Notes: a model not told the origin generated them from the letters alone. DNA of 64,000 bases from Eubacteriaceae bacterium (GCA_017551505.1 JAFZLL010000042.1:1-64000); one strand, 5' to 3'. Counted from the stretch's first letter, positions 1 to 64,000 are shown. Program-made: numbers and translations.

Positions 1-1
1 A

Positions 2-304
2 AAGGCGATGGCGGGAAAGGATTTCGGCAACGGTAAAGCCACCCTGGACAACGGATACGGGATGTTCCTTAAGTTCCTTGAGTACAAGCTCAGTGACCGC
101 GGGAAGGTACTGATCAAAGTCGACAGATGGTTCCCGTCAAGTCAGACATGCCATGTGTGCGGTAATACCGACAGTGAGTTAAAAGATCTGAAGATCCGTC
201 ACTGGGTATGTCCTGTCTGCGGGACCTCGCACGACCGTGACATAAATGCCGCAATGAACATCCTTCAGGAAGGACTAAGAGAGTACATGAGGGATACGGC
301 ATAG
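2..304 (+). CDS. tnpB: TnpB RNA-guided nuclease, C-terminal fragment (runs in from left edge)
   Basis: The reading frame is open from base 2, so the gene starts upstream of the window and only about the last 100 residues are seen. They contain the TnpB zinc ribbon (CHVCGN then CPVCGT, two CxxC pairs about 20 residues apart) and the final RuvC motif DRDINAAMNI, whose aspartate is a catalytic residue. In this family the protein is a DNA nuclease guided by an RNA made from the element's right end, and it helps retain the transposon. Nothing in the visible part is disrupted. Whether the upstream part is complete cannot be judged. Confidence 0.85.
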   Translation, partial: KAMAGKDFGNGKATLDNGYGMFLKFLEYKLSDRGKVLIKVDRWFPSSQTCHVCGNTDSELKDLKIRHWVCPVCGTSHDRDINAAMNILQEGLREYMRDTA

Positions 305-462
305 GCATGTGATACAGCATACCATCACGATAGGGCAGGAACTGTCCGAATCCATAACGCCTGTGGAGCCGGCGGCCTCTGTGTACGGCGATACGTCGTC
401 GTATGTAAGCTGCAGCGTTGAAGCAGGAATCCCACACTTCTATAAGTGGCGGGAGTGTTCAA
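305..462 (+). ncRNA. Candidate TnpB guide RNA (omega/reRNA) scaffold
   Basis: The stretch between the tnpB stop and the right end has no plausible gene. It ends in an imperfect hairpin (CCCACACTT paired with AAGTGGCGGG at 431-453) followed by TTCAA. In known TnpB systems the guide RNA overlaps the 3' end of tnpB, its scaffold ends at the right end, and the next 16 or so bases form the guide. By that logic the guide would begin near 463. The scaffold 5' end is not determined and could lie inside tnpB. Confidence 0.4.
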
Positions 463-468
463 TACAGT

Positions 469-845
469 ATGTCTGACCATCCTTCTGCCGATCCGGTTTC
501 TGACAAAGATACCGTCGTTCATATTCCGCAAACGCTTCACATCACTGCAATTGCCGGCATCTCGCTGATGATCCTTTCATCCGAGGGCTGTGCCGCCGCG
601 GCAATCACTTCGGGACTTCTCGCAATAGTTATTACCCGATCTTTCTGATCGCTGAGAAGACGCCGTGGTTTGATAGGCTGTTCGTTCAGAATTCAAAGGG
701 CGAAATCAAGAGGAGTATGCTGCTCTTGTCTGGTACTGGCACTCTGATCGGCGCGTCGACCGAACTGTTTTCACTGAGCGAATATGATACGGCGGCCGTT
801 CCGGCCGCAATCAAGGCAGTCCTGCTGTTATCAAGTATCCTTTAA
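469..845 (+). pseudogene. Broken small membrane-protein gene, weakly AgrB-like
   Basis: Two adjacent frames read as one hydrophobic protein if a single frameshift near 630-640 is allowed. Frame one (469-648) gives a segment rich in A, I and L ending LLAIVIT. The second frame (639-845) gives IFLIAEKTPWFDRLF, a basic stretch, and two more hydrophobic segments ending LLLSSIL and a TAA stop. The order hydrophobic segment, charged loop, hydrophobic segment recalls AgrB peptide-processing proteins, but no catalytic His/Cys pair is visible. The 5' end abuts the TnpB element, which may have truncated it. The family call is weak; the broken state is more secure. Confidence 0.3.
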
Positions 846-990
846 ATTTCAGACAAAACCTGACCTGTCGCGATCAAATAACCGCATACTGCATTGTTAT
901 ACTGAATGTCCCGCTCGGTCTCTGGTCGGCATCACCTCTTTGGTTTTCAACTGAATCATTCCCTTTTCAAAGGCTTATATTACAAAAAAC

Positions 991-1020
991 AGGAGGTCTT
1001 CTCTTTTGAAAAGACCTCCT
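991..1020 (-). terminator. Rho-independent terminator for the MATE gene
   Basis: A perfect inverted repeat, AGGAGGTCTT paired with AAGACCTCCT around a 10-base loop, is followed on the minus strand by GTTTTTTG. It lies about 150 bases past the stop of the MATE exporter gene and points the same way. The rest of 846-1167 shows no supportable gene. Confidence 0.8.
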
Positions 1021-1167
1021 GTATACGTTGCAAATCTGCACAATGCACCAATCTTTATCACACTTAACAGGGTTCGTGGCCTGCCGTCCTATTCAAAACT
1101 GCTTGGAAAATACGGACCTGACAGAAAGCATTCCCGGTCGCACAGATGCTTATCGGCACAGTTACGA

Positions 1168-2574
1168 TCAATCCGCTGCAGGATCCATTCCCTCTGAAAT
1201 GGGATGCACCCATTTCCCGCTCTTATAATAGATCGCATAACAAAGAAAAGCGGTCATATTGTGGGCTATCATTCCAGTCCATGCCCCGACCAGTCCGAAA
1301 TCGAACACCTGCGTCAGGATATATGTTCCAATGATCCTCATGCTCCACATAGCTGCAATATTGACGTACAGCGAGAACTTCGTGTTTCCTGCTCCCTGAA
1401 GCATGCCTTCCAACACGTTGGTAACCCCGTAGAAAGGCTCCGAACAGGCGACCATCTTGAGTACCGTACTGCAAAGGGCTATGACTTCGGGATCCTTATT
1501 GAAGATACGCACCAGGTTCGGAGCAAAAATGAACAGGAGACTGCCCGTCACCGTCATCATCAGTACCTCGCATAAGAGCGTGACTCTTGCCACTTTATGC
1601 AGGCTCTCGCTGTCCCTCGCTCCTATGAAGTTGCCTGTAAGGGTCGCTGCAGCAGTCATCATTCCGAATCCCGGGATATAGAACGCAGACTCGACCGTAT
1701 TTCCTATAGTATGCGCCGCTGTCGCTGTCGCGCCGAGAGAGTTTATCATCGATGCAAATACCACAAATCCGAGAGACGAGCCGAACCTCTGGAACATGTA
1801 TGGGATCGCTGTTCTGAGACAAGGCTTCATGATATCCATGTCGATTTTAAAAGGCAACCCTTTGGGCGATATCTCCTTATGTCTGAACACGCTGATCACC
1901 ATGGCCAGTCCGCCGTATATGAACGATATGACGCTCGCCACTGCAGCTCCGATGACTCCCATACCTGCACCCGGCATAGTGAATTCAAAGCCCAGGAAAG
2001 ATATGGTTCTCGTGGGGTTGATGAGCAGATAGTTCATGACAAGATTGATCACGTTCACGCCGATCCCTATGCGCATCGGTGTCTTGGTATCTCCTGAAGC
2101 CCTAAGCACCGTTCCCAGAATCATATTGGCACTTCTCGGAAGCATAGCGAGATATATGATGAAGAAGTATCTGGAAGCAAGGTCCCTTATGCTGGGATCA
2201 ACATTCATCCATTTGGGAACATATTTGCTGACTCCCACAGTCAGCACCGTGAAGAAGGTCCCCAGAACGATGACCGTGATGATGGCCTGCATCACGGCTC
2301 TCCTGGCTTTTTCTTCATCCCCTCTGCCTCTTGCCTGGGAAATATATGCCAGGAATCCCACTCCAAAAGCAGATATGCTGCTGACGAACAGCCAGCTTAC
2401 CGTTGACGTGGATCCTACTGCCGCCATTGCTTCCGTTCCCAGATTGCCCACCATTGCAGTGTCTATATACTGTATTGCCGTCCCGAGGATCTGTTCCAGC
2501 ATGGTAGGCCATGCAAGGGTGAAGATCATCGGAAGATAAGAAAAATCAAAATACTTTTTGTTTTGTTTCTGCAT
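1168..2574 (-). CDS. MATE family multidrug/Na+ (or H+) antiporter
   Basis: The protein of about 468 residues is hydrophobic throughout, with roughly twelve predicted membrane helices arranged as two related halves. It carries the usual MATE start (FTLAWPTMLEQ, then YIDTAMVG near residue 40) and the second-half repeat around YGVTNVLEGMLQGAGNT. Such proteins sit in the cytoplasmic membrane and export cationic drugs or metabolites using an ion gradient; the substrate cannot be read from sequence. The ATG at 2574 follows a GGGGGA box by 10 bases. A GTG at 2601 would add nine residues and is an alternative start. It is a single-gene unit ending at the hairpin at 991-1020. Confidence 0.9.
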   Translation of the reverse strand: MQKQNKKYFDFSYLPMIFTLAWPTMLEQILGTAIQYIDTAMVGNLGTEAMAAVGSTSTVSWLFVSSISAFGVGFLAYISQARGRGDEEKARRAVMQAIITVIVLGTFFTVLTVGVSKYVPKWMNVDPSIRDLASRYFFIIYLAMLPRSANMILGTVLRASGDTKTPMRIGIGVNVINLVMNYLLINPTRTISFLGFEFTMPGAGMGVIGAAVASVISFIYGGLAMVISVFRHKEISPKGLPFKIDMDIMKPCLRTAIPYMFQRFGSSLGFVVFASMINSLGATATAAHTIGNTVESAFYIPGFGMMTAAATLTGNFIGARDSESLHKVARVTLLCEVLMMTVTGSLLFIFAPNLVRIFNKDPEVIALCSTVLKMVACSEPFYGVTNVLEGMLQGAGNTKFSLYVNIAAMWSMRIIGTYILTQVFDFGLVGAWTGMIAHNMTAFLCYAIYYKSGKWVHPISEGMDPAAD

Positions 2575-2727
2575 CAATATATTATCCCCCGCTTCGAGCA
2601 CCGCCTGTCCGTTCCTATTCCTTTAATCGGCAGTAAGGTGCTTCATCATTTTAACACATTCATCTTGAGGAAAAAGAATCTTCTCAATAACTTACCATAT
2701 CATTAGCACGGTCATGCTTTTATACTA

Positions 2728-2812
2728 AAAAGGCAAAAAGAGAGTTGAACTGACCCCCAAAAGTTAGACCCAAAAACTAACTGTAGGAGGTCAGTTCAAG
2801 TTTTCGCCTTTT
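2728..2812 (+). terminator. Terminator-like hairpin interrupted by a mini IS3-type element
   Basis: AAAAGGC at 2728-2734 pairs with GCCTTTT at 2806-2812, ending in a T run. Between the arms lies the 53-bp element at 2746-2798. Without the element and one copy of its target duplication, a simple A-stem/T-stem hairpin is restored. It stands between two divergent genes, where a terminator is unexpected, so it may attenuate the downstream reductase gene or be a relic. Confidence 0.5.
2743..2801. mobile_element. Mini IS3-type element A (both ends joined), 3-bp target duplication AGT
   Basis: The core at 2746-2798 begins TGAACTGACC and ends GGTCAGTTCA, perfect 10-bp terminal inverted repeats with the TG...CA tips typical of the IS3 family. 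The left arm continues CCCAAAAGTTAGAC and the right arm reads inwards CTCCTACAGTTAG, as expected for non-identical left and right IS ends. AGT lies directly outside each tip (2743-2745 and 2799-2801), a 3-bp duplication. There is no room for a transposase. The left end is shared base for base with element B at 18471. Confidence 0.7.
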
Positions 2813-2911
2813 AATTTTCCCAATTTGGCGGAGAATACTGAACTAAAATGGTTTTATTATCTATACTCATTATACAGGCAGTATTGGATTATTTCGGAAA
2901 GGTGGTCACTG

Positions 2912-4588
2912 GTGAATAAAGTAATTATTGTCGGCGGAGTCGCCGGCGGAGCAACTGCGGCGGCTAGGATCAGAAGACTGGATGAGACTGCACAGATCAT
3001 AGTATTTGAGAAGAGCGGGAATGTTTCCTACGCTAACTGCGGCATCCCCTATTATATCGGAGGCGTCATCGAAGGGGAGGGGAACCTGATCCTCCGCACC
3101 CCGGAGAGCTTCAGAGAAAGATACCGCATAGACGTACGGGTAAAGAATGAAGTCATCAAGATAGACCCCGGCAGAAAAACAGTCACGGTACGGAACCTTG
3201 AAAACGGAATGGTGTATTCGGAAAGCTATGATAAGCTTCTGCTTTCACCCGGTGCCAAGCCGGTCAGGCCGGAACTTCCCGGATCGGATTCCTCACGGAT
3301 CCATACGGTAAGGACTGTTGAAGATGCCATGAGGATCCGTGAGATCATCACGAAGCAGGATGCCAAGAGCGCTGCCGTCATCGGAGGAGGATTCATAGGG
3401 CTGGAAACTGCCGAAAACCTTGCAAAAGCCGGGATCGATACGACGATCGTCGTCCGTTCCAACCAGCTGTTCCCTGCCATGGATGAAGACATGGCACATC
3501 TGATCCATACGGTCTTCAGGGCGAACGGTGTGAAACTCCTGTTCTGCAAGGATACAAAAGCCTTCAGGGTGACTGAAAACGGGATCAGGCTCGTATTCGG
3601 GGAAAATGACTCCTTGGTCGCGGATATGGTCATTCTTGCTGTCGGCGTATCCCCTGATACCTCTCTTGCGAAAGATGCGGGGCTCAAGCTGGGAGATGGA
3701 GGAGGAATCGAGGTCGACGAACACATGCAGACGTCATCTCCGGATATCTACGCGGTCGGTGATGCTGTGGAGATAAAGCATCTGGTTACAGGGCAGAAAA
3801 CGCTGATAGCGCTTGCAGGGCCGGCGAACAAGGAAGCGAGAGTCGCTGCAGACAATATTTGCGGTATATCGAGCAGATATATCGGCTCGGCGGCCTCTTC
3901 TGTGATCCGGCTTTTCGACAGGACCGCTTCCATGACCGGTATCAGCGAAAAAACAGCCAAAGCCGCAGGGATCGATTATGAAAAGCTGGTGCTGAGTCCG
4001 GCAGCCCACGCCACATATTATCCCGGCGCGAAGAACATGACTATGAAAGTGCTGTACGAAAAAGGAACCCTGCGCATACTTGGTTGCCAGATCATCGGTT
4101 TTGAAGGCGTTGACAAGCGGATCGACGTTATAGCGACAGCCATGCAGGCAGGGATGACGATTACTGATCTGGCGGGACTCGATCTGGCCTATGCCCCTCC
4201 ATATTCATCCGCGAAAGACCCTGTCAACATGGTCGGGTTCATGGCTGAAAACATCGAAAACGGCATGGTAAGGCAATTCCACTGGGAAGATATCCCGTCA
4301 CTGCAGGCAGATCGGGACGTTTTCCTGCTGGACACCCGGACTCCTGCCGAATACGGCAGAGGCCATGCGGCTTCTTTCATCAACATACCGGTAGATGAAC
4401 TGCGTGGCCGGCTGAATGAGATCCCCATGGACAAACCGGTTTACGTCATGTGCCAGAGCGGGGTAAGGAGCTATCTCGCGTGCAGGATACTGGCTCAGAA
4501 CGGATACAGGTGCTATAACTTCTCCGGAGGATACAGCTTCTATAAAGCCGCGGTCCTTGATGAACAGACCGCAAATCGTGCTGAATAG
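2912..4588 (+). CDS. CoA-disulfide reductase with C-terminal rhodanese domain (CoADR-RHD)
   Basis: A flavoprotein of the pyridine nucleotide-disulfide reductase family, 558 residues. The FAD-binding GGVAGGATAAAR is at the N-terminus, the redox cysteine lies in SYANCGIPYY, an NAD(P)-binding VIGGGFIGLE follows, then the FAD-binding YAVGDAVE. Roughly the last 100 residues are a rhodanese domain with the active cysteine in CQSGVRS. Family members reduce CoA disulfides, persulfides or polysulfides with NAD(P)H, or act as NADH oxidases, in the cytoplasm. The start chosen is GTG at 2912, six bases after AAAGGTGG and directly before the dinucleotide fold; a frame-open ATG at 2825 would add a non-conserved stretch. 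Single gene with its own terminator at 4629. Confidence 0.9.
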   Translation: MNKVIIVGGVAGGATAAARIRRLDETAQIIVFEKSGNVSYANCGIPYYIGGVIEGEGNLILRTPESFRERYRIDVRVKNEVIKIDPGRKTVTVRNLENGMVYSESYDKLLLSPGAKPVRPELPGSDSSRIHTVRTVEDAMRIREIITKQDAKSAAVIGGGFIGLETAENLAKAGIDTTIVVRSNQLFPAMDEDMAHLIHTVFRANGVKLLFCKDTKAFRVTENGIRLVFGENDSLVADMVILAVGVSPDTSLAKDAGLKLGDGGGIEVDEHMQTSSPDIYAVGDAVEIKHLVTGQKTLIALAGPANKEARVAADNICGISSRYIGSAASSVIRLFDRTASMTGISEKTAKAAGIDYEKLVLSPAAHATYYPGAKNMTMKVLYEKGTLRILGCQIIGFEGVDKRIDVIATAMQAGMTITDLAGLDLAYAPPYSSAKDPVNMVGFMAENIENGMVRQFHWEDIPSLQADRDVFLLDTRTPAEYGRGHAASFINIPVDELRGRLNEIPMDKPVYVMCQSGVRSYLACRILAQNGYRCYNFSGGYSFYKAAVLDEQTANRAE

Positions 4589-4628
4589 AACGGCAAAATA
4601 TTAAAGGCAAACGCAGTAATTGATATGA

Positions 4629-4663
4629 CGGACAGGCTATGCTATCAACAGCCTGTCCGTTTT
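4629..4663 (+). terminator. Rho-independent terminator of the CoADR gene
   Basis: CGGACAGGCT (4629-4638) pairs perfectly with AGCCTGTCCG (4650-4659) and is followed by TTTT. It lies 40 bases past the stop. Confidence 0.85.
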
Positions 4664-4744
4664 CATACCCGATCCATACAATGCACTATATTTCATCTCC
4701 TTTTCCCGGGCTGTCTCGATATTTCCACTGTTTGTTATTTAAAA

Positions 4745-4772
4745 TTGTAATATCCCTGCCGTGTGCTATAAT
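4745..4772 (+). promoter_or_regulatory. Sigma-A promoter of the ispD / PDH-like operon
   Basis: TTGTAA at 4745-4750 and TATAAT at 4767-4772 are separated by 16 bases, with a TG one base ahead of the -10 box (extended -10). Transcription would start near 4779, only a few bases before the ribosome site GGGGAA and the ATG at 4787. Confidence 0.7.
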
Positions 4773-4786
4773 ATTCGGGGAATACC

Positions 4787-5518
4787 ATGTATAAAAAGCG
4801 TATAATGAGTGTTCTTATTCCTGCGGCAGGCATTTCCAGACGCATGGAAGGTCTGGGAAGCAAGCCGTACATCACCTTATTCGGCAAAAGCGTGCTTTAT
4901 TATGTTCTGAGAGCATTCGCAGCCTCCCCGTACACAGGGGAGATCATAGCCGCAGTAAGGGCGGGTGAGGAGGATCTGGCCTGCAGAGCTGCAGCAGAAG
5001 CATGTCCTGATATCCCGTTCAAAACAGTTATCGGAGGAATGACCCGCCAGGAGAGCGTATACTCCGCAATCAAAGCCAGCGATGACTCTTTCCGTCTGAT
5101 TGCAGTCCATGACGCAGCGAGACCCTGCATAACCTCAGACCTTATCAACAGGGTCGCGGAAGCCGCTCTGGCGGCAGGTGCTGCAACGGCCGCATCTCCC
5201 ATGACGGACACTGTCGGGGTGATAGAGACCTCAAAAGAAGGCGCTGTGATTTCCGGCTATGAAGACAGAGAAAAGCTGGTACGCATCGCCACCCCGCAGA
5301 TATTCGATCGTAAGATCCTCATTGCCGCACATGAGACCGCCAGGACAAATGCCCTCTCTTTTACCGACGACAGCTCTCTTGTTAGATCAGCCGGGACAAG
5401 GGCCATGGCAGTGATAAGCAATGAGAACAATATCAAAATAACCGTTCCCGCCGACCTGGCAACAGCATCGGCGACACTTTCTGGAATGATAAATATAGAT
5501 GAAAAGGATGCATCCTGA
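4787..5518 (+). CDS. ispD: 2-C-methyl-D-erythritol 4-phosphate cytidylyltransferase
   Basis: IspD joins CTP to methylerythritol phosphate, the third step of the MEP isoprenoid pathway, in the cytoplasm. At 243 residues it has the family's normal length. The CTP-binding start reads PAAGISRRM (consensus PAAGxGxRM) followed by the conserved lysine in GSKPY; VHDAARPC and the late TDD motif are present. The ATG at 4787 follows GGGGAA by five bases; an ATG six codons on is an alternative. The next gene begins two bases after the stop, so ispD appears to head the operon holding the PDH-like genes. ispF is not adjacent. Confidence 0.92.
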   Translation: MYKKRIMSVLIPAAGISRRMEGLGSKPYITLFGKSVLYYVLRAFAASPYTGEIIAAVRAGEEDLACRAAAEACPDIPFKTVIGGMTRQESVYSAIKASDDSFRLIAVHDAARPCITSDLINRVAEAALAAGAATAASPMTDTVGVIETSKEGAVISGYEDREKLVRIATPQIFDRKILIAAHETARTNALSFTDDSSLVRSAGTRAMAVISNENNIKITVPADLATASATLSGMINIDEKDAS

Positions 5519-5519
5519 A

Positions 5520-6458
5520 ATGAACACGAACACCTCGCTGCAGATCTTTTACAAAATGATGAAGGCACGGCTTCTTGAAGAAGTCGCGGTCAAACTGAAG
5601 GAAAGAGGGCTGATCGCCGATGAACTTCGTCTAAGCCTCGGCCAGGAGGCAGTCGCGGCTGCAGTATGCTCTTTGTCGCTGAACGACGTGATCTTCGTTC
5701 CCCGCCGCAATATTTCTTCACTGATCGCCGCCAATGTCCCGTCCATATCTATCCTGTCGGAGCTGTGCGGGCTAAAGGAAGGCATGTGCGGAGGCAAAGG
5801 GGGGCTGGACTGCGCCGCTTGGAGCGATTCCAACGTCTTTGGTCCAATGGCTTCTCCCGATTCCTCGCTGATGAGAGCCTGCGGTACGGCGCTCTCCTTC
5901 TCACTGCAGGGACTGCCCTACTGTGTGCTTTGCATCGTAGGCGACTCCGCCGCTGCCAGAGGGGATCTATACACGGCGATGAATTATGCTGCACTCAATA
6001 ATCTGCGCATAGTATTCTATGTGGAAAACAACGGCTACGCCGGACGCAGCCGCACGAAGGACACCATCAATGTATCAGAGATATCCCGGAGAGCCAATGG
6101 CTTCGAGATACCGGGCCTCACCGTTGACGGAAACGATACAAATGCCGTTTACGAGGCTGTTGACCAGGCTGTATCGTTCAGCCGCCAGAACAGGAAACCG
6201 GCCCTGATAGAGGCGGTTACTTACCGCTTGGCTGGGGAAACGTATGAGGAGATTCAGAGCTACCGCAGCGAAGAAGAAGTCAATATGCATGCCGCTATAG
6301 ACCCGATCGAGATACATACAAGATATATGATTGAAGCCGGCATAGGCCAGATCGGCGACTTTTTATCCATGCGCGAAGCCATTCAGGATGAGATCGACGC
6401 CGCAGTGGACAATGTGCTTGCGCTGATCAGAGAAAGGATCGGAGGTGGGGAAGAGTGA
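5520..6458 (+). CDS. PDH E1 alpha-like protein lacking catalytic histidines (likely pseudoenzyme)
   Basis: About 312 residues, homologous along its length to the alpha subunit of thiamine-diphosphate 2-oxoacid or acetoin dehydrogenases: GLKEGMCGGKGG, the TPP/Mg motif IVGDSAAARG to VENNGYA, then IPGLTVDGND. Key residues differ. Where active enzymes have a histidine after GGKGG (often GSMHM), this one has GGLDCAAW. The late loop RYxxH/RxxGH reads TYRLAGETY. The earlier YRxHG stretch is FVPRRNI, and GDG is GDS. The Mg-ligand Asp and Asn pair remain, so cofactor binding is conceivable but normal decarboxylation is unlikely. The frame is intact. ATG 5520 lies two bases after ispD; an in-frame ATG at 5499 would overlap ispD. 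The downstream beta subunit overlaps it by four bases. Confidence 0.8.
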   Translation: MNTNTSLQIFYKMMKARLLEEVAVKLKERGLIADELRLSLGQEAVAAAVCSLSLNDVIFVPRRNISSLIAANVPSISILSELCGLKEGMCGGKGGLDCAAWSDSNVFGPMASPDSSLMRACGTALSFSLQGLPYCVLCIVGDSAAARGDLYTAMNYAALNNLRIVFYVENNGYAGRSRTKDTINVSEISRRANGFEIPGLTVDGNDTNAVYEAVDQAVSFSRQNRKPALIEAVTYRLAGETYEEIQSYRSEEEVNMHAAIDPIEIHTRYMIEAGIGQIGDFLSMREAIQDEIDAAVDNVLALIRERIGGGEE

Positions 6459-7435
6459 AAGAATTGACATATTTCAAAGCCGCGGCAGAGGCAATCAGCC
6501 GCGCATTGGGTGACAACGATAAAATAGTAGTGCTCGGAAAAGGGATGACGGCAGGCGGCAAGGACGGTCTGTTCAATGAGATTTTCCTCAAATACGGGAG
6601 AAGCCGCGTACTGGACGGGACCGCAGATGACAAATCGAATATCCGCATCGCCCTCGGACTGGCCGCTACCGGAGCACTTCCTCTGGTTGTAATAGACGGG
6701 GAAAACCTGTACAGCTGCATCGAAGCCATTGCGGTCGACGCATGCTGCGCACAGACAGCATTCAACGGACAATATTCCTCATCGATAGTGATCTGGTCCG
6801 ATTACGGCTACGCAGATGGGGACACCCCGGCAGAAACTTTCCTTTCAGAAGGTTTCTTCGCGTCACTGCCGAACTTGACAGTCTATTGCCCTTCCTGCCC
6901 GGAAGATGCCTGCTCGATGATGGCCACCGCATTGCGTTTCCCATACAACGGACCTACGCTGGTCCTTACTGACAGATCTATGAGGGAGACCACAGCCAAG
7001 GTGACCGAAGAAGACGCTGCCCCTGTAAGACCACAGGCCGGATCCCAGGTGATCAAAGAAGGCGGCGATGTTACGCTAGTCTCCTATGGAGCCATGATGC
7101 AGGCATCGATGGAAGCCGCTTACCGCGCTTCCCAAGCGGGCTGCGAGTGCGAGCTCATCGACTTAAGATGCTTGAACCCGATAGATACCGCACCGGTTAT
7201 AGCTTCTGTCAAGAAGACAGGCAGGCTGGCCGTGGCCCAGGCAGGCTGGCCCAGAGGCGGCGTGGGAGATATACTGATCTCCGCTGTCATGAGCTCGGAA
7301 GCCTTTGACTACATGGAAAAGCCCGTGAAGATCGTTTCACCCCCCAATAAGGTGATCCCTTACGGGGATTTCGCGGAGAAGACCGTACTCCCAGGCTGGG
7401 AGGAAGTGTATTTCGCCATTATTTCATTGATATAG
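6455..7435 (+). CDS. PDH E1 beta-like protein with altered active site (likely pseudoenzyme)
   Basis: 326 residues with the transketolase-type pyrimidine-binding and C-terminal domains of E1 beta subunits: KYGRSRVLDG, LPNLTVYCPSCPEDA, VTLVSYGAMM, ELIDLRCLNPID and GWPRGGVGD all match. Active-site positions do not. GEDV is replaced by GKGM. The TPxxE stretch whose glutamate activates TPP reads DGTADDK. The LHSD/QHSQ histidine region reads TPAETF. The GTG start overlaps the E1 alpha stop (GTGA), indicating coupled translation and probably a heterotetramer with that partner. The conserved fold with substituted catalytic sites suggests a structural, binding or altered-chemistry role. Confidence 0.8.
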   Translation: MKELTYFKAAAEAISRALGDNDKIVVLGKGMTAGGKDGLFNEIFLKYGRSRVLDGTADDKSNIRIALGLAATGALPLVVIDGENLYSCIEAIAVDACCAQTAFNGQYSSSIVIWSDYGYADGDTPAETFLSEGFFASLPNLTVYCPSCPEDACSMMATALRFPYNGPTLVLTDRSMRETTAKVTEEDAAPVRPQAGSQVIKEGGDVTLVSYGAMMQASMEAAYRASQAGCECELIDLRCLNPIDTAPVIASVKKTGRLAVAQAGWPRGGVGDILISAVMSSEAFDYMEKPVKIVSPPNKVIPYGDFAEKTVLPGWEEVYFAIISLI

Positions 7436-7444
7436 GTGATAAAT

Positions 7445-8902
7445 ATGAACGATGATTTTGACGGTAGAGTAAAAGCAGCCCCGGCGGTCAGACGGATCGC
7501 CAGGGAAAACGGCGTAGACCTGAGGGAGGTCATCCCCGGCGGAGAGGATGGACGCATAACTGTTGTTGACATCGAATCCTACATCGCCGCCAAGAGGAGC
7601 GTACAGGAAGCCCTGGCCGCTATGGACAGGGAGGAATTCGGAGAGGTTGCTTCAACCGAATCTGCACCGATCGAGCCTATAAAAGCACAGGCAGAAATCG
7701 GGGCATACACCGCAGAGCCCGTTCAGCAGTCAGATGCTCCTTCAGGAGCGCAGCATGATAATGCCGATGAATTTACGATGGGAGTGTATGTGCCCTCGTC
7801 GGCAGCAGATGATACGGAAGACAATCTTATCAGCAAAGAGGACCTGACATCCGCAAAAGAAGAACCTGCGTACACCGGTGCGTACAGCGCGGTGGGCATC
7901 AGTGTTCCTTCCGCCGAATCGGAAGAGATCGGCACGGAACCGGAACCATCTGAGGAAAACGTGGTCCCTCCCGCATCAGATACCATATCCCCTGGAGCAG
8001 TACCGGACGTATCCTTTGACAGTGACGCCGCAGACAATCAGGCTGTTTCAACTCCTGAGGGCGAAGAACCGGTCACTGAAGAGAATGTCCAGGAAGATGA
8101 GGAGCCTGTCAGCGAAGACGAGCTCAGGAATGCACGCAAAATCATGCGCCTTCGTCCCGCAAAGCCTGAGACACCCAACGAAAATGACTTTGAAGATATC
8201 GCCCAGGATGCCTTATCCAAGGATCAGAACGACCTTCTTTCCTCCCTCTATGACGGTTATATAGCTGAAAAACCCGATGAGGATAAAGAAGATAATTACG
8301 AAAACATCATAGACGAGGACAGTGAGGATACCATCAAGACAGTTCCTCAGGCCCGCGAAGACACCGGAGAAGACGATGAAGCGAAAGAAGAAACCGGCAG
8401 CAGCGCAGGCCAGGAGACCGTCGGACGCGTGTACTTCTCTGTGGAAAAGCGCTTCTTTGACGCGCTGGTGGATATCTCCGCCGGTACTCTCGATAGCGGC
8501 TACCGGCGCTGTCTTGCAAAAGCTCTGGCACTCGCATTCCGAAATTCCGGAGATTATCCGGAAAATCTGGATGTCGTCGCGCCCACGACTGATGGCTTTG
8601 AGAAGCTGACCTATGTTTCAGCTGCCAGCACCCCATTAAACCAGATCCTGCGCGATCCTTCCGAGGAACATCCCGATGTGCTCGCCGAGCTATGGGACAT
8701 GAGGGACTTCGGCGTTGACGGAGTGGAATTCTTTGCTTCGGGAAAAATGCGTTTCTTCGTCAATTCAAATGACAAGATGATGAACGTAAATATCGTATTC
8801 GATTTAAGAACGATAAGCGTATTTGACGCGCTGACCGTCTCAGGACACTTCAAGGACATCCTCTGTGATCCTCTGAGCGAAGCCAGACGTTTCATAATGT
8901 GA
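7445..8902 (+). CDS. E2-like scaffold: subunit-binding domain, acidic linker, degenerate acyltransferase domain
   Basis: 485 residues. Residues about 8-47 form a peripheral subunit-binding domain (APAVRRIARENGVDLREV, then GRITVVDIESYI), the module by which E2 chains hold E1 or E3. Residues 60-320 are a strongly acidic, low-complexity linker. The C-terminal 170 residues resemble a shortened E2 catalytic domain (DFGVDGVEFFASGK, FKDILCDP), but the catalytic DHRxxDG motif reads DLRTISVFD, so the histidine is lost. No N-terminal lipoyl domain or lipoyl-lysine motif exists. ATG 7445 follows AGGTGA by five bases; GTG 7436 is possible. It lies nine bases after the E1 beta-like gene. Confidence 0.75.
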   Translation: MNDDFDGRVKAAPAVRRIARENGVDLREVIPGGEDGRITVVDIESYIAAKRSVQEALAAMDREEFGEVASTESAPIEPIKAQAEIGAYTAEPVQQSDAPSGAQHDNADEFTMGVYVPSSAADDTEDNLISKEDLTSAKEEPAYTGAYSAVGISVPSAESEEIGTEPEPSEENVVPPASDTISPGAVPDVSFDSDAADNQAVSTPEGEEPVTEENVQEDEEPVSEDELRNARKIMRLRPAKPETPNENDFEDIAQDALSKDQNDLLSSLYDGYIAEKPDEDKEDNYENIIDEDSEDTIKTVPQAREDTGEDDEAKEETGSSAGQETVGRVYFSVEKRFFDALVDISAGTLDSGYRRCLAKALALAFRNSGDYPENLDVVAPTTDGFEKLTYVSAASTPLNQILRDPSEEHPDVLAELWDMRDFGVDGVEFFASGKMRFFVNSNDKMMNVNIVFDLRTISVFDALTVSGHFKDILCDPLSEARRFIM

Positions 8903-8915
8903 GGAGACTTAGAAA

Positions 8916-9407
8916 ATGAGAAGACTCAAACTGAAATCACCGGTCAGATTTTTCGGGGTCATTGCTGTATTAGTCATCTTGATCTTTTTCTGCGCACTGC
9001 TGCTTAAGGGCATAAGCAAAGACGAAGTGGTCTCTGAAATAGAAAAGGTGGAAAAAGGAAAGGTCACCGTAACTTCCGTCGAGATCAAGGCACATTACAA
9101 CAATATGGATGTGGCAAGCGGAGATACTGTTCTGCAGGGCAGCAAGATCTCCTTCAGCGCGGTGTACAATTATAAAGTCAAGAATTCCGCCGAAGCCAAG
9201 ACATGGGAAGTCACAAAAGGGCTGACCATCAGCGACGATACGGCAGCAGATATTTCCGCCGGCAAAGTCACCATAGGCGACGGCTTCGTGATCGTCGGAC
9301 TCGGGAAAGAGGAAACCTTTACCGTTACGCTTAAGGTGACTTACCTCAAAACCGTCAAGGAATTCACATTCACCGTACCTGGAAGTGACGCTTCGCCCGA
9401 AAGCTGA
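8916..9407 (+). CDS. Single-pass membrane protein of unknown function, last gene of the PDH-like operon
   Basis: 163 residues, family not recognised. The N-terminus is basic (RRLKLKS), followed by one hydrophobic helix at about residues 12-30, then a predicted extracytoplasmic beta-rich region with alternating T/V/S residues and repeated KVT strands. There is no lipobox or cell-wall anchor. It starts 13 bases after the E2-like gene with a GAGGAGA ribosome site, and the operon terminator follows, so it is co-transcribed. It may tether or sense for the cytoplasmic complex, but that is inference from position only. Confidence 0.65.
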   Translation: MRRLKLKSPVRFFGVIAVLVILIFFCALLLKGISKDEVVSEIEKVEKGKVTVTSVEIKAHYNNMDVASGDTVLQGSKISFSAVYNYKVKNSAEAKTWEVTKGLTISDDTAADISAGKVTIGDGFVIVGLGKEETFTVTLKVTYLKTVKEFTFTVPGSDASPES

Positions 9408-9511
9408 TTGCAAAATGACAAAGAAGCAGAGCACCCTGCTTTCAAACATTGCCTGACTTCGTGATCATTGAATAATGATCCCAAAGTGATTTTTGAACTG
9501 ATCCATAACAG

Positions 9512-9550
9512 CAGCCGTATCGGAATGCTACCGTATACGGCTGTTTTTTT
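9512..9550 (+). terminator. Rho-independent terminator of the ispD / PDH-like operon
   Basis: CAGCCGTAT (9512-9520) pairs with ATACGGCTG (9535-9543), followed by a run of T residues to 9550. It is the only strong hairpin after the five-gene unit. Confidence 0.85.
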
Positions 9551-10018
9551 GTCCTTGAAGCACCGGCAAGGCCATGCTGCGGTCCGGCACAGCGCACGGA
9601 TACAGACAGCCGTTGCCGGAACAAAACCGGCCTAAAGGACTCTTCAATCACACCTTCTTCCCGCTTACTGTCTGCACCGCATGATAGATGATATCGTCTT
9701 TCAGGAACCCTATTTACGGTTTATTTTTTTAGTGGTGATATAGAAAGAAGGCAGGAATAATGAGAGCATATCCATTATCAGGGTTTGATTTAAGTTGGGC
9801 AGTTTGTCCTGTTTGATGATAAGGATAGGCGAACGATGCAATAATACTATCGACAGCAGTCCCATACGCCTGAGCGGAAAGGCTGTATTTCTCCACGCAC
9901 CGTCTTTTGAAAAAGAAAAAGGACGGACTGTATTTTGCAATCAGCCATCCCTTGCCCCGTGTACTGGTGCACGCGGTCCTTAACACCGCCAGTCACGATC
10001 TAATTGTCTATTGAGGTA
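9551..10018. other. Gene-free stretch
   Basis: I see no supportable gene. Open frames up to 85 codons exist but overlap each other on both strands, lack ribosome sites and resemble nothing I know. A small hairpin GCGGT/ACCGC near 9973-9989 lies at the end of the lipid kinase gene and has no T tract. Confidence 0.5.
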
Positions 10019-10990
10019 TCAGCTCCTGCTGCCGCCTGTCCCTACAGATGCCGCATTGGCAAGCATCCCTTTGGAAAAGCGGTCAAGCATGCTTTCAGAG
10101 GGCACGAATACCTTGAGCGCATCGTGCTTCATAGAGATTTCCAGATTTCCGAAATCCCCTATGTATTCCCCGTCTACAGTCCATGAGATCTCTTCGTCTA
10201 TCTTTATGGATAAGCGGTCCGTCTGCGCAAAACGGACCAGCTCGTTGTCGAACTTTCCGGTGACGATCTGGCCAAGGATGGACGAGAATTCCGTCATGTT
10301 TTCGGGTTTGCGAACAAAAACTACTTCGAACAGGCCGTCAGCATAATCCACTACACCTGTATCCAGCTTGATTATATTGCCAACGGAATTGACGTTCGTC
10401 ACCGCACCGAGGAGGAATTCGTCATCCATGCACTCTTCATCCCCGATGGTCACTTTCATCCTGTAGCTCCTGAGCTCCGCCAGACTTTTGACCGCGCCGA
10501 TCACGTATGCCGTGTAGCCGAAAACATTTTTCAGTGTCTGCGGGGTAGCATAGGTAGTATCGGTAAAGCAGCCGAAAGAAATGGCAGTCACAAACGGGAT
10601 GTGACCCATCATGGCAACGTCCATGCCGTGAAGATCTCCGTAGCAGATCGCTTCCAGCGCCGGTTCTATCCCCTGGGGGATGCCGATGACGTCAGCAAAC
10701 AAGTTGCTGGTGCCGGCAGGGATTACTCCCAGCGCCGGGCGGTGCTCCTGGTCGATGTCCATGATACCGCGCAGAACCTCGTTTAATGTACCGTCGCCTC
10801 CGCATACCGCAATGATATTGAAATCCTTCCCGAAGTTGCGTGCCGTCGCTTCAGCTTCATCCTTTGCGTTGGTGATGCTGACAAACACCCTGTACTGGGA
10901 GCTCAGTATTCTGGACATCTCTTCGGCAGACAGCCTGCCGAGCGTCATTCCCGAAACGGGATTCTCTATAAGCAGTAGCTTTGGTTTCAT
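10019..10990 (-). CDS. Diacylglycerol kinase-family lipid kinase (YegS/BmrU-like)
   Basis: 323 residues with the DAGK catalytic signature CGGDGTLNE at 63-71 and the substrate-side motif PAGTSNLFAD. The C-terminal beta-sandwich ends in the usual DGE (WTVDGEYIG). Enzymes of this family phosphorylate diacylglycerol or related lipids at the inner membrane face, recycling diacylglycerol released when lipoteichoic-acid-type polymers are built. The preceding gene, two bases upstream on the same strand, is an LtaS-like polymer synthase, which fits that role. Many members of the family have unproven substrates. Confidence 0.88.
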   Translation of the reverse strand: MKPKLLLIENPVSGMTLGRLSAEEMSRILSSQYRVFVSITNAKDEAEATARNFGKDFNIIAVCGGDGTLNEVLRGIMDIDQEHRPALGVIPAGTSNLFADVIGIPQGIEPALEAICYGDLHGMDVAMMGHIPFVTAISFGCFTDTTYATPQTLKNVFGYTAYVIGAVKSLAELRSYRMKVTIGDEECMDDEFLLGAVTNVNSVGNIIKLDTGVVDYADGLFEVVFVRKPENMTEFSSILGQIVTGKFDNELVRFAQTDRLSIKIDEEISWTVDGEYIGDFGNLEISMKHDALKVFVPSESMLDRFSKGMLANAASVGTGGSRS

Positions 10991-10992
10991 TT

Positions 10993-12984
10993 TTATCTTC
11001 CGAATATGTAATAGTAATAGTTGTTTTCCAGTATATATGCGGAATAAAGGGTACGGTTCCGCACTATAGTGTTCATGGTCTGGATATACGCCGCAGTATC
11101 TGGGATGGTGACCCCGGGGGCAGGTGTGAACGTGGACGTACGGGCATTGTAGCGGCCTTTTTCCGATATCCAGCTGTAATTGCGGAAGATCACGAGCCCT
11201 TCTGCGGGAGACAGGATATCCTTGCCCATGATAAGGCGCGAATCGTATTCGCAGCCGAAAAGATTAAGCAGTGTAGGCTGTATGTCGATGGAGTAGCAAG
11301 GCTTATCGATCTTGACGGACGGCGTAGCGCTGTTATATATGATCAATACATTCTTGTAGAACTCGAAGTTGCGTTCCAGAGTGTGCCCTGCCAGTTCGTC
11401 AAATCCTTCGGTGGTGAGGCCATAGGGATAGTGATCGGGGCAGAGGACTATAACGGTATCGTCCAGTATGCCGCGGTTCTCCAGTTCCTCCAGCAGATAG
11501 GTCATAGCCTTTTCCAGCTCGAGGTTGCAGGCAATATAGGCTTTTACTTCTTCGGAATGATTCAGCCCGTCTACAGCCTGCCTGTTGCGGGAAGCCATGT
11601 TGTTGCCCCCCCAGTTGTAGTTCGGGTGCCCGCTGACCGTCATGTAGTAGGCGCAGAAAGGCTGGTGATCGGCATAGAGCGGGATGGTGCCGACCATCAT
11701 CTCCAGATCGCTCTCCGGCCATACCTTCTTAACGTACTTCTCCATCCCGTTGCCCATTCCCATCCATACATCAAACCCGAGGTTGAGATGGGTCTGGTCG
11801 CGGTTATAGTAGGTATATGAATTGTTATGGTAACCGTATGTCGAATACCCCAGCCGTTTGAGCGCACTGGGCAGCGTGAAATAATTCAGATTTGTCCTGC
11901 TGTGGAACATGCTGTTTACCCCTGCCTTGGGGATATTCCCCATGAGGAAGGAGTATTCACCGTCAGAAGTGGAAACGCCCCAAGCCGGCTGGTAAAAATC
12001 GGTAAAATAGAATCCCTCGGTCATCATTTTGTAGAGTGTAGGTGTGATCTGGGGATCTATCATATGGACGTTGAAGCTCTCCGCACAGATGAGTATCAGG
12101 TTCTTTCCTTCGAACAGCCCGGTGTATTCGCTCTTCGGCGTACCAGGAGTGGATGCGAAATATGCACTCATCGACGCTATCGTCGGATTGCCATTCGAAC
12201 GCGCCGCAAGGTCGATGTCCATGACGTTGGTAAAACCGTATTTCTCTATTTTGGGCACATATATCGGGATAGACGCGCTCACACCCATATCCGACGGTTT
12301 GTCAGTGAAGATATACAAGGTATCAAGTGCAGTAGACATCCCTAATCCGAAATGAGGGACGCCTTCATTGATATCGAACTGACTGGTCATGTACTGGATA
12401 TCAGTGATGTATCCATTAGGTATATAGTATATAAGGCAGAATGCTTCGGCAAAAAGGAATATGGCCAGGCAGATGCCCGCGAAGAAGCGCCTTAGGCTCG
12501 CCTTGCCAGGCTTTATGATCCACTTGAGCAGAATGAGGCTGAGTATTACCGGGGCAAAAAACACCGCGATCTCGTCCAGCCCTCCGAATACTGTGGCGAT
12601 GATTTCCTCCTTATAGCTCCCGGCCAGCGCTCCGGCCATCCCAAAGATGACGGAAACGCTCATGTAATTGCCGTAGGTCTGCTTAAGGAGCGCCTGAGTA
12701 GTGAACCAGACTGCAGCTGCAGCCATCGGTCCGATCGTAAGCAGCGCTTTGCCCCATTTGTGAGGCGCAAGGGTGCTGACCGAATAGACTGCAAGTCCTC
12801 CCGAAAACGCAAAGAGCAGGGCATACATCGTATTCAGGCGTATGATGTCCTTTGAGATTCCACCGAATTCCATCATCACCAGAAGAGCTAGCTCCATCCA
12901 GCAAAAGCTCAAAGGCAGCATGACGGACATGCCGTCCCCAAATAGCGATTGTTTTTTTATCCTCTTTAATTTGTGTTTTGCCAT
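10993..12984 (-). CDS. LTA synthase family membrane sulfatase-fold protein
   Basis: 663 residues: five or six N-terminal membrane helices (about residues 20-185) and a large extracellular alkaline phosphatase/sulfatase domain. The metal glutamate lies in LILICAESFN, the nucleophilic threonine in WGVSTSDGEYSF, and the Asp-His pair in VLCPDHYPYG, matching the LtaS site. Such enzymes transfer glycerol-phosphate from phosphatidylglycerol to growing teichoic acid, releasing diacylglycerol. The following gene is a diacylglycerol kinase-type protein, giving a make-and-recycle pair. It could instead be a phosphoglycerol transferase acting on another glycan. Confidence 0.88.
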   Translation of the reverse strand: MAKHKLKRIKKQSLFGDGMSVMLPLSFCWMELALLVMMEFGGISKDIIRLNTMYALLFAFSGGLAVYSVSTLAPHKWGKALLTIGPMAAAAVWFTTQALLKQTYGNYMSVSVIFGMAGALAGSYKEEIIATVFGGLDEIAVFFAPVILSLILLKWIIKPGKASLRRFFAGICLAIFLFAEAFCLIYYIPNGYITDIQYMTSQFDINEGVPHFGLGMSTALDTLYIFTDKPSDMGVSASIPIYVPKIEKYGFTNVMDIDLAARSNGNPTIASMSAYFASTPGTPKSEYTGLFEGKNLILICAESFNVHMIDPQITPTLYKMMTEGFYFTDFYQPAWGVSTSDGEYSFLMGNIPKAGVNSMFHSRTNLNYFTLPSALKRLGYSTYGYHNNSYTYYNRDQTHLNLGFDVWMGMGNGMEKYVKKVWPESDLEMMVGTIPLYADHQPFCAYYMTVSGHPNYNWGGNNMASRNRQAVDGLNHSEEVKAYIACNLELEKAMTYLLEELENRGILDDTVIVLCPDHYPYGLTTEGFDELAGHTLERNFEFYKNVLIIYNSATPSVKIDKPCYSIDIQPTLLNLFGCEYDSRLIMGKDILSPAEGLVIFRNYSWISEKGRYNARTSTFTPAPGVTIPDTAAYIQTMNTIVRNRTLYSAYILENNYYYYIFGR

Positions 12985-13006
12985 GATGCTTCCTGCCCGC
13001 CTGCGC

Positions 13007-13807
13007 TTACAGATCCTTTATGAATTTTCTCAGCATTTTAGCTGCAGCCGTAGCGTAAGCCGCACCTTTTGCCACGGCGCTGATGGCACCGCGCTCAATC
13101 CCGCTGAGTCTGTCGATGGGATCCGTGTTCTGTTCTATGATTTCGCCTGCCTCGTTTATCAGTCCGTTTACGTCTTCCATGACGGAATCGATGTCTTTGG
13201 GTTCCTCCTGGGGAACGGGCACGATCTCAAAGGTCATCCTCCATTCACGCCGCCCCTTCTCCCCCGGAGTCTCAGGAACGTCTGCAGTGGCTGTTTCGCC
13301 GACAGCATCTTTCTCCACAGCTGTTTCGGCTGGAGCCTCCTCCTCTTCAGGTTCATCCGATGGGTCTATCACATCCACGCCCGAAGCCGACTTGATGACC
13401 TCAGGAGGCACGTTGGCCGGATCTACTTTGATCGGCTCATCATCAGCTTTTTCTTCCTGTGCGGTCACTGCCGTGTCATCCGCTGCCGTATCGTCCGCTG
13501 CTTTATCATCCGGTGTATCGATGTCTGAAGTTCCGGCATCTTCCGGGACTTCTTTATCTTCTTTATATGGGACGAACATGAATTTCTTCGTCGGCATCAC
13601 GGCCGGTGGATAATCCTTGGCCTCCCCGGCACCGGTCACCAGCTCGTCCTTTTCCGGGGAATACTGGGTAAAGTTCCTCTCCAGCACAGCATCAGGCGAG
13701 GCCTTCGCCTCGCGGGAGATTACAAAATCATCCGTGTCGCTGCTATTCTTTATACCAAGCTCGGCATCCTGCCGGCGCTTGAAATTTTCAAATCTATCGG
13801 AAGCCAT
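13007..13807 (-). CDS. Acidic low-complexity protein of unknown function
   Basis: 266 residues, family not recognised. A basic N-terminus (SDRFENFKRRQDAE) is followed by about 150 residues rich in D, E, A, P and T, including a repeated DDTAAD run, then a short conserved-looking patch WRMTFEIVPVPQEE and a C-terminal helix rich in Ala, Lys and Arg. There is no signal peptide or membrane helix. The ATG at 13807 follows AGGAGG by ten bases and GGAG by five; a longer open frame to 14011 runs back through an IS3 remnant and is rejected. It precedes the LtaS-like gene by about 20 bases, so they are probably co-transcribed. Confidence 0.6.
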   Translation of the reverse strand: MASDRFENFKRRQDAELGIKNSSDTDDFVISREAKASPDAVLERNFTQYSPEKDELVTGAGEAKDYPPAVMPTKKFMFVPYKEDKEVPEDAGTSDIDTPDDKAADDTAADDTAVTAQEEKADDEPIKVDPANVPPEVIKSASGVDVIDPSDEPEEEEAPAETAVEKDAVGETATADVPETPGEKGRREWRMTFEIVPVPQEEPKDIDSVMEDVNGLINEAGEIIEQNTDPIDRLSGIERGAISAVAKGAAYATAAAKMLRKFIKDL

Positions 13808-13862
13808 ATCTACTCCACCTCCTACCGGTATTTTATCACACCAGTACCGACTTTTCTTGTTT

Positions 13863-14044
13863 TTATTATTAATAGTAGCAATACTGAGATACAGAAGGCG
13901 GTCGAAGAATACATACGATACTACAACAATGACCGTATCCAGGCAAAAACAAAATGGATGCTTCCTGTAAAGTTCAGGGAGGCATCCATGTGTCGCGCGA
14001 AATTCATTCATTGTGTCCAGAATTCTGGGTACATATCATTATGA
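13863..14044 (+). pseudogene. IS3-family (IS150 group) transposase remnant with right end
   Basis: The frame ending at TGA 14042-14044 encodes TEIQKAVEEYIRYYNNDRIQ, then KTKWMLPVKFREAS. This is the characteristic C-terminus of IS150-group OrfB integrases (YYNNxRIQxKxxxxxPVxYR). Everything upstream, including the DDE catalytic residues, is missing. The right inverted repeat AATTCTGGGTACATATCA lies at 14021-14038. The last 17 bases of that repeat recur in mini-element C at 34481-34512, so this remnant identifies the parent family. Upstream sequence of the acidic-protein gene overlaps the broken left side. Confidence 0.8.
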
Positions 14045-14078
14045 GCCGCATTTTCCGCTTACTTACTGCGGACCGTAT

Positions 14079-14609
14079 TTATTTTTCGATCAGTTTCGCC
14101 TTCTCAAGAGCAAAAACGATGAGCGGTACCAGGATGATCTGCAGGATGATCCCGGGGACAGCCGAAGTAAACGCTCCCGCAATGAATGCGGAGAAAGGGA
14201 ACTGCGTCTTGGTGAGCCCAGCGATGATGAAGCGTACAAGGCCCCATACTGCCCTGCCTGCCAGCATGGCGCAGATAAGTGTAACATACACATTGATCGG
14301 TCTTTTGGGCAGCGTACGGTAAAGGAGGCCGCATACCAGACCGTAGGTGCACAGCTCGAACGCCATCGCGACCCCAGTGGGGAAGATCGGAGGCATCCCG
14401 AAGAGCACGAAGCGCAAAAGCGGCGCGATGAAGCCCACCAGAGCCCCCCACAGCCCGCCGCAGAGGAATCCGCAGAGCAGCACAGGCAGATGCATCGGCG
14501 AGAGCATCGAGCCTATCTGCGGGATCTGTCCCGTAAGAAATGGCAGCACGAGCGCGAGCGCAAGGCACATAGCCGCAAAAGATAGTTTTCTAACTAAATC
14601 GTTTTTCAT
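14079..14609 (-). CDS. ECF transporter S component (substrate-binding membrane subunit)
   Basis: 176 residues, almost wholly hydrophobic with about five or six helices. Features shared with S components are the basic start KNDLVRKLSF, a first helix with small residues, and the loop MLSPMHLPVLLCGFLCG. S components capture a vitamin or nucleobase and dock to shared EcfA/EcfT energising subunits, which are not in the window. The ligand is unknown. The gene lies downstream of a DUF3842 gene, and the intervening leader contains a terminator hairpin, so expression may be ligand-controlled. Confidence 0.75.
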   Translation of the reverse strand: MKNDLVRKLSFAAMCLALALVLPFLTGQIPQIGSMLSPMHLPVLLCGFLCGGLWGALVGFIAPLLRFVLFGMPPIFPTGVAMAFELCTYGLVCGLLYRTLPKRPINVYVTLICAMLAGRAVWGLVRFIIAGLTKTQFPFSAFIAGAFTSAVPGIILQIILVPLIVFALEKAKLIEK

Positions 14610-14634
14610 GTTTTTTCCTTTCTTAAGCGCAAAA

Positions 14635-14667
14635 AGGCAGCCGCCCTCTTGGAGAGCGCCCCGCCTT
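14635..14667 (-). terminator. Leader terminator ahead of the ECF S-component gene (possible attenuator)
   Basis: On the minus strand AGGCGGGGCGCTCT and AGAGGGCGGCTGCCT form a bulged hairpin followed by TTTTT, and the S-component ATG lies about 25 bases further on with an AAGGAAA ribosome site in between. It either ends the DUF3842 transcript or acts as an expression platform. The 90 bases before it (14668-14757) hold two smaller hairpins (ACGGC/GCCGT and GCGG/CCGC). I could not match them to a known riboswitch. Confidence 0.55.
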
Positions 14668-14773
14668 CATGGCTTGGTATGATAGATGAATGAAAATGAC
14701 ATTGCGGATTGACCGCATAAAACGGCTTCCTGCCGTCTGTTATGAGTTTACCACAAAATATGCGGGCAGCGTA

Positions 14774-15187
14774 TCATTTCAGATCGACCGCATGCGCTTT
14801 TTTCATGGCGTCCGCGATAAGGAAGGAGAGGGACTGTCCCTCGATGCCGGCAACCAAAGTCGCGCATTTTTCCATCGGGATAAGGATCTTTACAGCTTCC
14901 GACGCGCCAACTGCGGAAGCCATCGCAGGGCTGACTTCCCCCACGAGGGCATCAGCCACGATTATTCCTATAGGCCCGAAGATGATGTCGGCTTTCCGGC
15001 AGGCAACAATGACCGCATTTTCTCCTGCGGCAGCCTTTATCCCTCCGCCTGCTTTCAGCATGTTCGCTGAAGCGGCGGAATTGGTCCCTACCGCAGTGAT
15101 ACTTGCCCCGGGAAACTGCCTGAGAGCCTCCTTTGCCAGAGCAAGCCCGAGGCTGCCCCCCTGCCCATCGATAATGACGATGTTCAT
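14774..15187 (-). CDS. DUF3842 family protein
   Basis: 137 residues with a Rossmann-like start (IVIIDGQGGSLGLALAKE) that suggests nucleotide or dinucleotide binding, followed by GTNSAASANMLKAGG and a conserved IIFGPIGIIVADALVGE. I recognise it as the DUF3842 family, of unknown function, small and cytoplasmic. The ATG is preceded by GGGAGGGA. Its position upstream of an ECF S-component gene on the same strand suggests a shared role around the imported vitamin or metabolite, which is inference. Confidence 0.7.
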   Translation of the reverse strand: MNIVIIDGQGGSLGLALAKEALRQFPGASITAVGTNSAASANMLKAGGGIKAAAGENAVIVACRKADIIFGPIGIIVADALVGEVSPAMASAVGASEAVKILIPMEKCATLVAGIEGQSLSFLIADAMKKAHAVDLK

Positions 15188-15387
15188 GACTCCCTCCCAT
15201 AAGCGATGATGCCAAATTATAGCACAAAGTGGCAGCAGCGGGAAGGATAAAGACCCGTGTGAACGGATTTATCTCGAATGGAATCCTCCGTATTCATATT
15301 ATATTCGGTCAGACAGAACTGAGCTCCTCCCCGCTGAAGAAGGAAGTGTCCCATTGCCCGTATGTATCTAAAATATGGGTTCAATGA

Positions 15388-15416
15388 TTCTCAAGCCAAT
15401 TTCATCATGTTATAAT
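15388..15416 (+). promoter_or_regulatory. Promoter of the phosphofructokinase gene
   Basis: TTCTCA at 15388-15393 and TATAAT at 15411-15416 with a 17-base spacer. The ribosome site GGAGG and ATG 15446 follow within 30 bases. Confidence 0.6.
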
Positions 15417-15445
15417 CGGTTTGGAATTGTTCCGCGGAGGTCGAT

Positions 15446-16705
15446 ATGTCATCAGATTCCGGTAAACTCTCAGGCGCGTGCCTCATAGCCCAGTCGGGCG
15501 GGCCTACACCAGTGATAAACGCTTCCCTTTACGGGATGATAAAGCAGGCCGATGAATACCCAGAAGTAACAGCCGTTTACGGTGCCATGCACGGCGTGAC
15601 CGGGATACTCAGGGACGAGATCCTGGATATGCGCCAGATCACACCGAGGGATCTGGAGCTGCTTCCCTCCACACCGTCTTCTGCCCTGGGCAGCTGCCGC
15701 TACAAGATACCAGAACCCGAATACGACGACACGGATTTCAAACGAATCCTGGAAGTATTCAAAAAACATAATATCCGCTATTTCTTTTACAATGGCGGAA
15801 ACGATTCCATGGATACATGCAATAAGATATCCCGCTTCATGCGCAGTTCCGGCTACGAATGCCGCGTAATAGGCGTGCCAAAGACCATAGACAACGACAT
15901 CTACGGCACCGACCACTGCCCAGGATACGGGAGCGCGGCCAAGTATGTGGCGACTACGATGATGGAGCTCTATCGGGATACCATCGTTTATGATTACCCG
16001 CAGCTGCTGATCGTTGAGATCATGGGGCGCAATGCAGGATGGCTGACAGGCGCCTCCGCTCTTGCTTCCTATTACGGCAAAGGACCGGATCTCATCTATC
16101 TCCCCGAAGTGCCTTTCGATGTGGAGGATTTCATCAGGACTGTCGAGCGCAGGATAAAGCTGGGCCACAGTGTCATCGCCGCGGTCTCCGAGGGAGTTCG
16201 AGATAAAGACGGTGTCTTTATCTCTGAGTACGGCGCAACAGACAGTCCCGTTCGCGATACCTTCGGAAACATTCAGCTGGGAGGCGCGAGCAGTACACTG
16301 AAGCAGATCATCAGCAGGCGGCTGAAGGTCAAACAGCGTGCAGTGGAGTTCTCTACGATGCAGCGCTGCTGCGCGACAAGAGCTTCCCTTACAGACAGGA
16401 ATGAGGCTGAGATGGTCGGCCGGGAGGCTGTAAAAACAGCTCTGAGCGGGAAGTCAGACTGTCTTATCGGTCTGAAGAGGCTTGCCGGTGAGGGCTACCA
16501 CATAGAGACCGAGCTCATACCCTTAAGGGAAGCAGCCAATTTCGAAAAGAAAGTGCCTCTGGAATGGATAGGCTCAGACGGCCGCAGCGTAACAAAGGAT
16601 TTCATAGACTACGTCGCACCGCTCATCGAGGGGGAAGCGCCGGTAACTTATGAAAACAGCCTTCCCGTATTCGCGGATCTATCGTACCTGAAATGTATTG
16701 AATAA
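15446..16705 (+). CDS. Phosphofructokinase, probably pyrophosphate-dependent
   Basis: 419 residues, the length of the long PFK clade. It has the PFK fold signatures AQSGGPTPVINAS, GGNDSMDT, the catalytic VPKTIDNDI and the fructose-6-phosphate motif MGRNAGW. The lysine in PKTIDND and an acidic residue in place of glycine in GGxDS are typical of enzymes that use pyrophosphate instead of ATP, as in many anaerobes that save energy in glycolysis. GGNDS rather than GGDDS leaves the donor slightly uncertain. Ribosome site GGAGG lies five bases before the ATG. It is a single gene; a hairpin terminator lies at 16842. Confidence 0.88.
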   Translation: MSSDSGKLSGACLIAQSGGPTPVINASLYGMIKQADEYPEVTAVYGAMHGVTGILRDEILDMRQITPRDLELLPSTPSSALGSCRYKIPEPEYDDTDFKRILEVFKKHNIRYFFYNGGNDSMDTCNKISRFMRSSGYECRVIGVPKTIDNDIYGTDHCPGYGSAAKYVATTMMELYRDTIVYDYPQLLIVEIMGRNAGWLTGASALASYYGKGPDLIYLPEVPFDVEDFIRTVERRIKLGHSVIAAVSEGVRDKDGVFISEYGATDSPVRDTFGNIQLGGASSTLKQIISRRLKVKQRAVEFSTMQRCCATRASLTDRNEAEMVGREAVKTALSGKSDCLIGLKRLAGEGYHIETELIPLREAANFEKKVPLEWIGSDGRSVTKDFIDYVAPLIEGEAPVTYENSLPVFADLSYLKCIE

Positions 16706-16841
16706 ATCAGATAGTTTATAATTATACAACCAAGTTCAAGCTGCACCTTTATGTACGGGAATGGCAAACCATTCAACAGCAAAGATGGCGTGTCGGCTCA
16801 ATATTGGCATTATACCGTTAAGAACAGCACTAGGTCTTCAG

Positions 16842-16874
16842 CAGAGCGGGGCTGCTGCCCTGCTCTGTATTTTT
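16842..16874 (+). terminator. Rho-independent terminator after phosphofructokinase
   Basis: CAGAGCGGGG (16842-16851) pairs with CCCTGCTCTG (16858-16867) around a short loop, followed by TATTTTT. It lies about 135 bases past the stop and before the cobalamin riboswitch. Confidence 0.75.
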
Positions 16875-16969
16875 GGGCAAATGCATATCTATATTTGTAT
16901 TTTTTTGTTTGCCCGTTAAAATTATTGCATTTCTTAACGGAACATAGTATATTAATGACAATTGAACAG

Positions 16970-17115
16970 GCATATGTTATCGAAGGAAGGCGGTGTGAAT
17001 CCGCCACAGTATCTTTGCTACTGTAAGGGATATCAATGCCGCGCTATAAGTCACTGCTTCAGGCGGGAAGGCTATAGCGCAAACGGCTTCCCAAGCCAGG
17101 ATACTTCGGGCATAG
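16970..17115 (+). promoter_or_regulatory. Cobalamin (B12) riboswitch aptamer
   Basis: The leader has the conserved blocks of the adenosylcobalamin riboswitch in order: GAAGGAAGGCGGTGTGAATC, CCGCCACAGTATC, CTACTGTAAGGG, AAGTCACTGC, GGGAAGGC...GGCTTCCC and the B12 box AAGCCAGGATAC, closing with CTTCGGGCAT that pairs back to the 5' side. It lies directly upstream of a corrinoid adenosyltransferase gene, the expected target. Confidence 0.93.
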
Positions 17116-17135
17116 GTGTTTTGCTTAGGTTTCAA

Positions 17136-17196
17136 GGGTAACCGGGAGTGTGTTTTAGTCATTCACGGTTCCCCCTAAAAAGGAGGGGCTTTTTTT
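17136..17196 (+). terminator. Riboswitch expression platform: antiterminator and SD-overlapping terminator
   Basis: GGGTAACCG (17136-17144) can pair with CGGTTCCCC (17166-17174), an antiterminator. The alternative hairpin uses CCCCCT (17171-17176) with AGGAGGGG (17181-17188) followed by seven T residues. The same AGGAGGGG is the ribosome binding site for the ATG at 17197, so the off state both ends transcription and hides the ribosome site. Confidence 0.8.
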
Positions 17197-17724
17197 ATGG
17201 GCAGGCGGCTTATGCACATGTATTACGGTTTCGGCCGAGGCAAAACCACAGCAGCGTTCGGCTTGGCGGTTCGGGCGGCGGGCCGAGGCTGGAAAGTGAT
17301 GATAGTGCAGTTCCTGAAGAACAGGTCGACCGGTGAGGTCGAGTACCTCTCGGGCATGAGGAATATCACGATCCTCAGGGGAATGGCAAACAACTCAAAT
17401 ATGCTGATAATGAATGTCAGCGAGCTTGAACGGACGAGGATCATCCATAATCATAACATGGCCCTCGCATTTGAGGCAGCGCGCAATGGCGAGATAGATC
17501 TCCTGATATTGGACGAAGCACTGGACGCATACCAGTCTGCACTGATGGATACCGAGGCATTCGAGGAATTCGTAAAGAATAAGCCTGACAACCTAGAACT
17601 GGTCATCACAGGACATATAGAGGAAGAATTCATCGAAGAGATCGCCGATTATGTCACCTGTTTCACCAAGGAAAAACACCCATATGACAAGGGCATCGAT
17701 GCCCGGGAAGGAATAGAGTATTAA
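17197..17724 (+). CDS. cobO: Corrinoid adenosyltransferase, CobA/CobO type
   Basis: 175 residues with the P-loop GFGRGKTTAAFG, the form specific to ATP:co(I)rrinoid adenosyltransferases, and LLILDEALDAYQ as Walker B. The enzyme transfers the adenosyl group of ATP to cob(I)yrinate or cob(I)alamin, in salvage or de novo B12 synthesis, in the cytoplasm. Placement behind a B12 riboswitch strongly supports the call. Its last codons lie inside a 19-bp tandem repeat that also carries the ribosome site of the TetR gene. Confidence 0.92.
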   Translation: MGRRLMHMYYGFGRGKTTAAFGLAVRAAGRGWKVMIVQFLKNRSTGEVEYLSGMRNITILRGMANNSNMLIMNVSELERTRIIHNHNMALAFEAARNGEIDLLILDEALDAYQSALMDTEAFEEFVKNKPDNLELVITGHIEEEFIEEIADYVTCFTKEKHPYDKGIDAREGIEY

Positions 17725-17753
17725 GGAAGGAATAGAGTATTAAGGAAGGAATA
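17706..17753 (+). repeat. 19-bp tandem repeat spanning the cobO stop and the next ribosome site
   Basis: GGAAGGAATAGAGTATTAA occurs at 17706-17724 and 17725-17743, with ten bases of a third copy at 17744-17753. The first copy ends exactly at the cobO TAA; the last provides the ribosome site of the TetR gene. Confidence 0.9.
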
Positions 17754-17755
17754 AA

Positions 17756-18445
17756 ATGGCAGTCAGCAGATCACAGAGGAAAAAACCAATCGCACCTTAT
17801 AAGAAAGGCATTGAAACAAAAGCACGTATATATAATTCCACGAAAAAGATGTTCACCCTTTACGGATACAAGGAAGCCACCATCCAGCGCATAGCGGATG
17901 ATTCCAAGGTACCGCTCGGCCTTGTGAATTACTACTTCAAAAAGAACGAAGCACTGGCGCTCGCCATGAAGGAATTTAACGAATCGATCAAAAAGCTCAT
18001 ACGTGAAACGCTTGCCGGGAATTACGAGGATCCTCTCACAGAGCACATCCTGTTCACCCGTATATTCTTCGATGTGGTACTGAGCAACAAGAACAGCAAA
18101 CGCCTTTACAATGAGATATACACAGAGGAGCTCATCGGGATCGAGGAATACGACCTTGACAGCGGAATGTTGGCGGCAATCATTTCTTCTTTTGATATCG
18201 ATATCACCGAATCATTGTTCAGGAGGCTTGCTATTGCCGAATACGGTGCCCGACGTGAACTGTTGGAGGACAGGTATGACAGGCTGAACCCGAAAACGAG
18301 CGTGGATTTCATCAATTTCCTTGCAACGATCTCCGTGCGCCTCGCCGGAGTGGATATAAAGAGCATACTGAATTGCGTAAAAAAGGCCAATGATATATTC
18401 GACAAAACAGACACCTCGAAACTGAGGTTCTTGAATTGGGAATAA
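17756..18445 (+). CDS. TetR family transcriptional regulator
   Basis: 229 residues. The N-terminal helix-turn-helix fits TetR: ATIQRIADDSKVPLGLVNYYFKKNEALALA at about residues 40-70 (shown here across two helices). The C-terminal ligand domain is not assignable. It starts 31 bases after cobO and is likely co-transcribed under the B12 riboswitch, which would be unusual for a repressor. Its operator is unknown; palindromes at 33738-33753 and 33772-33786 in front of a corrinoid protein gene are candidates. Confidence 0.85.
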   Translation: MAVSRSQRKKPIAPYKKGIETKARIYNSTKKMFTLYGYKEATIQRIADDSKVPLGLVNYYFKKNEALALAMKEFNESIKKLIRETLAGNYEDPLTEHILFTRIFFDVVLSNKNSKRLYNEIYTEELIGIEEYDLDSGMLAAIISSFDIDITESLFRRLAIAEYGARRELLEDRYDRLNPKTSVDFINFLATISVRLAGVDIKSILNCVKKANDIFDKTDTSKLRFLNWE

Positions 18446-18457
18446 AGTGACAGTTGG

Positions 18458-18527
18458 AAGGCAGCTTTAATGAACTGACCCCCAAAAGTTAGACTTTTGG
18501 GGGTCAGTTCATAAGGCTGCCTTTTAT
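18458..18527 (+). terminator. Terminator of the cobO-tetR unit, loop interrupted by mini-element B
   Basis: AAGGCAGC (18458-18465) pairs with GCTGCCTT (18516-18523), followed by TTATATTT. The loop contains element B. Removing the element and one TAA copy restores a compact hairpin with loop TTTAAG. With the element in place the whole region is one long, nearly perfect hairpin. Confidence 0.75.
18468..18514. mobile_element. Mini IS3-type element B (41 bp), 3-bp target duplication TAA
   Basis: The core 18471-18511 begins TGAACTGACCCCCAAAAG and ends CTTTTGGGGGTCAGTTCA, perfect 18-bp inverted repeats around TTAGA. TAA flanks both tips (18468-18470, 18512-18514). The left end matches element A at 2746. 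There is no coding capacity. Confidence 0.75.
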
Positions 18528-18594
18528 ATTTCCGCCGCGATGCTTTTAATACCGGATATTTCATACGGCTGTGACGATACAGTTCGAGACGATC

Positions 18595-18610
18595 TGTTTC
18601 ACGTGAAACA
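18595..18610. promoter_or_regulatory. parS centromere site 1
   Basis: TGTTTCACGTGAAACA, a perfect 16-bp palindrome equal to the consensus bound by ParB (Spo0J). Bacterial parS sites cluster near the chromosomal origin, in line with dnaA lying 30 kb away. Confidence 0.92.
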
Positions 18611-18641
18611 TAATCCAATGCAGAAAGCTTCTCTGTGTGAC

Positions 18642-18657
18642 TGTTTCACGTGAAACA
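18642..18657. promoter_or_regulatory. parS centromere site 2
   Basis: A second perfect TGTTTCACGTGAAACA, 47 bases from the first. Two sites this close form a strong ParB loading point. Confidence 0.92.
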
Positions 18658-18692
18658 ATCCTGTCAGCGCAGCCGCAGCCGTACAGCTGAAC

Positions 18693-18721
18693 TTCACAAA
18701 TATTGAAAAATATGCTATACT
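18693..18721 (+). promoter_or_regulatory. Promoter of the rlmH operon
   Basis: TTCACA (18693-18698) and TATACT (18716-18721) with a 17-base spacer. The GTG start of rlmH lies only six bases after the -10 box, so transcription would begin at the start codon. Confidence 0.7.
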
Positions 18722-18727
18722 CCTACC

Positions 18728-19186
18728 GTGATCAAGATTATCGCGGCAGGCAAGCTGAAACACAGCGCTTATGCAGAGCTGACAGAAGAATACCTCAAGC
18801 GCATCTCGCGCTTTACCAGGGTGCGTCTTATAGAAACACCTGATTATGACAGCGGAAATGACCCCGGCGCCGTGATCAGGGAAGGGGAAAAGATACTTTC
18901 CGAAGTAGAAGAGAGGGACTGGGTGATCCTTTGCGATATCGGAGGAGCGATGACTGACAGCGTCGCATTTGCCGAGCATCTGAGCTTTCTTTTAACTTCC
19001 GGCAAGAGCAGCATCGCTTTCATCGTGGGAGGGAGCGAAGGCGTGTCGGATGATGTAAGGAAAAGAGCCGACGAAAAGGTCTCATTTTCACGCATGACTT
19101 TCCCGCACAACCTGTTCCGCGTTATCCTGACCGAGCAGATATACCGTGCCTTTAAAATAATCAACGGGGAGCGCTATCATAAATGA
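18728..19186 (+). CDS. rlmH: 23S rRNA pseudouridine-1915 N3-methyltransferase (SPOUT)
   Basis: 152 residues, a normal RlmH. The N-terminus IKIIAAGKLK, the SPOUT knot motifs IAFIVGGSEGVSDDV and FSRMTFPHNLFRVILTEQIYRAF, and the C-terminal HK are all present. It methylates the conserved pseudouridine in helix 69 of 23S rRNA using SAM. The GTG start fits the conserved N-terminus; no ribosome site precedes it and the promoter is six bases away, suggesting a leaderless message. The next gene overlaps by four bases (ATGA). Confidence 0.93.
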   Translation: MIKIIAAGKLKHSAYAELTEEYLKRISRFTRVRLIETPDYDSGNDPGAVIREGEKILSEVEERDWVILCDIGGAMTDSVAFAEHLSFLLTSGKSSIAFIVGGSEGVSDDVRKRADEKVSFSRMTFPHNLFRVILTEQIYRAFKIINGERYHK

Positions 19187-19905
19187 TGTCGGGGAAAAAG
19201 AAGGCAAAGAGCCGTGAGGACAACAGTAAAGAAAGAAAGATAATGCAGCTCGTCGCCGCCTTCATTATGTGTGCCATATTCATATATGGCGTTTTCTTCG
19301 CGGAAAAGGCAGGACCGATGGTGCTGAGCTTTCTGTTTGCTACTTTCTGCTGGTGCCTGTTCTCGGCAGCACGCGGGAGCAGGTTCATCCGGGCAGCCCT
19401 ATATCTATGCATGATCATGTACCTTATCCTCCTGTTCGAGCTCACCCTCTTCAACTATTACTACAGGAGCGAAATGACCTCTATCTTTTACGTACCTAAA
19501 GAGGAGAGAATAAGTTTCATCAGGCAATACGTTAACCTGAAGCCTTTCTACATGATCAAACTCTTCTGGACAGGATATCAGAACGGCTCAGTGACTTTTA
19601 AAACTATGCTGAGGAATATTTTCGGCAATGTCGCTGCATTCATGCCCTTCGGCTTCTTCATAGGAGTCCTGAGGCCGGATACGAAGAATAAAAGGTTCCT
19701 GGTCATTCTCGTTCTGCTGGTAACACTAATCGAGACGCTCCAGCTTATCATGATGGCAGGCACTTTTGATATAGATGATTTTCTCTTGAATATCCCGCCC
19801 GCATACGTCATGTTTCTAATAATGAAGACCCGAGCGGGACGCAGCCTTGCTGACAGGCTGTTTTACGGCGGGGCAGCGGGAAAGACAAAGGGCGGCAGTC
19901 AATGA
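19183..19905 (+). CDS. VanZ family membrane protein
   Basis: 240 residues with about five membrane helices. The VanZ pattern is clear: a helix with LILLFELTLFNYYYR, then NLKPFYMI, a loop with TMLRNIFGNVAAFMPFGFFIG, then IETLQLIMMAGTFDIDDFLLN. VanZ proteins give low teicoplanin resistance in some strains, but chromosomal homologues have no known function. Overlaps rlmH by four bases at its start and hemZ by four at its end. Confidence 0.85.
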   Translation: MMSGKKKAKSREDNSKERKIMQLVAAFIMCAIFIYGVFFAEKAGPMVLSFLFATFCWCLFSAARGSRFIRAALYLCMIMYLILLFELTLFNYYYRSEMTSIFYVPKEERISFIRQYVNLKPFYMIKLFWTGYQNGSVTFKTMLRNIFGNVAAFMPFGFFIGVLRPDTKNKRFLVILVLLVTLIETLQLIMMAGTFDIDDFLLNIPPAYVMFLIMKTRAGRSLADRLFYGGAAGKTKGGSQ

Positions 19906-21293
19906 TAGAACTGGTGTTCGATAAAGAAGTTATCACCGAAAATATAAGAGCTACTTCACTCACCGAGACAGCAGACTTGTTTATCCCTTATTTCTCGAGA
20001 GAAAACAAGATAACCGTCGTTGTCTCCGGGGATACTGCCCGCGCCTCTTTCGGGTGCAGATCTGCCTTGCAGACCGGCGAAAATGCCGAATACGCTGCCA
20101 AAGGCGCGATATTCAGGCTGCTGAGAGATATGACCGGCTACTCGCCTGCCTGGGGCAGTCTCACAGGAGTAAAGCCGCTGAAGATGTACACGAACCTCAT
20201 CGAGCGCGGGCGTACTCCAGGCGAGGCCCGGGCATACATGGAAGATGTCTTCATGGTGTCCGCAGCCAAGATGGATCTTCTCGAGGGATGCAGGTCGAAT
20301 CAGTATGATCTGCTGTATCCTCCCGACGGCACTGTCTCGCTCTATATGCACATACCTCTTTGTCTCTCCAAATGTACTTACTGCTCCTTTCCTTCCGCAG
20401 TTACTCCCGAAGGCAGTCAGATGTGCGAAGCCTACTTGAAGGCCCTCTCGAAGGAGCTGAAAGCAGTTCGGGCTTTCTTCCAAGATAAAGATATTGACTG
20501 TGTCTACGTCGGAGGCGGGACTCCATCCATATTCTCTGTCCCTCAGATCGTCCGGCTGCTGGACGATATACATACAGCCGCACCAACGCTGAAGGAACTG
20601 ACCTTTGAAGCGGGGAGAGCGGACACCCTTTACCCGGAGAAGTTCCGGGCACTCAGTGAAAACGGCGTCACACGCATATCCATTAACCCGCAGACCGCAA
20701 ATGATGCGACCCTGGCCAGGATCAACCGGGCAACGAAGTATTCCGACTATGTTCGCTCTTTTCAAGAGGCCAGAGATGCCGGGATCGGGAACATCAACTG
20801 TGATCTGATATTCGGACTTGAAGACGAGGAAGAGGAGGACTGCATGCGCTCCCTGAACGAGATAATTAAGCTCGGTCCGGAATGCATCACCGTCCATTCC
20901 CTCTGCAAAAAACGTACCAGTGCGCTGGAAGCGGGAAGCGTGGCAGCAAAGGGCCTTCCGGTCGCCCGCCTGCAGGATATAGCCCGGGAAATACTGCGTG
21001 AAAACGGCTACGGTCCATATTATACGTACCGCCAGAAAGCCGCGGTGGATAACGCGGAGAATACGGGATACTCCGTCAAAGGCAGTCAGTGCGTCTATAA
21101 TATCCGGATGATGGGTGAAAAGCAGACAGTCATTTCCGCAGGCGCGGGCAGTACGACGAAACTCTACTTTCCTTCAACTGACCGATTTGAAAACATTTAT
21201 AACATGAAGAACGTAGAGCTGTATACCGCCCGTATCGACGAAGTCATAGAAAAGAAACTTAAGGCTATGGAAAGACAGATATCAAAAGGGTAG
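19902..21293 (+). CDS. hemZ: Radical SAM coproporphyrinogen dehydrogenase-like protein HemZ
   Basis: 463 residues with the radical SAM cluster CLSKCTYC (CX3CX2C) in PLCLSKCTYCSFPS near residue 155, the SAM-binding VGGGTPS, and NINCDLIFGL. The roughly 150 residues before the cluster are characteristic of the HemZ group. HemN-type enzymes oxidise coproporphyrinogen III without oxygen; many HemZ/HemW-like proteins have other roles such as heme transfer, and no other heme gene is nearby, so the reaction is uncertain. Third gene of the rlmH operon. Confidence 0.85.
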   Translation: MIELVFDKEVITENIRATSLTETADLFIPYFSRENKITVVVSGDTARASFGCRSALQTGENAEYAAKGAIFRLLRDMTGYSPAWGSLTGVKPLKMYTNLIERGRTPGEARAYMEDVFMVSAAKMDLLEGCRSNQYDLLYPPDGTVSLYMHIPLCLSKCTYCSFPSAVTPEGSQMCEAYLKALSKELKAVRAFFQDKDIDCVYVGGGTPSIFSVPQIVRLLDDIHTAAPTLKELTFEAGRADTLYPEKFRALSENGVTRISINPQTANDATLARINRATKYSDYVRSFQEARDAGIGNINCDLIFGLEDEEEEDCMRSLNEIIKLGPECITVHSLCKKRTSALEAGSVAAKGLPVARLQDIAREILRENGYGPYYTYRQKAAVDNAENTGYSVKGSQCVYNIRMMGEKQTVISAGAGSTTKLYFPSTDRFENIYNMKNVELYTARIDEVIEKKLKAMERQISKG

Positions 21294-21342
21294 CATTAAG
21301 GGTTCTGCTCCATGGCCGTTTCAGTACAGTCTCTGGACCAAT

Positions 21343-21924
21343 TTACCGTCTGTGCGATTTTTCATACTCACCCCAATCAAATTTCTCATCGCCTTTGACG
21401 ATAAAGGCTTTCTTAGCAAGCCGGGCCATCGGCGTATCCGACAGGGAGTCGGAATAGAATTCATCTATAACCGTGTCCGGGAACTGTTCTCTGAAGCGCT
21501 GGGGCTTGACATCGGCCAGATTGTTCGGTGAGGAGTATTTCCCCGTAGCCGGATCCACCTCTGAAGCGATCAGATACTTTATACCGATCTCATCGCAGAT
21601 ATACTTAAGCTGGAAATAGGGCGAGGCGCTGATGATAACGTCGTCCTCCTTCATCTGTTCAAGATACCAAGGTTTGATCTTTTCCCTTTTCTCTTCCCAG
21701 AATGCCTTAAGGGTTTCCTGCATGTCGGGAACCAGCCTGTAATAGGAATAGAACATCTCCTTCATCCGCGTTTTATCCCACCTCCGGAGCTTATAGCCTG
21801 CCCAGGCCCAGCCAATAAGGGGCAGTTTCCCTATGATGGACGGATTGCGTTTAAGGCAGAAAAAAAACAGATCTATCGATGAATCCCCGTAATATATGGT
21901 ATCGTCAAAATCGTATACGTTCAT
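21343..21924 (-). CDS. HAD-IB family phosphatase (SerB-like)
   Basis: 193 residues. The catalytic DFDDTIYYGDSS at residues 5-16 carries the Asp nucleophile. VIISASPYFQLKYI is motif II and FYSDSLSDTPMARLA the metal-binding motif III. Family members hydrolyse phosphoserine or other small phosphate esters. A perfect TATAAT (minus strand, 21936-21931) lies six bases before the ATG and there is no ribosome site, so this too may be leaderless, though no convincing -35 box is seen. Confidence 0.82.
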   Translation of the reverse strand: MNVYDFDDTIYYGDSSIDLFFFCLKRNPSIIGKLPLIGWAWAGYKLRRWDKTRMKEMFYSYYRLVPDMQETLKAFWEEKREKIKPWYLEQMKEDDVIISASPYFQLKYICDEIGIKYLIASEVDPATGKYSSPNNLADVKPQRFREQFPDTVIDEFYSDSLSDTPMARLAKKAFIVKGDEKFDWGEYEKSHRR

Positions 21925-22020
21925 GCAATGATTATAATCGAACTTCCGGTCTTAGCGAGGGAAAACCCGAATCCCGCGCTGAATTTTCCCCGTTTAATGG
22001 ACCTCCCGGTGAAACGAAAA

Positions 22021-22042
22021 GACCTCCCCGGACAGGGAGGCC
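22021..22042 (-). terminator. Rho-independent terminator after the GNAT gene
   Basis: On the minus strand GGCCTCCC and GGGAGGTC (one mismatch) form a hairpin followed by TTTT, 12 bases past the stop of the GNAT gene. Confidence 0.65.
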
Positions 22043-22054
22043 GAATCAATATAT

Positions 22055-22840
22055 CTATTTTCTTTCTATATATACCGCGTAAACGTCGTAGGCACGGTCC
22101 TTTTTATAGCCAAACTTTTCGGCCATATGAAGGCTTATCTCGTTTGCCGCATCGCAGCTCGGATACCAGCCGCGTTCCAGGCAGGCCAGGATCATTTTCG
22201 CAGTGACAGCCATTGCCAGGCCCTTGCGGCGGTACGGACCGAAAGTGTCAGTTTCGACCTCGCATCCGCCTTCGTATACAGTATATGAGGACGACCCTGA
22301 AACGAACTTGTCCCTGTAGATTACGGCAAATCCCATCCCGCGTTTCACGAAATCCTCATAAGAATCGAACTGGCAGACCAGTTCCTTCGACCAGTCATCC
22401 TCCAATGCCATCTCATACAGCTTCTCGTCGATGGGCACGATCTCGTAGCCTCTGGGCAGCGAATCGATGCAGCTCTTCAGATATTCCCTGTCGAAATTGT
22501 CACCGAGCTTTTTCGTTGCATAGCGGGTGATCTTCTCCGCATCTTCCCCATAGGTATCTTCTATCAGTTTTGCCCAATATCTGTTACGGGGCACCAGAAG
22601 GACGTCGTCGATGATATCCTCCGGTATCTCCGTTATGAATTCGATTGCAGCAGGAGAGTCCACATCCCCCGTGAGGTACACGAAATCCCCGGTGATGATG
22701 CGGGCTGCGGCAGGATGCTCGAGGTCGTCCACCCAGCAGGAACCCATATATCCGGTCAGATAGCTCCAGATACCGGTCTCGTCCCAGCCCGCGAACAGGC
22801 TCTTTACCTTGTCAGCCTCAAAATATTCCAGTTTATACAT
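22055..22840 (-). CDS. GNAT acetyltransferase (ZmaR-like, GNAT_acetyltran family)
   Basis: 261 residues. The C-terminal half is a GNAT fold with ETDTFGPYRRKGLAMAVTAKMI, where the RRKGLA loop binds acetyl-CoA. The N-terminal half (WSYLTGYMGSCWVDD, GDFVYLTGD) is typical of the group that includes zwittermicin resistance protein. The target amine is unknown. ATG 22840 follows GGAG by seven bases; a longer open frame to 22900 overlaps the peptidase gene and is rejected. It begins three bases after that gene's stop. Confidence 0.8.
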   Translation of the reverse strand: MYKLEYFEADKVKSLFAGWDETGIWSYLTGYMGSCWVDDLEHPAAARIITGDFVYLTGDVDSPAAIEFITEIPEDIIDDVLLVPRNRYWAKLIEDTYGEDAEKITRYATKKLGDNFDREYLKSCIDSLPRGYEIVPIDEKLYEMALEDDWSKELVCQFDSYEDFVKRGMGFAVIYRDKFVSGSSSYTVYEGGCEVETDTFGPYRRKGLAMAVTAKMILACLERGWYPSCDAANEISLHMAEKFGYKKDRAYDVYAVYIERK

Positions 22841-22842
22841 AC

Positions 22843-24537
22843 TTATTCTCCGTTCGAGAGCGCATTCAAATGTTTGCCTACATACAGTGACGGGAACCAC
22901 ACCGTCAGCGGGTCCTTCTGTCCGGACGGATTGCGGATCTCAAAATGCAGGTGTGTTCCAGTGGATCGGCCTGTCGAGCCCATGTAGCCTATCGCCTGGC
23001 CCTGGCTGACGTGTGTCCCTACGTCAACGTACAGCTTGGCCATATGCGCGTATACCGTAGCATATCCGGTCGGATGCTGGATCATGATGGCGTTGCCGTA
23101 GCTTCCCCACCAGCCTGAATATACCACCGTGCCGGCCGCTGATGCGAAGATGTCCCCCGCGCGCCCGTTGGCAATGTCCACTGCCTTCCCTCCGGCATGG
23201 CTTCCCGGTTTATCCATTGCGGAAACATTACCTGTTGCGGGAATGACGAACATGCCCATGTTAGAGGGTAATGTTTTGGTACCTTTGCAGTATATGGCCG
23301 GTTTTGGTTCTCTTACGACCGTCTCGTCCAGTATCTTCTCGCCCACTACCTTGTTGTTCTCATATGTGATGACGGAATGTACTGTCTTTACTCCGTTCTC
23401 ACCTTCCTGAACGAGCACATTCTGAGTGACGTAATAAGCTGAGGATTCACGCTGCTCTGTCTTAAAGGGTATACTGGCCTGATAACGAACTTCCTTTACG
23501 GTGGTGACCTTAAGCAAAGGAAGCTTCTCGGTATCGTTCGTCCCTGAAGTGCCCACCCGGAAAACCATCGCTGTGGTAAGCCCTCCTGAGATCTCATTTG
23601 CAGTCGGAGTCATCGGAGATACGGACTGTTCAGTTGATGTGAGCGAAAACAGGAAAGAGACAGCATCCCTCTTGGATGAGACGTAATTCGACTGCACCGT
23701 GGTATCCTTGATGCCCAGATCACTGGAAAACGAACTCTCGTATACGTCAAGTACCTCGTACTTGCTGTCCGACTCCATCCCGTAATCATGCAGGAACTCG
23801 TCGAGGGCGCCCTGAGCGGTCTCTCTGTCTTTCAGCCAGACTGCTTCTTTCCCGTCTACGGTGATCGCCGCGCCGGTGAAGTACAGATTCAGCCCAAAGG
23901 AGTCAACCTTGCTGATGATATCGTTGATATTCATGACATTACGGCTGAAGAGAGTGAACGCGGGCTTGAAAGTAACACTGCGCTCGAAATAGAGATCCTT
24001 CACGTCATATGCCTCATTGTACATTGCGGTGAGCTCGTCGAGGGCCTCGTTCAGTTCATTCATATCAGACACGGTCCCGATCTGGTGCCCGTTGATGGAA
24101 ACGTCATATCCGACGGAAAGGGTAGTGACGAAAAACACCAGCACCAGAGCAAGAGCCGCAAATGCTGCGGTCATCAGCGGACGGCGTCTGGACTGTGCCC
24201 AGTCCAGTACTGCTCTTGCACCGTAGCGCACCGTGTAAGCGGCTTTCTCAGCGCGTCCGGCAAGGCTCAGCTTCTCCTTCTTTTCACGGGAATACTCTTT
24301 TTCGGCGGACCTGATCTCTTTGGAGGTCATTCCTCTCATCTCACCGGTCCCGAACTTGAAGTCAAGGACTTCCTTTTCTGCAGCCCTTCTCGCTTCATTT
24401 ACTGCTACGCTGTCGGAAACTGCGTTTTCACGCATGCTCCGCTTAGCCATGCGGTCAAGGAATTTCTCCAGTTTATTGTAATCTGTCTTTGCATGTTGGT
24501 CCTTCCTGGGGAGAAGATACCTGTTCTTTCTTTTCAT
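22843..24537 (-). CDS. Membrane-anchored M23 peptidase with G5 domain
   Basis: 564 residues: a charged cytoplasmic N-terminus of 120 residues, one membrane helix at about 121-142, a region with repeated small domains, a G5 domain (VKEVRYQASIPFKTEQ) and a C-terminal M23 metallopeptidase. The zinc ligands are visible in SHAGGKAVDIAN and HLHFEI, with YAHM between. It would cut peptidoglycan cross-links outside the cell, in growth, division or sporulation. ATG 24537 follows AGGA by nine bases; an in-frame start at 24603 is possible. Confidence 0.88.
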   Translation of the reverse strand: MKRKNRYLLPRKDQHAKTDYNKLEKFLDRMAKRSMRENAVSDSVAVNEARRAAEKEVLDFKFGTGEMRGMTSKEIRSAEKEYSREKKEKLSLAGRAEKAAYTVRYGARAVLDWAQSRRRPLMTAAFAALALVLVFFVTTLSVGYDVSINGHQIGTVSDMNELNEALDELTAMYNEAYDVKDLYFERSVTFKPAFTLFSRNVMNINDIISKVDSFGLNLYFTGAAITVDGKEAVWLKDRETAQGALDEFLHDYGMESDSKYEVLDVYESSFSSDLGIKDTTVQSNYVSSKRDAVSFLFSLTSTEQSVSPMTPTANEISGGLTTAMVFRVGTSGTNDTEKLPLLKVTTVKEVRYQASIPFKTEQRESSAYYVTQNVLVQEGENGVKTVHSVITYENNKVVGEKILDETVVREPKPAIYCKGTKTLPSNMGMFVIPATGNVSAMDKPGSHAGGKAVDIANGRAGDIFASAAGTVVYSGWWGSYGNAIMIQHPTGYATVYAHMAKLYVDVGTHVSQGQAIGYMGSTGRSTGTHLHFEIRNPSGQKDPLTVWFPSLYVGKHLNALSNGE

Positions 24538-24722
24538 TTTTAAAAGTCCTGTATCAGCAGCACGCCATGCGCAGTTCCTCTGAGCAAAGCGGTTATCTAT
24601 CAATATGCGGGATGTATGTTTTCCCGCGGGCTATTTTACCACGTACAGACTGATATTTCAACATACTGCTTCCGCGAGGCATTTGCAGACAGGAAAACGG
24701 AAGATCTTTCAGGTCATACAAA

Positions 24723-24744
24723 AGAAAGCCCTTGCGGGCTTTCT
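24723..24744 (-). terminator. Rho-independent terminator after the esterase pair
   Basis: AGAAAGCCC and GGGCTTTCT form a nine-bp stem with a four-base loop, followed by TTTTG on the minus strand, 17 bases past the esterase stop. Confidence 0.85.
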
Positions 24745-24760
24745 GATAAACACATGTGCA

Positions 24761-25582
24761 TCAGACCGTGACAGTGTTGTCGGGCACTCCCCAGTATTCG
24801 AGAGCGTGCTGTATCGTAAGGTCCCAGAATCTCCATTCGTGGGCATAGCCTTCGATCTCTTCGAACTTGGCTTCCAGACCGAAGCTCTTGGCGTATTCCT
24901 CGAACTTCCTGAATCCGTCGATCCCGAAATCCTTAGCGCCGCAGGCACAGTAGAACTTTGGAAGAAGCCCGGCCTGGGATTTTTCCTTCAGGCGGTCCCA
25001 CAGATTCTCTTCGCTGGCGAGATAGCCTTCCTCACTGCCGTATTTCTCCAGTGCTTCCTTCTTCATCCTTTCGGCGTACTCGGCCATCGGACCTTCCGCC
25101 TTTCCCCTGAACATTTCCCTCGGGTCGCTTGCCGCGGCGGAGAGCACCGCAGCGCCGGCGAACTTCTCGGGGAATCCGAGCACATACTTCAGCGTTCCGC
25201 CTCCGCCCATGGAGAGCCCGGCGATATAGTTGTCCTCGCGCTTGTCGCTGGCGGGAAGCCAGTTGTACACGAAGGGCATGAGTTCCTTGACCAGAAAGTC
25301 GTACATATTGTAGCCGCCTATATTGGCGTAGCTGGAGTTCAAGGCGCTGGGCATAACCACGATAAGGTTCTTCTCTGTGGCGTAGAGTTCTATATCGGAC
25401 TTGCGCACCCAGTCGGAATAATCTCCCATTCCGCCGTGCAGCAGCCAAAGAACCTTATACCGCGCTCCGCTGGAATAAAACTCCGCCGCGTCCTGGCCCC
25501 ACGCCTTATCGGGGAGTATGAAGTTGATATGAGTATTCCCTCCGAGGTATTGGCTGTTGATGTTCGCTTTAAGAAATGCCAT
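24761..25582 (-). CDS. Alpha/beta-hydrolase esterase (EstA/tributyrin esterase type), copy 2
   Basis: 273 residues of the esterase D / putative esterase family. The nucleophile serine is in AGLSMGGGG, an oxyanion motif in LWLLHGGMGDYSDW, and the late histidine in YAHEWRFWD. Such enzymes release short acyl groups from esters, for example from acetylated sugars; there is no signal peptide, so it acts in the cytoplasm. It is a close paralogue of the gene 15 bases upstream, sharing SQYLGGNT, PASDKREDNYIAGLSMGG and HEWRFWDLTIQHAL. The pair arose by tandem duplication. Confidence 0.85.
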   Translation of the reverse strand: MAFLKANINSQYLGGNTHINFILPDKAWGQDAAEFYSSGARYKVLWLLHGGMGDYSDWVRKSDIELYATEKNLIVVMPSALNSSYANIGGYNMYDFLVKELMPFVYNWLPASDKREDNYIAGLSMGGGGTLKYVLGFPEKFAGAAVLSAAASDPREMFRGKAEGPMAEYAERMKKEALEKYGSEEGYLASEENLWDRLKEKSQAGLLPKFYCACGAKDFGIDGFRKFEEYAKSFGLEAKFEEIEGYAHEWRFWDLTIQHALEYWGVPDNTVTV

Positions 25583-25597
25583 TTCCTTCCTCCTTCC

Positions 25598-26425
25598 TCA
25601 CATCTGCGGCCCCGGAGCATCCGGGATGCCGAAAAAGTCTAGTGCGTGCTGGATCGTAAGGTCCCAGAATCTCCACTCGTGGCCATAGCCCTCGATCTCC
25701 TCGAATTCCGCGTCCAGGCCGATCTGCTCTGCATACTTTCTGAACTCCGTGAAAGACTGATACAGAAAATCCTTTTTTCCGCAGGCAAAATAGAATCTGG
25801 GCAGCTTGCCGGTACCGGCCTTCTCAGCCAGACGCTCCCAGGTGTTTTCGTAGCTGTCCAGGAACTCTTCCTTGCTGCCGAAATTCTTCATGGCGTTGAC
25901 AAGCATGAGGTTGCCTGCACCGTCCCCGTTCTTTTCCTGATCCTCGAGGACCTTCCTGTAGTTGGAAGGAGGTCCGGAAAGGACCGCCGCGGCGGCGAAT
26001 TTTTCCGGATAGTTCACGGCATATTTAGCCGTACCGAAGCCTCCCATCGAAAGCCCGGCGATGTAGTTGTCCTCGCGCTTGTCACTGGCAGGCAGCCAGT
26101 TGTATACGAGCGGCATGAGCTCCTTGATAAGGAAATCCCACATGTTGTAGCGAAGGGTGGTGTCGTTGGAATACCCGGAATTCAGGGCGCTGGGCATGAC
26201 CACGATAAGGTTCTTTTCCGTGGCATAGATCTCGATGTTGGACTTCCTGACCCAGTCAGTAGAGTCTCCGAAAGCCCCGTGCAGGAGCCAGAGTACTTTG
26301 TACTTCTTGCCGCTTGCGTAGAATTCGGCGGCATCTTGCCCCCAGCCTTTATCGGGCATTATGACGGATATCTCCGTATTTCCGCCCAGATACTGGCTGT
26401 TGAAATTTAATTCGAACAGTGCCAT
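25598..26425 (-). CDS. Alpha/beta-hydrolase esterase (EstA/tributyrin esterase type), copy 1
   Basis: 275 residues, first of the tandem pair. Serine in AGLSMGGFGT, oxyanion region LWLLHGAFGDSTDW, histidine in GYGHEWRFWD. The substrate is unknown. The ATG at 26425 follows GGAG by six bases; the open frame to 26488 has no conserved sequence before it. No carbohydrate genes are adjacent to suggest the ester cleaved. Confidence 0.85.
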   Translation of the reverse strand: MALFELNFNSQYLGGNTEISVIMPDKGWGQDAAEFYASGKKYKVLWLLHGAFGDSTDWVRKSNIEIYATEKNLIVVMPSALNSGYSNDTTLRYNMWDFLIKELMPLVYNWLPASDKREDNYIAGLSMGGFGTAKYAVNYPEKFAAAAVLSGPPSNYRKVLEDQEKNGDGAGNLMLVNAMKNFGSKEEFLDSYENTWERLAEKAGTGKLPRFYFACGKKDFLYQSFTEFRKYAEQIGLDAEFEEIEGYGHEWRFWDLTIQHALDFFGIPDAPGPQM

Positions 26426-26548
26426 ATCATTCTCCAAATCTTTTTTCCTGCGATGTGGCAGGATGAATTTATTATATCCCCTTCCCATTCAAAAGTCAAA
26501 TCACCAGACACCGGGCAGGCTTCATGTCCCAGCCCAACGCATAAAAAA

Positions 26549-26576
26549 AGCCGGAAGGGTCTGAACCTTTCCGGCT
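26549..26576 (-). terminator. Rho-independent terminator of the iorAB-ptb-buk operon
   Basis: AGCCGGAAAGG and CCTTCCGGCT pair (one bulge) around a short loop, followed by TTTTTTT on the minus strand, ten bases past the buk stop. Confidence 0.88.
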
Positions 26577-26587
26577 GTATGAATGAT

Positions 26588-27670
26588 CTATGCGTAAGGC
26601 CTGTCAGCGGGCTCACTGTATTCCCTGGCAGTCTCTATGCCTGTAAGTACGCGGTATGCGCCATCAGCCAGAGCCTGCATCTCGTTCTCTCCCGGCATGA
26701 CGACGACCGGAGCGATAAAGCTTACCCTTTCGGTAACCATGTCCGTGAACTGTCCGGAGTAGGCGATGCCGCCTGTAAGTATGACCGCGTCCACCTTCCC
26801 GTTCACGTCCACACTGAGCCGCGCTATGCTCTGTGCGACGCCCAGCGCCATAGCTTCTATCGCGAGTGCGGCTTCTTTGTCGCCGCTGTTCATGCGTTCG
26901 ATGACTTCCTTCGCGTCTGCACTGCCGCACAGGGATGTCAGTCCGCCTTCCCTCTGAAGGATGAACATCGTATCCTTGTAGGAAAGGTTATTCTCCGAAA
27001 TATACTTCGCCAGACGGAAATCGGGTATGAGCCCGGCCCTCTCGGGCGAGAACGGCCCTTCGTCATCGGAAATCATGTCTATGATGCGGCCTTTCGAGTG
27101 GAGCGTCAGTGTGATCCCTCCTCCCATGTGGGCTACGACAATGTTCTTCTCCCTGTAGTCGAGCCCGTTCTCCAGGCAGTACCTGATCGCCATCGACCTC
27201 ATGTTGAGGTTGTGCCCCTGCCCGTAGCGGCGTATCTCCTTTAAGCCGGTGATCCTCACTACATCCGTCATCTCGTCCACGGTGACAGGGTCGTAGATAT
27301 AGGCCTTTATTCCCAGGGGCCTTGCAATCTTCAGGGCTATGGCGGCGCCGAGGTTGGAGGCGTGGTGGTTCATCGGCCTGTGTTCCAGCACGTCGAGCAT
27401 CTCATCATTGACCTCGTAGGCACCGGATGACACGGGCGGCAGCAGGCCGCCTCGGGACATCACGCAGGCGAGCCCTTCAAGGGGCTGCCCGTGCTTTTCG
27501 AGAGTCTCCAGCACTATCGGAAGTCTGTACGGTATCTGTGAGAATATCGTCGGATAACCAAGCAGCGCATTAGTGTCATGTTTTACGTCTTCCTGCCAGA
27601 GCTGCCGGGTATCTTCATATACGGCGATCTTGGTAGATGATGAACCGGGGTTTAATACCAGTATCCTCAT
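26588..27670 (-). CDS. buk: Butyrate (branched-chain / aryl acid) kinase
   Basis: 360 residues, the standard length. Acetokinase-family signatures are present: ILVLNPGSSSTKIAVYE at the start, VVAHMGGGITLTLHSKG and VILTGGIAYS near the end. It converts acyl phosphate plus ADP to the free acid plus ATP in the cytoplasm. The ATG overlaps the ptb stop by four bases, and a longer open frame to 27817 only reads through ptb. Linked to ptb and iorAB, its substrate may be an aryl- or isoacyl-phosphate rather than butyryl-phosphate; sequence alone cannot tell. Confidence 0.93.
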   Translation of the reverse strand: MRILVLNPGSSSTKIAVYEDTRQLWQEDVKHDTNALLGYPTIFSQIPYRLPIVLETLEKHGQPLEGLACVMSRGGLLPPVSSGAYEVNDEMLDVLEHRPMNHHASNLGAAIALKIARPLGIKAYIYDPVTVDEMTDVVRITGLKEIRRYGQGHNLNMRSMAIRYCLENGLDYREKNIVVAHMGGGITLTLHSKGRIIDMISDDEGPFSPERAGLIPDFRLAKYISENNLSYKDTMFILQREGGLTSLCGSADAKEVIERMNSGDKEAALAIEAMALGVAQSIARLSVDVNGKVDAVILTGGIAYSGQFTDMVTERVSFIAPVVVMPGENEMQALADGAYRVLTGIETAREYSEPADRPYA

Positions 27671-28581
27671 TTCCCGAGCTCCCTGGTGATCAGGGCAGCC
27701 ATGGCTATAGAGTTGAACTTCTCGTCGGCGTCCGAACCGCGGGAAGCAAGGATCACAGGTACTTTTGCTCCCATGACGACGCCCGCCATCTTTGCGCCGG
27801 CGGTCACGGTGAGGCATTTGCCCAGGATATTCCCGGCGACGATATCCGGGAGGATGAAGCCGTCAAAATCCCCGGAATACGGGCAGTCAAAGCCCTTGTG
27901 CTCGGCTATCTCTCTGCTCATCGCGCAGTCATAGGAGATGGGTCCAACGATCCTGCAGCCGGTGATCTCCCCGCGCTCGTTCATCCTCTGGAGCTCCGCC
28001 CCGTCCACAGTCACCTGGATCTTCGGGTTCTCTTCTTCCACGTGGCATACCGCGGCGAGCTTCGGTTCCTTCCAGCCGAGGGCATGGAGGGCTTTCACCG
28101 CGTTGTTTACGATCTGCACTTTCGTATCCAGATCAGGATAGAGGATCATCCCTCCGTCGGAGGTCATGAACAGCTTATGGTAGCCGGGTATCTCGAAGAG
28201 GGCGACGTGGCTCATCATGCCTTCCCCTCTCAGCCCGTTCTCCCTTTTTACCAGCGGTCCGAGGAAGCTCTTTGAATCCACCAGGCCCTTCATCAGGACG
28301 TCGGCCTTTCCTTCGCGCACCTGGTCGACGGCTACCTGTGCGGGATTCTCCTCACCGGCGTCCACGATCATCGCGTCAGGTACCTCCGCACCTTCATCGC
28401 TGAGGATACGGCGGATCACTGCGGCATCCCCGACAAAGAGCGGCTCGGCTATGCCGGCCTCCCTTGCCTTCAGTCCGGAATCTATCACCGACTTATCCCC
28501 TGCTCCGGCGATGGCGACCACGCTCATCCTGCCGGGATTCTCAGTGGCTTTCCTTACGAGTTCGTCGAAATCTTTAAGCAT
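27667..28581 (-). CDS. ptb: Phosphate butyryltransferase
   Basis: 304 residues of the phosphate acetyl/butyryltransferase family. It exchanges CoA for phosphate on an acyl-CoA. Visible motifs: VAIAGAGDKSVIDSGLKA, PLFVGDAA, VDSKSFLGPLVKRENGLR, GPISYDCAMS and the C-terminal PVILASRGSDADEKFNSIA. The start at 28581 is fixed by AGGAGG five bases upstream. It follows iorB by ten bases and overlaps buk, so all four genes form one transcript. Confidence 0.93.
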   Translation of the reverse strand: MLKDFDELVRKATENPGRMSVVAIAGAGDKSVIDSGLKAREAGIAEPLFVGDAAVIRRILSDEGAEVPDAMIVDAGEENPAQVAVDQVREGKADVLMKGLVDSKSFLGPLVKRENGLRGEGMMSHVALFEIPGYHKLFMTSDGGMILYPDLDTKVQIVNNAVKALHALGWKEPKLAAVCHVEEENPKIQVTVDGAELQRMNERGEITGCRIVGPISYDCAMSREIAEHKGFDCPYSGDFDGFILPDIVAGNILGKCLTVTAGAKMAGVVMGAKVPVILASRGSDADEKFNSIAMAALITRELGK

Positions 28582-28591
28582 ACTGCCCTCC

Positions 28592-29164
28592 TTACATCGC
28601 ATAGCCCGCATTGAAAGCGGCTTTATTCAGGTCTATGGTCTTGGGCGGCACGCTGCTCTCTATTATTCCAGTCCAGTCTGCTGCCTCCAGGTGCATGGCC
28701 TTGACCATGGCGCCGAGCAGCACTATATTGGCCACGACTACATTGCCCAGATCCGCGGCTACTTTATTGGCTTCGACCACCATGACGTTGGGTACTGTCT
28801 TTTCCAGCTCGTCCAGTATGCCGTGGGGGTATTCCGCGGTCCCCTGGAGAATAGGAAGACCGTTCAGCTCGCAGGTGTCCGTGATGACGATGCCGCCTTC
28901 CCTGAGATAAGCGATGTTGCGAACCGCCTCGCATTTTTCGAAAGAGATGATTATATCCGCCTGACCGAAGCCGAGGGAAGGTGAATATACTTTCTCACCG
29001 TACCTGACCTGGGTAGTGACGGCGCCGCCGCGCTGGGCCATGCCGTGTATCTCGCTCATCTTCACGTCGTATCCCAGATCCATGAGGCCCTTGGTGAGTA
29101 TATTGGAAAAAGTGACCGTGCCCTGTCCGCCTACGCCGCAGAGCAGTATTCCTGTGGTAGCCAT
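28592..29164 (-). CDS. iorB: Indolepyruvate:ferredoxin oxidoreductase, beta subunit
   Basis: 190 residues, the gamma-type domain of 2-oxoacid:ferredoxin oxidoreductases, with GVGGQGTVTFSNIL, the conserved EIHGMAQRGGAV and SFEKCEAVR. Together with IorA it converts arylpyruvates (from Trp, Phe, Tyr transamination) to aryl-acetyl-CoA, CO2 and reduced ferredoxin. AGGAGGAG stands seven bases before the ATG, which overlaps the iorA stop by one base. Confidence 0.92.
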   Translation of the reverse strand: MATTGILLCGVGGQGTVTFSNILTKGLMDLGYDVKMSEIHGMAQRGGAVTTQVRYGEKVYSPSLGFGQADIIISFEKCEAVRNIAYLREGGIVITDTCELNGLPILQGTAEYPHGILDELEKTVPNVMVVEANKVAADLGNVVVANIVLLGAMVKAMHLEAADWTGIIESSVPPKTIDLNKAAFNAGYAM

Positions 29165-30918
29165 TAGAATTCTCCTCCTTTGATTATCGCACCGAAGTGG
29201 CATTTCTGAGCACACAGGCCGCAGCCCGTGCACTGTGACGGGTCGATCTTCGCAGCCCCGTTCTCAAAAGAGAGCGCCGGGCAGGTGACGCCGACGCAGA
29301 CTTTGCAGCCTGTGCACTTTTCGGTATCGACTATATAGAACTTGCCTGCGTTCGCCTTCCTGACTTCCCTAATAAGGGCGCAGGGGCGTTTGGTTATAAT
29401 GACGAACGGACCGGTATAGTTTATGCCATCGTTGAGTGCGGCCTGCATTGCCTTAAGGTCCAGGGGGTCGACCACCCTGATGTTCTCGTCGGTAAAGCCT
29501 ATGGCACGGACCACCGCTTCGATTGAGATCGCCGGCTTGTCCTCACCCATCAGGTTCTTCGTAGTGCCGGGGTTGTCTTGGTGCCCGGTCATCGCGGTGA
29601 TGGAATTGTCCAGTATGCAGGCAATCACGTTCACCTGTGTGGAGAAGATGTCGAAAAGCCCGTTGACGCCGGAATGGAAGAACGTCGAGTCGCCCACCAT
29701 ACCGAGGACCTTTCTCTTGTCGCCCTGCAGCTCGAGTGCTTTCGCCATCCCGACGGTGGAAGAAAAGCCAGCACCCATGCAGAAGGAATAATCATAGGTC
29801 CCGAGGCCGTAGCAGCCTATATCTCCGGCGAGGACCAGTCTTTTATGGCTGCGGCTGATGACGTCGAAGAATCCTCTGTGCGGGCAGCCCGCGCAAAGCA
29901 TGGGCGGACGCGAGGGGACATCCCCGGCGACCTCGTACACGCTGGGATCTTTAACGCCTGTCAGGGCTTCCTTCACTACGGCCGCGTTGAGCTCGCCGCA
30001 TCCGGGTATCTTATCCTTTCCGGTGCATTTGAAGCCCAGCGCCTTTACTTCTGTCTCGAGGAACGGGTCGTTCTCCTCTACGACATAGAGCGTCTTCTGC
30101 TTTGATGCGAAATCGGAAATGAGCTTTTCGGGGAACGGATAGGTCAGGCCGAGCTTTAGGATATTGGCCGAATCCCCGAAGACCTCTTTGACATACTGAT
30201 AAGAGATGCCCGAGGTTATCACTCCGATATCGGAGCCGTTGTCTTCGACCTTATTGAAGGGAAGCGTTTCCGCGTCCTCGGCGAGCCTTCTGAGGTTTCC
30301 CTCGACGATGGGGTGTCGCTTCAGCGCATTGGCCGGCAGCAGAGAGTATTTCTCCTTGTTGGACACATAGGGCTTGACCTCTGCCCCGTCCCTGTCGCCC
30401 AGCTCCACAAGGCTCTTGGAATGGCAGACCCTAGTGGTCATTCTCAGAAGGACCGCTATATCATATTTTTCAGAAAGCTTAAAGGCGTCGCGCATGAAAT
30501 CCTTGCATTCCTGGGAATCAGAGGGTTCGAGCATCGCCAGCTTGGCGTGCGGCGCGTACCAGCGGTTGTCCTGCTCGTTCTGGGAGGAATGGCAGCCGGG
30601 ATCGTCAGCGTCGACGAAAACGAGGCCTCCGTTCACCCCTGTATAGCCGGCTACGAAGATCGGGTCGGTCGCCACGTTCATGCCGACATGCTTGAACGTG
30701 ACCATGCTGCGTGCCCCGCCTACCGCGGCTCCGAGGCCGACCTCGGCCGCCACAGCTTCATTCGGCGCCCATTCGCAGTAGATATCATTTTTGTAAAGCG
30801 CGACATTCTCCAGAATCTCTGTCGACGGGGTCCCCGGATAAGCCGCCGCCACAGTGACGCCGCCTTCCCAGGCACCGCGGGCGACAGCCTCATTGCCGCT
30901 CATAATTACCTTGCTCAT
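29164..30918 (-). CDS. iorA: Indolepyruvate:ferredoxin oxidoreductase, alpha subunit
   Basis: 584 residues. The N-terminus (MSGNEAVARGAWEGG, AYPGTPSTEI) is the pyrimidine-binding domain, the TPP motif is GDIGCYGLG to ILDNSITAMTG, and the C-terminus carries two [4Fe-4S] motifs, CTGCKVC...C and CTGCGLCAQKC. The substrate range covers aromatic and possibly branched 2-oxoacids; it is oxygen-sensitive and cytoplasmic. The start at 30918 matches the family N-terminus and follows AAAGGATGAGG. An open frame to 31161 runs through tRNA-Leu and is rejected. It leads the four-gene operon. Confidence 0.93.
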   Translation of the reverse strand: MSKVIMSGNEAVARGAWEGGVTVAAAYPGTPSTEILENVALYKNDIYCEWAPNEAVAAEVGLGAAVGGARSMVTFKHVGMNVATDPIFVAGYTGVNGGLVFVDADDPGCHSSQNEQDNRWYAPHAKLAMLEPSDSQECKDFMRDAFKLSEKYDIAVLLRMTTRVCHSKSLVELGDRDGAEVKPYVSNKEKYSLLPANALKRHPIVEGNLRRLAEDAETLPFNKVEDNGSDIGVITSGISYQYVKEVFGDSANILKLGLTYPFPEKLISDFASKQKTLYVVEENDPFLETEVKALGFKCTGKDKIPGCGELNAAVVKEALTGVKDPSVYEVAGDVPSRPPMLCAGCPHRGFFDVISRSHKRLVLAGDIGCYGLGTYDYSFCMGAGFSSTVGMAKALELQGDKRKVLGMVGDSTFFHSGVNGLFDIFSTQVNVIACILDNSITAMTGHQDNPGTTKNLMGEDKPAISIEAVVRAIGFTDENIRVVDPLDLKAMQAALNDGINYTGPFVIITKRPCALIREVRKANAGKFYIVDTEKCTGCKVCVGVTCPALSFENGAAKIDPSQCTGCGLCAQKCHFGAIIKGGEF

Positions 30919-31076
30919 AAGCCTCATCCTTTCATTTAAAGAGAATTGATCGATGTATTTCCTGAATCTATAATAAGAACTTCCTCCGTACTTAGCAAGG
31001 GGAAAAGGAAAAGAATCCTGCCTGATCGTCCGAGCCGGCGCAAGGCAGGCATGATGTAAGCAGAGGCATAAAAAAA

Positions 31077-31096
31077 CCGGCTCCAAAAGGAGCCGG
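31077..31096 (-). terminator. Rho-independent terminator after tRNA-Leu
   Basis: CCGGCTCC and GGAGCCGG form a perfect eight-bp stem around four bases, followed on the minus strand by TTTTTTT. Confidence 0.85.
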
Positions 31097-31134
31097 GACA
31101 GGCAAAGCGCCGTTTCATCCAAAAAATAAAACGG

Positions 31135-31217
31135 TGCGGATAACAGGAGTTGAACCTGCATGAGAGATTCTCACACGGACCTGAACCGTGCGCGTCTGCC
31201 AATTCCGCCATATCCGC
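31135..31217 (-). tRNA. tRNA-Leu (anticodon CAG)
   Basis: The acceptor stem GCGGATA pairs with TATCCGC, the anticodon arm is ACGG-TTCAGGT-CCGT with CAG at the centre, a long variable arm follows (class II tRNA), and the T loop reads GGTTCAACTCC. CCA is not encoded. Confidence 0.95.
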
Positions 31218-31315
31218 ATCGAGGATATATTATCACAACTCCCTCCGCAAGTGAAGTGTTTTTTTCAAATTCTGCCAAGCATACTTTCATGAGGGCGAAT
31301 ATCAAGTAAAATTAC

Positions 31316-31345
31316 TTGACAGGTATCCCGGACCTCTGATATACT
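31316..31345 (+). promoter_or_regulatory. Promoter of the ylxM-ffh-rpsP-khpA operon
   Basis: A consensus TTGACA at 31316-31321 and TATACT at 31340-31345 with an 18-base spacer, 17 bases before the ylxM ATG. Confidence 0.8.
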
Positions 31346-31361
31346 GCCTAGGCGAGGAAAA

Positions 31362-31679
31362 ATGGACAAACGCTTCAGAATGGTCTGGCTGACAGATATA
31401 TACGGCCCACTGCTCACCGAAAAACAGCGTGAGGCATTGACCAAATACTACGACGAGGATTATTCCCTCTCCGAGATAGCAAAGGATTTCGGCTCGAGCC
31501 GCCAGGCGGTGAGTGACCTTATAAAGAGGAGCGAAGCCGTCATCGAGGACTATGAGGAGAAGCTCGGGCTTTACGAGAGATTCAGGGAGAATTCCGCTCT
31601 GCTCGACGAGCTCACGGAGATCGATGCGGGGAACAGCAAGGCCCTGGCCATCATCGGGAAGCTGAAAGAAAACATTTAG
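31362..31679 (+). CDS. ylxM: YlxM/p13 family helix-turn-helix protein
   Basis: 105 residues. The sigma-70 region-4-like helix-turn-helix is plain: LTEKQREALTKYYDEDYSLS then SSRQAVSDLIKRSE. YlxM is encoded next to ffh across Firmicutes and in streptococci it modulates SRP GTPase activity. The gene ends nine bases before ffh. The ribosome site is GCGAGGAAAA. Confidence 0.9.
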   Translation: MDKRFRMVWLTDIYGPLLTEKQREALTKYYDEDYSLSEIAKDFGSSRQAVSDLIKRSEAVIEDYEEKLGLYERFRENSALLDELTEIDAGNSKALAIIGKLKENI

Positions 31680-31687
31680 GAGAAGCA

Positions 31688-33001
31688 ATGTTCGACCAGC
31701 TTGGCGAAAAGATTCAGAAAGCCTTCAAGAAACTGAGCGGCAAAGGCCTGCTCAATGAGAAAGACATCGACGATACACTCAGGGACATCCGCATGGCACT
31801 CCTCGAAGCGGACGTCAACTTCAAGGTGGTCAAGAGCTTTTTGGCCGACGTCAAGGCGGAAGTCATGACCGAAGAGGTCATGCGGAGCCTCACTCCCTCC
31901 CAGCAGGTCATAAAGGCTGTGGACAGGGTGCTCACGAAGCTCCTCGGCGGCAGCACCGCGGATCTCAGGCTTTCGGGCAACCCTGCGGTCATCCTGCTTG
32001 CCGGTGTCCAGGGAAGCGGCAAGACCACTTCAGCGGCAAAACTCGCACTGTATCTGAAACAGAAGGACAGAAGGGTCCTTGCGGCAGCCTGCGATACCCA
32101 CAGGGCCGCGGCGGCAAAACAGCTCGAGATACTTTGCAAGTCGATCGGCGTGGACGTAAGGTCCTTCCGGGAAGGAGAGACCGCGGACGAAGCGGCGGCC
32201 AATGCCCTTAAGGAAGCGAAAGCCGGCGCTTATGACGTCCTGATAGTCGACACGGCGGGACGTCAGCATGTGGACGATGAGCTCATGGACGAGATAACCA
32301 GGATCGCCAAAGCAGTCGATCCCTGCGAGATCCTCTTTGCCATCGACTGCATGGCCGGACAGAGCGCTGTCGATTCCGCGAAAGCTTTTGATGAAGCCCT
32401 GAAGGTGACCGGCTTCATCCTTACGAAAGCGGATTCCGACGCCAGGGGAGGCGCAGCCCTTTCGGTCAGCTATATCACAGGCCGTCCTATCAAGTTCTCG
32501 GGCACGGGAGAGAAGCTCAGTGACTTCGAGGTCTTCCACCCACAGCGCATGTCGGGCAGGATTCTCGGCATGGGGGATATGCTGACACTGATAGAAAAGG
32601 CCGAAAAGGCCTCCGATGCGGAGACTCAGCTGAAGCTGGCCAAGAAGATGGCCAAAAACCAGTTCACCCTTGAGGATTACCTCACCCAGCTGGATTCCCT
32701 CCAGAAAATGGGGGGCATCGGGGAGGTGCTCAACAGCATTCCCGGAGCCGCGGGAAAGCTCAAAGGCATAACCGTGGACGAGAAAGCCATAGTCCGCGTC
32801 AAGGCGATAATACAGTCCATGACAGTCAAAGAAAGGGAGGAGCCTTCCATCATCAACGCCTCCCGGAGGAGGCGCATCGCCGCGGGAAGCGGCACCACCG
32901 TCACAGACGTCAACCGCGTCCTCAATTCATTCAGCGAGATGAAAAAGATGATGAAGCGTATGAACGGCAATAAGCGGAAAATGAAATTCCCGTTTATGTA
33001 A
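31688..33001 (+). CDS. ffh: Signal recognition particle protein Ffh
   Basis: 437 residues: helical N domain, GTPase G domain with GVQGSGKTTSAAKLA, DTAGRQ and TKADSD, and a methionine-rich M domain at the C-terminus (QKMGGIGEVLNSIPG, MKKMMKRMNGNK) that binds SRP RNA and signal sequences. It targets membrane proteins co-translationally with FtsY. AGGAG lies before the ATG, and the C-terminus is complete. The SRP RNA gene was not found in the window. Confidence 0.96.
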   Translation: MFDQLGEKIQKAFKKLSGKGLLNEKDIDDTLRDIRMALLEADVNFKVVKSFLADVKAEVMTEEVMRSLTPSQQVIKAVDRVLTKLLGGSTADLRLSGNPAVILLAGVQGSGKTTSAAKLALYLKQKDRRVLAAACDTHRAAAAKQLEILCKSIGVDVRSFREGETADEAAANALKEAKAGAYDVLIVDTAGRQHVDDELMDEITRIAKAVDPCEILFAIDCMAGQSAVDSAKAFDEALKVTGFILTKADSDARGGAALSVSYITGRPIKFSGTGEKLSDFEVFHPQRMSGRILGMGDMLTLIEKAEKASDAETQLKLAKKMAKNQFTLEDYLTQLDSLQKMGGIGEVLNSIPGAAGKLKGITVDEKAIVRVKAIIQSMTVKEREEPSIINASRRRRIAAGSGTTVTDVNRVLNSFSEMKKMMKRMNGNKRKMKFPFM

Positions 33002-33031
33002 TAAAGAATAATTAACAGAAAGGCATACAAA

Positions 33032-33268
33032 ATGGCAGCAAAAATCAGATTGAAGAGAATGGGCGCGAAGAAGGCCCCCTACTACAGGATAGTCGTGGCG
33101 GATGACAACACGACCCGCGGAGGAAAAGCCATCGCAGAGCTCGGCAGCTATGATCCAAGGACCAAGGAAGTGAAGATCGATGCCGAAGGATCCAAAAAGT
33201 GGCTCGCCAACGGCGCAATCCCCACACCTACAGTCAAAGATCTCCTTAAAAAGAACGGAGTCCTCTGA
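33032..33268 (+). CDS. rpsP: 30S ribosomal protein S16
   Basis: 78 residues. The signature [20 protein letters not shown] and the later LGSYDPRTK are diagnostic. It is part of the small-subunit body and follows ffh by 30 bases in the usual order. Confidence 0.96.
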
Positions 33269-33280
33269 TAAGGAGGTCCG

Positions 33281-33517
33281 GTGTTGAACGAACTGATCGA
33301 ATTCATCGCGAAAAGCCTGGTCGATGATCCCGATGCCGTCAGGCTGACCGAGAAAAAGAAGGACAGGCTCACCGTCCTTGAGCTTCACGTAGCTCCGGGG
33401 GACATGGGCAAAGTCATCGGCAGACAGGGAAGGATCGCCAAGGCGATACGTACGGTGCTCAAGGCCTATTCAGTTAAGCACAATACCCACGTAGTCCTTG
33501 ATATCGTAAATGACTGA
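33281..33517 (+). CDS. khpA: KH-domain RNA-binding protein KhpA
   Basis: 78 residues with one KH domain, GxxG loop at VIGRQGRIAKAIR. KhpA works with KhpB as a small-RNA/mRNA chaperone affecting cell division in Gram-positive bacteria. The GTG start lies after AAGGAGGTCC; a TTG one codon later is possible. rimM, trmD and rplS, which often follow, are absent here. Confidence 0.92.
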   Translation: MLNELIEFIAKSLVDDPDAVRLTEKKKDRLTVLELHVAPGDMGKVIGRQGRIAKAIRTVLKAYSVKHNTHVVLDIVND

Positions 33518-33524
33518 TAAATGA

Positions 33525-33580
33525 TTTGACAGATGTCAAATGATGTTTTCAACGTAAATATACCTATTGACATCTGTCAG
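33525..33580. repeat. Pair of inverted TTGACA-N2-TGTCA dyads after khpA
   Basis: TTTGACAGATGTCAAA (33525-33540) is a 7-2-7 dyad, and TTGACATCTGTCAG (33567-33580) is the same sequence in the opposite orientation. The two copies can also pair with each other as a 13-bp stem with a 27-base loop. They could be repressor sites or a processing hairpin. No known regulator is assigned. Confidence 0.5.
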
Positions 33581-33598
33581 ACATTGATGGAAACGGGG

Positions 33599-33634
33599 TA
33601 CCGGTCTGCTGCACAGGCAGCAGACCGGTATTTG
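33599..33634 (+). terminator. Strong hairpin, probable end of the ffh operon
   Basis: TACCGGTCTGCTGC (33599-33612) pairs perfectly with GCAGCAGACCGGTA (33617-33630) around four bases. The following T run is short (TTTGTG), so termination may be partial. Confidence 0.6.
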
Positions 33635-33730
33635 TGTTATCCCGATCGATGATTACCTTACAGTGATTCCCGCCAGGACATATCCGCACCCGTTCTATAA
33701 ATTGTATGAACAATATTGACATATTATTTC

Positions 33731-33759
33731 TTGACAGACATACCGCGGTATGTTACTAT
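33731..33759 (+). promoter_or_regulatory. Promoter of the corrinoid protein gene with operator in the spacer
   Basis: TTGACA (33731-33736) and TACTAT (33754-33759) are 17 bases apart. The spacer is filled by ACATACCGCGGTATGT (33738-33753), a perfect 16-bp palindrome. A second dyad, CGGTATACGATACCG (33772-33786), shares the GGTAT half-site just after the start of transcription. The layout is that of direct repression, probably by a TetR-type protein. Confidence 0.75.
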
Positions 33760-33808
33760 TAAGGCGCAGTTCGGTATACGATACCGATCATTTATTAGGG
33801 AGGGAAAA

Positions 33809-34450
33809 ATGGCAGATCTCAGCAATTTAGCCCAGTTCATGGGTGATCTGGATGAGGAAGGCGTACTCGGAATCATCGACAAATTGGTAGAGGAAGGCGC
33901 AGGGGCGGACGAAGGCAACGAAGCAATCATGGAATTGCAGAAGGGCATGAACACCGTCGGCGATCTTTTCGAAAAAGGCGAATACTTCGTAGGAGACCTG
34001 ATCTTCGCGGGAGAGATCCTTACAGAAGCTATCGAGAAATGCAAACCGCTTATAGCGGGAACGACAACGGAGAAGCTCGGAGTCATGGTGCTCGGCACTG
34101 TGCACGGCGACCTGCATGACATCGGCAAGAACATCTTCAAAAATATGGTGGAGATAGCAGGTTTCGAGGTACACGACATCGGCATCGACCAGAACCCGGA
34201 AGCTTTCGTGGACAAAGTCAAGGAGACCGGCGCCGGATACGTTGGCATGAGCGGGGTCCTGACCCTCGCGCTCGACTCCATGAGGGAGACCGTAGACGCC
34301 CTGAAGGAAGCAGGGCTCAGGGACAAGCTGAAGGTCATCATCGGCGGCAACTGCGTTACGGAGGAAGCCTGCAAGACCATCGGAGCCGACGCCTGGACCA
34401 CCAATGCCGCAGAAGGCGTCAGGATATGCAAGGGCTGGGCCGGAAAATAA
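33809..34450 (+). CDS. Methyltransferase cognate corrinoid protein (MtbC/MttC-like)
   Basis: 213 residues: N-terminal helical cap domain and C-terminal B12-binding domain with GTVHGDLHDIGKNI, whose DLHDIG histidine is the lower cobalt ligand, and later GGNCVTEEA. Such proteins carry a methyl group from a substrate-specific methyltransferase (for methylamines, betaines, methanol or methylthiols) to tetrahydrofolate or CoM. No partner methyltransferase or reactivating ferredoxin is adjacent, so it is an orphan here. AGGGAGGG precedes the ATG; the open frame upstream to 33716 covers the promoter. Regulated as described for the promoter at 33731. Confidence 0.9.
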   Translation: MADLSNLAQFMGDLDEEGVLGIIDKLVEEGAGADEGNEAIMELQKGMNTVGDLFEKGEYFVGDLIFAGEILTEAIEKCKPLIAGTTTEKLGVMVLGTVHGDLHDIGKNIFKNMVEIAGFEVHDIGIDQNPEAFVDKVKETGAGYVGMSGVLTLALDSMRETVDALKEAGLRDKLKVIIGGNCVTEEACKTIGADAWTTNAAEGVRICKGWAGK

Positions 34451-34470
34451 ACGGACCTATTTATATAAAA

Positions 34471-34528
34471 GGAGCCTCCCTGATATGTACTCGGGATTCT
34501 GGGTACATATCACCCGGCTCCTTTTTTT
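34471..34528 (+). terminator. Terminator of the corrinoid gene, tetraloop interrupted by mini-element C
   Basis: GGAGCC (34471-34476) pairs with GGCTCC (34516-34521) followed by TTTTTTT. Removing element C and one CCC leaves GGAGCC-TCCC-GGCTCC, a perfect short terminator, so the insertion lies exactly in the loop. Confidence 0.8.
34478..34515. mobile_element. Mini IS3-type element C (32 bp), 3-bp target duplication CCC
   Basis: The core 34481-34512 begins TGATATGTAC and ends GTACATATCA, a 10-bp inverted repeat. CCC stands on both sides (34478-34480, 34513-34515). Its right half, ATTCTGGGTACATATCA, is identical to the right end of the IS3-family remnant at 14022-14038, which identifies the parent element. 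Confidence 0.75.
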
Positions 34529-34551
34529 ACGTGGTCTGTTTCCTGCCCCTG

Positions 34552-34959
34552 TTATCTCCTCTTCTTTCCGTAAGCGACGGCTTCGACTTCGATAAGGCCG
34601 CCTTTGGGAAGCTTGCTCACCTCAACACAGCTGCGTGCCGGGAACTGTTTGAAATATCTCCCGTAGATCTCGTTGAAGGCCGCAAAATTATTCATGTCCG
34701 TAATGAAGCAGGTGGTCTTCAGGACATCATCCATCGTAAGGCCTGCCTTTTCGATTATAGCCTTGACATTCTCCATGGACTGCACAGCCTGGGACTCAAG
34801 GTCCTCGCCGGCGAATTCACCTGTCTCGGGTACAGTGCCAAGCTGACCGGAAACGAACAGAAGATTGCCGCCTTTCCTCCCCTGAGAATAAGGGCCGATA
34901 GCTGCCGGAGCCTTTGATGTCGCTATAGTCGTGATGCCGCGTGATGTGTTCTTCTTCAT
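34552..34959 (-). CDS. ridA: RidA family enamine/imine deaminase
   Basis: 135 residues. RidA signatures: AIGPYSQGRKGGNLLFVSGQ, the substrate arginine in FPARSCVEVSKLPKGGLIEVEAVA. RidA hydrolyses reactive 2-aminoacrylate and related imines released by PLP lyases. Its divergent neighbour is a diaminopropionate ammonia-lyase, which makes exactly such an intermediate. ATG 34959 follows GAGGAA by seven bases; the longer frame to 35040 covers the promoter. Confidence 0.92.
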   Translation of the reverse strand: MKKNTSRGITTIATSKAPAAIGPYSQGRKGGNLLFVSGQLGTVPETGEFAGEDLESQAVQSMENVKAIIEKAGLTMDDVLKTTCFITDMNNFAAFNEIYGRYFKQFPARSCVEVSKLPKGGLIEVEAVAYGKKRR

Positions 34960-35011
34960 GATGTGATTCCTCTTTTCCCGGCCGAAAGCCGTGGTTTTTC
35001 TCTTCAACACA

Positions 35012-35040
35012 ATTATAATATATGTGACAGTCTTAATCAA
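35012..35040 (-). promoter_or_regulatory. Promoter of ridA
   Basis: On the minus strand TTGATT (35040-35035) and TATAAT (35017-35012) have a 17-base spacer, about 50 bases before the ridA ATG, in the divergent region shared with the ammonia-lyase gene. Confidence 0.7.
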
Positions 35041-35077
35041 CCAACGCCCTGTCCAGTATATTCAAAGGAGATACGCT

Positions 35078-36199
35078 ATGGATATAAAGCTGCTTATCAA
35101 TCCCCATAAGAAGGATTCGCCCCTGCCGCCTTCCTTTAACGACGGAAACTACCGTGCCATAAGAACCTTCCATCAATCGCTCGCGGAATACCGTCCGACT
35201 CCTCTCGTTTCCCTCACGCACATGTCGAAACGTCTTGGCATAAAAGGGATCTATGTAAAGGATGAGTCGCAGCGGTTCGGCCTGAATGCCTTTAAGGCTC
35301 TTGGGGCTTCCTGGGCTATCCACAGGATGATCTCGGACGGCAGGCAGGTCAGCGCCTTCGTCACAGCTACCGACGGCAACCACGGAAAGGCCGTGGCCTG
35401 GGCGGCCCGAAAAGAAGGAAAACCTGCATACGTATTCATGCCCAAGGGCAGTGCGGAAAACCGCGTCAAAGCCATACAATCTTTCGGAGCGGTCGTAAAA
35501 GTGACTGATTCCTCCTACGACGATACCGTAGCCTATGCACGTTCCTTCGCGGAAGATAACGGCTATGCTCTGGTCCAGGATACGGGTATGGAAGGCTACA
35601 CGGATATCCCCATGGATATAACGATGGGTTACACGACTATGGCATGGGAAGCCGCAGAAAAGCTCACGGAGCGGGGGATTATCCCGACACACGTTTTTCT
35701 GCAGGCCGGGGTCGGTTCAATGGCAGGAGGCGTGATGGGTATGCTGATCGATTACTATAAGGGGAACGCGCCGATGATAGCCACGGTGGAACCATTTGCA
35801 GCGGACTGTGTATACCAGAGCGCACTGTCAAACAGGAGCGTGACCGTTGAAAGCACTGAGCCAACGATAATGGCCGGACTGAACTGCGGCACAGTGAGCG
35901 TCTGCACCTACGAAATGCTGATGAACAGGACCGCCGCCTTCATTTCATGTTCGGACAGTGTCGCCGCTGAAGGGATGCGTATCCTGGCACACCCGGAAGG
36001 CTCTGATGACAGGATCATCTCCGGTGAATCAGGTGCCGTAGGAGCCGGGATAGTCTCCTACCTGTGCGGAAGACCAGAGTACAGCCGTTTCAGAGACGAG
36101 CTGAAGATAGATGAAAACAGCGTGATCCTGCTCTTTTCCACGGAAGGGGCCACCGACCCGGATAACTACGAGAGAATCGTCGGGGAAGGCGTCCTGTAG
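35078..36199 (+). CDS. dpaL: Diaminopropionate ammonia-lyase
   Basis: 373 residues of the fold-type II PLP family. The PLP lysine is in RFGLNAFKALGAS, and TDGNHGKAVAWAA, QDTGMEGYTDIP and AGVGSMAGGV are typical of the enzyme that turns 2,3-diaminopropionate into pyruvate and two ammonia. Reaction goes through aminoacrylate, which fits the divergent ridA. It may also act on D-serine. ATG 35078 follows AAAGGAG by seven bases; the open frame upstream to 34991 is not conserved. The usual family length is near 400. Confidence 0.88.
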   Translation: MDIKLLINPHKKDSPLPPSFNDGNYRAIRTFHQSLAEYRPTPLVSLTHMSKRLGIKGIYVKDESQRFGLNAFKALGASWAIHRMISDGRQVSAFVTATDGNHGKAVAWAARKEGKPAYVFMPKGSAENRVKAIQSFGAVVKVTDSSYDDTVAYARSFAEDNGYALVQDTGMEGYTDIPMDITMGYTTMAWEAAEKLTERGIIPTHVFLQAGVGSMAGGVMGMLIDYYKGNAPMIATVEPFAADCVYQSALSNRSVTVESTEPTIMAGLNCGTVSVCTYEMLMNRTAAFISCSDSVAAEGMRILAHPEGSDDRIISGESGAVGAGIVSYLCGRPEYSRFRDELKIDENSVILLFSTEGATDPDNYERIVGEGVL

Positions 36200-36267
36200 T
36201 AAGGAATTCAGACATTCCGCTTGACTAAGCAAGGCGGAATTGATAGAATATCTTTTGCACGAAAAGT

Positions 36268-36343
36268 GGGGGCGTAGCTCAGCTGGGAGAGCGTACGGTT
36301 CGCATCCGTAAGGTCGAGAGTTCGAATCTCTTCGTCTCCACCA
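36268..36343 (+). tRNA. tRNA-Ala (anticodon CGC)
   Basis: The acceptor GGGGGCG pairs with CGTCTCC and contains the G3:U70 wobble pair that defines alanine tRNA. The anticodon arm is TACGG-TTCGCAT-CCGTA with CGC at 34-36; D loop AGCTCAGCTGGGAGAGC and T arm GAGAGTTCGAATCTC are normal. CCA is encoded. It reads the GCG codon. Confidence 0.95.
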
Positions 36344-36451
36344 TATAAAATGATTTGTATTAAGCGGCTCCAATACCGGACAGCCGCTTTTTTCACTCTT
36401 GGATTTCAGGGATCATACATCTGCAGAAAAATAAAGAGCCGCACATAAAAA

Positions 36452-36474
36452 AGCCCCTCTCTCCTGAGAGGGAC
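36452..36474 (-). terminator. Rho-independent terminator after rny
   Basis: AGTCCCTCTC and GAGAGGGGCT pair with one wobble around a four-base loop, followed on the minus strand by TTTTTT, just past the rny stop. Confidence 0.85.
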
Positions 36475-36483
36475 TTTCCTTCA

Positions 36484-38025
36484 TTACTTTGCGACCTCTG
36501 TCACTCTGGTCTCCCTGATGACATTGATCTTGATCTGTCCGGGATATTCCAGCTCGTTCTCGATCTGGTCGGCGATCTGCCTGGCGACATGCACCATCTT
36601 GAGGTCGTCCACCTCTTCTGGTTTGACCATGATGCGCACTTCCCTTCCTGCCTGTATGGCGTAGCACTTTGATACGCCGTCGAAGCTGTTGACCAGCTCC
36701 TCTATCTTCTCAAGACGCTTTGTGTAGCTTTCCAGAGATTCCCGCCTCGCTCCGGGGCGTGCGGCGGAAATGGCGTCAGCCGCCTGCACGAGGACCGCTT
36801 CCACGGTCTGCGGCGCGATGTCGTTGTGGTGTGCTTCCACGCAGTGTATGATCTCCGGCTTCTCCTTGTATTTCTTCAGCAGGTCGACCCCTACCTGGAC
36901 GTGGGAGCCTTCCACCTCGTGGTCGATGGCCTTGCCGATATCGTGCAGGAGCCCCGCCCTGCGGGCTATATAGGCATTGGCGCCGAGCTCATCCGCCAGA
37001 AGCCCCGACAGGATCGATACCTCCAGTGAATGCTTCAGTACGTTCTGACCATAGCTGGTCCTGTAATTCAGCCGACCGATGGTCTTCACCAGCTCCGGGT
37101 GGACCTTGCCCACATCCGTCTGCAGCACGGCCTGTTCCCCGAGCTCCCTCATCTTCTGGGTGATCTCTGCTTCGGCTTTTTTAACTGTTTCCTCGATGCG
37201 TGCCGGATGTATGCGCCCGTCGACGATGAGCTTTTCAAGCGCTATCCTGGCGATCTCGCGGCGCACAGGATCGAATCCGGAAAGAATGACCGCTTCCGGT
37301 GTATCGTCTATGATGAGGTCTATGCCGGTTGCTGCCTCAAGGGATCTGATATTGCGGCCTTCGCGCCCGATAATGCGGCCCTTCATCTCGTCGCTGGGCA
37401 GGTTCACTACGGATACCGTTGACTCCGCCACGTAATCGGCGGCGCAGCGCTGCATGGCATAGCTGATAAGCTCACGAGCCTTTTTGTCGGACTCTTCCTT
37501 GGCCTCTGCTTCTTTATTTTTAATCAGGAGAGCTGTTTCTCTCGAGATCTGTTTTTCCGTTTCATCAAGTAATAGCTGTCTGGCTTCTTCAAATGTCAGC
37601 TGGGAGATCCTCTCCAGCTCCTTTATCTGCTGCTGGTGCAGCTTGTTGATCTTATCTTCCTTCTGTTCCAGTTCCTTGGCTTTTCTCTGGGAGTTCTCAT
37701 CCCTGCGCTCGATCTGGTCGAGCTTCCTGTCAAGGGATTCTTCTTTCTGGTTGACCCTGTTCTCCAGGACCTTTACTTCGTTCCTTCTTTCCTTTATCTC
37801 ACGGTCGAGATCCTTGCGGGATGCGTATATCTCATCCTTCGCCTCATTCAGGCGGTCTTTTTTGATGCGCTCGCCCTCAGCCACCGCATCTTCCACTATC
37901 TTCTCAGCCTGAACCCTGGCACTGTCTATCTTCTTCGCTTCATTAGATTTGTTTATGGCAATCCCGCCCGCGATACCGACAGCTAAGCCCACTGCCGCTA
38001 TCAGGGCGTAAATGGCAAATTCCAT
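36484..38025 (-). CDS. rny: Ribonuclease Y
   Basis: 513 residues, the usual length. One N-terminal membrane helix with [14 protein letters not shown], a charged coiled coil to about residue 190, a KH domain ([17 protein letters not shown]) and an HD catalytic domain ([13 protein letters not shown]). RNase Y starts mRNA decay at the membrane in Gram-positive bacteria. The ATG has AAGGAGG six to eight bases upstream. Single gene with its own terminator. Confidence 0.96.
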
Positions 38026-38251
38026 TGTCTTAATTCCTCCTTATGTCGTTGTCAAGCAGCTTTTCCGCTAAGCGCGGATATATTACTCATGATTCTTATT
38101 CAACAGAAAAACATTTCACGATTATGTGCATTATAGCACACTCTGGAAAACTTACAGTGCACTTTATCCAAATACAATATACTGCCGGATATTTTTTATT
38201 CCGGGCATGTGCTATAATCTTATCGAAATACCCTGTAGAAAGGACATCGCC

Positions 38252-39397
38252 ATGAGGATACTTCTGGTCGTCACCGATCCAAAGGAAAAGTATTATGACT
38301 TTGTGCGAGGGGCTCTGCTCTCTGCACACCACGAGGTATACGCCGCTTTTGCGGGAGGACAGGGTTCGCTGGAACCACTTGTGGTATCAGGCAGAATCAA
38401 ACCAGTGGAATGGAGCCTCTCCGCCGAAGATCTGTCCGCCATCGCCGGGAGCACTGCCGGCGGAGAACTGGAAAGCATCCGCAGGCGCATCATGGAGTCA
38501 AGCGGAGGGCAGCCATTCGACGCGGTGATACTCCAGAGCCTTTCTGACGACGTCTCCAAGATCGGAGCTGCCTTCGCGGGAGAGCCCTCAACTTTCCTCT
38601 ATACTTTTTTCAGCGACGACGAACTGTCTCCCGGAACGGACAGGATATCCCACGGAATCTGCCTCGAAAAAGCCAGATTTGTGGTAGTGTCTTCTGACGA
38701 GATCGGACGTGCCTTTATAAACGAGACCGGCAGTGCGTATATGAACAAACTGGTAAGGTGGAAGCTGGGTGTGGGAGGGCTTGACGATATAGATCAGACC
38801 AAGCGCAGAATCTCCAAATCGGAATGCAGGCGCCTATTCTCAGAGATGTTTTCAAACCTGCTCATCGTCATGGGCAACGAAAATGACAATACCTGGCGCT
38901 ACGAAGAAGCGATCGAAGCGCTGAAGTCAATCCCGCGTCTAGTTCAGACGAGGCTCACCGTAATCATCGACGCAGCTCCTGAAAGCGCTGAAGGAAAGGA
39001 ATATATCGCCGGACTGTACAATACCCTCAACGGGGCGCTTTTCGAATACCATGTGGTAGAGGAACCTCTCGGAAGAGAGAATTCCGCCGCCCTGCGCTGC
39101 GCCGCAGACATGTACCTTCATTTCCCAGGCAGCGGGAAAATAACCGACGAGCTCGCCGAGTACATGTACAGCGAGACCTGCGCATGTCTTCTGAAGACCG
39201 AAGTGGATTCCGGCGATCTTGACAAGATCGGCGGAGAATTCTACACCTTCTCCGAGTTTTCCGAACTGCCTTCCATCGTGGAAAAAATATACAAAAACCG
39301 CAGCTATACGTATAATTCCAATAGCAGCCGCATCCGCCGAGCTTTCTCTTGGGAAGCGGCTTCCCCGATATGGGAATCCCTGATGAGGATGAAATAG
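38252..39397 (+). CDS. Protein of unknown function, possible GT-B glycosyltransferase
   Basis: 381 residues. The N-terminus ILLVVTDPKEKYYDFVRGALLSA resembles the first strand and helix of GT-B glycosyltransferases, with a second Rossmann-like half from about residue 205 (LLIVMGNENDNTWRYEEAIEAL, TVIIDAAPESAEGKEYIAGLY). The EX7E donor motif is not clear, so activity is doubtful. There is no signal peptide or membrane helix. An extended -10 box (TGCTATAAT, ending 38218) lies upstream; AAAGGA precedes the ATG. Single gene ending at the terminator at 39462. Confidence 0.5.
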   Translation: MRILLVVTDPKEKYYDFVRGALLSAHHEVYAAFAGGQGSLEPLVVSGRIKPVEWSLSAEDLSAIAGSTAGGELESIRRRIMESSGGQPFDAVILQSLSDDVSKIGAAFAGEPSTFLYTFFSDDELSPGTDRISHGICLEKARFVVVSSDEIGRAFINETGSAYMNKLVRWKLGVGGLDDIDQTKRRISKSECRRLFSEMFSNLLIVMGNENDNTWRYEEAIEALKSIPRLVQTRLTVIIDAAPESAEGKEYIAGLYNTLNGALFEYHVVEEPLGRENSAALRCAADMYLHFPGSGKITDELAEYMYSETCACLLKTEVDSGDLDKIGGEFYTFSEFSELPSIVEKIYKNRSYTYNSNSSRIRRAFSWEAASPIWESLMRMK

Positions 39398-39461
39398 GAA
39401 GAATAAGGCTGGTATGCAATCCGGCTGTGCTATTGATTGAAACCCTGAACTGTCCTATCCC

Positions 39462-39485
39462 GGGTCTGTTTAAAGACCCTTTTTT
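39462..39485 (+). terminator. Rho-independent terminator
   Basis: GGGTCT (39462-39467) pairs with AGACCC (39474-39479), extended by T-A pairs, and runs into TTTTTT. About 65 bases past the stop of the preceding gene. Confidence 0.75.
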
Positions 39486-39651
39486 ATTTTCCGGGGACCT
39501 GCGTGGACCGCAATGACCTACTACCCTGGCTTCAGCGCTGGACCTCATTTATTATTATCCTGTTAAAACGACCTTTTATTTGCACCCGTGGACAACAGAC
39601 CGATTATAATTGATCCATAGGATGACAAATGACATCTATAAGGAGCAAGGA

Positions 39652-40725
39652 ATGAGTAAGCTGAAATGTGAAATCTGCGGCGGGACCGACCTGATAAAGG
39701 ACGGCGGTGAATTTCTCTGCCGCGGCTGCGGGATGCGTTATTCCAAGGAGGAAGTGCAGAAGATGCTGTCGAAAGAAACGGACACTCACGATGCGCTTCC
39801 TATAGATAAGGCATATGCAGACCTTTACGCAAGCGAATTCATCGAAGCCGGAAAATGCGCCTCCAGAATATTGGCGGATGATAAAACGAATAGTGAAGCC
39901 TGGCTGGTAAAGCTTCTGGCTGAATACGGCTGCCGGACCGCAGGGGACCTGAAGGATGCCTCATTGCCCTTGGACATCTCGGAAAACTGGAATGGGCTCA
40001 TGAAATACGGCGGACCGGAGATGACGGCAGCCCTTACCTCTTCCAACACGCTGATACGCACTAGGATCGCCTCGGCCGCGGCCGTGATAGCCATGGGGAA
40101 GGAAGCCTCTGACCCGGATGAATACGACCGTGCTGCGAGCATCCTTAAAGGCCTGCCCGAAGAAGAGCTCGACAAGCTGGATCTGCCTTTTGGCTTCCGC
40201 CCCGTTTTCGGCTCCTGGGATGGGAAGCCGATCGTCTGGCGCAAACTGGCCTCCTACAGCGGGAACACGCTCATGATAACAGAGAAGTGCCTGTGCCTTT
40301 TCCCATATAACGATACCTACAGCCCGGTCACCTGGGAGAGCAGTACCCTGCGGCGCTGGCTGAATGGAGAATTCTTCTCTGATGCATTCAGCCCTGAAGA
40401 ACAGGATTGCATCGCCGAAGTCCTTCTGATGAACAATGATAACGAGAAGTACGGAGCCTCGGGAGGAAATAAAACGTCGGATAAGGTCTTTGCCCTCAGC
40501 ATTGAGGAAGCGGAAAGGCTGTTTTCCGACGACGCGGACAGGTCGGCCCAGCTGAACGGCGAGGACTGCGGCTGGTGGCTGCGCTCCCCGGGCTATGACT
40601 CCGCACACGCTTCCGCAGTACTGTTTGACGGAGATATCTATTCCTCAGGCAATTACGTGAACTATGACAGATGCTCCGCTAGGCCCGCGGTATGGGTCAA
40701 CGAAGATAAACTGAAGGATCGTTAA
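39652..40725 (+). CDS. Zinc-ribbon protein with C-terminal DUF6273 domain
   Basis: 357 residues. Residues 4-30 form a zinc ribbon (CEICGGTDLI then CRGCGMRYS, two CxxC pairs). A helical middle follows with a repeat-like pattern. From about residue 185 comes the DUF6273 domain: PVTWESSTLRRWLNGEFF, VFALSIEEAERLF, WWLRSPG and ARPAVWVN. The domain is common in gut Clostridia in proteins of unknown function and recalls the C-type-lectin-like fold of carbohydrate-binding or sulfatase-modifying proteins. There is no export signal. ATG 39652 follows AAGGAGCAAGGA; an in-frame start at 39610 is unlikely. Confidence 0.7.
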   Translation: MSKLKCEICGGTDLIKDGGEFLCRGCGMRYSKEEVQKMLSKETDTHDALPIDKAYADLYASEFIEAGKCASRILADDKTNSEAWLVKLLAEYGCRTAGDLKDASLPLDISENWNGLMKYGGPEMTAALTSSNTLIRTRIASAAAVIAMGKEASDPDEYDRAASILKGLPEEELDKLDLPFGFRPVFGSWDGKPIVWRKLASYSGNTLMITEKCLCLFPYNDTYSPVTWESSTLRRWLNGEFFSDAFSPEEQDCIAEVLLMNNDNEKYGASGGNKTSDKVFALSIEEAERLFSDDADRSAQLNGEDCGWWLRSPGYDSAHASAVLFDGDIYSSGNYVNYDRCSARPAVWVNEDKLKDR

Positions 40726-40981
40726 TGCCGGAAGCGCGCATACTGAAACAATAGGGAGAAGGGACCACTCCTACAGGGACGGATCTGGACAAAATGATCC
40801 CCGACGAAGTCGACAGGCTGTTCTCAGCAATGAGAGCGGCCTGTGCCTATTTCCGGGGAGAAACGACTTCCCTTTTTAATGCGGCATGTCTCTTTATTTT
40901 GTTCTATTGCGGCAGCCACCAGACACTGATAAAATCATTATGTACTGACTATTCGAAAACATCACTGATACGGAAGGATAC

Positions 40982-41956
40982 ATGGAAGAACAGCAAAAGA
41001 TGAAAGAATACCTCCTCCCGAAAAAGGTCGTCCTCATTGCAGGCTTCATCCTGCTTGCCGCTGCGGCAGCTCTTCTTGCATTCGGTATATACAGAGGCAC
41101 CCGGGACTTCAAGAGCCAGGCCATGCCTTTTGAGGACTTCAGCCATAAAGGCGATTATGTTTATATTGACGTAGCGGGGATCTCGGACTGGGTATACAAA
41201 TACGATGACGACGTATACTACGCTGCAGAAGATCCGGAGGGCTATTTCTACATCCTGCGGATGAGCAAATATAAAGCTTCAGCCATGTCTGAACAGGAGA
41301 AATACTGGGAAAGGCCCGACGACAGCACACCAATGCCGGAACCGGTCAGAGTATACGGCATCGCGGAAAATATAGGGGGCAACCTTAAGGACGCCTTCGC
41401 GCAGGTCTTCGACATTACGGGCAGCGACGTAGACTATTATTTCGGCTATCTATATCTCGATACCACCAGCGACCCCGGAACGGATACGATGTGGATGTGC
41501 ATTACCGGGGCTCTCTTCAGCTTCCTTTTCTCCCTGGTATGCCTTGCAGTCTGCCTGCCGGCTTATTCCGCGCTGAAAAAGAGCGTAAAGGAATTAGACG
41601 CGCGCGGCGAGACGGAAAGGGCAGCCTCTGCTTTCGCGTTCTCCGGGGAAGAAATGCTTAACGGAGCCATGAAGACCGGAGGTGATTATCTTTTCGCGAA
41701 AAATACAGGGCTCGTGCTGCGTTTCGATGACATACTCTGGGCGCATATCAGGACCATCAACGGAACCCTTCATACTCTTGTGCTGTACACACGACGGATC
41801 AACGGTGTAAATATCGGTTCGGTCAAGGGAAATGAAGGAATAGAGCAAGTCGCCGAAGCAATCGATATGATCCATACCAGAAATCCCAGCATGCTGGTCG
41901 GCTTTACTGCCGAGAACAGGAAAATGTACCAGCAGCTGAGAGGCGGCGCTGTCTGA
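40982..41956 (+). CDS. Two-helix membrane protein of unknown function
   Basis: 324 residues. Helix one spans about residues 15-38 (VVLIAGFILLAAAAALLAF), an extracytoplasmic region of 135 residues follows, helix two lies near 177-200 (ITGALFSFLFSLVCLAVCL), then a cytoplasmic tail with FDDILWAHIRTINGTLHTLV, a pattern seen in small PH-like domains of DUF6709-type proteins. Function unknown. The start follows GGAAGGATAC. It ends at the strong terminator at 42004. Confidence 0.65.
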   Translation: MEEQQKMKEYLLPKKVVLIAGFILLAAAAALLAFGIYRGTRDFKSQAMPFEDFSHKGDYVYIDVAGISDWVYKYDDDVYYAAEDPEGYFYILRMSKYKASAMSEQEKYWERPDDSTPMPEPVRVYGIAENIGGNLKDAFAQVFDITGSDVDYYFGYLYLDTTSDPGTDTMWMCITGALFSFLFSLVCLAVCLPAYSALKKSVKELDARGETERAASAFAFSGEEMLNGAMKTGGDYLFAKNTGLVLRFDDILWAHIRTINGTLHTLVLYTRRINGVNIGSVKGNEGIEQVAEAIDMIHTRNPSMLVGFTAENRKMYQQLRGGAV

Positions 41957-42003
41957 CAGGAAAGGCCTGAGATATGCCGGGCGCCATCTATTGTTGAGCG
42001 AAT

Positions 42004-42047
42004 CAGGGACTATTTAGGAGCATCTCCTGAATAATCCCTGTTTTTTT
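42004..42047 (+). terminator. Rho-independent terminator
   Basis: CAGGGACTATTTAGGAG pairs with CTCCTGAATAATCCCTG (two mismatches) and is followed by seven T residues. Confidence 0.85.
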
Positions 42048-42063
42048 ATTTGCTCAGGAGAGG

Positions 42064-42426
42064 TCAGATCAGTATTCTGGAGAGCAGCCAGACCAGAAAA
42101 ATGATGACCAGGAAAACAAACGTAGCAACACCCTGGCCATATCGTGACGATATCAGATTATCCACGTCCCTGTAATTGAAGTACAGCCAGATCATCGCGG
42201 CTATAAATAGGATAAGGAGAAAAATCTTGAGAAGCTCCCATCCGCGATAGCCAAACAGGTAATAAACACCGGTCAGTATCAGGCCGACTGCACCGAGGAA
42301 GACCAGTCCCTTTATTCCCCTGCTACCGACATCGATGAAACGCAGCAGACCCGGCATGAACATATACAGCGCGACTGCAAATATGATGATGCTTCCTGTC
42401 AGCAGATACTCTTTTATCTTTTCCAT
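42064..42426 (-). CDS. Small four-helix membrane protein of unknown function
   Basis: 120 residues with four hydrophobic segments at about 9-26, 38-58, 64-82 and 98-118; the loops carry few charges and no motif I recognise. GGGAGGA lies six bases before the ATG. The GNAT gene 24 bases upstream on the same strand may be co-transcribed. Confidence 0.65.
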   Translation of the reverse strand: MEKIKEYLLTGSIIIFAVALYMFMPGLLRFIDVGSRGIKGLVFLGAVGLILTGVYYLFGYRGWELLKIFLLILFIAAMIWLYFNYRDVDNLISSRYGQGVATFVFLVIIFLVWLLSRILI

Positions 42427-42450
42427 CGTGTGTCCTCCCTAAAACGGGAT

Positions 42451-42897
42451 TTATAAGTCAAACCTGAAGATGCATTTTTCCGCAGCGCCATCGTTAACTC
42501 TCATATCGTTATCCTCCGGCAGTTCCGCGATCTCCAGCAACTCGCCTTTCAGGTATTCGAGGGTTTTTCTTGACGGCCAGTTGTCAGGGTCGCAGCTTAC
42601 ATATAGATAATCCATTCCATGCTTTTTGGCCAGCTCAAACAGCAGCATGCATGCCTTTGCCGCATAATGGTGTCCGCGGTATTCTTCATCGACGGCGTAC
42701 CCGATATGCCCTCCGTAATACAGACCGTCATTATAGCCTATCCGCAGGTCGCAATGCCCCATGCCATTCCCCTGCTTGTCACAGATTCTAAAATGATATG
42801 CCGGTACCCAATTGCGCACAGGGTCGGCATCAGTCGTCTTTTCAAGGATCAGTTTGATCTCATCGCTCTCTAAAAAACTCGTATCCAAAAACTCCAT
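42451..42897 (-). CDS. GNAT family N-acetyltransferase
   Basis: 148 residues. The acetyl-CoA region is GYAVDEEYRGHHYAAKACMLLFELAKKHGMDYLYVSCDPDNWPSRKTLE in which EEYRGHHYA is motif A and the DPDN stretch motif B (quoted in parts here). It resembles ribosomal-protein and small-molecule acetyltransferases. Substrate unknown; ribosome site weak (GCAGAAG). Confidence 0.8.
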   Translation of the reverse strand: MEFLDTSFLESDEIKLILEKTTDADPVRNWVPAYHFRICDKQGNGMGHCDLRIGYNDGLYYGGHIGYAVDEEYRGHHYAAKACMLLFELAKKHGMDYLYVSCDPDNWPSRKTLEYLKGELLEIAELPEDNDMRVNDGAAEKCIFRFDL

Positions 42898-42947
42898 ATC
42901 TTACTTCTGCAAACTGAGATTATTTCACTCTCAACAAAGCCGGAGCG

Positions 42948-43661
42948 TCAATTTCCAGGCTGTTTCGATCCAAATGCCAGCCATCGGCCATCTATATCCT
43001 CAATAACGAATTCCTTGTTCTGATAGTCTGTTACTTTAAGAGGTCTGACCACGTTAACACCACGGGATAAGAGCCTTTCCTCCAATGCCTCCTGATTGTC
43101 TGTATAAAAATAGGCATCGTATCCATATCCGTAGAGCTCCCTATTGGACTGGACTCTGTCTTTATCGGCTTTTAGCAGGATGATCTCCGCCTGATCCAGA
43201 TATAAGCAGACATGCGGTTGTTCGACGTCCAGATATCCAACAGCGGTAAACCCCAGTTTGCAAACATAGTACCCTGCAGTTCTTATTATATCCGGAACAG
43301 GGAAAATGCAGCTCGACCCTCTGAGGCGCGCAATACTGTATCTCTGCGTATCGATTTCTGTTCTGTTTGGCAGCTTGTTCCATCCTTCCATGATCACAAG
43401 GTGTCCATCAACATATTTTTGCCGGAATACTTCTGCCGTTTCTCTGTCTGCAATTATCTCTTTCGGATACTCTGTATTGATCCTGTCGTATTCATCCAAG
43501 GTGATCTCACTTGTTGTAAAAAAGTCATCATTTCGATTGGCATACCCATGCCAGGCAAAATACTGTTTTTTCCCATTTATTGTTCTGAAACCACATCCGA
43601 ATCTTGCCTGATTTGATATAACACGCAAATCGAAGTCTTTGCCTGTGTCCATATTTATCAC
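42948..43661 (-). CDS. VOC-fold (glyoxalase/bleomycin-resistance-like) protein
   Basis: 237 residues. From about residue 112 there is a VOC domain: FPVPDIIRTAGYYVCKLGF, HVCLYLDQAEIILLKA, YFYTDNQEALEERLLSRG and a final FVIEDIDGRWLAFG. The first 110 residues form a separate small domain (YFAWHGYANRNDDF, VIMEGWNKLPNRTEID) of unknown role. VOC proteins include metal-dependent enzymes and drug-binding resistance proteins. The GTG at 43661 overlaps the methyltransferase stop; ATG 43652 after AAAAGG is an equal candidate. Confidence 0.7.
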   Translation of the reverse strand: MINMDTGKDFDLRVISNQARFGCGFRTINGKKQYFAWHGYANRNDDFFTTSEITLDEYDRINTEYPKEIIADRETAEVFRQKYVDGHLVIMEGWNKLPNRTEIDTQRYSIARLRGSSCIFPVPDIIRTAGYYVCKLGFTAVGYLDVEQPHVCLYLDQAEIILLKADKDRVQSNRELYGYGYDAYFYTDNQEALEERLLSRGVNVVRPLKVTDYQNKEFVIEDIDGRWLAFGSKQPGN

Positions 43662-44473
43662 CTTTTCTTTCCTCTCAAAACAGCAGGCGGAAACTCTTTT
43701 TGAAGCATATCGAGAGTGTGGTGGGAAGCCCCGATCAGATCCTGCCGTTCACAGATCGTAAAGTGAAAGTCCATCCATTTATCGAATGTCTCATCATCCA
43801 TGGCATCGATATACTCCCGCATATAATTCGTTGCGCCGTCTGTGGCGACAAGTTTGATCCTCTTTACGGGTACAGCTTCATCCAGTTCCGCGATCTCCTC
43901 GGTACGCACCAATTCGAATAGATCCTTGGGCTCACTGATACAATGCCAGTCAGAGGTCAGCATTTTTAGGTCCATCACCTCATGAAGATGGTTCAGGCCG
44001 AATACATACTGGATGACGGTCGGCTCATTCATGCAATAGGCCACCAGAATATGCCCTCCCGCCTTTGTGACACGCACAGCTTCAGAAAGCGCTTTCAGCT
44101 TATCTTCCTTTGTGTAAAGGTGGTACATCGGTCCAAGCAGCATCGTCAGATCGAAAGAATCGTCAGCAAAGCGGGACAGATCCAGTGCATTCCCCTGCAT
44201 CGCAGTGATCGGTTCGGTACCGTCTAATTTGGATATAAGGATATCCAGATTGTGTTCGATCAGTTCTACTGCCGTCACCTGAAGCCCCTGCTTAGCCAAT
44301 GTCACACTGTAGCGGCCTGTGCCGGCCCCGACTTCAAGAATGCCCGGATCCGGAATGCCTTCCAGGCACTCTTCGATATACCTCATCGTAGTAAGATACT
44401 CCACCTGCCCGTGACGGGAAAGAAGGCGCCCATCCTCATCATAATTGTTATAGTATTCTTCAAGATAATTCAT
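43658..44473 (-). CDS. Class I SAM-dependent methyltransferase
   Basis: 271 residues with the SAM motif ILEVGAGTGRYSVTLAKQG, the acidic end of strand two (VTAVELIEHN), and FDLTMLLGPMYHL as motif IV. The tail resembles small-molecule methyltransferases. Substrate unknown. ATG 44473 follows AGGAG by eight bases; the longer frame to 44530 lacks support. It overlaps the VOC gene, so they are co-expressed. Confidence 0.82.
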   Translation of the reverse strand: MNYLEEYYNNYDEDGRLLSRHGQVEYLTTMRYIEECLEGIPDPGILEVGAGTGRYSVTLAKQGLQVTAVELIEHNLDILISKLDGTEPITAMQGNALDLSRFADDSFDLTMLLGPMYHLYTKEDKLKALSEAVRVTKAGGHILVAYCMNEPTVIQYVFGLNHLHEVMDLKMLTSDWHCISEPKDLFELVRTEEIAELDEAVPVKRIKLVATDGATNYMREYIDAMDDETFDKWMDFHFTICERQDLIGASHHTLDMLQKEFPPAVLRGKKR

Positions 44474-44603
44474 CTCTTTTTCTCCTAAGCTTCCGATATG
44501 GTGCGCTTCGGTCATCCTCTGCCCGACCATGTTATATCCTCTTGTACTTTATAAAGAAAGATGCCGGCATCAAGAATTGCCCGCATCCTCTTCTGCTTTC
44601 TTG

Positions 44604-45452
44604 TTAATAGCATACGATCAGCCCGTGCCTCTCGGCATAAAAACTGTCCAAACCTCTGGTAGTCAGAATATCCACCTCCGCAGTGTCCCAGGACTCCTTA
44701 ATCATGTTTCTGAGCTTTTCTGCCATCTCCAGGTTCTGACAATGGCTGATGACGACCTTCCCTCCGTTATAAAGGTTTTCCTTCATGTCTGCGACGATGG
44801 TCGATAAAGTATGCAGGGCTCCTCGGGCCAGTCCCTTCATCTTTATCCTGCCTTCGGGATCCCCGATGCCGATGCCCCAAAGGCCAAGCTTTCCGGCTAC
44901 AAATCCGGCTATCTTGTGCATACGTCCGTTTTTTATCAGGTTATCGAAGGAGCATAAGGCAAATATCGTACGGAGCCTATCAACGAATTCTTCCAGCTGC
45001 GCGGTGATCTCGTCAAAGGGGAGTCCCTGTCTTATCAAGTCCGCTGCTTTTTCAACACACAAAGCGACACCTGGCCCGGTGGTTTTTGAGTTTACGGCGT
45101 AAATGCGTTTGTCAGGGTATTCCTCCTTCGCCATCTTCAGCGCTGTCATTGCGGAATTATAACTGCCGGACATGTTGGCAGTGATGGTTATTATGATGAT
45201 GTTGTCCGCTTCTCCGAAATGATCCATCCATGCCGCCGGCGAAGGGCACGCGGTGCGGCTGGCCGAGGGTTCCGCTTCCATATTATCAACCATTCCGTCA
45301 ACATCCAGTGAATCGTCGTCGATATAATCCCTGTCCCCGATACGTATCATGAATGGCGCCTGGTAATATGCTATGCCTTCACCTCCCGGAATCCTGATCA
45401 GATCGCAGCTGGAATCGGTTATGATAGCCCAATTATCTATTTTATACTCCAT
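44604..45452 (-). CDS. DegV family fatty-acid-binding protein
   Basis: 282 residues. DegV signatures: AIITDSSCDL at the start, SRTACPSPAAWMDHF and ITANMSGSYNSAMTA, and VISHCQN near the end. DegV (FakB-type) proteins present fatty acids to the kinase FakA for phosphorylation. No fakA is adjacent. The ATG at 45452 follows GGAGG by eight bases. It lies 23 bases after the MarR gene and is co-transcribed with it. Confidence 0.88.
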   Translation of the reverse strand: MEYKIDNWAIITDSSCDLIRIPGGEGIAYYQAPFMIRIGDRDYIDDDSLDVDGMVDNMEAEPSASRTACPSPAAWMDHFGEADNIIIITITANMSGSYNSAMTALKMAKEEYPDKRIYAVNSKTTGPGVALCVEKAADLIRQGLPFDEITAQLEEFVDRLRTIFALCSFDNLIKNGRMHKIAGFVAGKLGLWGIGIGDPEGRIKMKGLARGALHTLSTIVADMKENLYNGGKVVISHCQNLEMAEKLRNMIKESWDTAEVDILTTRGLDSFYAERHGLIVCY

Positions 45453-45475
45453 AACAGTTTCCTCCTTTTTCCTGT

Positions 45476-45913
45476 TCACTCGGAAAAACCCCTATCAAAT
45501 TCTGCAAGTACTTTATTGAGAATCAGAATGAACTCTTCCCTTTCTTCTCCTGTAAGGCAAGAGGTCACCTCCGTATTCGCCGCATCCGCGATGCCAGTCA
45601 AGGTCTCCTCCATCTCCAGAGCCTTATCTGTGAGCATGATCACACGGCTTCTTGCGTCGCCCGGTTTTTTTTTCCGCACTACATAGCCTTTTTTTGTCAG
45701 CTGCTTTATCAGTCCGCTGGTAGTGGGATGAGTCATCGAGAAAAACTTTTCCATATCCGCCTGGATAACGGTATCATCCTTATGCCTGAAGAGATAACCT
45801 AAAAGCTTATATTGGGATACCGTCAGTTCGTACTGCATCAGGCGGGGATTGAGGAGCTTCTCGAATTCCAGCGAAATGCTTTTTACCAGCACTCCAACTT
45901 TTTCTGTTTTCAT
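45476..45913 (-). CDS. MarR family transcriptional regulator
   Basis: 145 residues with the winged helix-turn-helix: QADMEKFFSMTHPTTSGLIKQL and the wing VRKKKPGDARSR. MarR proteins bind palindromes as dimers and release them on ligand binding. Its own promoter (45947-45975) carries GTAG-GAAG-CTAC in the spacer, a likely autoregulatory operator. It would also control the co-transcribed DegV gene, possibly linking it to fatty acid levels. Confidence 0.88.
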   Translation of the reverse strand: MKTEKVGVLVKSISLEFEKLLNPRLMQYELTVSQYKLLGYLFRHKDDTVIQADMEKFFSMTHPTTSGLIKQLTKKGYVVRKKKPGDARSRVIMLTDKALEMEETLTGIADAANTEVTSCLTGEEREEFILILNKVLAEFDRGFSE

Positions 45914-45946
45914 TTCATCTTACGCTCCTCGATTATATTTGGATTA

Positions 45947-45975
45947 ATATTAACGTAGGAAGCTACATTTGTCAA
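45947..45975 (-). promoter_or_regulatory. Promoter of the marR-degV unit with putative operator
   Basis: On the minus strand TTGACA (45975-45970) and TAATAT (45952-45947) have a 17-base spacer containing GTAGCTTCCTAC (45966-45955), a 4-4-4 dyad. Confidence 0.75.
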
Positions 45976-46006
45976 GTTGGCTGAAAATTAATAGAATAAA
46001 ACAATA

Positions 46007-46033
46007 CAGCCGGGGGCTTGTGCCTCCCGGCTG
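46007..46033 (-). terminator. Rho-independent terminator after rubrerythrin
   Basis: CAGCCGGGAGGC and GCCCCCGGCTG pair with one mismatch around a short loop, then TATTGTTTT on the minus strand. Confidence 0.7.
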
Positions 46034-46058
46034 AAAACCGCTATTCAAAGCATAACGA

Positions 46059-46733
46059 TCAGTAATTCTGGGCGTTTATCTCGAAATAGCTCTGGGCATG
46101 TAAGCAAACCGGGCATTTGTCCGGGGCTTTGGTGCCGATGACGATATGACCGCAGTTGCGGCATTCCCAGATCTTGACATCTCCCTTTTCGAATACCTGT
46201 CCATCCTTGACGTTCTTCAGCAGAGCCCTGTAGCGCTCCTCATGGCGTTTTTCAATCTCAGCTACTCCGCGGAACTTGGCGGCCAGTTCGGGGAATCCTT
46301 CTTTTTCGGCTGTCTCAGCAAAGCCGACATACATATCAGTCCATTCGAAGTTCTCGCCGTCAGCGGCAGCAACCAGGTTTTCCGCCGTATTGCCGATGCC
46401 GTTGAGCTCCTTGAACCACATCTTAGCGTGTTCCTTCTCGTTATCAGCTGTCTTCAGGAAGAGCTCAGCGATCTGTTCGTATCCCTCGCGTTTGGCTTCT
46501 GAAGCGAAATATGTGTACTTGTTCCTGGCCTGTGACTCGCCTGCGAAAGCGGTCTGCAGGTTCTTTTCAGTCTGGGTTCCGGCATAGGGGCTGGATGCGG
46601 GCTTTTCAACGTTCTCCACGATGAGCTCCAGGTCGTCTCCTGTCGCGTAGCATGTCGGGCATTCAGGGATCTTTCCTTCCTTGACCTCGAAAACTTCCTT
46701 GCAGATCTTGCATCTGTACTTTAATTTTTTCAT
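46059..46733 (-). CDS. Rubrerythrin with rubredoxin-like domains at both ends
   Basis: 224 residues. The N-terminus is a rubredoxin-like metal site ([14 protein letters not shown]). The centre is a ferritin-like diiron domain with helices carrying [29 protein letters not shown] and EKRHEERY. The C-terminus is a second rubredoxin site ([13 protein letters not shown]). Rubrerythrins reduce hydrogen peroxide with electrons from NADH via rubredoxin, protecting anaerobes. Classical forms have only the C-terminal site and reverse forms only the N-terminal one. Start follows AAGGA. Confidence 0.92.
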
Positions 46734-46986
46734 CCTTGTCTCCTTTGCATTTTTAGTCGCGCCGTTTCTGTATATTGCCTAACCGCGGCGAATGCATCTT
46801 AACAGCTGCCTTCCTGAAAGCAGGCAGCTTGCAGATATATTCATTATACATCCTTCACTTTATATATCAACTTTCTTTCTGCCCGGATGGCTTAAATAAT
46901 CAGGCTTTTGTACTTAAGATACCTATAATGAAAAGGAAATACTGCATAAACTGTTATATCCCCTTCTCTGCCTGTTCTACAACGCA

Positions 46987-47012
46987 AAAAGGCAGCCTTC
47001 CGGCTGCCTTTT
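46987..47012. terminator. Bidirectional terminator after dnaN
   Basis: AAAAGGCAGCC pairs perfectly with GGCTGCCTTTT around four bases and works on both strands. It lies six bases past the dnaN stop. The rest of 46734-46986 shows no gene. Confidence 0.85.
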
Positions 47013-47018
47013 ATTATA

Positions 47019-48131
47019 CTACTCCGTGTACCTTACCGGCATTATCATGTAAAGGAACCTGTCTGAATCCACCGGTTTGATAAGGCAAGGATTCAGCTGA
47101 TCCTTGAATTCGATTACGATTCTTTCATCTCGGATGTTTTTGAGTATATCTATGAAGTAGCGTGAATTGAATGCGATCATTAGGTCCTCGCCGTTTTTCT
47201 CCACCGAAACATACTCAGTGATGCGTCCTTTGGAAGAGGAAGATGTAATGACCAGGCCTCTTTCTGAAAAATCCATCTTGATCAGCGAATTGCGTGATTC
47301 ATCAGTAAGGAGGCTTGCGCGGCTGATACTGGACAGGAGCTCTGTTACATCCGCTTTGACCACGGAGGTCACTTCGCTGGGTATGAGCGCCTTGTAATTG
47401 ATATATGTGCCCTCAATAAGAGAAGACATGATCACTGTCTGTCCGATAAAGACATTCAAACGGCCGGAGGAAGAGAAGAACCTGACCTGCTCATCATCAT
47501 ACATGGCTGTGATCTTCAGTATCTCATTGAGTGCGCGTCCGGGAACGATGACAGACATGCCGCCTGAACTTCCTATATCGGCACGGTCGAAACGGGTCGC
47601 CAGTTTGAAGCCGTCAAGGGCTGTGAATGATACGCCATCCTCTCCCGTCTCTATGAAAACTCCGGTCAGCACAGGATTGAGACTGGTAAGTGAAGCACAA
47701 GCGAATACGGTCTCCCTGACTATATCGCGGAAGACTTCATTTTCCATGACGACTCCGCTGCTGTCAGATGGAGCTTTGAAGGAAGGATAGTCGGCGGGGT
47801 TTTGTCCCGGAATGTCCACGTCGGATATTGAGCATTTGATGTTGATCCTATAGCTCTCGTCCGCGTAGAAAAACACCCTCTCGTTCGGATACGTGCGTAC
47901 AAGGTCATAAAGAGTCCTCATAGGCACCATTATCGTGCCCTCCTCCTGTACTTCAGCTGGGACAGATGTGATGATAGACAGTTCTGTGTCGCTCGTCTTT
48001 AAAGTCAGCTCCGTGCCTTCTGCCTTGATGAAGACGCATTCGAGAACAGGTATAGCCGCTTTCTGGGGCAATGCATGTGAGACCACTGAAAGCGCTTTAT
48101 TCAGATCAAGATTCTCTACACTGAATTTCAT
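47019..48131 (-). CDS. dnaN: DNA polymerase III beta subunit (sliding clamp)
   Basis: 370 residues, the normal clamp length with three repeats of the clamp fold. The start KFSVENLDLNKALSVVSHAL and the C-terminal clamp end YMIMPVRYT fit. The clamp encircles DNA and tethers polymerase III. ATG 48131 follows AGGAGG by five bases. It lies 206 bases after dnaA; recF and gyrB, the common followers, are missing. Confidence 0.96.
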   Translation of the reverse strand: MKFSVENLDLNKALSVVSHALPQKAAIPVLECVFIKAEGTELTLKTSDTELSIITSVPAEVQEEGTIMVPMRTLYDLVRTYPNERVFFYADESYRINIKCSISDVDIPGQNPADYPSFKAPSDSSGVVMENEVFRDIVRETVFACASLTSLNPVLTGVFIETGEDGVSFTALDGFKLATRFDRADIGSSGGMSVIVPGRALNEILKITAMYDDEQVRFFSSSGRLNVFIGQTVIMSSLIEGTYINYKALIPSEVTSVVKADVTELLSSISRASLLTDESRNSLIKMDFSERGLVITSSSSKGRITEYVSVEKNGEDLMIAFNSRYFIDILKNIRDERIVIEFKDQLNPCLIKPVDSDRFLYMIMPVRYTE

Positions 48132-48337
48132 TTTTTCCTCCTGTTGCATCCGGGCTTTTTCCCGGTCCTTCTGATGTCATTTGATATCCTGAAGAGATAT
48201 CAGCTTTATTTCTTTATTTTATATATAGTATTAATAATATGCAGTGTCGATATGTCGATTATTCACGGCAATAGCCTGTAATAAGGCTCTGCGGGATTAA
48301 TCCCATCAAAAATGTGTCGATAAGCTGTGCAGAAATC
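48132..48337. other. oriC: dnaA-dnaN intergenic region, part of candidate oriC
   Basis: An AT-rich block at about 48204-48243 (TTTATTTCTTTATTTTATAT and following) could be the unwinding element. TTATTCACG at 48259-48267 is one base from the DnaA-box consensus. TGTCGAT occurs three times (48245, 48254, 48315); on the minus strand these read ATATCGACA, TAATCGACA and TTATCGACA, close to DnaA boxes. Origin function is inferred from position and these repeats. Confidence 0.5.
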
Positions 48338-49699
48338 CTACATTTCGTAGCCGCTGTCCTTGAGGGCGGACGCGGCAGCCTCCACGTCCTTTCTGAAGGA
48401 AGGATCCTTGTCCATATCCTCCTTGATCTTGTTGACCGCATGGATCACCGTTGAGTGGTTCCTTCCGAAAAAGTCTCCTATAGACGGCAGGGAGAAATCC
48501 GTAAGCTCACGGGTAAGGTACATGGCTATCATTCGGGCGAGGGCCACATTGGAAGTCCTTTTGGCTGAGAGGATGTCTGAATAACTGACGGAATAGCGCC
48601 TAGCCACGGCATTTATGACCATTTCCGGGGTCACTCTGCGTTCGCGGGAAACGATGATGTCGCTGAAAGTTTCCTTCACTTCGCTTAACTCAGGCTCTAT
48701 TCCCCCGTTCATCTCGCTCATTGCCTTGACGCGGGAAAGGGCGCCTTCAAGCTCTCTTATATTGCTTCCAAGGTTGGCTGCTATGTAGTCCACGATCTCG
48801 TCGGAAACAGTAAAGTCGACATCCTTGGCCTTCTGGCGGAGTATGGCGCAGCGCGTCTCGTAATCCGGGACGCCGATATCGCATATAAGACCCTGCTCGA
48901 AACGGCTCTTAAGCCTGTCAGCAAGGAACGGGATCTCCTTCGGGGTCTTGTCCGAAGTAAGTACGATCTGTTTGCCTGCGTTATACAAGTCGTTGAAGGT
49001 ATGGAAGAATTCCTCCTGGGTGCCTTCCTTATTGGAAAGGAACTGAATATCGTCGATGAGCAGCATGTCCACCGTGCGGTATTTGTTCCTGAAGGTCAGG
49101 TTGGTCTCATTTCGTATGGCTTCGATGAATTCGTTCGTGAATTTCTCGCTGGTGACGAAGACGACCCTGAGATGGGGGTTCTCCTTCAGGGCATATTGGG
49201 CGATAGCCTGCATAAGGTGAGTCTTGCCGAGGCCCACTCCGCCGTAGATGAACAGAGGGTTGTACTTCTTCCCCGGTTCCTCGGCGACTGCTTCGCTGGC
49301 CGCCTTGGCCAGGCGGTTGTTAGAGCCGACCACGAAGGTATCGAAGGTATACTTCGGGTTGAAGCGCTGCTGGACGCGGGAATGGGGATCGCTGTAGGCA
49401 GCGCTGCCGTCTTCGCCTGAGCCTGCGGATTTAGGGTCAAATTCGTTGCTGCTGACGATGTAGATGACATTGTAGTTCTTCCCGCTGCTGGCGTAGCGGA
49501 CGGCTTTGCGCACAAGGGTGTCGTAAGCGGTGCGCACCAGATTGCGTTTGTATTCGGCATCGAACTTGAGCACTATAAGTTCGTCATCCATGTAATAGGG
49601 GACAATGTCCTCGATATATTCGCGGTAGACCATCGGGGAAAGCTCCTCGGCTAGGTATTCCTTGGCGCCCTGCCAGGTCTCTGTAAGATTATTGTTCAT
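48338..49699 (-). CDS. dnaA: Chromosomal replication initiator DnaA
   Basis: 453 residues. Domain I is at the N-terminus, a short linker follows, then the AAA+ domain with Walker A GGVGLGKTH, Walker B LLIDDIQFL and arginine-finger region, and domain IV with the DnaA signature ARMIAMYLTRELTDFSLPSIG and NHSTVIHA. It binds DnaA boxes and opens the origin. ATG 49699 follows AAGGG by seven bases; a frame to 49729 adds ten residues without support. Confidence 0.97.
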   Translation of the reverse strand: MNNNLTETWQGAKEYLAEELSPMVYREYIEDIVPYYMDDELIVLKFDAEYKRNLVRTAYDTLVRKAVRYASSGKNYNVIYIVSSNEFDPKSAGSGEDGSAAYSDPHSRVQQRFNPKYTFDTFVVGSNNRLAKAASEAVAEEPGKKYNPLFIYGGVGLGKTHLMQAIAQYALKENPHLRVVFVTSEKFTNEFIEAIRNETNLTFRNKYRTVDMLLIDDIQFLSNKEGTQEEFFHTFNDLYNAGKQIVLTSDKTPKEIPFLADRLKSRFEQGLICDIGVPDYETRCAILRQKAKDVDFTVSDEIVDYIAANLGSNIRELEGALSRVKAMSEMNGGIEPELSEVKETFSDIIVSRERRVTPEMVINAVARRYSVSYSDILSAKRTSNVALARMIAMYLTRELTDFSLPSIGDFFGRNHSTVIHAVNKIKEDMDKDPSFRKDVEAAASALKDSGYEM

Positions 49700-50089
49700 A
49701 ACTTTGCCCTTAAATGTAGTAATCGTCAACAGTTATCCGGTGTGGATGTACGCAGCAATTTCCGATAAAAAAGACCTATCCGCAGGATGGAGACGGGAAC
49801 TTGTATGACGCAGATGTTCATAAGTCAGCTGAACTGATAATATTTTAACAGCTTAGCGCGTACTTATCAACAGGCATATCGGGAAATAGCTGCTGCCGGC
49901 TGTCAGTCCGGTGCAGATATTATACCCGAAAAACATCCGGAGTTGTCCCGTGATTTCATCTTTAATGAAATGCCGGCAGCGAGGCGGCGAACGACCTGCC
50001 GAAGGCGCTGGCGGATTCGATGGGAAATTCTGATTTCGTTGCAAAAACCTTTGCATCCGGACCCGACTAAAGTAAAATGATTACAATCT
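49700..50089. other. oriC: Region upstream of dnaA, second part of candidate oriC
   Basis: No gene is supported. DnaA-box-like sequences: TTATCCGGT (49733-49741), TGTGGATGT (49741-49749), TGTTCATAA (49815-49823) and TTATCAACA (49864-49872), the last one base from consensus. The dnaA promoter must also lie here. The usual neighbours rpmH, rnpA and yidC are absent; a uracil permease follows. Confidence 0.5.
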
Positions 50090-50172
50090 TTAAGTTTGAC
50101 ACAGAGAGGTCAGCAAGATTCATTGAACTTAAGCTCATCATGCCCTGTCTGTGTTCGCGCAGACAGTTTTTT
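50090..50172 (+). promoter_or_regulatory. PyrR-type attenuator in the uracil permease leader
   Basis: TTAAGTT (50090-50096) pairs with AACTTAA (50126-50132), enclosing CACAGAGAGGTCAGCAAG, which matches the CAGAGAGG...CAAG loop bound by PyrR in Firmicutes. It is followed by a terminator, CTGTCTGTG (50145-50153) with CGCAGACAG (50158-50166) and six T residues. High UMP would favour PyrR binding and termination. Confidence 0.78.
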
Positions 50173-50218
50173 GTTCCTCAGCTGCGATCAAACTACAGGA
50201 AAAAACAAGGAGAAAAGA

Positions 50219-51658
50219 ATGTCATCAAAAAACAACGCTGCCATCGGTTATCTGCCCGATGAAAAACCGACCTTCGTAAAGCTGCTGCTCTACGCCATCC
50301 AGCAGGTCATAGTAATGTTCCCTGCCACCGTTACCGTCGCCCTTATCACCGGGTTCCAGGTATCGACAACGATATTTGCCAGCGGTCTGGCGACCATCTG
50401 CTTCATATTCATCACAGGAAAGAAGATCCCCCTCTACTACGGTTCCAGCTTCGCTTACCTTTCCGCGATCTCCGGACTTGTGACCAGCAAGGCTGTGATG
50501 AGCAGGCTCGATCCTGCTTCACTTGAACAGCTGAATGCCTGGATCAACGAGACGTCCATGACTCTGCCGACGTCGGCGATACAGTACGCTCAGTTCGGAA
50601 TCATCATGAGTGGTCTGGTATCCATCTTTGCGGGCATTCTCGTTAGAGTATTCGGCGCCAAAGTAGTCGAGAGGATACTTCCGGCCTCCATCACAGGACC
50701 TGTCGCCATGATCATAGGCCTGACCCTTGCCTCCAACGCTCTTTCTGATGCGGCCCCCAAGGCTGTCGAAGGAGTCTCCGGCTCCAACTGGGTATGGGTC
50801 GTATCCCTTGTGACCTTCTTCTCTACTGTCATCTTCGCAAAATACCTCAAGGGCTTTTTAAGCCAGCTGCCTCTGCTGCTTGGAGCTCTCGTCGGCTGCC
50901 TGACAGCCGCCCTGATATATGTTTTTGGCGGAGGGAACCTCTTCAGGACCATCGCAGTGGACGTTGTTACCTCCGCATCAACCTTCAAGCTCGGCAGCGG
51001 AGCCTTCTTCGCACTGCCCAGCTTCTCGCTGCCCAAGGTCTCCTGGGAAGCAGTCGTGGCCATCATGCCGATAGCCATCGCGACGATCCCGGAATCCACA
51101 GCACATATCTACCAGCTCGACATCTACGTCAACGAAGTCGCAAGGGAGAAGGGCAAAGGCAAGTACGACCTGGCCGCCCTGCTTGACCGCAACCTTATCG
51201 GCGACGGCATAGGTGACATGATCACCGGTTTCATCGGAGGGCCCGCAGGGACCAACTACGGCGAGAACATCTCCACCATGGCCATTACAAAGGTCTTCTC
51301 CGTACCGGTGCTTATCGCGGCATCCATCCTCGCAATGGTAGTGTCCTGCTTCACCCCGCTCGTACAGGCGATATACGCCATACCGCTGCCGGTCATCGGA
51401 GGGCTTGAGATATACCTCTTCGGCGCAATAGCTGCCCAGGGCATCGCTATCATGATCGAGAAGGGCGTCGACATGTTCTCTTCCAAGAACATAGCCGTCA
51501 TCGCCTCCATCATGGTCATCGGCCTCGGAATCAACTACGGCTATGGCGGAACCATGAATTTCTTCGGACTGGCTGTTCCGGCGGTCGCCGGCGCTTCCGT
51601 CTTCGGCATCGTGCTGAACCTCCTGCTGTCCATCGGGGACAAGAAGGAAGAAGACTGA
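50219..51658 (+). CDS. uraA: Uracil/xanthine permease (NCS2 family), probably uracil
   Basis: 479 residues with about 12-14 membrane helices and the NCS2 pattern: YAIQQVIVMFPATVTV, the substrate motif with E in AIATIPESTAHI, and GGPAGTNYGENISTMAIT. It imports uracil by proton symport. The PyrR-type attenuator in its leader supports uracil as substrate. ATG 50219 follows AAGGAG by six bases; the frame upstream to 50096 reads through the attenuator and is rejected. Confidence 0.9.
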   Translation: MSSKNNAAIGYLPDEKPTFVKLLLYAIQQVIVMFPATVTVALITGFQVSTTIFASGLATICFIFITGKKIPLYYGSSFAYLSAISGLVTSKAVMSRLDPASLEQLNAWINETSMTLPTSAIQYAQFGIIMSGLVSIFAGILVRVFGAKVVERILPASITGPVAMIIGLTLASNALSDAAPKAVEGVSGSNWVWVVSLVTFFSTVIFAKYLKGFLSQLPLLLGALVGCLTAALIYVFGGGNLFRTIAVDVVTSASTFKLGSGAFFALPSFSLPKVSWEAVVAIMPIAIATIPESTAHIYQLDIYVNEVAREKGKGKYDLAALLDRNLIGDGIGDMITGFIGGPAGTNYGENISTMAITKVFSVPVLIAASILAMVVSCFTPLVQAIYAIPLPVIGGLEIYLFGAIAAQGIAIMIEKGVDMFSSKNIAVIASIMVIGLGINYGYGGTMNFFGLAVPAVAGASVFGIVLNLLLSIGDKKEED

Positions 51659-51752
51659 TAATCCGGAAACAAAAACGAATGATCACTCCGTATGCCGATA
51701 TGAGATGAGGATATCATCAGAAACCGGGACAAACGGAGCATAAGTCAAAAAA

Positions 51753-51799
51753 CTGACACAGTGAAGAGCAATCCTGCGGTTCACCGTGTCAGTTTTTTT
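51753..51799 (+). terminator. Rho-independent terminator after the uracil permease
   Basis: CTGACACAGTGAA pairs with TTCACCGTGTCAG (one mismatch) and runs into TTTTTTT. Confidence 0.85.
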
Positions 51800-51847
51800 C
51801 ATCTGCTTTTCGGAGCGAAGCTTCCAGTCCGGGCCGAAACAGCAATA

Positions 51848-52384
51848 TCAGCCTTTTTGCTCAAGCCAGTCTTCCCTTGTCAGCAGATTTTCATGCAGAG
51901 TTCTGGTCTCTCCCAGCTGGCGTACGGGAAAATCCTCCACTGTCCGTCGGTATCTGAATCCCAGCTTCTCCTGGACGCGCTTTGATTGCACGTTCCCGTC
52001 ATAGTAGCCGCACCACACACGAAAAAGACCCAGATCCTCAAATGCATGGCGAAGCAGTTCTCTGGACGCTTCCGGGACAAGACCCTGTCCCCAATAAGGA
52101 ACGCCGATCCAGAATCCAAGCTCTGCCTCGTCTTCGTTTTCACAATTGGCGGTTTGATGCAAGCTTATGCTCCCGATGGGCAGACCTGTTTCCTTCAGAA
52201 CGATGGCATAGGTTTCCGGCACCATCAGGACGTCACGGATCACCTGTCTGCTGTTTTCCACGCTGGTATGCACCGGCCATCCGGCGCTTGGTCCGACGCG
52301 CGGATCCTTCGCATATCTGTAACATTCCTGTGCGTCGGATTCCTCCCACGGACGGAGGATGATACGTTGTGTTTCTAAAATCAT
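51848..52384 (-). CDS. RimJ/RimL-type GNAT acetyltransferase
   Basis: 178 residues. It starts [18 protein letters not shown], the typical RimJ/L opening, with [29 protein letters not shown] (motif A, GQGLVPEA loop) and [21 protein letters not shown]. These enzymes acetylate ribosomal protein N-termini or small amines. Specificity unknown. Single gene. Confidence 0.85.
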
Positions 52385-52553
52385 GGTTTTGATTTACAGG
52401 CAGATAATGCCTTCCTTTCGCACTTTTTTCTCGTTGAAAACCATCACCTTATGGCTCGCATGCCATATTATATATGAAGCGGTGTTTTTTAGCAAGTGCA
52501 GATCCGTTCCCGGATCATCCGCCGGATACCGTTCCCGCACACGGCAGCCGTCC

Positions 52554-53264
52554 TCATTTGATACCGGAGTACTCCCACGATACGGTGTCCAACAACAGGA
52601 ATTCCCGAGTGCCGACCGGGCTGCCGTCCCTGTATGTTGAAAAAACATCACATAAGATCAGATTCCCGTTTCTATGTATCCGGTCGACCGGAGTATGGCC
52701 TGTCACCTGCAGAAGCTTCTCTGGCATATACATCTTTGCGTTATGATACCTTGGCCTGTACCAGACAGGGGAAAGATCCTGCCACATTTCATCCGGTCCA
52801 AACCCGTTGATCGTATTTATGACGGCGCATGCATCGCCGTAAAGCTCTGCCCGTACGTACTTTTGAACAAACTCATCGGTCAGACCTCCATGGGAGAAAA
52901 GGACATCATCTATCCGATGAAGGTACCGGATGTAACTGTCATCCGGCAGAGCCTCCAAAAGGGCGCGGAGCTTCTCGCACACGGTCTGTTGCGCGAAAAC
53001 CGAATGACCTGATTCCCGCCGGTCCCACATATAGCAGATATCGTGATTGCCATAGCACCAAAGTGTATCCGGAAATGCCCTGGCGAAGGCGATTGCGGCA
53101 TCAAACGTATCAATATACAAATCAATATTGAGCTGCTGGTTCCAATCATCAGGGATATCCATCAGACAGACGGCCTGGTCGGCTTCTGTTTCTTTCATAA
53201 GCTCCGATGCCCGCGAAAAGGTCCAGGGCTTCAGGTGAACATCAGGAATCACGATAACTTTCAT
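52554..53264 (-). CDS. Calcineurin-like metallophosphoesterase
   Basis: 236 residues. Metal-binding motifs in order: IPDVHLKPW (DxH), a changed second site DIPDDWN, WCYGNHDI (GNHD), FSHGG and VTGHTPVD (GHTP). The pattern is that of PPP-type serine/threonine phosphatases or ApaH-like enzymes. The GDxxDR motif is not canonical, so the substrate is open. The start follows AAAGGAACAGCAAA. Confidence 0.82.
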   Translation of the reverse strand: MKVIVIPDVHLKPWTFSRASELMKETEADQAVCLMDIPDDWNQQLNIDLYIDTFDAAIAFARAFPDTLWCYGNHDICYMWDRRESGHSVFAQQTVCEKLRALLEALPDDSYIRYLHRIDDVLFSHGGLTDEFVQKYVRAELYGDACAVINTINGFGPDEMWQDLSPVWYRPRYHNAKMYMPEKLLQVTGHTPVDRIHRNGNLILCDVFSTYRDGSPVGTREFLLLDTVSWEYSGIK

Positions 53265-53308
53265 TTTGCTGTTCCTTTGGTGATGATAAATAACAACGAT
53301 TCACACCG

Positions 53309-53830
53309 TCAATCATGCTCTCCTATGATCTTTTCCATCCAGATCATATTGTACCAGCGGCCGAATTTATATCCGCATTTGTGGAACGTTCCCACTTTAG
53401 TAAATCCAAGGTGATGATGGAACTGCTCACTGTTGCGGGTAAGGTATTCATCCTCTTCTACGGGGTCGGCTATACATGCGTACATGTTGAGGAAGCCCGT
53501 GTCCTTAAGAGCCTGCTCCAGAGCCTCATACAGTCTGCGTCCGTACCCACGGCCTCTTGAATTATGGTCAAGGTAGATTGTCGTCTCACAGGAATAGCGG
53601 TATGCTTTTCTGCCGACGAAGGCTCTTGCATAGGCATAGCCTTGTATAAAGCCATCCTCCTCGAGTATAAGATAAGGATATTCCTTCAGCGTACTGTCAA
53701 TGCGGTTCGTGAACTCCTCTAAAGAAGGTACATCATACTCGAAAGTTATAGCGGTGTTTTCCACGTAGTAAGCATATATTTCAAGAAGCCGTTCGGCATC
53801 TTCCTTTGTCGCTTTCCTGATCATAATCAT
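53309..53830 (-). CDS. GNAT acetyltransferase, phosphinothricin-acetyltransferase type
   Basis: 173 residues. IRKATKEDAERLLEIYAYYV, TAITFEYDVPS, GYAYARAF, TIYLDHNSRGRGYGRRLYEAL (motif A) and LGFTKVGTFHKCGYKFGRWYNMIWME match the PAT/YncA family, which acetylates amino-acid-like amines such as methionine sulfoximine. ATG 53830 follows AGGG by nine bases. Confidence 0.85.
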   Translation of the reverse strand: MIMIRKATKEDAERLLEIYAYYVENTAITFEYDVPSLEEFTNRIDSTLKEYPYLILEEDGFIQGYAYARAFVGRKAYRYSCETTIYLDHNSRGRGYGRRLYEALEQALKDTGFLNMYACIADPVEEDEYLTRNSEQFHHHLGFTKVGTFHKCGYKFGRWYNMIWMEKIIGEHD

Positions 53831-53854
53831 AAGCAAAATCCCTTTCCCGCGTTT

Positions 53855-55660
53855 CTAAACTTTTCGAACGACCCTTTTATATCTTTCTATCGGCAGGGCA
53901 AGCTCGGACTCATATCGTATATACACAGCCCGAACCTCGGCCTCTGTCTCACCGTCATAGCCGATAACGATGACCCTGTCCCCGACCTTCACATCCGTAA
54001 GCTCACAGATATAATCGTATGTCTTGTCTGACTGCCCGAACGCAACACTGACCAGCGTGAGCTGTTCACCGCCGGGGGCTTCTTTCTTCCGGCGGTAGAA
54101 CCGATACTCCTCGCAGGATATCCAGCCGACCATATCTTCATCATAATAGAAATCGATTCGCCAGTCTGTGGGGTTCCATTCGCATGAATCGTATTTGATT
54201 TCTTTTCCCGCGCCGGGATCAAAAGACGTATCCAGGCCGATGGCTGTAAGCTCAATGCCTGTCACAAAGCCGCAGTAATCTATCTCCGGACATGTCAGAA
54301 GGATCGGCGTCGCTCCATTTTCGGTCCTTTTCGGGATGCGCCTGACTTGTACGAACACACTGCCGTCATCATTGTTTCTGAACGTTATCCCGGCACGGTA
54401 TCCATCTTCCAAAAATCCCCAGAAGATCCAGGGATGGGTCATTACGATATAGTCTGAAAAGAAATCTTCAGGCAGCATTGCCCGGGTCTCTTCAAGGGCT
54501 TTCTGTATATTGATGGCAACGGTCGTATCCCCAAAAAGATCCGAATTCATCGCGCGCCGTTTCAAGGCAAAATCCGCCTGCAGATAATAGCCATAAGCAT
54601 TCTGCGGGCTGACAGCTTCTCCGATGCCTTTCAGATAGACATTGCCCATCCTCAGTGCCGCATCCGCAAAGCTGCCGTCCGGAGCCTTAAGGAGTTTCTT
54701 ATAACAGTCATCATAAACCATACAGTAAAGAGCTCTCGCTGTCCGGGGGCTCTTTCTGCAGGCGTATCCATGGAGGAACATATCCGCCAGCTTATAGATT
54801 CCTTCATGCAGCCCGTTCGCAGCCGCCACCGAGAACATTTCCAGTGCTTTTGCATATTCGGGATCGCCGCTCGTGCACCGGCCGTAATAATATATATAAC
54901 CCAGTGTATTGGCGTACTGCGGATCGTCGGTCTTCTCATAAAGACGTATGATGCAGTCTCTGGAGGCTGTCCAGTTGCACTCATATAGCCGATTTCCCCC
55001 ATAGCAGGCGTAGCCTTTCAGATTGAGAGCCGTTTCGGAGTCCTTTTCGCAAAGTTCATCAGTGAATTTTCTGCAAAGCTCCAGTTCCAGTTCCGAGGCA
55101 TTTTTCACCCTGGCATCGTTATGAAAGGAACCTATATAGCTTTCTTTATGATGATCCGTGAATTCCCTTTCGGAGACGGGCTTATCCCTGTTAGCCAGGA
55201 AGGTCTCGACATAAAAGACGGACTCTTTCAGCCGGATCAGCTCTGTAAGACGCCTTTCCTCGTTTTCATTGGTCCATATCATCTCGAGATCTCCCCAGAC
55301 CTCACTGAATACGTCTTCTTCCGTCAAGGGAAGGCCCCGTACCAGCGCCGGATCGGCTTCATTGTCATAATCAAGGAAAAGTCCGCCTGCCAAGCCGCAG
55401 GCTCTCGTGATGCCGAACGTATCCTCCAGTCTGGACAATGGGTAGTACCAGTATTTTCCAAACTCCCCGACAGTCGGATCTTTTTCCAACATGTTTCTGA
55501 CAGCTGCATAAAGATCCTCCAGAGTCATCTGGTATTTCTCGGGGAAAGCCAGAGTTCCCTCGTCAAATTCTGCTTCATCCATATACTTGTCAAATGTCTC
55601 TTCATATCTGGCCAGCGCCTTCATCTGCACAGACATGATCGTAATAGGTCTTTCACTCAT
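53855..55660 (-). CDS. Sel1-repeat protein of unknown function
   Basis: 601 residues. The middle (about 220-390) holds Sel1-like helical repeats, for example YANTLGYIYYYGRCTSGD, YAKALEMFSVAAANGLHEG and ALRMGNVYLKGIGEA, which usually mediate protein binding. The N-terminal 200 residues are acidic; the C-terminal 190 include a beta-rich part (YRAGITFRNNDDGSVFVQVR) and KVGDRVIVIGYDGE. There is no signal peptide. Its start overlaps the stop of the preceding gene by four bases. Third gene of the macrodomain operon. Confidence 0.65.
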   Translation of the reverse strand: MSERPITIMSVQMKALARYEETFDKYMDEAEFDEGTLAFPEKYQMTLEDLYAAVRNMLEKDPTVGEFGKYWYYPLSRLEDTFGITRACGLAGGLFLDYDNEADPALVRGLPLTEEDVFSEVWGDLEMIWTNENEERRLTELIRLKESVFYVETFLANRDKPVSEREFTDHHKESYIGSFHNDARVKNASELELELCRKFTDELCEKDSETALNLKGYACYGGNRLYECNWTASRDCIIRLYEKTDDPQYANTLGYIYYYGRCTSGDPEYAKALEMFSVAAANGLHEGIYKLADMFLHGYACRKSPRTARALYCMVYDDCYKKLLKAPDGSFADAALRMGNVYLKGIGEAVSPQNAYGYYLQADFALKRRAMNSDLFGDTTVAINIQKALEETRAMLPEDFFSDYIVMTHPWIFWGFLEDGYRAGITFRNNDDGSVFVQVRRIPKRTENGATPILLTCPEIDYCGFVTGIELTAIGLDTSFDPGAGKEIKYDSCEWNPTDWRIDFYYDEDMVGWISCEEYRFYRRKKEAPGGEQLTLVSVAFGQSDKTYDYICELTDVKVGDRVIVIGYDGETEAEVRAVYIRYESELALPIERYKRVVRKV

Positions 55661-57183
55661 TTTACAAAACCTCCTTCTCCGGTTTCGGACAGTATGTAAC
55701 CATCGAGCAGTTTCTGCTCTTTTTCTTTCAGCTCATCGTCAACTTCTTTTTCAATCAGTTCGGACAGCTCTTGATACAGCGTTTTCGATATCTCCTGAAG
55801 CGGCCTTTTCAGGAGTCTGCACCAGGATTCCAAAGTACGCAGCGCGGTGTGCCTGTTCCTGACTACCGGGGACCATAAACCGGCGGCGACAAGATCCTCT
55901 CCGCAGCAGGGATGCTCTCCAAGTGCATATACGAGAGTTTCCAGCTGGTTATAGTGAATATATTCCGCACTTAGGCCCAGCTCAGCGGCTGGATCCCTCC
56001 GCATCTGATCCAGGGGGAGTTTATTGTGGAACAGATCGATAACCCGGTCCAGATAGCCTTCACGATGGATCACATTTCCGCAGCTATGGTAATGCCGGTC
56101 AAAATCTGTTTTCATGCACTCTAGAAGGTCATCGGCAAAATCTATCCCCAATGCTTCCGCAATACGGATCCCGTTCCCGGTTTTTACGGATCTCAAGACG
56201 GTTTCCCTGCATTTGTCGGAGGCAATGATCTCAGCGCATCTGTCTGAGACAGCCGGAAGATCTACGTCTTCATCCGCAGCCCAATTTTTAAGGTCTAATA
56301 TATTCTTATAATCTTCGATATCCAGCGAGAAGCCGTCTGCCAGAGATAGATACGCCAAAATGCTTTTTTCAGCGTTTTCTATTTCGGATATCCCCGGTAC
56401 AGGGCCTTCATCCAGCAATGCGCCGATAATGCGGCCAATCGCACTGAACTCTTCCCGGCTGATCTTTCCATAAAGCCGGTTTTCAACAGCTGCCTTTCTC
56501 CATACAGTAAGAGCTGAATAGCTCGGCATAACGTAATTGTCGATACCGTTTAACAGGATCCACTCGCTGATCTCGGGCGTTTCCGGTTCCAGCCTCTCAA
56601 GGGCATGGATCCTTCCCCAGCCATGGACCTTCCGGATCAGATCGAAGATCTCCATGTTCGCATCATCCCATTTCAGCATGTTCCATACCGAAAAGATGGT
56701 GAACTCATCGCTCAGTCCGATCCTGCGAACCACTTCTTTCACGGATTCTAAGTCCGATCTGAACAGCTCCAGCAGGCAGAGCCCAAATTTGACTGATTCC
56801 CTGTCCGCGGAACTCAGGATGAGGTCAAGTGCAACCTGGTAAATATTTGTTGCGGGAAGCTTATCAGTATGTTTGAGGATATAATTCTGCAATTCATCAA
56901 GGATACTGATCGCGCGGAATGATTTGCCGAGTTCCGCGAATGCGGAATCCGCCTCAGCGGTGTTTCCGTCTGCGGCATGCATCACAGCCTTGATCATAAG
57001 TTTTGTCCCTGCCGCATCTATCTTCGGCATTCCCGTATGATAAAGGGTTATTCCGTCGATCGCACCGTCCGCAAAACTGATTTCGTTTTCCTCTTCGATT
57101 CTCGGAAGGGAGAAGCTGCTTTCCAGACGGCCATCCTTCATATTCTGCAGGATACATTTATATAAAGATTTCTGTATGCCCAT
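55657..57183 (-). CDS. Helical-repeat protein of unknown function
   Basis: 508 residues, predicted almost all helical, with a HEAT-like stretch near the C-terminus (HPCCGEDLVAAGLWSPVVRN, then RHTALRTLESWCRLLK). I recognise no catalytic motif. It begins three bases after the macrodomain gene and overlaps the Sel1 gene, so the three are translated from one message. It may act as an adaptor. Confidence 0.6.
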   Translation of the reverse strand: MGIQKSLYKCILQNMKDGRLESSFSLPRIEEENEISFADGAIDGITLYHTGMPKIDAAGTKLMIKAVMHAADGNTAEADSAFAELGKSFRAISILDELQNYILKHTDKLPATNIYQVALDLILSSADRESVKFGLCLLELFRSDLESVKEVVRRIGLSDEFTIFSVWNMLKWDDANMEIFDLIRKVHGWGRIHALERLEPETPEISEWILLNGIDNYVMPSYSALTVWRKAAVENRLYGKISREEFSAIGRIIGALLDEGPVPGISEIENAEKSILAYLSLADGFSLDIEDYKNILDLKNWAADEDVDLPAVSDRCAEIIASDKCRETVLRSVKTGNGIRIAEALGIDFADDLLECMKTDFDRHYHSCGNVIHREGYLDRVIDLFHNKLPLDQMRRDPAAELGLSAEYIHYNQLETLVYALGEHPCCGEDLVAAGLWSPVVRNRHTALRTLESWCRLLKRPLQEISKTLYQELSELIEKEVDDELKEKEQKLLDGYILSETGEGGFVK

Positions 57184-57186
57184 CTT

Positions 57187-58134
57187 TTATTCGCTTTTCT
57201 TCGTTCTGTGTTTAAGCATATCTTTGATTCCATCAATGGTCTCGGCAAGCCATTCATAATAATGATCATATGGGTCCCGGGTCCACCAGTTCAGCAGGTC
57301 ATTCAGCTGCTGGGCGTCCTCCTCTGTGCTCGTACATCTGTATTGTTCCTGATCCCTGTTTGCCGTCACTATATGATTGTTGTCCGGCTTGAAATCTATA
57401 CGGTATATACAGACGCCTGTCCAGCTGCGGTGTGCAAAAAGCGTATCCCCCTCCATAAACCAGAACCATTTGTCTTCCATCTCCCGGGGAATATTGCCGC
57501 GGCGGAGCATTGCCATCTGCTGCGCTGTAAACGGTCTCTGTAAAGTGAAGATATCATGCTGTTCAGGCATGTCGAGCCTCTTCCAGTCGTTCCTGTCGGC
57601 TATTTTGTAGCGGGAAGCGCTGCTTCTGCGGAGAATTGTACTGCCGGATTCAAGGCTCTCATCGCTGAGCACTGCAAATACGATATCCAGGGATACATCT
57701 TTGCGATCCTCAAGGAAATCACTGCATGCTTCAAATGCAGTGTGCCAAGCACTTTTTGCGGGATATCCGAAAATGCCGGCAGAGATCAGGGGAAATCCGA
57801 TGGAACTGCAGCCATTGTCTGCCGCCAGCTCAAGGGCTTTGCGGTATGCATTGCAAAGCTGTTCGGGCTCCCCGTGATTGCCGTCTATCCATCTTGGTCC
57901 GACCGCGTGTATAATATATCTGGCTTTAAGATCAAAACCCGGGGTGATAACAGCTGATCCGGTCTCACAGTGACCGATCCTATTGCAGGCTTCCTGCAGC
58001 TGTTGATATCCGGCAGCTAAGAAAATTGCACCGCAGACACCGCCTCCAGCCGACAAACTGTTATTTGCGGCATTGACGATAGCATCTGTCTCAAGGTTGG
58101 TGATGCTGGTTTTTTTTATTTCAATCGTACTCAT
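57187..58134 (-). CDS. Macrodomain protein with C-terminal RSWTG domain
   Basis: 315 residues. Residues 1-170 are a macrodomain with the ADP-ribose loop NAANNSLSAGGGVCGAIF, HAVGPRW and FPLISAGIFGYP. Such domains remove or read ADP-ribose on proteins or nucleic acids. The C-terminal part contains WFWFMEGDTLFAHRSWTGVCIYRI in pieces, notably HRSWTG, a conserved but uncharacterised domain. Being fused and in an operon with two helical-repeat proteins suggests an ADP-ribosylation-linked response rather than housekeeping. The ribosome site is weak. Confidence 0.82.
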   Translation of the reverse strand: MSTIEIKKTSITNLETDAIVNAANNSLSAGGGVCGAIFLAAGYQQLQEACNRIGHCETGSAVITPGFDLKARYIIHAVGPRWIDGNHGEPEQLCNAYRKALELAADNGCSSIGFPLISAGIFGYPAKSAWHTAFEACSDFLEDRKDVSLDIVFAVLSDESLESGSTILRRSSASRYKIADRNDWKRLDMPEQHDIFTLQRPFTAQQMAMLRRGNIPREMEDKWFWFMEGDTLFAHRSWTGVCIYRIDFKPDNNHIVTANRDQEQYRCTSTEEDAQQLNDLLNWWTRDPYDHYYEWLAETIDGIKDMLKHRTKKSE

Positions 58135-58602
58135 GGCTATTTGGTCCAGACCTCACAAGTTAAGATTACGTATTCAGGATAGCATTTGTATGTTCAGTGG
58201 TGGTCGCTTATAAAGCGACCTTTATCATCCATGGTCTGACCGAAGAGAATCTGCCTCTTTCATCAATAACGGCTCCTTGCGGGAGATATTGTTTAATACG
58301 ATGTTAGTACAGCAGAGATATACCACACCGAGCTTTGATTTGGCATGGTGGCCGAGTGAGATAATTATGTCAAGATTGCAGTACTAAGTGAGATAGGTAT
58401 GTGTTTTACCTTTAATTGCACCATGTCAAGTGCCGGTCTCAAATGCTGCACTTAAAGCGCCGGATCGATTGGTTTTCGTGACTGCGTGGGAATGTTGGGA
58501 ATTCTAATGTATATTCTCGGATTTATGCGGTAAAGTGCATTGAGTATGGTCTTGTTTATTTGAGACCGTCGTTCCGTTCCCGCAGGGCTTGGAAGAATAC
58601 GA
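58135..58602. other. Gene-free stretch with a hairpin and IS-end-like repeats
   Basis: No gene is supported. GGTCGCTT (58202-58209) and AAGCGACC (58213-58220) form a hairpin followed by TTTAT. Near 58353-58400 GTGAGATAATTATG and GTGAGATAGGTATG occur 30-odd bases apart, and TTGACA appears twice on the minus strand in the same area, resembling the subterminal repeats of some insertion sequences. No transposase remains. Confidence 0.35.
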
Positions 58603-59826
58603 TCATACCAGTTGCACCAAATAAAACTTAAGGTAGTCGGTCTCAGGCACGTTCCAGAGGATGGGGTGGTCTGCAGCCTGGCGCCGGTATTCGATCTGGC
58701 GTACATCCATGGACGACTGTTTTGCCGCAGTTTCGATAACATTTCGGAATTCCTTTTCACCGAGGAAATGCGAGCAGGAACAGCTGGCAAGGTATCCGCC
58801 TCTTCTTAAAGCCTTCATCGCCTTTGTGTTCAGTGAGACATACCCGCGGTAAGCGGCCTTCTCGGTTTTGCGTGATTTGGTGAAGGCGGGCGGATCCAGG
58901 ATGATGAGATCATATTCCCCCTTCTTCACGGTATCCAGAAAATCAAAAACATCGGAGACCACGAAGTCCACTTTATCTGACAGTCCGTTGAGCCTTGCGT
59001 TTTCTGTTGCCTGCTCGATCGCGCCTTTTGAAATATCCACTGCGGTCACCCTGTCCGCGCCGCCCATTGCGGCGCACAGCGCGAAGGATCCCGTATGAGT
59101 GCAGCAGTCCAGGACCCTTTTACCCCTGGCGAGATTCATTACCGTCCGCCTGTTGTATTTCTGATCCAGATAGAAGCCCGTTTTCTGGCCGTTTACGAAA
59201 TCGACGATATATTTAACGCCATTCTCTTCTATTATTACGGAGTTCTTCTCCGGAACGGCTATGTCCGGCAGGAGGTAGTAACCCTTTTTTTCCTCAAGGC
59301 CCTCGAGCTGCCTCATTGTCTCGTCATCCCTCTCGTAGATGCCGGAAATGTCCTCGCCGTCGGTTGTCAGGGTATCGTAAATGATTGGCATAAGCAACGG
59401 TTTGATCTTCTCCATCCCGTAGGAAGTCGTCTGGGTGACTATGACATCATCAAACCGGTCAGCCGTGAGCCCGGGAAAACCATCCGCTTCCCCGAAGATC
59501 AGGCGGCAGGCCTTCCTGTCCGTTTCGTTCATGACGCTTTTACGGTATGCCCAGGCATATTCAACACGGCGCTGCCAGAAGGCTCTGTCGAAATTGTCAT
59601 TGGCATTGCGGGACAGCAGCCTCACGCGTATCTTGCTTTTCTCGCTGATGAACCCGCTTCCCAGATATTTTCCGCCTGCCCCGGCTACGTCGGCTATCCC
59701 TCCGTTCTCGAAGGTATCCGGCTCTGCCTGCACGTCCGAAGCATAGAGCCACGGATGTCCGGCACCGAGCCACCTCTCGCCCTTTGCAGTCACTGTAAAA
59801 ATGGGATAATCCCGCTTAGTTTTCAT
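58603..59826 (-). CDS. Class I SAM-dependent rRNA methyltransferase (RlmI-like)
   Basis: 407 residues. An N-terminal PUA-like domain (KGERWLGAGHPWLYASDV), then DGFPGLTADRFDDVIVTQ and a SAM domain with VLDCCTHTGSFALCAA and the catalytic DPPAFTKS. RlmI methylates C5 of a 23S rRNA cytosine; the assignment to RlmI, rather than a related COG1092 enzyme, is by overall layout. ATG 59826 follows GGAG by six bases; a frame to 59889 adds unsupported residues. Confidence 0.9.
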   Translation of the reverse strand: MKTKRDYPIFTVTAKGERWLGAGHPWLYASDVQAEPDTFENGGIADVAGAGGKYLGSGFISEKSKIRVRLLSRNANDNFDRAFWQRRVEYAWAYRKSVMNETDRKACRLIFGEADGFPGLTADRFDDVIVTQTTSYGMEKIKPLLMPIIYDTLTTDGEDISGIYERDDETMRQLEGLEEKKGYYLLPDIAVPEKNSVIIEENGVKYIVDFVNGQKTGFYLDQKYNRRTVMNLARGKRVLDCCTHTGSFALCAAMGGADRVTAVDISKGAIEQATENARLNGLSDKVDFVVSDVFDFLDTVKKGEYDLIILDPPAFTKSRKTEKAAYRGYVSLNTKAMKALRRGGYLASCSCSHFLGEKEFRNVIETAAKQSSMDVRQIEYRRQAADHPILWNVPETDYLKFYLVQLV

Positions 59827-59916
59827 AGCATTCTCCGTATAGACGGGATTATACCATCCCATGGGATTCTTTTCAATTTGGTGTTGCAAAACGGGAAGTA
59901 TAAGACTATGATATTA

Positions 59917-59946
59917 TCAGCAGACAAGCATGTAGAGTGCTAAAAT
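59917..59946 (+). promoter_or_regulatory. CIRCE-like operator (HrcA site) and -10 box of htpG
   Basis: TCAGCAGAC (59917-59925), nine bases, GAGTGCTAA (59935-59943). The consensus TTAGCACTC-N9-GAGTGCTAA matches at 15 of 18 positions, with the right half perfect. The right half overlaps a likely extended -10 box, TGCTAAAAT (59938-59946). Confidence 0.65.
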
Positions 59947-59973
59947 ATAACTATACCGAAAGGAAGAATACAT

Positions 59974-61890
59974 ATGGCAAAAAGACAATTCAAAGCTGAG
60001 CCGAAACGGCTCCTGGACCTGATGATCAACTCCATCTACACCAACAGGGAGATATTCCTCAGGGAGCTGATATCGAACGCCAGCGACGCCATCGATAAGC
60101 TCTATTACAAATTCCTGACGGAAGGCGTGGGCGGCAAGAGCCGCAGCGATTTCTCCATCCGGGTGACTCCCGACAAGGCTGCCCGCACGCTGACCATTTC
60201 CGATGACGGGATAGGCATGACGAAGGATGAACTGGCAGAGAACCTCGGTATCATCGCCAAAAGCGGGAGCGAGGATTTCAAGAAAGCCCTGGACACCAAG
60301 GAGGATATAGACATAATCGGCCAATTCGGCGTAGGGTTCTATTCCGCTTTCATGGTGGCTAAAAACGTAAAGGTGCGCAGCCTTGCCTACGGTGAGACAC
60401 AGGCATATCAATGGGAGTCCGAAGGCACCGACGGCTATACCATCAGCGAATGCGATAAAGAGGGGAACGGAACAGAGATCATCCTGACGCTGCGTGAGGA
60501 TACCGAAGCCGAGCAGTATTCCACTTATCTGGAGGAGTATACGCTCAGGCGTCTCATCACCCATTATTCCGACTATATCCGCTACCCCATCATCATGCAG
60601 GTGACTAAGAGGAGGGAGATTCCTGCCAGTGACGAGGAGAAGGAGAAGGACGATTACGAGCCCAGATACGAGTCCTTCCGGGAGGACGAAACGATCAACA
60701 GCATGGTCCCCCTCTGGAAGAAGGCGAAGAAGGATATCACGCAGGACGAGTATGACCATTTCTACGAGGACAACTTCCACGATTACCAGGCGCCTTTAAG
60801 GGTGATCCATACCAATGCCGAAGGCGCACTGAACTACAATGCACTGCTGTTCATCCCCCAGGAGGCGTCCTACGACTATTACACGAGGGACTTCGAGAAA
60901 GGGCTCGCTCTATACACCAACGGCGTGCTCATTATGGAAAAATGCGCCGAGATGCTGCCGGACTACTTCAGCTTTGTAAAGGGACTCGTGGACAGCTCCG
61001 ATCTTACACTGAACATCTCCAGGGAAACGCTGCAGCACGACAGGCAGCTGAGGGCTATCGCCTCTCATCTCGAAAAGAAGATAAAGACAGAGCTGAAGGA
61101 GATGCTGACGAAGGACAGGGAGAAATACGAAGGCTTCTTCAGATCCTTCGGCAGGCAGATCAAGTACGGACTGTACAGCGACTACGGAATCCATAAGGAC
61201 GTGCTCTCGGATCTCGTGCTCTTCGAGTCCTCTTACGAAGGCAAGCCGGTGACCTTCGAGGAATATATCTCCCGCATGGCTCCGGATCAGAAATACATCT
61301 ATTACGCATGCGGGGAGAATGCCTCCCGCATCGCTTCGATGCCGCAGACCGAAGCTTTGAAGGCCAAAGGATATGAGATCCTCTACTGCACGCAGGATGT
61401 GGACGAATTCGCACTCAAGACCATAGAAAAGGTGAACGACAAACCGTTCCGCAACATTTCCGAAGGGGATCTTGGGATAGAGCTTTCCGAAGAGGAAAAG
61501 GAACAGGTAAAAAAGGCAGGGGAAGAGAACAGCGACCTGCTCAAGGCAATGAAGGAGCATCTTTCCGATAAGGTGTCTGATGTGAAGATATCTTCGCGCC
61601 TGACCGACCACGCAGTCTGCCTTTCCACACAGGGAGGTCTTTCCATCGATATGGAGAAAGTGCTCAACGCAATGCCATCGTCATACCAGAAGGTGAAGGC
61701 GGAAAAGGTTCTGGAGCTGAACAGCAGCCATCCGGTATTCGCGACCCTTAAGGAAGCCTTTGACGCCGGCAATACCGATAAGCTCGATGATTACACCGAT
61801 CTGCTGTATAACCAGGCGCTGCTTATCGAAGGATTGCCTGTGGAAGATCCTTCCAGGCTTTCAGATATGATCTGCCGTCTGATGAAATAA
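59974..61890 (+). CDS. htpG: Molecular chaperone HtpG (Hsp90)
   Basis: 638 residues. The GHKL ATPase domain has RELISNASDAIDKL, SDDGIGMTKDEL and IGQFGVGFYSAFM; the middle domain has GVLIMEKCAEMLPDYFSF and SRETLQHDRQLRAI. It assists folding of proteins under stress in the cytoplasm. The CIRCE-like operator upstream predicts HrcA control. Ribosome site AAAGGAAG. It has a GC-rich hairpin terminator at 61919. Confidence 0.96.
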   Translation: MAKRQFKAEPKRLLDLMINSIYTNREIFLRELISNASDAIDKLYYKFLTEGVGGKSRSDFSIRVTPDKAARTLTISDDGIGMTKDELAENLGIIAKSGSEDFKKALDTKEDIDIIGQFGVGFYSAFMVAKNVKVRSLAYGETQAYQWESEGTDGYTISECDKEGNGTEIILTLREDTEAEQYSTYLEEYTLRRLITHYSDYIRYPIIMQVTKRREIPASDEEKEKDDYEPRYESFREDETINSMVPLWKKAKKDITQDEYDHFYEDNFHDYQAPLRVIHTNAEGALNYNALLFIPQEASYDYYTRDFEKGLALYTNGVLIMEKCAEMLPDYFSFVKGLVDSSDLTLNISRETLQHDRQLRAIASHLEKKIKTELKEMLTKDREKYEGFFRSFGRQIKYGLYSDYGIHKDVLSDLVLFESSYEGKPVTFEEYISRMAPDQKYIYYACGENASRIASMPQTEALKAKGYEILYCTQDVDEFALKTIEKVNDKPFRNISEGDLGIELSEEEKEQVKKAGEENSDLLKAMKEHLSDKVSDVKISSRLTDHAVCLSTQGGLSIDMEKVLNAMPSSYQKVKAEKVLELNSSHPVFATLKEAFDAGNTDKLDDYTDLLYNQALLIEGLPVEDPSRLSDMICRLMK

Positions 61891-61918
61891 CGGGAAAATT
61901 CAATATGATCTTCAATCC

Positions 61919-61950
61919 GGCCCGGCGCAGGCTCTTCGCGCCGGGCCTTG
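61919..61950 (+). terminator. GC-rich hairpin after htpG
   Basis: GGCCCGGCGC (61919-61928) pairs perfectly with GCGCCGGGCC (61938-61947); the T tract is only two bases, so efficiency is uncertain. Confidence 0.6.
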
Positions 61951-62063
61951 CCATATCCTGCAGGGACAAAGACAGTGTCTTTCGGGCTGTCCCTCGGTGA
62001 TAGGGTAAATGCTCCTATGATCCCGATACGATATAGGATATGATCTGATACCCCGGATAAAAA

Positions 62064-62083
62064 AAACGGCCTTTCAGCCGTTT
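62064..62083. terminator. Terminator after tRNA-Lys
   Basis: AAACGGC (62064-62070) pairs with GCCGTTT (62077-62083). On the minus strand it ends in seven T residues, terminating the tRNA; on the plus strand TTTGATTTTT follows. Confidence 0.8.
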
Positions 62084-62092
62084 GATTTTTAG

Positions 62093-62168
62093 TGGTGATC
62101 CATCAGGGGCTCGAACCCTGGACACCCTGATTAAGAGTCAGGTGCTCTACCAGCTGAGCTAATGGACC
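62093..62168 (-). tRNA. tRNA-Lys (anticodon CTT)
   Basis: Acceptor GGTCCAT with ATGGATC, D arm AGCTCAGCTGGTAGAGC, anticodon arm CTGAC-TCTTAAT-CAG with CTT, T arm CAGGGTTCGAGCCCCTG. CCA is encoded. Confidence 0.95.
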
Positions 62169-62328
62169 ATAATTCCGCAAGCGATATCTTACTACATTTG
62201 CATATCCATTGCAAGTATAAATTGAAAAAACGTCGTGAACAGGCCATGACGCAGTCTTGCATGCCAATATCCGGCCCGGTTGTTGATAAGGCGCGAAATA
62301 TGATATAATTCAGTATCGGAGCAAAATC

Positions 62329-63405
62329 ATGAGATTCGTACACGTTTCGGATATACATCTGTTCAAAAGCATGGAGTCGGGGAAGCTTCCTTCCGCTGCT
62401 GCCTCCCAGTACCGCAGGGAGATATTTGCCGCGTTCAGCGAAGTGGTTTCCAGAGCAAAGAACGCCGATGTGCTCCTTATATCGGGGGATATGGTGCAGA
62501 TGGACTGCGCCCGCCTTTCCGACATCAAGCGCATCTATGAGCTGTTCGAGCGCATACCGGACACGAAGGTCTTCCTGTCCTGCGGGAACCACGATTATCT
62601 CACACCCGGGAGCCTCTATCTGGCTACCGCGCGTCCGGAGAACCTGTTCATCTTTCCGGACAGCCTCACCAGCGTATATCTGGAGGACATCAATACCCGT
62701 GTCTGGGGCTTCAGCTGGGCACGGCCCGTATATGATTCCATGCCCTTCGAGCTGCCGGAGCTGAATAAAAACGAAATAAACCTCATGTGCCTGCACGGCG
62801 ATGCTTTATCCGCCCGCGGGCCCTATATGCCCTTGGACGCCAAGGCGTTCGCACGGGCCGGCTTCGATTATGCGGCCCTCGGCCATATCCACAAGCCTCA
62901 GCGGATCAACGACAGCGCGTTTTACGCCGGCAGCATGGCGCCTCTCGATTTCAGTGAGGCCGGTCGTCACGGTTTCTTTTCCGGGGAGGCGGATACGGGA
63001 AAGCTGTCCGTAAGCTTCACCCCTGTTGCCATCCGGGAGTTCGAAGATATTGCCGTGGACGTGACCGGCATGGAGAGCCACGCTGCCATCGTGGAAGCTG
63101 CCAGGGAAAAAATAAAGGATCCTTCCCGTGATTTCGTGAGGATGACCTTCACGGGTGCAAGGGGGGAAGATATAGATATCTCGGAGGTGGAGATGAGCCT
63201 CGGTGAAGATATGTATTGTCCTGTGTTCGCGGACGACACAGTCGCGGATTACGACCTGGACTCTCTGTTCAGGGAAAACGAGGGCAACGTGATCGGGCTC
63301 TTCATCCAGGAATACAGGCAAAAGGCCGAGACAGACAAGACGGCCCGGGCCGCGCTTTACGCAGGACTGGACGCTCTTCTGTCATCAGGGAGGAACGACA
63401 GTTGA
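62329..63405 (+). CDS. DNA repair exonuclease, SbcD/YhaO-like metallophosphoesterase
   Basis: 358 residues. Phosphoesterase motifs in order: VSDIHLFKS, SGDMVQMD, SCGNHDYL, MCLHGD and LGHIHKPQ. It resembles the YhaO/SbcD group, nucleases that pair with an SbcC-like ATPase to process broken DNA ends. The next gene is such an ATPase and overlaps by four bases. A TATAAT-like box and CGGAG precede the ATG. Confidence 0.88.
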   Translation: MRFVHVSDIHLFKSMESGKLPSAAASQYRREIFAAFSEVVSRAKNADVLLISGDMVQMDCARLSDIKRIYELFERIPDTKVFLSCGNHDYLTPGSLYLATARPENLFIFPDSLTSVYLEDINTRVWGFSWARPVYDSMPFELPELNKNEINLMCLHGDALSARGPYMPLDAKAFARAGFDYAALGHIHKPQRINDSAFYAGSMAPLDFSEAGRHGFFSGEADTGKLSVSFTPVAIREFEDIAVDVTGMESHAAIVEAAREKIKDPSRDFVRMTFTGARGEDIDISEVEMSLGEDMYCPVFADDTVADYDLDSLFRENEGNVIGLFIQEYRQKAETDKTARAALYAGLDALLSSGRNDS

Positions 63406-64000
63406 ACATCAAGAAGATAAGGATGAATTCCTTCGGCAAGTTCACCGACAGGACGATCGACTTCTCCTCAGGGCTCAATGTGATCTTCGGGATCAACGAG
63501 GCTGGCAAAAGCACAGTTCACTCTTTCCTCAGGGCGATGCTCTTCGGCATATATAAGCCGGACAGGAAAAAACGCTCGTATGAGGATTTTTATCTTAAAT
63601 ATGTACCGTGGTACGGCGAGAACTACGGGGGAAGCCTCACTTTTGAGAACAGCGACGGGGAGTATACTATCCGCAGAAACCTGAGGAAAGCCGACGGTAA
63701 CGTGACCGTCACCGAGGATGCGACTGGGAAGGATATAACCGACATGCTGCCTTATGACCCCGTAGCCCGGCAAGCGGATACTTCTTCATTGCTCGGGATA
63801 AACACGTCGGTCTATGACAACACGGTCAGCGTATCGCAGATGGGCTCCGCAACTAAGGAGGCACTGTCCGACGAGCTGAGCGAGATCATACTGAACACGT
63901 CGCTTACCAATTCCCCAGGAGTATCCTACAAAAAGGCACTGGAAAAGCTGACACGGGAAAAGGAAAAAATCGGCACACCGACGAGGAAGTCCACTCCGCG
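63402..64000 (+). CDS. SbcC/YhaN-like AAA ATPase, N-terminal part (runs off right edge)
   Basis: The frame opens at a TTG (63402) overlapping the previous stop and stays open to the end of the window, giving 199 residues. NIKKIRMNSFGKFTDRTIDF is the usual opening, the P-loop is FGINEAGKST, and a coiled-coil part starts near the end (KALEKLTREKEKIG). GGGAGGA lies seven bases before the TTG. It is the ATPase partner of the SbcD-like nuclease and would continue for several hundred residues more. Confidence 0.85.
   Translation, partial: MNIKKIRMNSFGKFTDRTIDFSSGLNVIFGINEAGKSTVHSFLRAMLFGIYKPDRKKRSYEDFYLKYVPWYGENYGGSLTFENSDGEYTIRRNLRKADGNVTVTEDATGKDITDMLPYDPVARQADTSSLLGINTSVYDNTVSVSQMGSATKEALSDELSEIILNTSLTNSPGVSYKKALEKLTREKEKIGTPTRKSTP

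Follow-up and report, generated by a model that had tools for sequence, protein, structure and literature searches.

The stretch of DNA analysed here (the window) comprises 64,000 nucleotides from Eubacteriaceae bacterium (GCA_017551505.1 JAFZLL010000042.1:1-64000). Five genes on its plus strand form an apparent operon in the order ispD, E1alpha-like, E1beta-like, E2-like and membrane protein, with short overlaps and gaps of at most 13 bases. The first gene (4787..5518) encodes the MEP cytidylyltransferase IspD and scored 186 bits against TIGR00453, for which the curated cut-off is 181. The second (5520..6458) encodes an E1alpha-like pseudo-subunit, which matched Pfam E1_dh (3.4e-45) and the E1alpha subunits of pyruvate dehydrogenase (PDH) and BCKDH in the PDB. 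It is overlapped by 4 bases by the gene for an E1beta-like pseudo-subunit (6455..7435, GTG start), with matches to Pfam Transket_pyr and Transketolase_C and to PDH E1beta in the PDB. The gene for a lipoyl-less E2-like scaffold protein of 488 amino acids (7436..8902, also with a GTG start) abuts the E1beta-like gene directly. The last gene (8916..9407) encodes a membrane protein of 163 amino acids with a transmembrane helix at about residues 10-34 and a beta-sandwich, Ig-like domain; its predicted model had a pLDDT of 79.6, the matches to Ig-like folds were weak, and homologues were present in three relatives (G001, G006 and G011). A first-pass annotation had described four packed genes with open frames between 5520 and 9407, and this description held. 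No gene for E3 was found between 4787 and 9407, and the cluster is thus without the CxxxxC E3 of a complete 2-oxoacid dehydrogenase complex. The best promoter candidate for the five-gene unit, a weak one, is a site upstream of ispD (TTGTAA-16-TATAAT with an extended TG, 4745..4772, plus strand), which scored 10/12 in a consensus scan; the scan gave 9 promoter-like sites in the region against 5.2 expected, which lends it weak support. At the window edge (8-304) the end of a TnpB/IS605-type protein with a zinc-finger C-terminus was recognized by eye from the translation.

Both E1-like proteins gave full-length significant matches to the E1_dh and the transketolase pyr and C domains, and the closest solved structures were the E1 alpha and beta subunits of PDH and 2-oxoacid dehydrogenases. 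Human PDH and active paralogues served as alignment references for the residue calls. In the alignment with human PDHA1, the E1alpha position of His63 is occupied by Arg37 (5628..5630), that of His92 by Ile65 (5712..5714) and that of the loop residue His263 by Glu240 (6237..6239). In the E1beta-like protein the ThDP-activating Glu59 is Asp59 (6629..6631), a conservative change in the source genome, His128 is replaced by Glu127 (6833..6835), and GKGM stands in place of GEDV. The five chemistry positions (alpha His63, His92, His263; beta Glu59, His128) read RIEDE, against HHHEH in active PDH, BCKDH and acetoin dehydrogenase E1. The Mg-ThDP motif GDG reads GDS (5940..5948), with the Asp ligand kept and the Gly changed to Ser, and the ENN motif with the Mg-ligand Asn (6027..6032) is retained. 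Among the family sequences the Asp of the GDG motif is Asp in 11/12 and Glu in 1/12, while Arg63, at the R90 position next to the H92 position, is retained in all 12.

The E2-like protein has a peripheral-subunit-binding domain (PSBD; Pfam E3_binding, 45.5 bits) at residues 12-47 (7469..7576). This was its sole Pfam domain, with no Biotin_lipoyl match that would indicate a lipoyl domain with its lipoyl-Lys and no Pfam match for the C-terminal domain. It is also the only PSBD found in the source genome. Without a lipoyl arm, the E2-derived scaffold cannot carry acyl groups. An acidic low-complexity linker of 270 amino acids (7601..8410), containing 27% D+E and 6% K+R, leads to a degenerate E2 catalytic-core domain (8411..8899). 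The C-terminal 177 amino acids were modelled with AlphaFold (pLDDT 83.7), and Foldseek matched the model to E2 catalytic cores with E values of about 2e-8 and TM scores of 0.6-0.7; the core of human E3BP (6h60) was among the matches. Although the core fold is present, the DHRxxDG motif reads DLRTISV, with the catalytic His replaced by Leu (8804-8806; DLR for DHR). All residue losses that the first-pass annotation had named in E1alpha, E1beta and E2 were thus present in the alignments, and the Mg-binding Asp and Asn and the subunit-binding domain were kept, as it had also reported. The silent E1alpha of Anaerofustis and of G008 is extended at its C-terminus by an acidic stretch of about 160-310 amino acids, which resembles the linker of the PSBD protein (L041:4705-6570, L042:4913-6754, L044:2005-3402).

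The genes for E1alpha, E1beta and the PSBD protein occurred together in all 13 genomes of the family that were examined, representing 8 genera and including Anaerofustis stercorihominis (L134, L137) and uncultured relatives (L124-L130); in G011 the trio is split over two short contigs. It directly follows ispD in 9/13 genomes and is away from ispD, yet still kept together, in G002, G004, G005 and G010. Altered chemistry positions were found in 12/12 E1 pairs of the family, against 0/35 unlinked E1 pairs, so that chance is not the explanation. The 12 pairs read RIEDE, RTTDE, CFYKI, FFYSL, HFHEL, RDDSA, YTSIA, YASIG, YFHED (three times) and YLHEE. Beta Glu59 and alpha His263 persist in Anaerofustis, G005 and G008, where some residual ThDP chemistry is possible. 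Almost all family genomes also have a canonical E1 pair. In a FastTree phylogeny the silent E1 sequences formed one clade (local support 1.0) apart from these canonical copies. Midpoint rooting placed the silent clade at the base, which is probably a long-branch effect; its nearest neighbours in the unrooted tree were the ispD-E1-ispF pairs of G015, G019 and G026, with a weak support of 0.53. Sequencing errors or frameshifts were rejected as the cause of the losses, as the frames are open in every genome with full contig coverage of the genes.

Site classes were compared in 12 silent sequences over 116 columns, each of which is conserved to at least 95% in a set of 49 canonical pairs. The six Mg-ThDP diphosphate columns (Asp167, Gly168, Asn196, Tyr198, Arg90 and His/Tyr89) were 93% retained, the six chemistry columns 15% and the remaining 104 invariant columns 65%. 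The differences between column classes gave Mann-Whitney p values of 0.001 and 0.02, which are indicative because the rows are related. Within the silent clade the chemistry columns are variable: the H92 position is F, T, I, D, A or L, the H128 position E, D, L, A, I or G, and the E59 position E, D, S, I or K. The first-pass annotation had regarded the loss as limited to catalytic sites. It is concentrated there, but the core of E2 has become shorter as well, and roughly one-third of the remaining invariant columns show drift.

The dN/dS comparison proposed in that annotation gave values of 0.01-0.15 for the silent trio. As dS was saturated in the window's own pair (G000-G001), selection was measured in relatives. 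In the only clearly unsaturated pair, G009-G012 (Anaerofustis), the E1alpha fold had a dN/dS of 0.017, E1beta one of 0.012 and the E2 core one of 0.042, and the PSBD, with few sites (55 codons), gave 0; these values lie near the 0.012 and 0 obtained for the active E1alpha and E1beta in the two genomes. The deeply eroded pair G004-G010 gave 0.145 and 0.137 at a dS of about 2. The cleanest values come from the less eroded copies of Anaerofustis, and in the other pairs dS was saturated or nearly so. Neutral decay can be rejected in those lineages that allowed dN/dS to be measured, and the loss of motifs is accompanied by purifying selection as measured in these relatives.

The Eubacterium/Acetobacterium family has at the same place the order aminotransferase - tsaE - ispD - E1alpha - E1beta - E2 - [E3] - guaA. 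In the Eubacterium callanderi/limosum group (L069, L133) this ispD-linked PDH is complete, with canonical E1, the lipoyl DK motif, DHRVADG and an E3 with CxxxxC. The window locus shares its neighbourhood, the E1 folds and the PSBD, but has lost all of these catalytic features, E3 being absent. The first-pass annotation had suggested a search for the gene order in other Clostridia: the order of the trio is constant across the family genomes, and ispD-linked PDH genes exist in related families. Stages between the two were also present. Several Acetobacterium genomes have an ispD-linked E2 without a lipoyl domain, G025 has lost one E3 cysteine, and E1 residues are lost in the ispD-linked copies of G014, G034, G059, G056, G031/G062 and G043. 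On the tree, these probably represent three further independent erosions outside the silent family. There, a chemistry residue was lost in 7/21 ispD-linked E1 pairs compared with 0/35 unlinked pairs (Fisher p 0.0005, uncorrected for relatedness). Something about the ispD-linked locus repeatedly permits or favours silencing. The ispD-linked copy of G014 (L078:4307-7218), an Acetobacterium and a tractable acetogen, is partly silenced, with H263Q and GDS in E1alpha and an E2 without a lipoyl domain. E3-like flavoproteins without one or both redox cysteines are encoded in related operons (L054:8647-10041, L049:4002-5435, L052:9575-10972), so that silencing can begin at E3 with E1 still canonical.

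No DXS above the curated cut-off was found in the 13 family genomes, several of which are drafts; the sub-threshold matches were split transketolases and E1beta chains. HMG-CoA reductase was likewise not found in the 13 genomes. IspD was present in 13/13, IspF in 11/13, including the source genome, and DXR (E <= 0.001) in 6/13. A role of IspD outside isoprenoid synthesis was rejected, given that the ispD equivalog cut-off was passed, IspF is present in most genomes and HMG-CoA reductase is missing.

The canonical E1alpha-beta pair of the source genome lies on contig C11 (L053, 10454-12413) and lacks a partner E2 with a lipoyl domain; a free-standing 297-aa protein was the sole match to an E2 core in this genome. 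The latter (L121:3308-4201) is E2-core-like (CAT), without a lipoyl or binding domain, and similar proteins occur in G001, G006 and G007. The E1 pair is divergent from an adjoining 431-aa protein, which matched 3UPL/3UPY with 331 bits. These are structures of Brucella DRL, and the neighbour is a DRL/DXR-II homologue. An aspartate-semialdehyde dehydrogenase follows (L053:10454-13867), and the same arrangement was seen in G001.

Two other families of the order have a canonical E1alpha-beta pair without E2 between ispD and ispF (L057, L061, L080, L119). The genomes that carry them (G013, G017, G019 and G026) are without DXS, and all of these but G017 are without a real E2 core. Such E2-less pairs, lying either between ispD and ispF or at their side and mostly in DXS-less genomes, are located at L061:6739-9975, L119:5038-8567, L057:6135-9664 and L080:3122-6646, and further ones at L181, L191 and L192. 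In 50/78 relatives from named genomes, a sample biased by the use of a query from this clade, ispD, ispF or DRL lies at most 9 kb from E1; many of those genomes have DXS. E1-E2-E3 clusters near DRL, some also near ispF, occur in many Clostridia (L138, L156, L161, L166, L167, L175, L179, L190). These clusters could serve either DXP synthesis or DXP/methylerythritol breakdown. In the alternative direction, by analogy with acetoin dehydrogenase, the clusters beside DRL would degrade DXP to acetyl-CoA and GAP.

Mutants of E. coli AceE make DXP (PMC3424233), which shows that DXP for the MEP pathway can come from a PDH E1. That case is a mutated active E1 and bears on the canonical MEP-linked E1 pairs, not on the silent pair. 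A survey from 2023 listed 172 candidate species with neither DXS nor a known substitute (PMC10663253). Since the family is without DXS and the pairs lie beside ispD/ispF or DRL, the canonical E2-less E1alpha-beta pairs are candidates for the missing DXP synthase, and we infer from the sequences that such pairs may be a natural source of DXP in bacteria with this linkage.

We consider the locus to encode a conserved PDH-derived pseudoenzyme complex rather than a decaying one; this reading as a whole, with the function proposed below, has a probability of roughly 0.6. The losses, the family-wide distribution, the retained diphosphate site, the purifying selection and the constant order of the trio are directly visible in the sequences, and the occurrence of the trio throughout the family, the column retention, the dN/dS values and the pattern of erosion argue for a complex under maintenance. 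In the silent E1alpha and E1beta the E1 fold is preserved together with the Mg-diphosphate anchor of ThDP, but the proton-relay histidines are gone, as is the activating Glu in most members. As the lipoyl arm and E3 are missing in addition, a PDH cycle would be impossible, and canonical 2-oxoacid dehydrogenase activity is very probably absent. A non-catalytic function has probably been retained. With the E1 fold and the PSBD, the parts needed to build the complex survive alongside the diphosphate anchor. In the most economical reading the chains would associate as before and bind, without turning it over, ThDP or a different Mg-diphosphate ligand, and the E2-derived scaffold, with its binding domain, flexible acidic linker and degenerate core, would tether the pseudo-E1. 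With less certainty, the silent complex may serve an active partner as scaffold or prozyme; the odds that it is a ligand-holding scaffold or prozyme as such seem about even. The first-pass annotation had proposed selection for a new role as scaffold, sensor or new chemistry. The conservation of the trio, the dN/dS values and the Mg-diphosphate anchors bear this out in so far as selection keeps a complex without PDH chemistry, but new chemistry is disfavoured, and the role may be that of a scaffold, a sensor or a prozyme.

The most plausible partner of such a complex would be the E2-less canonical E1alpha-beta of the same genome, which is a neighbour of DRL and may be the source of DXP for the MEP pathway; the linkage to ispD and the lack of another full E2 in the source genome point to this client, which we name tentatively. 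The silent E1alpha-beta would then join a mixed assembly with the active MEP-linked E1, or be bridged to it by the PSBD, and activate or gate DXP formation. This proposal accommodates the absence of DXS from the family, the E2-less active E1 adjoining DRL in both G000 and G001 and the single PSBD in the genome. A strictly MEP-related role is weakened by the four genomes with the trio away from ispD and by several relatives that keep the trio along with a complete second PDH, and we regard it as possible but rather doubtful.

Less probable still is a ThDP enzyme in which the substituted active-site residues run a different reaction. Glyoxylate carboligase works without the canonical Glu, the Mg-diphosphate site is largely kept, and position 59 is Glu or Asp in 7/12 sequences. 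New chemistry is nevertheless disfavoured because the replaced positions vary freely and reach no new consensus within the one clade. It is also improbable, somewhat more so, that the locus is a relic of a dispensable second PDH, lost stepwise in anaerobes that use other routes for pyruvate. The gradation of ispD-linked clusters within the order, from intact to eroded, would fit such a course, as would the early loss of the lipoyl domain and the E3 cysteines in some lineages. Canonical orthologues and an active paralogue do exist, which the first-pass annotation had considered a possible sign of simple decay, but the low dN/dS and the presence in 8 genera, with constant gene order and open frames wherever contigs cover the genes, disfavour decay. 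That the silent pair itself is an active DXP synthase in place of DXS, as the linkage to ispD and the absence of DXS might suggest, is rejected as very improbable: DXS catalysis also requires the activating Glu and active-site histidines, these columns are lost and too variable here, the window E1beta scored 67 bits against the TIGR00204 cut-off of 466, and nearly every family genome has a canonical pair.

The pseudoenzyme complex resembles known systems in part. The animal PDH E3-binding protein (PDHX), a non-catalytic E2, likewise combines a binding domain with an E2-core fold without the catalytic His. E3BP keeps its lipoyl domain and serves an active complex, whereas the window protein has no lipoyl domain and its E1 partners are silent as well. 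The trypanosome AdoMetDC prozyme (PMC5201418) and plant PDX1.2 (PMC6829848) are also catalytically dead paralogues kept beside an active enzyme. For the trio described here regulation of a partner is a proposal, and the dead unit is a multi-protein complex instead of a single chain.

In the literature searched, no description of such a silenced PDH complex and nothing relevant on PDH pseudoenzymes was found. Most pseudoenzymes are lone dead paralogues, whereas in this case three components of one complex, E1alpha, E1beta and E2, fell silent jointly and have been maintained throughout the evolution of a bacterial family. As intermediate stages survive in cultured relatives, the route from enzyme to scaffold is directly testable. 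The gene context further suggests that a natural substitute for DXS exists, for which the canonical E1alpha-beta pairs between ispD and ispF in genomes without DXS and E2 are a concrete candidate. The full proposal, that a PDH-type E1alpha-beta carries out the first step of isoprenoid synthesis instead of DXS and that the silenced E1alpha-beta/PSBD trio regulates it as a module that holds ThDP, is speculative. If it is true, an entire dehydrogenase complex would have been converted into a controller for a different pathway.
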